NCBI GenBank assembly: GCA_017613855.1
Contig: JAGACY010000169.1
Coordinates: 1-11,086 of the forward strand
Direction of reading: 5' to 3'
Source: Pseudomonadota bacterium
GTDB lineage: Bacteria > Myxococcota > Bradymonadia > UBA4248
Length of the DNA stretch: 11,086 nucleotides
The translations under genes and the position numbers were made by a program. This document shows, piece by piece, positions 1 to 11,086 of this stretch (position 1 is the first letter of the stretch; every line of letters begins with the position of its first letter). The notes below the pieces were generated by a model, which saw nothing but the letters and a program-made list of their open reading frames with translations, had not been told where the DNA came from and did not search any database.

Positions 1-1
1 A

Positions 2-31
2 TTTGTCGAACACGCCAAAGCCTATAAATAA
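2..31 (+). CDS. Possible C-terminal tail of an upstream gene (partial)
   Basis: Frame 2 from the window edge reads FVEHAKAYK followed by TAA at 29-31. The short peptide has a plausible charged C-terminal composition, and the gene would run in the same direction as recN. The other two forward frames also close within 40 bases, so the choice of frame is a judgement from residue composition only. No family can be named from nine residues. Confidence 0.3.
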   Translation, partial: FVEHAKAYK

Positions 32-41
32 CTCAAAGTAA

Positions 42-61
42 AGACGTTCCATGGAACGTCT
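42..61. repeat. 20-bp perfect palindrome, GAGACGTTC family, copy 1
   Basis: The arms AGACGTTCCA and TGGAACGTCT meet with no spacer. The same core (GACGTTC...GAACGTC) recurs at 3349-3371 and 4631-4652, each time in an intergenic region. Here it sits about 85 bp upstream of the recN start. It could be a protein-binding operator, or one arm of the hairpin array described for the other two copies. A shorter palindrome, TGTATACA at 76-83, and a strong hairpin at 95-122 follow it, which mirrors the multi-hairpin layout of the other copies. Confidence 0.75.
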
Positions 62-94
62 CTTACGCTATCTCTTGTATACACGATATTCCCT

Positions 95-122
95 GTAGAG
101 CCGTGTCTCGACACGGCTCTAC
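95..122. repeat. Long perfect inverted repeat in the recN leader
   Basis: The arms GTAGAGCCGTGTC (95-107) and GACACGGCTCTAC (110-122) are perfectly complementary over 13 bp around a 2-base centre (TC). As RNA this would be a 12-bp hairpin with a CUCG loop. It ends 23 bases before the recN ATG and has no T-tract, so it is unlikely to be a standard terminator of the upstream gene. It may be a regulatory hairpin, an operator, or part of the interspersed repeat whose palindrome lies at 42-61. Confidence 0.75.
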
Positions 123-145
123 CAGTCGATGTCATTCCATAAAAC

Positions 146-1840
146 ATGCTGACCACCCTTGTTATAAAGGACTTTGCCATCATTTCAGAGTTGGAGCTCA
201 ACTTTGAGGATGGCATGTCTGTGCTGACCGGCGAGACCGGTGCCGGCAAATCGATTATTGTCAATGCCCTTAAATTGTTGTTGGGAGCGCGGTCTTCGAC
301 GGATATCATTCGTACCGGAGCCGAAGAAGCCGTCGTCGAGGGCATGTTTACGGTTGATCATCGCCATGCACCGGCCATGGCCATGCTCCAGGCCATCGGG
401 ATAAATCTCGATGACGATGAGTTCGTCGTTCGCCGCGTGATTCCCCGCAAAGGACGCGGCCGGATTTATATCGGCGGGACGCTGCAGACGATTACGACAT
501 TGCGCGATTTAATGCGCACGGTGATCGATATCTCCGGGCAGCATGAACATGTCAGTCTGCTCGATGATGCCAAGCATCTGAGCATTCTCGACAGATATGC
601 CTGCATCGAAGACGATACAGACGCCTTTGCCCGTCGTTTTTCCGCTTATTCTGCGCTTAAGCGCGAACGTAACACGTTGGCAGCCTCACTCGAGGAACGC
701 GCCAAAAGACTTGATTTTCTCAATTATCAAATTGATGAGCTTTCATCGGCCAATGTTCAGCCCGGCGAGGCAGACGAGGTGGCCGGGGAACTCAAATGCC
801 TCTCGAATGCAGAGGCGCTTCAGCAGGCCGTTGACAGTGCGATGGCCGATCTCTATGACGATGAAAATTCCATCGTTTCCCGTTTGGGTATGCATATCTC
901 GGCACTGCGCCGTGTATCTGCTGGCCAAAAAGGCATACAGGATGCCGTTGGGGGCATGCAGGATGCCCTCTCGACACTCGAAGATGCCGTTCACGAACTG
1001 CGCCATTTCTCAATGGATGATGCTTCGCCTGAACGGCTCGAAGAACTCCAGTCAAGGCTCTCGCTGATTGACAAGCTCGAGCGGAAATATCGCGTCAAAG
1101 GCGATGATCTTCCGGGCCTTCTGGATTCTCTCCAAAATGAAAAAAAATCGCTCGTCCTTTCGGATGCGCGTATTTCAGAGCTGGATAAAACCATGGCATC
1201 AGAGAAAACAGCCCTTTCCAAGATGGCTGCCGAACTCTCGCAGATGCGCAGAAAGGCCGCAGAAAAACTCGCCCTCGAAGCGACAGAAGGCCTGCATTTG
1301 CTTGCCATGGAGAATGCGGCCATTGATATTATTTGCCATTCTACGGATAATTTCGATAATATGAAGACGACCGGGGCGGATGAAATTCAGTTTCTTCTGC
1401 GCCCCAACCCCGGGGAAGACGCCAGACCACTGGCAAAAATCGCCTCCGGTGGTGAGCTTTCAAGAGTTTTGTTAGCTTTAAAACGCGCGCTAGTGGAAAA
1501 AGACGACGTTGCGTGCTATGTATTTGATGAGGTCGATACCGGCATCGGTGGTCAGACCGCCACGCATGTGGCTTACATGCTGAAAGAAGTCAGTCGGTGT
1601 CATCAGGTTCTGTGCATTACGCACCTGGCTAGCATTGCCAGCTTTGCGGATGCGCATTTTCGTGTATCAAAATCGGTAATCAATGACCGTACGCAGAGTT
1701 CAATCACTCTGCTTAAAGAATCGGAACGCGTCGAAGAAATCGCACGTATGTTGGGGGGGACTTCGATTACGGCCAAGACGATGGAGCATGCCGCCGAGAT
1801 GATCGCGCAGGCACGTGAATCGTCAGCACCGAGAAAATAA
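146..1840 (+). CDS. recN: DNA repair protein RecN (SMC-like ATPase)
   Basis: RecN is a cytoplasmic SMC-family ATPase that acts early in recombinational repair of double-strand breaks. The 564 residues match the usual family length. The N-terminal half-ATPase carries Walker A GETGAGKS at 29-36 and the RecN-typical ISGQHEH at 129-135. Residues about 160-375 are helical and charged, as expected for the coiled-coil arms. The C-terminal half has the ABC signature ASGGELSR at 433-440, Walker B with CYVFDEVDTGIGG at 457-469, the switch region ITHLASIASFAD at 491-502, and EEIARMLGG near 530. The ATG at 146 is the first possible start because an in-frame TAA lies at 140-142, and MLTTLVIKDFAII is a typical RecN N-terminus. 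No Shine-Dalgarno sequence is visible upstream. recN is SOS-induced in many bacteria; the palindromes in the leader are candidate control sites, but that is inference. Confidence 0.97.
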   Translation: MLTTLVIKDFAIISELELNFEDGMSVLTGETGAGKSIIVNALKLLLGARSSTDIIRTGAEEAVVEGMFTVDHRHAPAMAMLQAIGINLDDDEFVVRRVIPRKGRGRIYIGGTLQTITTLRDLMRTVIDISGQHEHVSLLDDAKHLSILDRYACIEDDTDAFARRFSAYSALKRERNTLAASLEERAKRLDFLNYQIDELSSANVQPGEADEVAGELKCLSNAEALQQAVDSAMADLYDDENSIVSRLGMHISALRRVSAGQKGIQDAVGGMQDALSTLEDAVHELRHFSMDDASPERLEELQSRLSLIDKLERKYRVKGDDLPGLLDSLQNEKKSLVLSDARISELDKTMASEKTALSKMAAELSQMRRKAAEKLALEATEGLHLLAMENAAIDIICHSTDNFDNMKTTGADEIQFLLRPNPGEDARPLAKIASGGELSRVLLALKRALVEKDDVACYVFDEVDTGIGGQTATHVAYMLKEVSRCHQVLCITHLASIASFADAHFRVSKSVINDRTQSSITLLKESERVEEIARMLGGTSITAKTMEHAAEMIAQARESSAPRK

Positions 1841-1859
1841 AGAGCCTTTGCGCTCTTTT
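1839..1859 (+). terminator. Terminator-like hairpin directly after recN
   Basis: The arms AAAGAGC (1839-1845) and GCTCTTT (1852-1858) flank a 6-base loop, and the 3' arm runs into TTTT (1856-1859). It overlaps the recN stop codon and ends only 13 bases before the next gene's ATG. The stem is short and only moderately GC-rich, so it may act as a weak terminator or attenuator within a recN-M23 operon rather than a full stop. Confidence 0.55.
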
Positions 1860-1872
1860 GAGATATCCCTAT

Positions 1873-3264
1873 ATGTCACAGCATAAACTCCCCCTCTCCA
1901 TGACCATGGGAAGACGAAAAAGATCTCCGTGGCCATGGATTCTGGGCGGCATCGCGCTTGTTATTGCGGTGCTTTGTGTCTGCGTTTTGTCCCATGGCGA
2001 GGACGATGATATGCTGACCGAGTCAGATCCCATCGATCTCGATGCACTGGGCATGCAGGAATGGTCTGATCTTTCCGAATTAACCCGGCAATATATGGAT
2101 GAGGATATCCCTCAGGATGTCCCGGAACCTACGCTCGATAATTCGGATCCATTCCTCATCAAAGGCAAAATTACCAGAAATCAGACGCTCTTCGTCGCAC
2201 TCAAAAATCATGGCCTCGATCTGGGCGATATTCACCAGGTCATTGCCTCTATGCAGAATATCGTCGACTTTAAACGCACCAAACCAGGTGATCGTTATGA
2301 AGTGCATCTCGACGTCGATAAACGCATCCTCAAGTTCATCTATGAGATTTCTGCTGAGGATATCAGCATCGCCGAACGCAACGGCAACGAATTTGTTGCC
2401 CATAAGGTCGATGTGCATAAACGCACGGAACGCAGATTGGTAAAAGGGGAACTCACCTCATCGCTCTATCAGGCATTTATCGATTTGGGCGAATCGGGTG
2501 AACTGGCTTCCCATTTTATGCAGCTGTTCAAGTACGACATTGATTTCGGCACAAACTCTCAGCGCGGCGATACATTTAGTGTGCTCGTCGATCGGGTCAC
2601 GCTCAATGGCGAATTCTATCGCTATGGCCGGGTTTGGGCTGCCACTTATCAATCGAATGCACTCGGCAAAAATCTCGAAGCCTACTATTTCGAATCCGAC
2701 GAGGAATATTCCGGCTATTACAATGCCGAAGGCCGTGGTTTAAAGCGCAATATCCTCAAGACGCCCGTCGTCGGATGCAAAGTTTCGAGCCCTTATAACC
2801 CCAAGCGTCTGCATCCCATCTTTAAAACCATACGTCCTCACCGGGGCATCGACTGGGCCTGCAATACCGGTACGCCCATTTACGCATTTGCCGATGGCGT
2901 CGTCACTTTTGCCGGATGGAAAGGCGGCAACGGGAACCTGCTCGTCATCGAACATGCCCATGGTTATACTTCGCTGTACGCCCATCTCTATGCTTTTGGC
3001 AGAGGCATCAAAAAAGGCGCCAAAGTCCGCCAGGGGCAAATCGTTGCGCAGGTCGGCAATACCGGTAACTCGACGGGACCACACCTTCATTTTGGTGTTA
3101 AAATTAACGGTGAATACGTCGATCCCGCCAAGATCAATGACAGTTTCTCGCTTGAGCTCACAGGCAACCGGCTGCATACATTCAATCAGACGCGCGACAA
3201 AATTAAGCTGGCTATGTCGGGACAGCCCGGTGCCATCGAAATTGTGCAGGATTCGGCCAAATAA
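1873..3264 (+). CDS. M23 family metallopeptidase, MepM/Csd3-like, membrane-anchored
   Basis: Likely a zinc-dependent peptidoglycan D,D-endopeptidase acting in the periplasm. From the ATG at 1873 (463 residues) there is a basic N-terminus with one membrane segment at about 20-42. A LysM/OapA-like region follows at about 96-160 (GKITRNQTLFVALKNHGL...). Next comes a Csd3/MepM-like second domain at about 195-295 (LYQAFIDLGES...FKYDIDFGTNSQRGDTF). The LytM/M23 catalytic domain spans about 300-420. All metal and catalytic residues are present: HRGID (H323, D327), YAHL (H371) and GPHLHFG (H404, H406), so an active enzyme is expected. The frame is also open from a TTG at 1858, but that codon lies inside the post-recN hairpin, so the ATG at 1873 is preferred; its ribosome site is weak (GAG at 1860-1862). 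No separate promoter is obvious, which suggests co-transcription with recN. Confidence 0.93.
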   Translation: MSQHKLPLSMTMGRRKRSPWPWILGGIALVIAVLCVCVLSHGEDDDMLTESDPIDLDALGMQEWSDLSELTRQYMDEDIPQDVPEPTLDNSDPFLIKGKITRNQTLFVALKNHGLDLGDIHQVIASMQNIVDFKRTKPGDRYEVHLDVDKRILKFIYEISAEDISIAERNGNEFVAHKVDVHKRTERRLVKGELTSSLYQAFIDLGESGELASHFMQLFKYDIDFGTNSQRGDTFSVLVDRVTLNGEFYRYGRVWAATYQSNALGKNLEAYYFESDEEYSGYYNAEGRGLKRNILKTPVVGCKVSSPYNPKRLHPIFKTIRPHRGIDWACNTGTPIYAFADGVVTFAGWKGGNGNLLVIEHAHGYTSLYAHLYAFGRGIKKGAKVRQGQIVAQVGNTGNSTGPHLHFGVKINGEYVDPAKINDSFSLELTGNRLHTFNQTRDKIKLAMSGQPGAIEIVQDSAK

Positions 3265-3270
3265 CAGCAT

Positions 3271-3381
3271 GACGCGCTGTATTGCCGCAGGCAAGAGGCG
3301 CGTCCAAAGGCCGTATCGCGAAGCAATAGGCCGATATGGCGAGCTGCAGAGACGTTCCCGGGGAACGTCTCAAAGCGAGCG
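3271..3381 (-). repeat. Interspersed hairpin-array element, copy 2 (minus orientation)
   Basis: Three consecutive hairpins fill the space after the M23 gene. The first (3271-3304) pairs GACGCGC with GCGCGTC and TTGCC with GGCAA around a GCA loop. The second (3309-3332) pairs GGCC with GGCC and TATCGC with GCAATA around GAA, leaving G3313 bulged. The third (3349-3371) is GAGACGTTCCC, a central G, and GGGAACGTCTC. Read on the minus strand, the whole stretch aligns with 4623-4731 and includes shared blocks such as TCGCTTTGAGACGTTC, AACGTCTCTGCAGCTC, TCGGCCTAT, CGCGATACGGCCT and TGCCTGCGGCA. No T-tract follows the first hairpin, so it may end the M23 transcript by structure alone or not at all. 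Confidence 0.85.
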
Positions 3382-3443
3382 CCACACCATGAAAGCCCCC
3401 GAATGGGCAAAAAATCACATTCAAAATACAATCTTTTCTGCGG

Positions 3444-3449
3444 TATGAT
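3444..3449 (+). promoter_or_regulatory. Candidate -10 box for the DUF362 gene
   Basis: TATGAT lies 50 bases upstream of the chosen ATG at 3500, just after an AT-rich stretch. No good -35 element is found at 16-18 bp; TTCAAA at 3420-3425 is the nearest candidate. This is a sequence-only guess. Confidence 0.3.
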
Positions 3450-3490
3450 GAATGCGTGTTCGGGGGATTTATGAAGTATTATTGCAAGCT

Positions 3491-3494
3491 GGAG
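3491..3494 (+). promoter_or_regulatory. Ribosome binding site that fixes the DUF362 start
   Basis: GGAG is spaced 5 bases before the ATG at 3500. That ATG begins a textbook Lys-Lys signal peptide. An earlier in-frame ATG at 3452 would add 16 residues (MRVRGIYEVLLQAGVP) in front of the signal peptide and has no comparable site, so 3500 is preferred. Confidence 0.7.
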
Positions 3495-3499
3495 TTCCT

Positions 3500-4609
3500 A
3501 TGAAAAAATGGCTCATCTCTCTTGCTGTGTTATCGCTTCTTTGCAGCGTTTCATGCTCTCCGAACAAATCCGGCGAGAATGTCGAGACGCCTACCGAAAA
3601 TAATGTTCCTGCGGCACAGCCCGATCATGGTGGTGATACCGCTGCGGATGAAGCTAAAAATGAGGAACAGGGCGGCGATTCGGCCAAAACAGATACTTTT
3701 AAAACAAACGGCGGTTACGATATCAGCCTGTCTGCGCTGCCGCATCAAAAGGCAGATGCCGAAACGCCGGTGTATTTCATTTCGGAGATAAGCCCCGAAT
3801 CGCTGGTCAAGGTTTATCAGCAGCTGCACTGGGAACCTAAAGGCAAAGTCGGCGTCAAGATGTCGACTGGCGAGTCCGAAAAGACCAATCATTTGCGCCC
3901 GGAAATGATTAAGGATTTGGTGCATGCCGTGAATGGTACGATCGTCGAATGCAATACGGCTTACGGCGGTAATCGCGCGACGACCGAAAAACATTGGAAA
4001 GTCATCGAAGAACGCGGCTACAAGACGGTTGCCGCTGTCGATATTCTCGATGCCGAAGGTTCGATGAGTCTGCCCGTCGACGGCAAGAATCTCAAGGAAG
4101 ATCTGGTCGGTTCGCACTTCGCCAATTACGATTCCTATCTCGTCTTATCGCATTTTAAAGGCCATCAGATGGGCGGATTCGGCGGTGCCATCAAGAATCT
4201 CTCGATTGGATTCGGCTCATCCGAGGGCAAGCTTTGGATTCATTCTGCCGGACGTTCTAAAACTGAGTGGCTCTCTGACAAACAGGACGAGTTCCTCGAG
4301 TCGATGGCCGAGGCCGCGAAAGCGGTGACCGATGCCAAGCCCATGGTGTACGTCAGCGTCATGAACCGCCTTTCGGTCGATTGTGACTGCAACGCCAATC
4401 CCGCCGAGCCCGACATGCACGATATTGGCGTGCTCGCTTCGGCCGACCCACTCGCCATTGATCAGGCGGCGATCGATATCGTTTATGCCATGCCCGACAA
4501 GGATTCGCTCGTCAAGCGCATCGAACGCCAGAATGGCCTGCATACACTCGATCATGCCGAAGCCATGAAGCTCGGCCATCGCGATTATAAACTCGTCATT
4601 GTACAATAA
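3500..4609 (+). CDS. DUF362 domain protein, probable exported lipoprotein
   Basis: The 369-residue product starts MKKWLISLAVLSLLCSVSC, a signal peptide with a likely lipidation Cys at 19 (SVSC, a weak lipobox). A low-complexity Glu/Asp/Asn/Gly linker covers about 20-66. The body (about 80-369) matches the DUF362 family: VGVKMSTGE near 117-125, TIVECNTAYGGNR at 147-159, LSHFKGHQMGGFGGAIKNLS at 216-235, CDCNANPAEPD at 295-305 and ADPLAIDQAAIDI at 315-327. The biochemical role of the family is not established; many members are cytoplasmic and carry a ferredoxin-type 4Fe-4S module, which is absent here. The gene is flanked on both sides by inverted copies of the hairpin-array element. The distance from the M23 gene and the separate promoter candidate suggest its own transcript. 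Confidence 0.85.
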   Translation: MKKWLISLAVLSLLCSVSCSPNKSGENVETPTENNVPAAQPDHGGDTAADEAKNEEQGGDSAKTDTFKTNGGYDISLSALPHQKADAETPVYFISEISPESLVKVYQQLHWEPKGKVGVKMSTGESEKTNHLRPEMIKDLVHAVNGTIVECNTAYGGNRATTEKHWKVIEERGYKTVAAVDILDAEGSMSLPVDGKNLKEDLVGSHFANYDSYLVLSHFKGHQMGGFGGAIKNLSIGFGSSEGKLWIHSAGRSKTEWLSDKQDEFLESMAEAAKAVTDAKPMVYVSVMNRLSVDCDCNANPAEPDMHDIGVLASADPLAIDQAAIDIVYAMPDKDSLVKRIERQNGLHTLDHAEAMKLGHRDYKLVIVQ

Positions 4610-4622
4610 TCTTTGATGGTGG

Positions 4623-4731
4623 TTCGCTTTGAGACGTTCGAATGAACGTCTCTGCAGCTCACTTTCGGCCTATCGCTGCGCGATACGGCCTCGCCAACAC
4701 GCCTATGCCTGCGGCATACGGCGTGTTTGTT
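4623..4731 (+). repeat. Interspersed hairpin-array element, copy 3 (plus orientation)
   Basis: Three hairpins in a row. The first (4631-4652) pairs GAGACGTTC with GAACGTCTC around GAAT. The second (4667-4690) pairs GGCC with GGCC and TATCGC with GCGATA around TGC, with C4686 bulged. The third (4696-4727) pairs AACACGCC with GGCGTGTT and TATGCC with GGCATA around TGC, with C4719 bulged. The element aligns with the reverse complement of 3271-3381 along nearly its full length, so the two copies form inverted repeats about 1.2 kb apart enclosing the DUF362 gene. Confidence 0.87.
4696..4731 (+). terminator. Probable terminator of the DUF362 gene
   Basis: This is the third hairpin of the repeat element, a 14-bp stem with one bulged base and a 3-base loop, followed by TTTGTTATT. 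It lies 86 bases after the DUF362 stop codon and between two converging genes. The T-rich tail is on the + strand only, which favours termination of the rightward transcript. It may partly block the leftward one too. Confidence 0.6.
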
Positions 4732-4803
4732 ATTGTGTGACGGACGAATGCTCAAAAGTATAGGTTCTGCCTGATGATGTCATGGCCATTGCGGATTATC
4801 GTA

Positions 4804-6111
4804 TTAAAATGGCAGGGCAACCGATGAATCTTTGGGGCGGGGGTCCGGAGCTACGTTTGGATTCGGACCATCTTCTTTGGGAATCTTTGCATATTCATCT
4901 TTCACGAAAGGACATCGCTCGTGCATTTCTGTGAGTGAATACTTTCGATAGGAGATGACGTAATAGTAACCGTCCTCATTATTTTTGACATATCTGCCGT
5001 AGACGAGCTGAAACTCATCCGCTTGCATGAGACTGTCCAGCCATGGCCGATGCGGCTTGTGTTTGCTTTGGAGCAATATTTTGGAGCCATGGTCTGAAGT
5101 TTGAACATCTGCATACGTGAGACGGCCTGCAAAAGCCATCATGACATAGGGATCCATGGTGTCGTCCAGTTCGAAAAAACGATAATGACCGACACATCCG
5201 GTTTCCCATCCCAGGCTGACAAACATCGCTCTATAGTCAGATTCTTCAAATATGCTGTAATAGAATGCCAGATTGATATCCAGCAAATTGTTGTCCGTAT
5301 AAAATGTCTCATTGGAGCTATAGCGGGTGCTATGTCTTTCTTTTTTATTGCTTTTGGGACTTACTTGTGTGCCGGTTATGGTTGAATCAAGCCAGGATGC
5401 TGTCGATCTTGTTTTTTTACATACACCGCCGACGGTGTGCTTGTTGGCCAGGGCTTTGTATAATTTTTGATAATCTATTTTTTTTAGGGCATTCTGAAAA
5501 GAGTTCAGGTCTCCATCCATCTGAATGACGAAATCTTCGGAATTATCATAACAATTCTTGTTGTCTACCAGCTTTGTGATGAGGTCGTTGAGTATATCTT
5601 CGGGATTGCGTCGTAAATCTTCTTTTTTGAGAGGAATTATATTGTCGTTCTTTCTGATCTCATCGAGAATCATGTCGTGCTTTAGATTGAATATGTCTAT
5701 TTGAGTTCTTTCTTCTTGTAATGGTTTTGTTTCGGCAGGTGGAGCGTTATTGGTATTGGTTATATTTTCGGTCTGGATTTCATTGGGTAGATTGGAGATG
5801 TCATTTTCCAGCTTTGGTTTGGAGACAAAGAGTATTACAAAGATAATGATGGCTACGGCTACGATAAAAATGGCTGTTCCAATAATTAAGGGGGCATTTT
5901 GGTTGCTCTGTCTTACGGATGCACTGTAGTAGGGAAATTGATCCGCAGACTTTCCAAAGTTTGATTGTTGATCATTGAACAAGTCATTCGAGCTTTGCGA
6001 ATCGGCGGTTTTTAGAGGTTGTGCGTTCTGGTTCGTCAAATCTGCACCGCAGAATACGCATTTTTTATTGGTATCTATCTGGTTCGCACCGCATTTGTAA
6101 CATTTGATCAT
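4804..6111 (-). CDS. Zinc-ribbon, single-TM protein of unknown function
   Basis: The 435-residue product begins with a zinc ribbon of form CxxC-x10-CxxC (C4, C7, C18, C21). A Gln/Asn/Ser-rich linker and one strong hydrophobic segment at about 74-96 (PLIIGTAIFIVAVAIIIFV) follow. An acidic linker and an unrecognised domain cover about 135-410. The tail (411-430) is Pro-rich. The expected topology is zinc ribbon in the cytoplasm and the large domain outside. A stretch near 325-390 (MMAFAGRLTYADV...FQLVYGRYVKN) has strand-rich spacing that might be an OB-like fold, but this is weak. The start is supported by AAGGAAG at 6121-6127 (minus strand), 9 bases from the ATG. The gene is AT-richer and uses more Asn/Ile/Lys codons than its neighbours, which may mean recent acquisition or low constraint. 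I do not recognise a specific function. Confidence 0.85.
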   Translation of the reverse strand: MIKCYKCGANQIDTNKKCVFCGADLTNQNAQPLKTADSQSSNDLFNDQQSNFGKSADQFPYYSASVRQSNQNAPLIIGTAIFIVAVAIIIFVILFVSKPKLENDISNLPNEIQTENITNTNNAPPAETKPLQEERTQIDIFNLKHDMILDEIRKNDNIIPLKKEDLRRNPEDILNDLITKLVDNKNCYDNSEDFVIQMDGDLNSFQNALKKIDYQKLYKALANKHTVGGVCKKTRSTASWLDSTITGTQVSPKSNKKERHSTRYSSNETFYTDNNLLDINLAFYYSIFEESDYRAMFVSLGWETGCVGHYRFFELDDTMDPYVMMAFAGRLTYADVQTSDHGSKILLQSKHKPHRPWLDSLMQADEFQLVYGRYVKNNEDGYYYVISYRKYSLTEMHERCPFVKDEYAKIPKEDGPNPNVAPDPRPKDSSVALPF

Positions 6112-6120
6112 GGCTTTGGT

Positions 6121-6127
6121 CTTCCTT
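6121..6127 (-). promoter_or_regulatory. Shine-Dalgarno for the zinc-ribbon gene
   Basis: The minus strand reads AAGGAAG nine bases before the ATG at 6111. This is a good match and supports that start, which also places the CxxC pair immediately at the N-terminus. Confidence 0.7.
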
Positions 6128-6284
6128 TGTGGGATGCTTTTGATGGATGCTCCTTGCGGACAAAGAACTGCAATCCGCCATTTACAATACCATAGTTTTC
6201 TTTGCGGGACATCATGAATACGGTATTACAGATTTGCATTTCAGGAAAATATACACTTTTACATGCGAAATCTTAAAACAGTTT

Positions 6285-6293
6285 TGCTATAAT
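6285..6293 (+). promoter_or_regulatory. Extended -10 promoter for the Cys-rich lipoprotein operon
   Basis: TGCTATAAT is a perfect extended -10 element (TGnTATAAT). No good -35 box lies at 16-18 bp; TTTACA at 6258-6263 is too far. Transcription would begin near 6300 and leave a leader of roughly 74 bases before the ATG at 6374. The rest of the 262-bp divergent region (6112-6373) is AT-rich, with a small GCGGA/TCCGC inverted repeat at 6156-6178. No convincing promoter for the leftward gene was identified. Confidence 0.6.
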
Positions 6294-6373
6294 GCCGATG
6301 GGGAAGTTTGACTTGAGACGGCATAAAGGCGTTTTTATCGCTCCATAGCCCATAACAGATAGGTATTAGGAAT

Positions 6374-8323
6374 ATGCAAACAAACAGATGCAAACATCTT
6401 GGACTGATTGTTGTTGCTCTTGCAATGGGTTGTTTTGGAACTTCGTGCAACAACGATGAAGGTGTGCCGTATTCGGTGCCGTCTATAACGGGTGGTAGTG
6501 ATAAGCCGCAGGAAGGCACGCCGGAAACTGGTACTCCAGAAAATCCGGGGGGAACTCCGGGCACGTCCTCGTCCGGATGCGATGTCAACGAAAAGCTTTG
6601 TGACGGCATTTGCAAGGATATCCTGTCTTCGAAGCACGATTGCGGCGGATGCGGCCATGCCTGTGAAGCTACGGAGTCATGTCAGGATGGTAAGTGCATT
6701 GGTTGTGATGGCACGTTGTGTGGCAGTGAGTGCGTTGATTTAACAAGTGATCCAAACCACTGCGGTACTTGTGATAACGCATGCCGAAACAATATGGTTT
6801 GTACTGATTCGGTATGTGAATGTGATATCAGCTGGCTGGACTGCGATGGTGATCCGACCAATGGGTGTGAAGCTGCCTTAGGCTGCAGTTGTATCATTGG
6901 TCAAAAGGGGGCTTCGTACAGTGGGTCTGATGAGACCAGAAACGTCGGTGAGTGTAAAGATGCCGTTCTGGAATGTCAGCTCATCGATGGACTTCATACC
7001 TTTGAACCCGTCGAACCTGAAGTTCTGCCGAGCGAAGGTACGGCATGTGATGGGAAAGACTATAACTGCAATGGTAAAGACGACGGCCACGAAGATATGG
7101 ACCACGATGGATTTTCCATTTGTGACGGCGACTGCTGTGATAATGCGGCCATGTGCAATGCAACAGACAAGCACCTCATCAATCCGGGCATGATGGAGGT
7201 TCCCGGCAATAACCTGGATGATAATTGTAATGGCGAAGTAGACGAGACACCGATCGATCCCAAAACGGTCGCCCCCATTCCCTTCACCTATGGCTCGACA
7301 GATTTAGATACGAGTGCCCGTGCACTCGCTCGCGCGATGGGAATTATTTGGGAATGTGACCCTGCCAAAACGTGTCCCTATGGTTTGGTTAAAGCCAGAT
7401 TGACACGTTCTGAGAGTACTAAGGGGGTGGATCCACGTCAGGTCAATGTGATGGATTCCTGGCGCGACAAGTCCAAAATTGCCCGCGTACTTCCGCGTGA
7501 AGGTAATAACTTTGCAGTACTTTCATCTGGTGCAGCCCAGGATGTCGCCAATGGTGTTGCAGAAGCCGATCTTGAGCTCGAAAAATATGCCTCTGAAACG
7601 AAGCTTCCTAACGGCGAAATGCAAAGGACTGCTCCCGACAGCAAGATTCCGTCGGTATATGCCAATGCTCATGGCAACAAACTCGAAACCCATAAATCCT
7701 GTCCAACGGGAACGGCGGTTCCTGCCATTTTTGACTCGGTGCAGCTTCATCTCGAAATCAAGGCACCCGTCAATGCCATGGGTATTCAGTTCGATTTCCG
7801 CTTTTTCTCGCGCGAATATCCACAGTATCTGTGCTCAAGTTTCAATGACTTCTTCCTCGCGATTCTCACCACGGAACATGCCGATGTAAAAGCAATCCCG
7901 GATCGCAATATTGCCTTCGATATGAATGGCAATCCGGTGTCGGTCAACAATGGCTTTTTCACCACGTGCAATAAAGTGAATTGCGCCAACGGCAGCAATA
8001 AGTGTCCGGCATTTATGAGCTGTGCATCGGACGGCTATTGTTCCGCAGGTGCGGATACATGCCGCGATGGTGCAAGTGCCATCGATGCTTATACACCCAA
8101 TCCCTTTGTGTTTGACATGAAGACCGGGCGCGGCGGCGGTACGGCATGGCTCTCTACGACGGCCCCCATTGTGGGCGGAGAGACCATTACACTCGACTTT
8201 TATATCTGGGATACCCAGGATAATAAATACGATTCCACAGTGTTGATCGATAATTTCAAATGGCTGCTTGATTCAACGAAAGTCAATACAGGGTTTGCAG
8301 AGGATCCAACAGAGATCAATTAA
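6374..8323 (+). CDS. Cys-rich lipoprotein with MopE-like and choice-of-anchor-L-like domains (2 repeats)
   Basis: An envelope or surface protein of 649 residues. The signal peptide (MQTNRCKHLGLIVVALAMGC) has a candidate lipidation Cys at 20 or 25, followed by a Pro/Gly/Thr-rich linker to about 68. Two Stig1/MXAN_6577-like Cys repeats lie at 69-108 and 112-148 (C..lC...C.D..sd..nCG.C...C). A CDGDPTNGCEA motif is at 157-167. An Asp/Asn-rich MopE-like segment at about 225-291 (CDGKDYNCNGKDD, DMDHDGFSICDGDCCD, NNLDDNCNGEVDE) is likely to bind Ca or other metals. The C-terminal domain at about 300-632 resembles choice-of-anchor L (EGNNFAVLSSG, FDFRFFSREYPQYLCSSFNDFF, IAFDMNGNPVSVNNGFF, APIVGGETITLDFYIWDTQD, DSTVLIDNFKW). 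The ribosome site is weak (AGG at 6368-6370). It forms an operon with the larger paralog downstream. The exact function is unknown; adhesion, metal binding or a surface scaffold are inferences. Confidence 0.88.
   Translation: MQTNRCKHLGLIVVALAMGCFGTSCNNDEGVPYSVPSITGGSDKPQEGTPETGTPENPGGTPGTSSSGCDVNEKLCDGICKDILSSKHDCGGCGHACEATESCQDGKCIGCDGTLCGSECVDLTSDPNHCGTCDNACRNNMVCTDSVCECDISWLDCDGDPTNGCEAALGCSCIIGQKGASYSGSDETRNVGECKDAVLECQLIDGLHTFEPVEPEVLPSEGTACDGKDYNCNGKDDGHEDMDHDGFSICDGDCCDNAAMCNATDKHLINPGMMEVPGNNLDDNCNGEVDETPIDPKTVAPIPFTYGSTDLDTSARALARAMGIIWECDPAKTCPYGLVKARLTRSESTKGVDPRQVNVMDSWRDKSKIARVLPREGNNFAVLSSGAAQDVANGVAEADLELEKYASETKLPNGEMQRTAPDSKIPSVYANAHGNKLETHKSCPTGTAVPAIFDSVQLHLEIKAPVNAMGIQFDFRFFSREYPQYLCSSFNDFFLAILTTEHADVKAIPDRNIAFDMNGNPVSVNNGFFTTCNKVNCANGSNKCPAFMSCASDGYCSAGADTCRDGASAIDAYTPNPFVFDMKTGRGGGTAWLSTTAPIVGGETITLDFYIWDTQDNKYDSTVLIDNFKWLLDSTKVNTGFAEDPTEIN
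6578..6817 (+). repeat. Coding tandem Cys-rich repeats (2 units)
   Basis: Residues 69-148 of the first paralog hold two units of about 40 residues, each ending in a C-x(5)-C pair such as CQDGKC and CTDSVC and containing DCGGCGHAC or HCGTCDNAC. They are the short form of the array expanded at 8509-9591. Confidence 0.8.
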
Positions 8324-8329
8324 GGAGAG
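8322..8329 (+). promoter_or_regulatory. Strong Shine-Dalgarno for the second paralog
   Basis: AAGGAGAG overlaps the stop codon of the upstream gene and sits 5 bases before the ATG at 8335. The overlap and the 11-base gap point to co-transcription and perhaps translational coupling. The first gene has a much weaker site, so the downstream protein may be made at a higher rate. Confidence 0.85.
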
Positions 8330-8334
8330 TTCTG

Positions 8335-11007
8335 ATGAGAATTTATTATCCTCTTTTAGTTGCCAGTTTGTTTGTTTCGCTTTCTGCGGCTGGCTGTTCT
8401 AGTGATCTGATCCCTGCATTTGAAGATGACTCTGGCAGCAGCGGTGAAGATGGCCAAGGGAAAAAAACGGGTAAACCAGGTTCTTCGCAGCCAGGAGATG
8501 ATGGGCCGTGCAGTGAAGCGAATTGTTCTGCAACCTGTTGCGATGGCGTTTGCAGAGACACAAAATCGAACGCCAAGCATTGCGGGGAATGTAATCATGC
8601 ATGTGCCGACGGGGAGATTTGTGAAGACGGGCAATGTATGTCATCGTCTGGTTTGTGTCCGGAAAACGAGATGTTATGCACCGATGAGTGTATTCCGATC
8701 GTCAATAATCACGATTTCTGCGGTGACTGTGATACTGTTTGCGGCCCGGATGAAGTGTGTATGGGACGCAAATGTGAATTGGATTGCAAAGGATTGTCAC
8801 ACTGCGGAGACTCGTGTGCGGATTTGCTTTCCAGCGGTGAAAACTGCGGTAAATGCGGTGAGGCTTGTCCGGATGGTCAGGCATGTGTGAACGGCATGTG
8901 TTCGGAAACATGCCCGAATGCAGCTCATGTCATTTGTGATCGTACCTGCGTTGATTTGCAGAATGATTCAGAGCATTGCGGTAATTGCGAAACCGAATGT
9001 GTGGAAGATGAAATCTGTACAGCAGGCAGTTGTACGGGGGTTTGTCCCACCGAGAGCGACGTTATTTGCAATCATAAGTGTGTGAACCTGCAGTCAGATC
9101 ATGATTTTTGCGGCAATTGTGGTACGGCCTGCTCAGCCAAAGCCCGTTGTGTTGAAGGCAGCTGTGTCGAGAGTTGTGACGAGGAAAATGCGGTTATTTG
9201 TGACCATGTATGCAAAAATGTCATGAGTGATCCCGTCAATTGCGGTGGTTGCGGTGTGAAGTGCGGCGAAAAGGAAATCTGTCAGAATGGCATCTGCGGT
9301 TGTCCCGAAGATAAACCCAACTGCAATGAACCTGATTTGGTGTGTGAAAACGCCAATGAAACACCGTGCGGGGATGTATGTGCCGACCTCAAGGTCGATA
9401 GGGATAATTGTGGTGCATGTGGTCAGTCGTGCGGTGAAAATGGCATTTGCCAGAAGGGAAAATGCCTCGATTGTACGAACAAAACCCCCTGTGAAGACGG
9501 CCTATGCTACGACACCCTCAATGATCCCAAGAATTGTGGCGGATGTGGCATCGTTTGTCCTGCAAACATCGCATGCAAAGAGGGCAAATGCACATCCTGC
9601 CTTCCCGATTATGTCGATTGCGATGGCAACCCGGAGAACGGCTGCGAAAAAACGACTGCCGACTGCGCCTGCAAAAATGGCGAAGAAAAGAGCTGTTATT
9701 ATGGTCCGGCCGGTACAGAGGGCAAAGGCGCATGCAAAGGCGGCAAAATGACGTGCACCAATAACAAGTGGGGTGCATGCGAAGGTATGGTCGTTCCTGT
9801 CAATGACTTTAAGTGCCGCAATAAGGAATCGAGTGCAGCCAAAAACGATTTGAACTGCGATGGCAAAGTGGATGGTACCGAAGACTGGGATGGCGATGGC
9901 GTCAACATTTGCGGCGGCGATTGCTGCGACTCGAAAGAACATTGCCCGACCGTCAGTGAGCCGGCTAAGGTTCGTCCGGGATTTTATGAGGTTGCCTCCA
10001 ACAAGATCGATGATAACTGCAATGGCCAGGTCGACGAAGGTGCAGCTACATGCAGTGCTTCTTATTCCTATGGTTCAAACCTGGCCAATGAGAGCAGCCG
10101 CAACAATGCAGGTTTACAGATGGCACATGCCATGGACATCTGTGATGATGCCTCGAAGATGGGCTATGGTCTTGTTTCGGCAACGGTGCAGTCACTTTCG
10201 AATCCGGTTGGCAATGCTGACATGGGCCGTGCTGTAAACGTTTTTTCAAAGCTTCCGGAATCAGGTTCAATCATTAAGCCTAAAGCCGGATCCAGCTTTG
10301 CCGGTATTTCTTCGGGGGCATTTGCCGGCAGCGGGCTGAGCTATTCGGGTAGCTTTATCAGTGGTGGTACCATTCCTTCAAAATATCACGCGGCACATAA
10401 TTATCAGCTGCAATCCCACCCGAATTGTTATTCAGGCAATAACATTAATGATGCCGTTGAGCTGAAGCTGACGCTCAAAGCGCCGATTAATGCAACGGGA
10501 TTTCAGTTCGATTTCCGATTCTTTTCGTATGAATATCCCAATTATGTCTGCACCACATTTAATGACTTCTTTATTGTACTGCTCACGTCCAAAGCGAGTG
10601 GTATCCCGGCGGACACCAATATTGCATTTGATAAGAATGGCGCAGCAGTATCGGTAAACAATGCGTTCTTTACTTCGTGTACGCCCTATACCTGTTATTC
10701 TGTGAGCAGCTGTCGCGCCAATTATTCCTCCTGTTCGGGAGGGTATTGCCAGACGGCTTATGGCGCATGTCCTGATGGCATCGGCGATTTGGCCGCCTTT
10801 GGCGGTGGCAGCAACAATGGTGGTGCTACTGCCTGGCTGACGACCAAGGCACCTGTCGTCGGTGGTGAGACTTTCACACTGGAGTTTATCATTTGGGATA
10901 CAGGCGACTCTGCGCTCGACTCAGCAGCCATTATGGATAACTTTAGGTGGATCACCTCTGGTGGTTCTGTTAGTGTCGGAACAGACTTTACCGATCCGCG
11001 AACATAA
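8335..11007 (+). CDS. Cys-rich lipoprotein with MopE-like and choice-of-anchor-L-like domains (8 repeats)
   Basis: An 890-residue paralog of the preceding protein with the same domain order but a longer Cys-rich region. A lipoprotein signal ends at SAAGC (Cys 21), then an acidic Gly/Ser linker runs to about 58. Eight repeats span 59-419, each roughly C..a.viC...Cv.l.sd..nCG.CG..C.....C..g.C. A CDGNPENGCEK motif is at 429-439. A myxobacterial-type segment follows at 444-483 (CACKNGEEKSCYYGPAGTEGKG...WGACEG), then a MopE-like Asp-rich stretch at 505-568 (LNCDGKVDG, DWDGDGVNICGGDCCD, NKIDDNCNGQVDEG). The choice-of-anchor-L-like domain covers about 575-873 (FQFDFRFFSYEYPNYVCTTFNDFF, NIAFDKNGAAVSVNNAFF, APVVGGETFTLEFIIWDTGDSALDSAAIMDNFRW, each cited here only as a landmark). 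Repeat 7 is longer than the others. No C-terminal sorting tail is visible. The role is inferred as a secreted or outer-membrane surface protein. Confidence 0.9.
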   Translation: MRIYYPLLVASLFVSLSAAGCSSDLIPAFEDDSGSSGEDGQGKKTGKPGSSQPGDDGPCSEANCSATCCDGVCRDTKSNAKHCGECNHACADGEICEDGQCMSSSGLCPENEMLCTDECIPIVNNHDFCGDCDTVCGPDEVCMGRKCELDCKGLSHCGDSCADLLSSGENCGKCGEACPDGQACVNGMCSETCPNAAHVICDRTCVDLQNDSEHCGNCETECVEDEICTAGSCTGVCPTESDVICNHKCVNLQSDHDFCGNCGTACSAKARCVEGSCVESCDEENAVICDHVCKNVMSDPVNCGGCGVKCGEKEICQNGICGCPEDKPNCNEPDLVCENANETPCGDVCADLKVDRDNCGACGQSCGENGICQKGKCLDCTNKTPCEDGLCYDTLNDPKNCGGCGIVCPANIACKEGKCTSCLPDYVDCDGNPENGCEKTTADCACKNGEEKSCYYGPAGTEGKGACKGGKMTCTNNKWGACEGMVVPVNDFKCRNKESSAAKNDLNCDGKVDGTEDWDGDGVNICGGDCCDSKEHCPTVSEPAKVRPGFYEVASNKIDDNCNGQVDEGAATCSASYSYGSNLANESSRNNAGLQMAHAMDICDDASKMGYGLVSATVQSLSNPVGNADMGRAVNVFSKLPESGSIIKPKAGSSFAGISSGAFAGSGLSYSGSFISGGTIPSKYHAAHNYQLQSHPNCYSGNNINDAVELKLTLKAPINATGFQFDFRFFSYEYPNYVCTTFNDFFIVLLTSKASGIPADTNIAFDKNGAAVSVNNAFFTSCTPYTCYSVSSCRANYSSCSGGYCQTAYGACPDGIGDLAAFGGGSNNGGATAWLTTKAPVVGGETFTLEFIIWDTGDSALDSAAIMDNFRWITSGGSVSVGTDFTDPRT
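8509..9591 (+). repeat. Coding tandem array of eight Cys-rich repeats
   Basis: Units start at residues 59, 108, 151, 193, 237, 281, 323 and 380, with a typical period of 40-44 residues (about 120-132 bp); unit 7 is about 55 residues. Units 4, 5 and 6 are most alike (ViC...C.dlq.D...CGnC), suggesting local duplication. The DNA copies have diverged, so the array is not a recent slippage product. Confidence 0.85.
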
Positions 11008-11016
11008 AACCGGATT

Positions 11017-11050
11017 TGCAGCGCGTATTGGCTTTGCCAATAGCGCTGCA
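11017..11050. repeat. Long bulged hairpin after the paralog operon
   Basis: The arms TGCAGCGC and GCGCTGCA plus TATTGGC and GCCAATA enclose a TTT loop, leaving G11025 unpaired: 15 bp in total with one bulge. The layout (outer stem, single bulged base, TAT/ATA inner stem, 3-base loop) matches the hairpins at 3309-3332, 4667-4690 and 4696-4727. It lies directly upstream of the terminator. Confidence 0.8.
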
Positions 11051-11063
11051 GGCGATGTGTAAG

Positions 11064-11085
11064 AAAGCGGCGCTTGCCGCTTTTT
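11064..11085 (+). terminator. Rho-independent terminator of the Cys-rich operon
   Basis: The arms AAAGCGGC (11064-11071) and GCCGCTTT (11076-11083) flank a GCTT loop and run into five T's (11081-11085). It sits 57 bases after the stop codon at 11007 and is the clearest intrinsic terminator in the window. Confidence 0.85.
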
Positions 11086-11086
11086 A

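Follow-up and report, generated by a model that had tools for sequence, protein, structure and literature searches.

Two hairpin arrays flanking a DUF362 gene are mosaics of two repeat families from one Myxococcota order, one with a constant kernel, variable stems, and a foldable strand

The two hairpin arrays that bracket the DUF362 lipoprotein gene in the 11,086-nt stretch of DNA analysed here (contig JAGACY010000169.1 of assembly GCA_017613855.1; hereafter the window) are each a mosaic of two interspersed repeat families from one order of Myxococcota. One family consists of palindromes that look REP-like in their sequence. The other is held together by a kernel, 5'-C(G)TAT...ATAG-3' in which one G is bulged, around which the stems and the loop vary yet remain complementary. 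The best reading of this kernel family, to which we give a probability of about one half, is that its members are DNA hairpins specific to one strand, which extrude close to gene ends and whose kernel is read by a putative protein. Palindromic repeats of bacteria are as a rule recognised by their sequence, and it is often hard to say whether DNA or RNA is their active form; because the kernel family varies in nearly all of its sequence, its loops and mismatches reveal which strand is kept foldable.

The window encodes recN, an M23 peptidase, the DUF362 lipoprotein, and cysteine-rich STIG1/MopE-type proteins. By the DUF362 protein, the nearest relatives are a cattle-colon bin (L001, genome G001) and Myxococcales bacterium UBA4248 (L002, genome G002), and the M23 proteins of the window and G002 are 95% identical. 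The order of the closest relative is sampled here by nine genomes, G001 to G009, with the window's own genome standing outside this set, and the assemblies searched are fragmented. Curated Rfam models gave no match to the window at the gathering threshold.

A preliminary description had proposed two arrays in inverted orientation, array A at 3271-3381 on the minus strand and array B at 4623-4731 on the plus strand, and these are indeed present at roughly 80-87% identity. They align by blastn at 79.6% over 108 nt (E 1.7e-16 in the small set searched) and agree at 87.1% across 101 ungapped columns, with a local alignment score of 60.5, where the best of 1000 shuffles reached 21.5. The inverted repeats within them are 3308-3334/4665-4691 (27 nt, 93%), 3341-3357/4644-4660 (17 nt, 100%), and 3363-3378/4624-4639 (16 nt, 100%). 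Folding z-scores are -4.3 and -6.1 with DNA parameters and -4.2 and -6.2 with RNA parameters, and none of 200 shuffles folded as well as either array. Each array consists of three hairpins, one AGACG...CGTCT palindrome and two kernel hairpins in a row (Table 1). Kernel hairpin 1 of array A has AGA where ATA would be expected, and its G002 counterpart has ATA. The preliminary description also held that stems are kept while loops and arms differ; loops and arms do differ, but the stems are not constant, since they change on both sides between the window and G002. Both arrays are slightly closer to their G002 counterparts (89.8% for A, 90.7% for B) than to each other (87.1%).

Table 1. Hairpins and palindromes of the two repeat families in the window
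Feature	Position	Strand	Details
Array A kernel hairpin 1	3271..3304	+ (G-strand on +)	lower stem, bulged G at 3279, TAT, loop GCA
Array A kernel hairpin 2	3309..3332	+ (G-strand on +)	GGCC-G-TAT-cgcgaagca-ATA-GGCC, loop GAA
Array A AGACG palindrome	3350..3370	no strand	foot GCAG; the G002 copy behind DUF362 has GTAG
Array B AGACG palindrome	4632..4651	no strand	foot GCAG read on minus strand
Array B kernel hairpin	4667..4690	- (G-strand on -)	GGCC-G-TAT-cgcgcagcg-ATA-GGCC
Array B kernel hairpin	4696..4727	- (G-strand on -)	8-bp lower stem; TTTGTT next on +
AGACG palindrome, upstream of recN	42..61	no strand	GTAA foot
AGCCG palindrome, gtagAGCCGTGTCTCGACACGGCTctac	99..118	no strand	GTAG foot
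Single kernel hairpin	11017..11050	+ (G-strand on +)	G002 counterpart at L002 7440-7470

The AGACG...CGTCT palindromes form a family that looks REP-like in sequence, with a GYAG or GTAA foot; the four feet in the window are given in Table 1. G001 has 9 matches to the pattern GAGACGTTC-N(2-6)-GAACGTCTC and G002 has 13, and the genome-wide count of AGACG/AGCCG-type palindromes is 64, a number with ordinary terminators mixed in. Between the window and G002, both arms of the AGACG palindromes have changed.

For the kernel hairpins we call the strand with the unpaired G the G-strand and its complement, with an unpaired C, the C-strand. Read along the C-strand, the first arm of the stem is followed by TAT, then come the inner stem and its loop, and ATA with one unpaired C leads back into the stem; on the G-strand the lower stem ends in C and the loop is GNA or GNNA, usually closed by a C-G pair. 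The lower stem ends at 7-8 bp: pairing, with mismatches allowed, drops from 249/275 hairpins at position 7 to 147/275 at position 8 (this long-stem set falls from 275 to 271 after hairpins close to a locus end are dropped). The kernel stands apart from other possible kernels. In 396 kb, TAT plus a bulged C in the C-strand view accounts for 33 of 77 hairpins with a single 3' bulge, every other kernel reaching at most 2, and with looser stems it occurs 57 times, whereas 255 other kernels average 1.34 and reach 11 at most. Across 1.69 Mb of DNA from the order, the bulge in TAT hairpins whose 6 outer and 3 inner pairs are all perfect is C in 151 cases, T in 1, A or G in 0, and missing in 6, each unbulged site being counted on both strands. 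All 39 matches to an exact-ends pattern in DNA from the order have a complementary interior. The strict hairpins in the same 1.69 Mb number 383, including nested and overlapping calls; 369 are distinct, and the outer arms come in 165 versions, the inner arms in 120, and the loops in 157. Palindromes inside palindromes are also seen in DNA from the order.

A covariance model built from 28 kernel hairpins, applied at an E cut-off of 0.01 with 150 candidates scored per genome, gave at least 121, 120, 133, 167, 161, 65, 144, and 32 matches in G001 to G008 and 0 in G009; the best match in G008 (E 5.7e-5) is weaker than those of the other genomes of the order. The proposal that the arrays are REP/BIME-like interspersed repeats is therefore supported in kind, with at least 32-167 model matches in each of eight of the nine genomes, and the opposite case, in which a genome holds only the two copies, does not describe the relatives. 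The pair statistics of the model alignment (A7) are circular because its rows were chosen for pairing. Among 176 genomes sampled from the phylum, the model matched six; five belong to the order, with 22-42 matches each (about 41 candidates scored), and the sixth, G056, is the only one of 171 from elsewhere in the phylum, with a single weak match (E 4e-4). None of 41 genomes from other lineages had a match (genomes with DUF362 matches, from which 42 of their 78 loci were taken), the matches in the order serving as the positive control. The simpler pattern GGCCTAT-N(3-20)-ATACGGCC, searched on both strands, occurs 92, 54, 87, 72, 11, and 45 times in G002 to G007 and at most once in each of the remaining 182 of 188 genomes, and its reversed control occurs 0-2 times per genome. 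Within the genomes searched, the kernel family is thus restricted to the order. Spread by viruses was considered and rejected: of 81 matches in viral_contigs (at least 120 stretches, 80 loci kept), 4 had a complementary interior, so we regard them as chance matches. A long, perfect palindrome that lies where a contig ends (L081) was likewise set aside, being probably a fold-back of the assembly. Among the open-licence PMC papers listed for the family or its kin, none describes it by title or abstract, and a term search of the RepRanger survey (PMC12306157) found no word starting with Myxococc.

The two strands of the kernel hairpin are not equivalent. Triloops on the G-strand (n=148) are GNA in 66 cases and TNC in 5, and tetraloops (n=92) are GNNA in 52 and TNNC in 0, so that GNA and GNNA loops together number 118 and their mirror forms 5; 31 hairpins have loops of other lengths, and the closing pair on the G-strand is C-G in 229/271. 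Kernel-free hairpins from the same DNA are symmetric, with GNA 33 against TNC 29 (n=212) and GNNA 18 against TNNC 21 (n=239). Mismatches at positions -1 to -6 of the G-strand (n=152) are R.R in 116 cases, Y.Y in 5, G.T in 23, and A.C in 8, and those of kernel-free hairpins with one mismatch (n=22) are chiefly G.T and A.C. Both trends are the same with and without a T-run. Because GNA/GNNA loops and purine-purine mismatches independently single out the G-strand, it is the strand that is kept foldable. Computed stability favours it as well, by 173 to 45 with DNA parameters and 153 to 56 with RNA parameters (n=269); a preference of 156 to 59 remains when loops are randomised under DNA parameters, and the energy therefore mostly restates the mismatches and the bulge and provides no independent evidence on the loop.

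In DNA, d(cGNNAg) is a stable hairpin loop, and pyrimidine-pyrimidine mismatches rank as the least stable kind. We favour DNA over RNA as the folded form because GNRA loops (23) are not above GNYA loops (29), G.T is rarer than R.R among the mismatches, and orientation with respect to genes is even. Passages of PMC6479982 describe the compact GNA loop with a sheared G.A pair as a DNA motif. Single mismatches in the upper stem (n=11, C-strand) are T.G in 8 cases and C.A in 2; these lean to the opposite strand, against the DNA reading. A replication-strand bias was sought through GC skew, but skew and hairpin strand showed no link (Spearman -0.02), which also tells against our reading.

Comparison among orthologous loci bears on how these hairpins change. 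Behind the orthologous M23 gene, kernel hairpins above threshold stand in G002 (within 167 nt) and in G003, G004, and G006 (within 420 nt), and their sequences all differ; G005 has two hairpins with 2-bp upper stems there (strict list), G001 has one with a 4-bp lower stem (by eye), and G007, G008, and G009 have none above threshold behind this gene. Eighteen G004 hairpins have a mapped stretch in G005, with a strict kernel hairpin present in 11 and absent in 7; the reverse comparison gives 12/12, which is not independent of the forward count, and all 3 window hairpins compared have a strict counterpart in G002. In all of these, the strict hairpin listed for a mapped stretch could be one that lies next to the real counterpart. 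As an example of stem change, ACTCCCCTAT-cgctgcgcg-ATACGGGGAGT in G004 corresponds to GCACGCCTAT-cgctacgcg-ATACGGCGTGC in G005. From 22 rows (18 from G004, 3 from the window, and 1 for array A; 3 rows had no candidate), leaving out alignment scores below 15 gave 13 best-aligned pairs, in which 13 changes are both-sided and preserve pairing, 11 are one-sided, and 2 are both-sided and unpaired. Without the doubtful pair at L179 19377, these become 9, 10, and 2 of 123 positions. By our arithmetic, chance would produce about 0.7 both-sided changes that stay paired. The constancy of the kernel among these pairs is partly by construction because the search required the kernel and the C. As far as these alignments can be read, orthologous copies stay in place while their stems change on both sides.

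Kernel hairpins are often neighbours: 136 of 269 non-overlapping ones have another within 100 nt, and the neighbour pairs at this distance are head-to-tail in 64 of 72 cases and inverted in 8, the pairs in the window being head-to-tail too. Among 53 tight dimers, the main gaps between the 8-bp stems are 0 nt (24) and 3 nt (12), and the G-strand flanks are A-rich in many. Gene context, taken from a simple purpose-made gene caller, places the hairpins near gene ends, with 2.84 per kb between convergent genes, 1.21 between tandem genes, and 0.58 between divergent genes, and with a hairpin within 300 nt of 148/750 gene ends and 86/750 gene starts; 54/383 lie at stretch edges. Orientation to neighbouring genes is 84 against 73 overall (p 0.42) and 15 against 13 for dimers. 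TTTT follows within 9 nt on the 3' side of the C-strand hairpin in 72/383, against 4/383 with AAAA on the 5' side, and between tandem genes the hairpins with a T-run point along the gene direction in 21/25 and opposite in 4/25. A hairpin with a T-run in gene direction, as expected of an intrinsic terminator, is thus found in a subset only. About a fifth of the kernel hairpins carry a T-run on the opposite strand and probably double as intrinsic terminators, and the one at 4696..4727 probably serves the DUF362 gene in this way because of the T-rich sequence that comes next on the plus strand; its G002 counterpart behind DUF362 leads into nine T.

If the whole family acted in this way, the hairpins would be RNA elements, intrinsic terminators and 3'-end stabilisers with a lineage-specific kernel. 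The T-runs, their direction between tandem genes, the gradient of density from convergent to divergent gaps, and the excess at gene ends all speak for this, but hairpins without a T-run are unoriented with respect to genes (63 against 69, p 0.66), 47/383 lie inside called genes, the terminator strand carries mainly pyrimidine-pyrimidine mismatches, the least stable kind, and termination needs neither kernel nor bulge, so that we consider an RNA role for the family as a whole unlikely. Both-sided changes between orthologues could also arise neutrally by quasi-palindrome correction, in which template switching copies one arm onto the other and stems change together without selection. Such correction would erase the bulge, yet hairpins with a bulged C outnumber unbulged TAT hairpins by 151 to 6, and loops and mismatches favour one strand, which leaves this explanation very little room. 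Least credible of all is the suggestion made earlier that the arrays form a device by which the DUF362 gene inverts or moves as a cassette. The arrays are inverted around that gene, but many copies occur elsewhere, and kernel hairpins lie behind the M23 orthologues in G003, G004, and G006 although those loci, which reach about 1.5 kb past M23, contain no DUF362 match; hairpins stand behind M23 in G005 too (strict list). The G002 arrays have the same orientation to their own adjacent genes as in the window, and a contig break between them would hide an inversion.

The hairpins could instead be REP-type non-autonomous elements spread by a Y1 transposase (RAYT or IS200-IS605-like), with the kernel as the contact and stems free to drift, a possibility that we take seriously but think rather doubtful. 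The E. coli TnpA-REP needs GTAG and a bulge and uses the upper stem structurally only (passages of PMC8266576), and the outer arm with a further 6 nt contains CTAC on the GTAG side in 29/383 hairpins and on the other side in 6, exactly at the foot in 24. The preliminary description had suggested looking for a RAYT: among the relatives, seven of the nine genomes have Y1 matches (1-4 each), and G005 and G006, which carry the hairpins, have none at E 0.001, perhaps through assembly gaps. Kernel hairpins occur in 4 of 10 Y1 loci, 8 in 28 kb or about 0.29 per kb against 0.16 overall, an excess that is small, and in the eight of these ten loci that a motif filter recovered, viewed by eye, the palindromes beside the Y1 gene differ in sequence from kernel hairpins. 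The 7 of 18 G004 hairpins without a strict counterpart would fit mobility, but no clean empty site, by which a MITE with its target-site duplication would also be recognised, was seen in four G004/G005 alignments, in which intergenic DNA is too diverged. Most hairpins lack GTAG, and the dimers are head-to-tail and not inverted. TnpB was found in 1 of 9 genomes, in a locus without a kernel hairpin, which also led us to reject a TnpB-linked IS605 element.

Under the reading that we prefer, of strand-specific hairpins formed in DNA, the G-strand would fold as single-stranded DNA, either extruded from supercoiled DNA at gene ends or exposed in replication, and its loop would protect the hairpin from re-annealing and from SSB, much as phage N4 promoters do. 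A putative host protein would then read the bulged-G/TAT kernel and not the stem sequence, while the copies that have a T-run on the opposite strand would probably serve as intrinsic terminators too. More tentatively, the hairpins might constitute the address system of a putative hairpin-binding protein involved in topology, replication, or recombination, an attC-like structural code of the host chromosome. It is similarly conjectural that selection would keep their place across species divergence and leave the stem sequence free. If confirmed, the family would offer hundreds of natural variants with which to ask which protein reads extruded chromosomal hairpins, and sequence-based repeat finders may miss families that are conserved only in structure.

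Several known systems share parts of this pattern. Integron attC sites are read by their recombinase as a folded single strand with extrahelical bases, their sequence being widely variable; kernel hairpins are shorter, no R/L boxes or cassette arrays were seen in the family, and the base profile around the hairpins has no fixed GTT/AAC. The end hairpins of IS200/IS605 elements are also read as single-stranded DNA, but no element with kernel-hairpin ends and a transposase gene was found. The likeness extends to the unpaired base within the hairpin, which in IS608 is T17 (passages of PMC8266576). In the promoters of the phage N4 virion RNA polymerase, passages of PMC4496689 describe short DNA hairpins that supercoiling extrudes only when C-G closes the loop and the loop contains its G and A, with SSB melting only the hairpin of the other strand; they differ in that those passages describe no TAT kernel and concern three phage promoters. 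The GTAG-23 repeat of T. roseum, a REP within a palindrome (PMC3733652), shares the nesting of one palindrome inside another, but here the outer stem varies without consensus. The REP, BIME, and REPIN families associated with RAYTs (GTAG families of E. coli, Pseudomonas, and Stenotrophomonas) have in common with the kernel family short imperfect hairpins, high copy number, a mostly extragenic position downstream of genes, a mid-stem irregularity, and strand polarity. REPs are defined in passages of PMC3686654 by GT(A/G)G plus a palindrome; in the kernel family, GTAG stands exactly at the foot in 24/383 hairpins and at any fixed offset in at most 3 of 271 long-stem hairpins (GTAG only), and whereas known REP dimers are mostly inverted, the kernel dimers are head-to-tail. 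The AGACG/AGCCG palindromes with a GYAG foot resemble Stenotrophomonas REPs such as GTAGAGCCGACCGTTGGTCGGCT, as given in passages of PMC3686654.

Palindromes are nested within the kernel hairpins, the family with fixed TAT/ATA and one bulged G, at L169, L156, L094 and L095, where the hairpin tip is a palindrome of GGACG or GAGACG type. The RAYT-like Y1 transposase genes of the order (L127-L131, L134-L136) have next to them palindromes other than kernel hairpins, such as GAACCCC..GGGGTTC, CCCCGGT..ACCGGGG and GCACCCTGAAAGGGTGC, and ORFs neighbouring two of them (L129 and L134) resemble, by eye, type I restriction specificity genes.

In some cases contigs end at or near kernel-type hairpins (L149, L181-L185 and other metagenome-bin contigs of G002 and G005), and one end of G002 contig C232 falls within array A, the hairpin cluster behind the M23 gene. 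Hairpin repeats may thus break assemblies, leaving copies under-counted.

The G004 unit tabulated below is absent from G005 in an alignment of this locus between the two genomes; in G003 (L150), a piece resembling it by eye stands 3' of M23.

Positions of additional features
Sequence	Positions	Feature
L169	1959-2020	nested palindrome; inner stem perfect, 19 bp
L179 (G004)	14300-14600	roughly 120 bp unit, AAGGAAGCTCTGAATAATTCGAAAACCTCC..GTTCAGACCTTCC; two copies adjoining kernel dimer
Window	6374-8323	cysteine-rich protein gene
Window	8335-11007	cysteine-rich protein gene

The two adjacent cysteine-rich genes of the window, whose proteins are similar in their C-terminal part (DNA repeat D1), are probably a duplicated pair, and their matches are STIG1/MopE-like.
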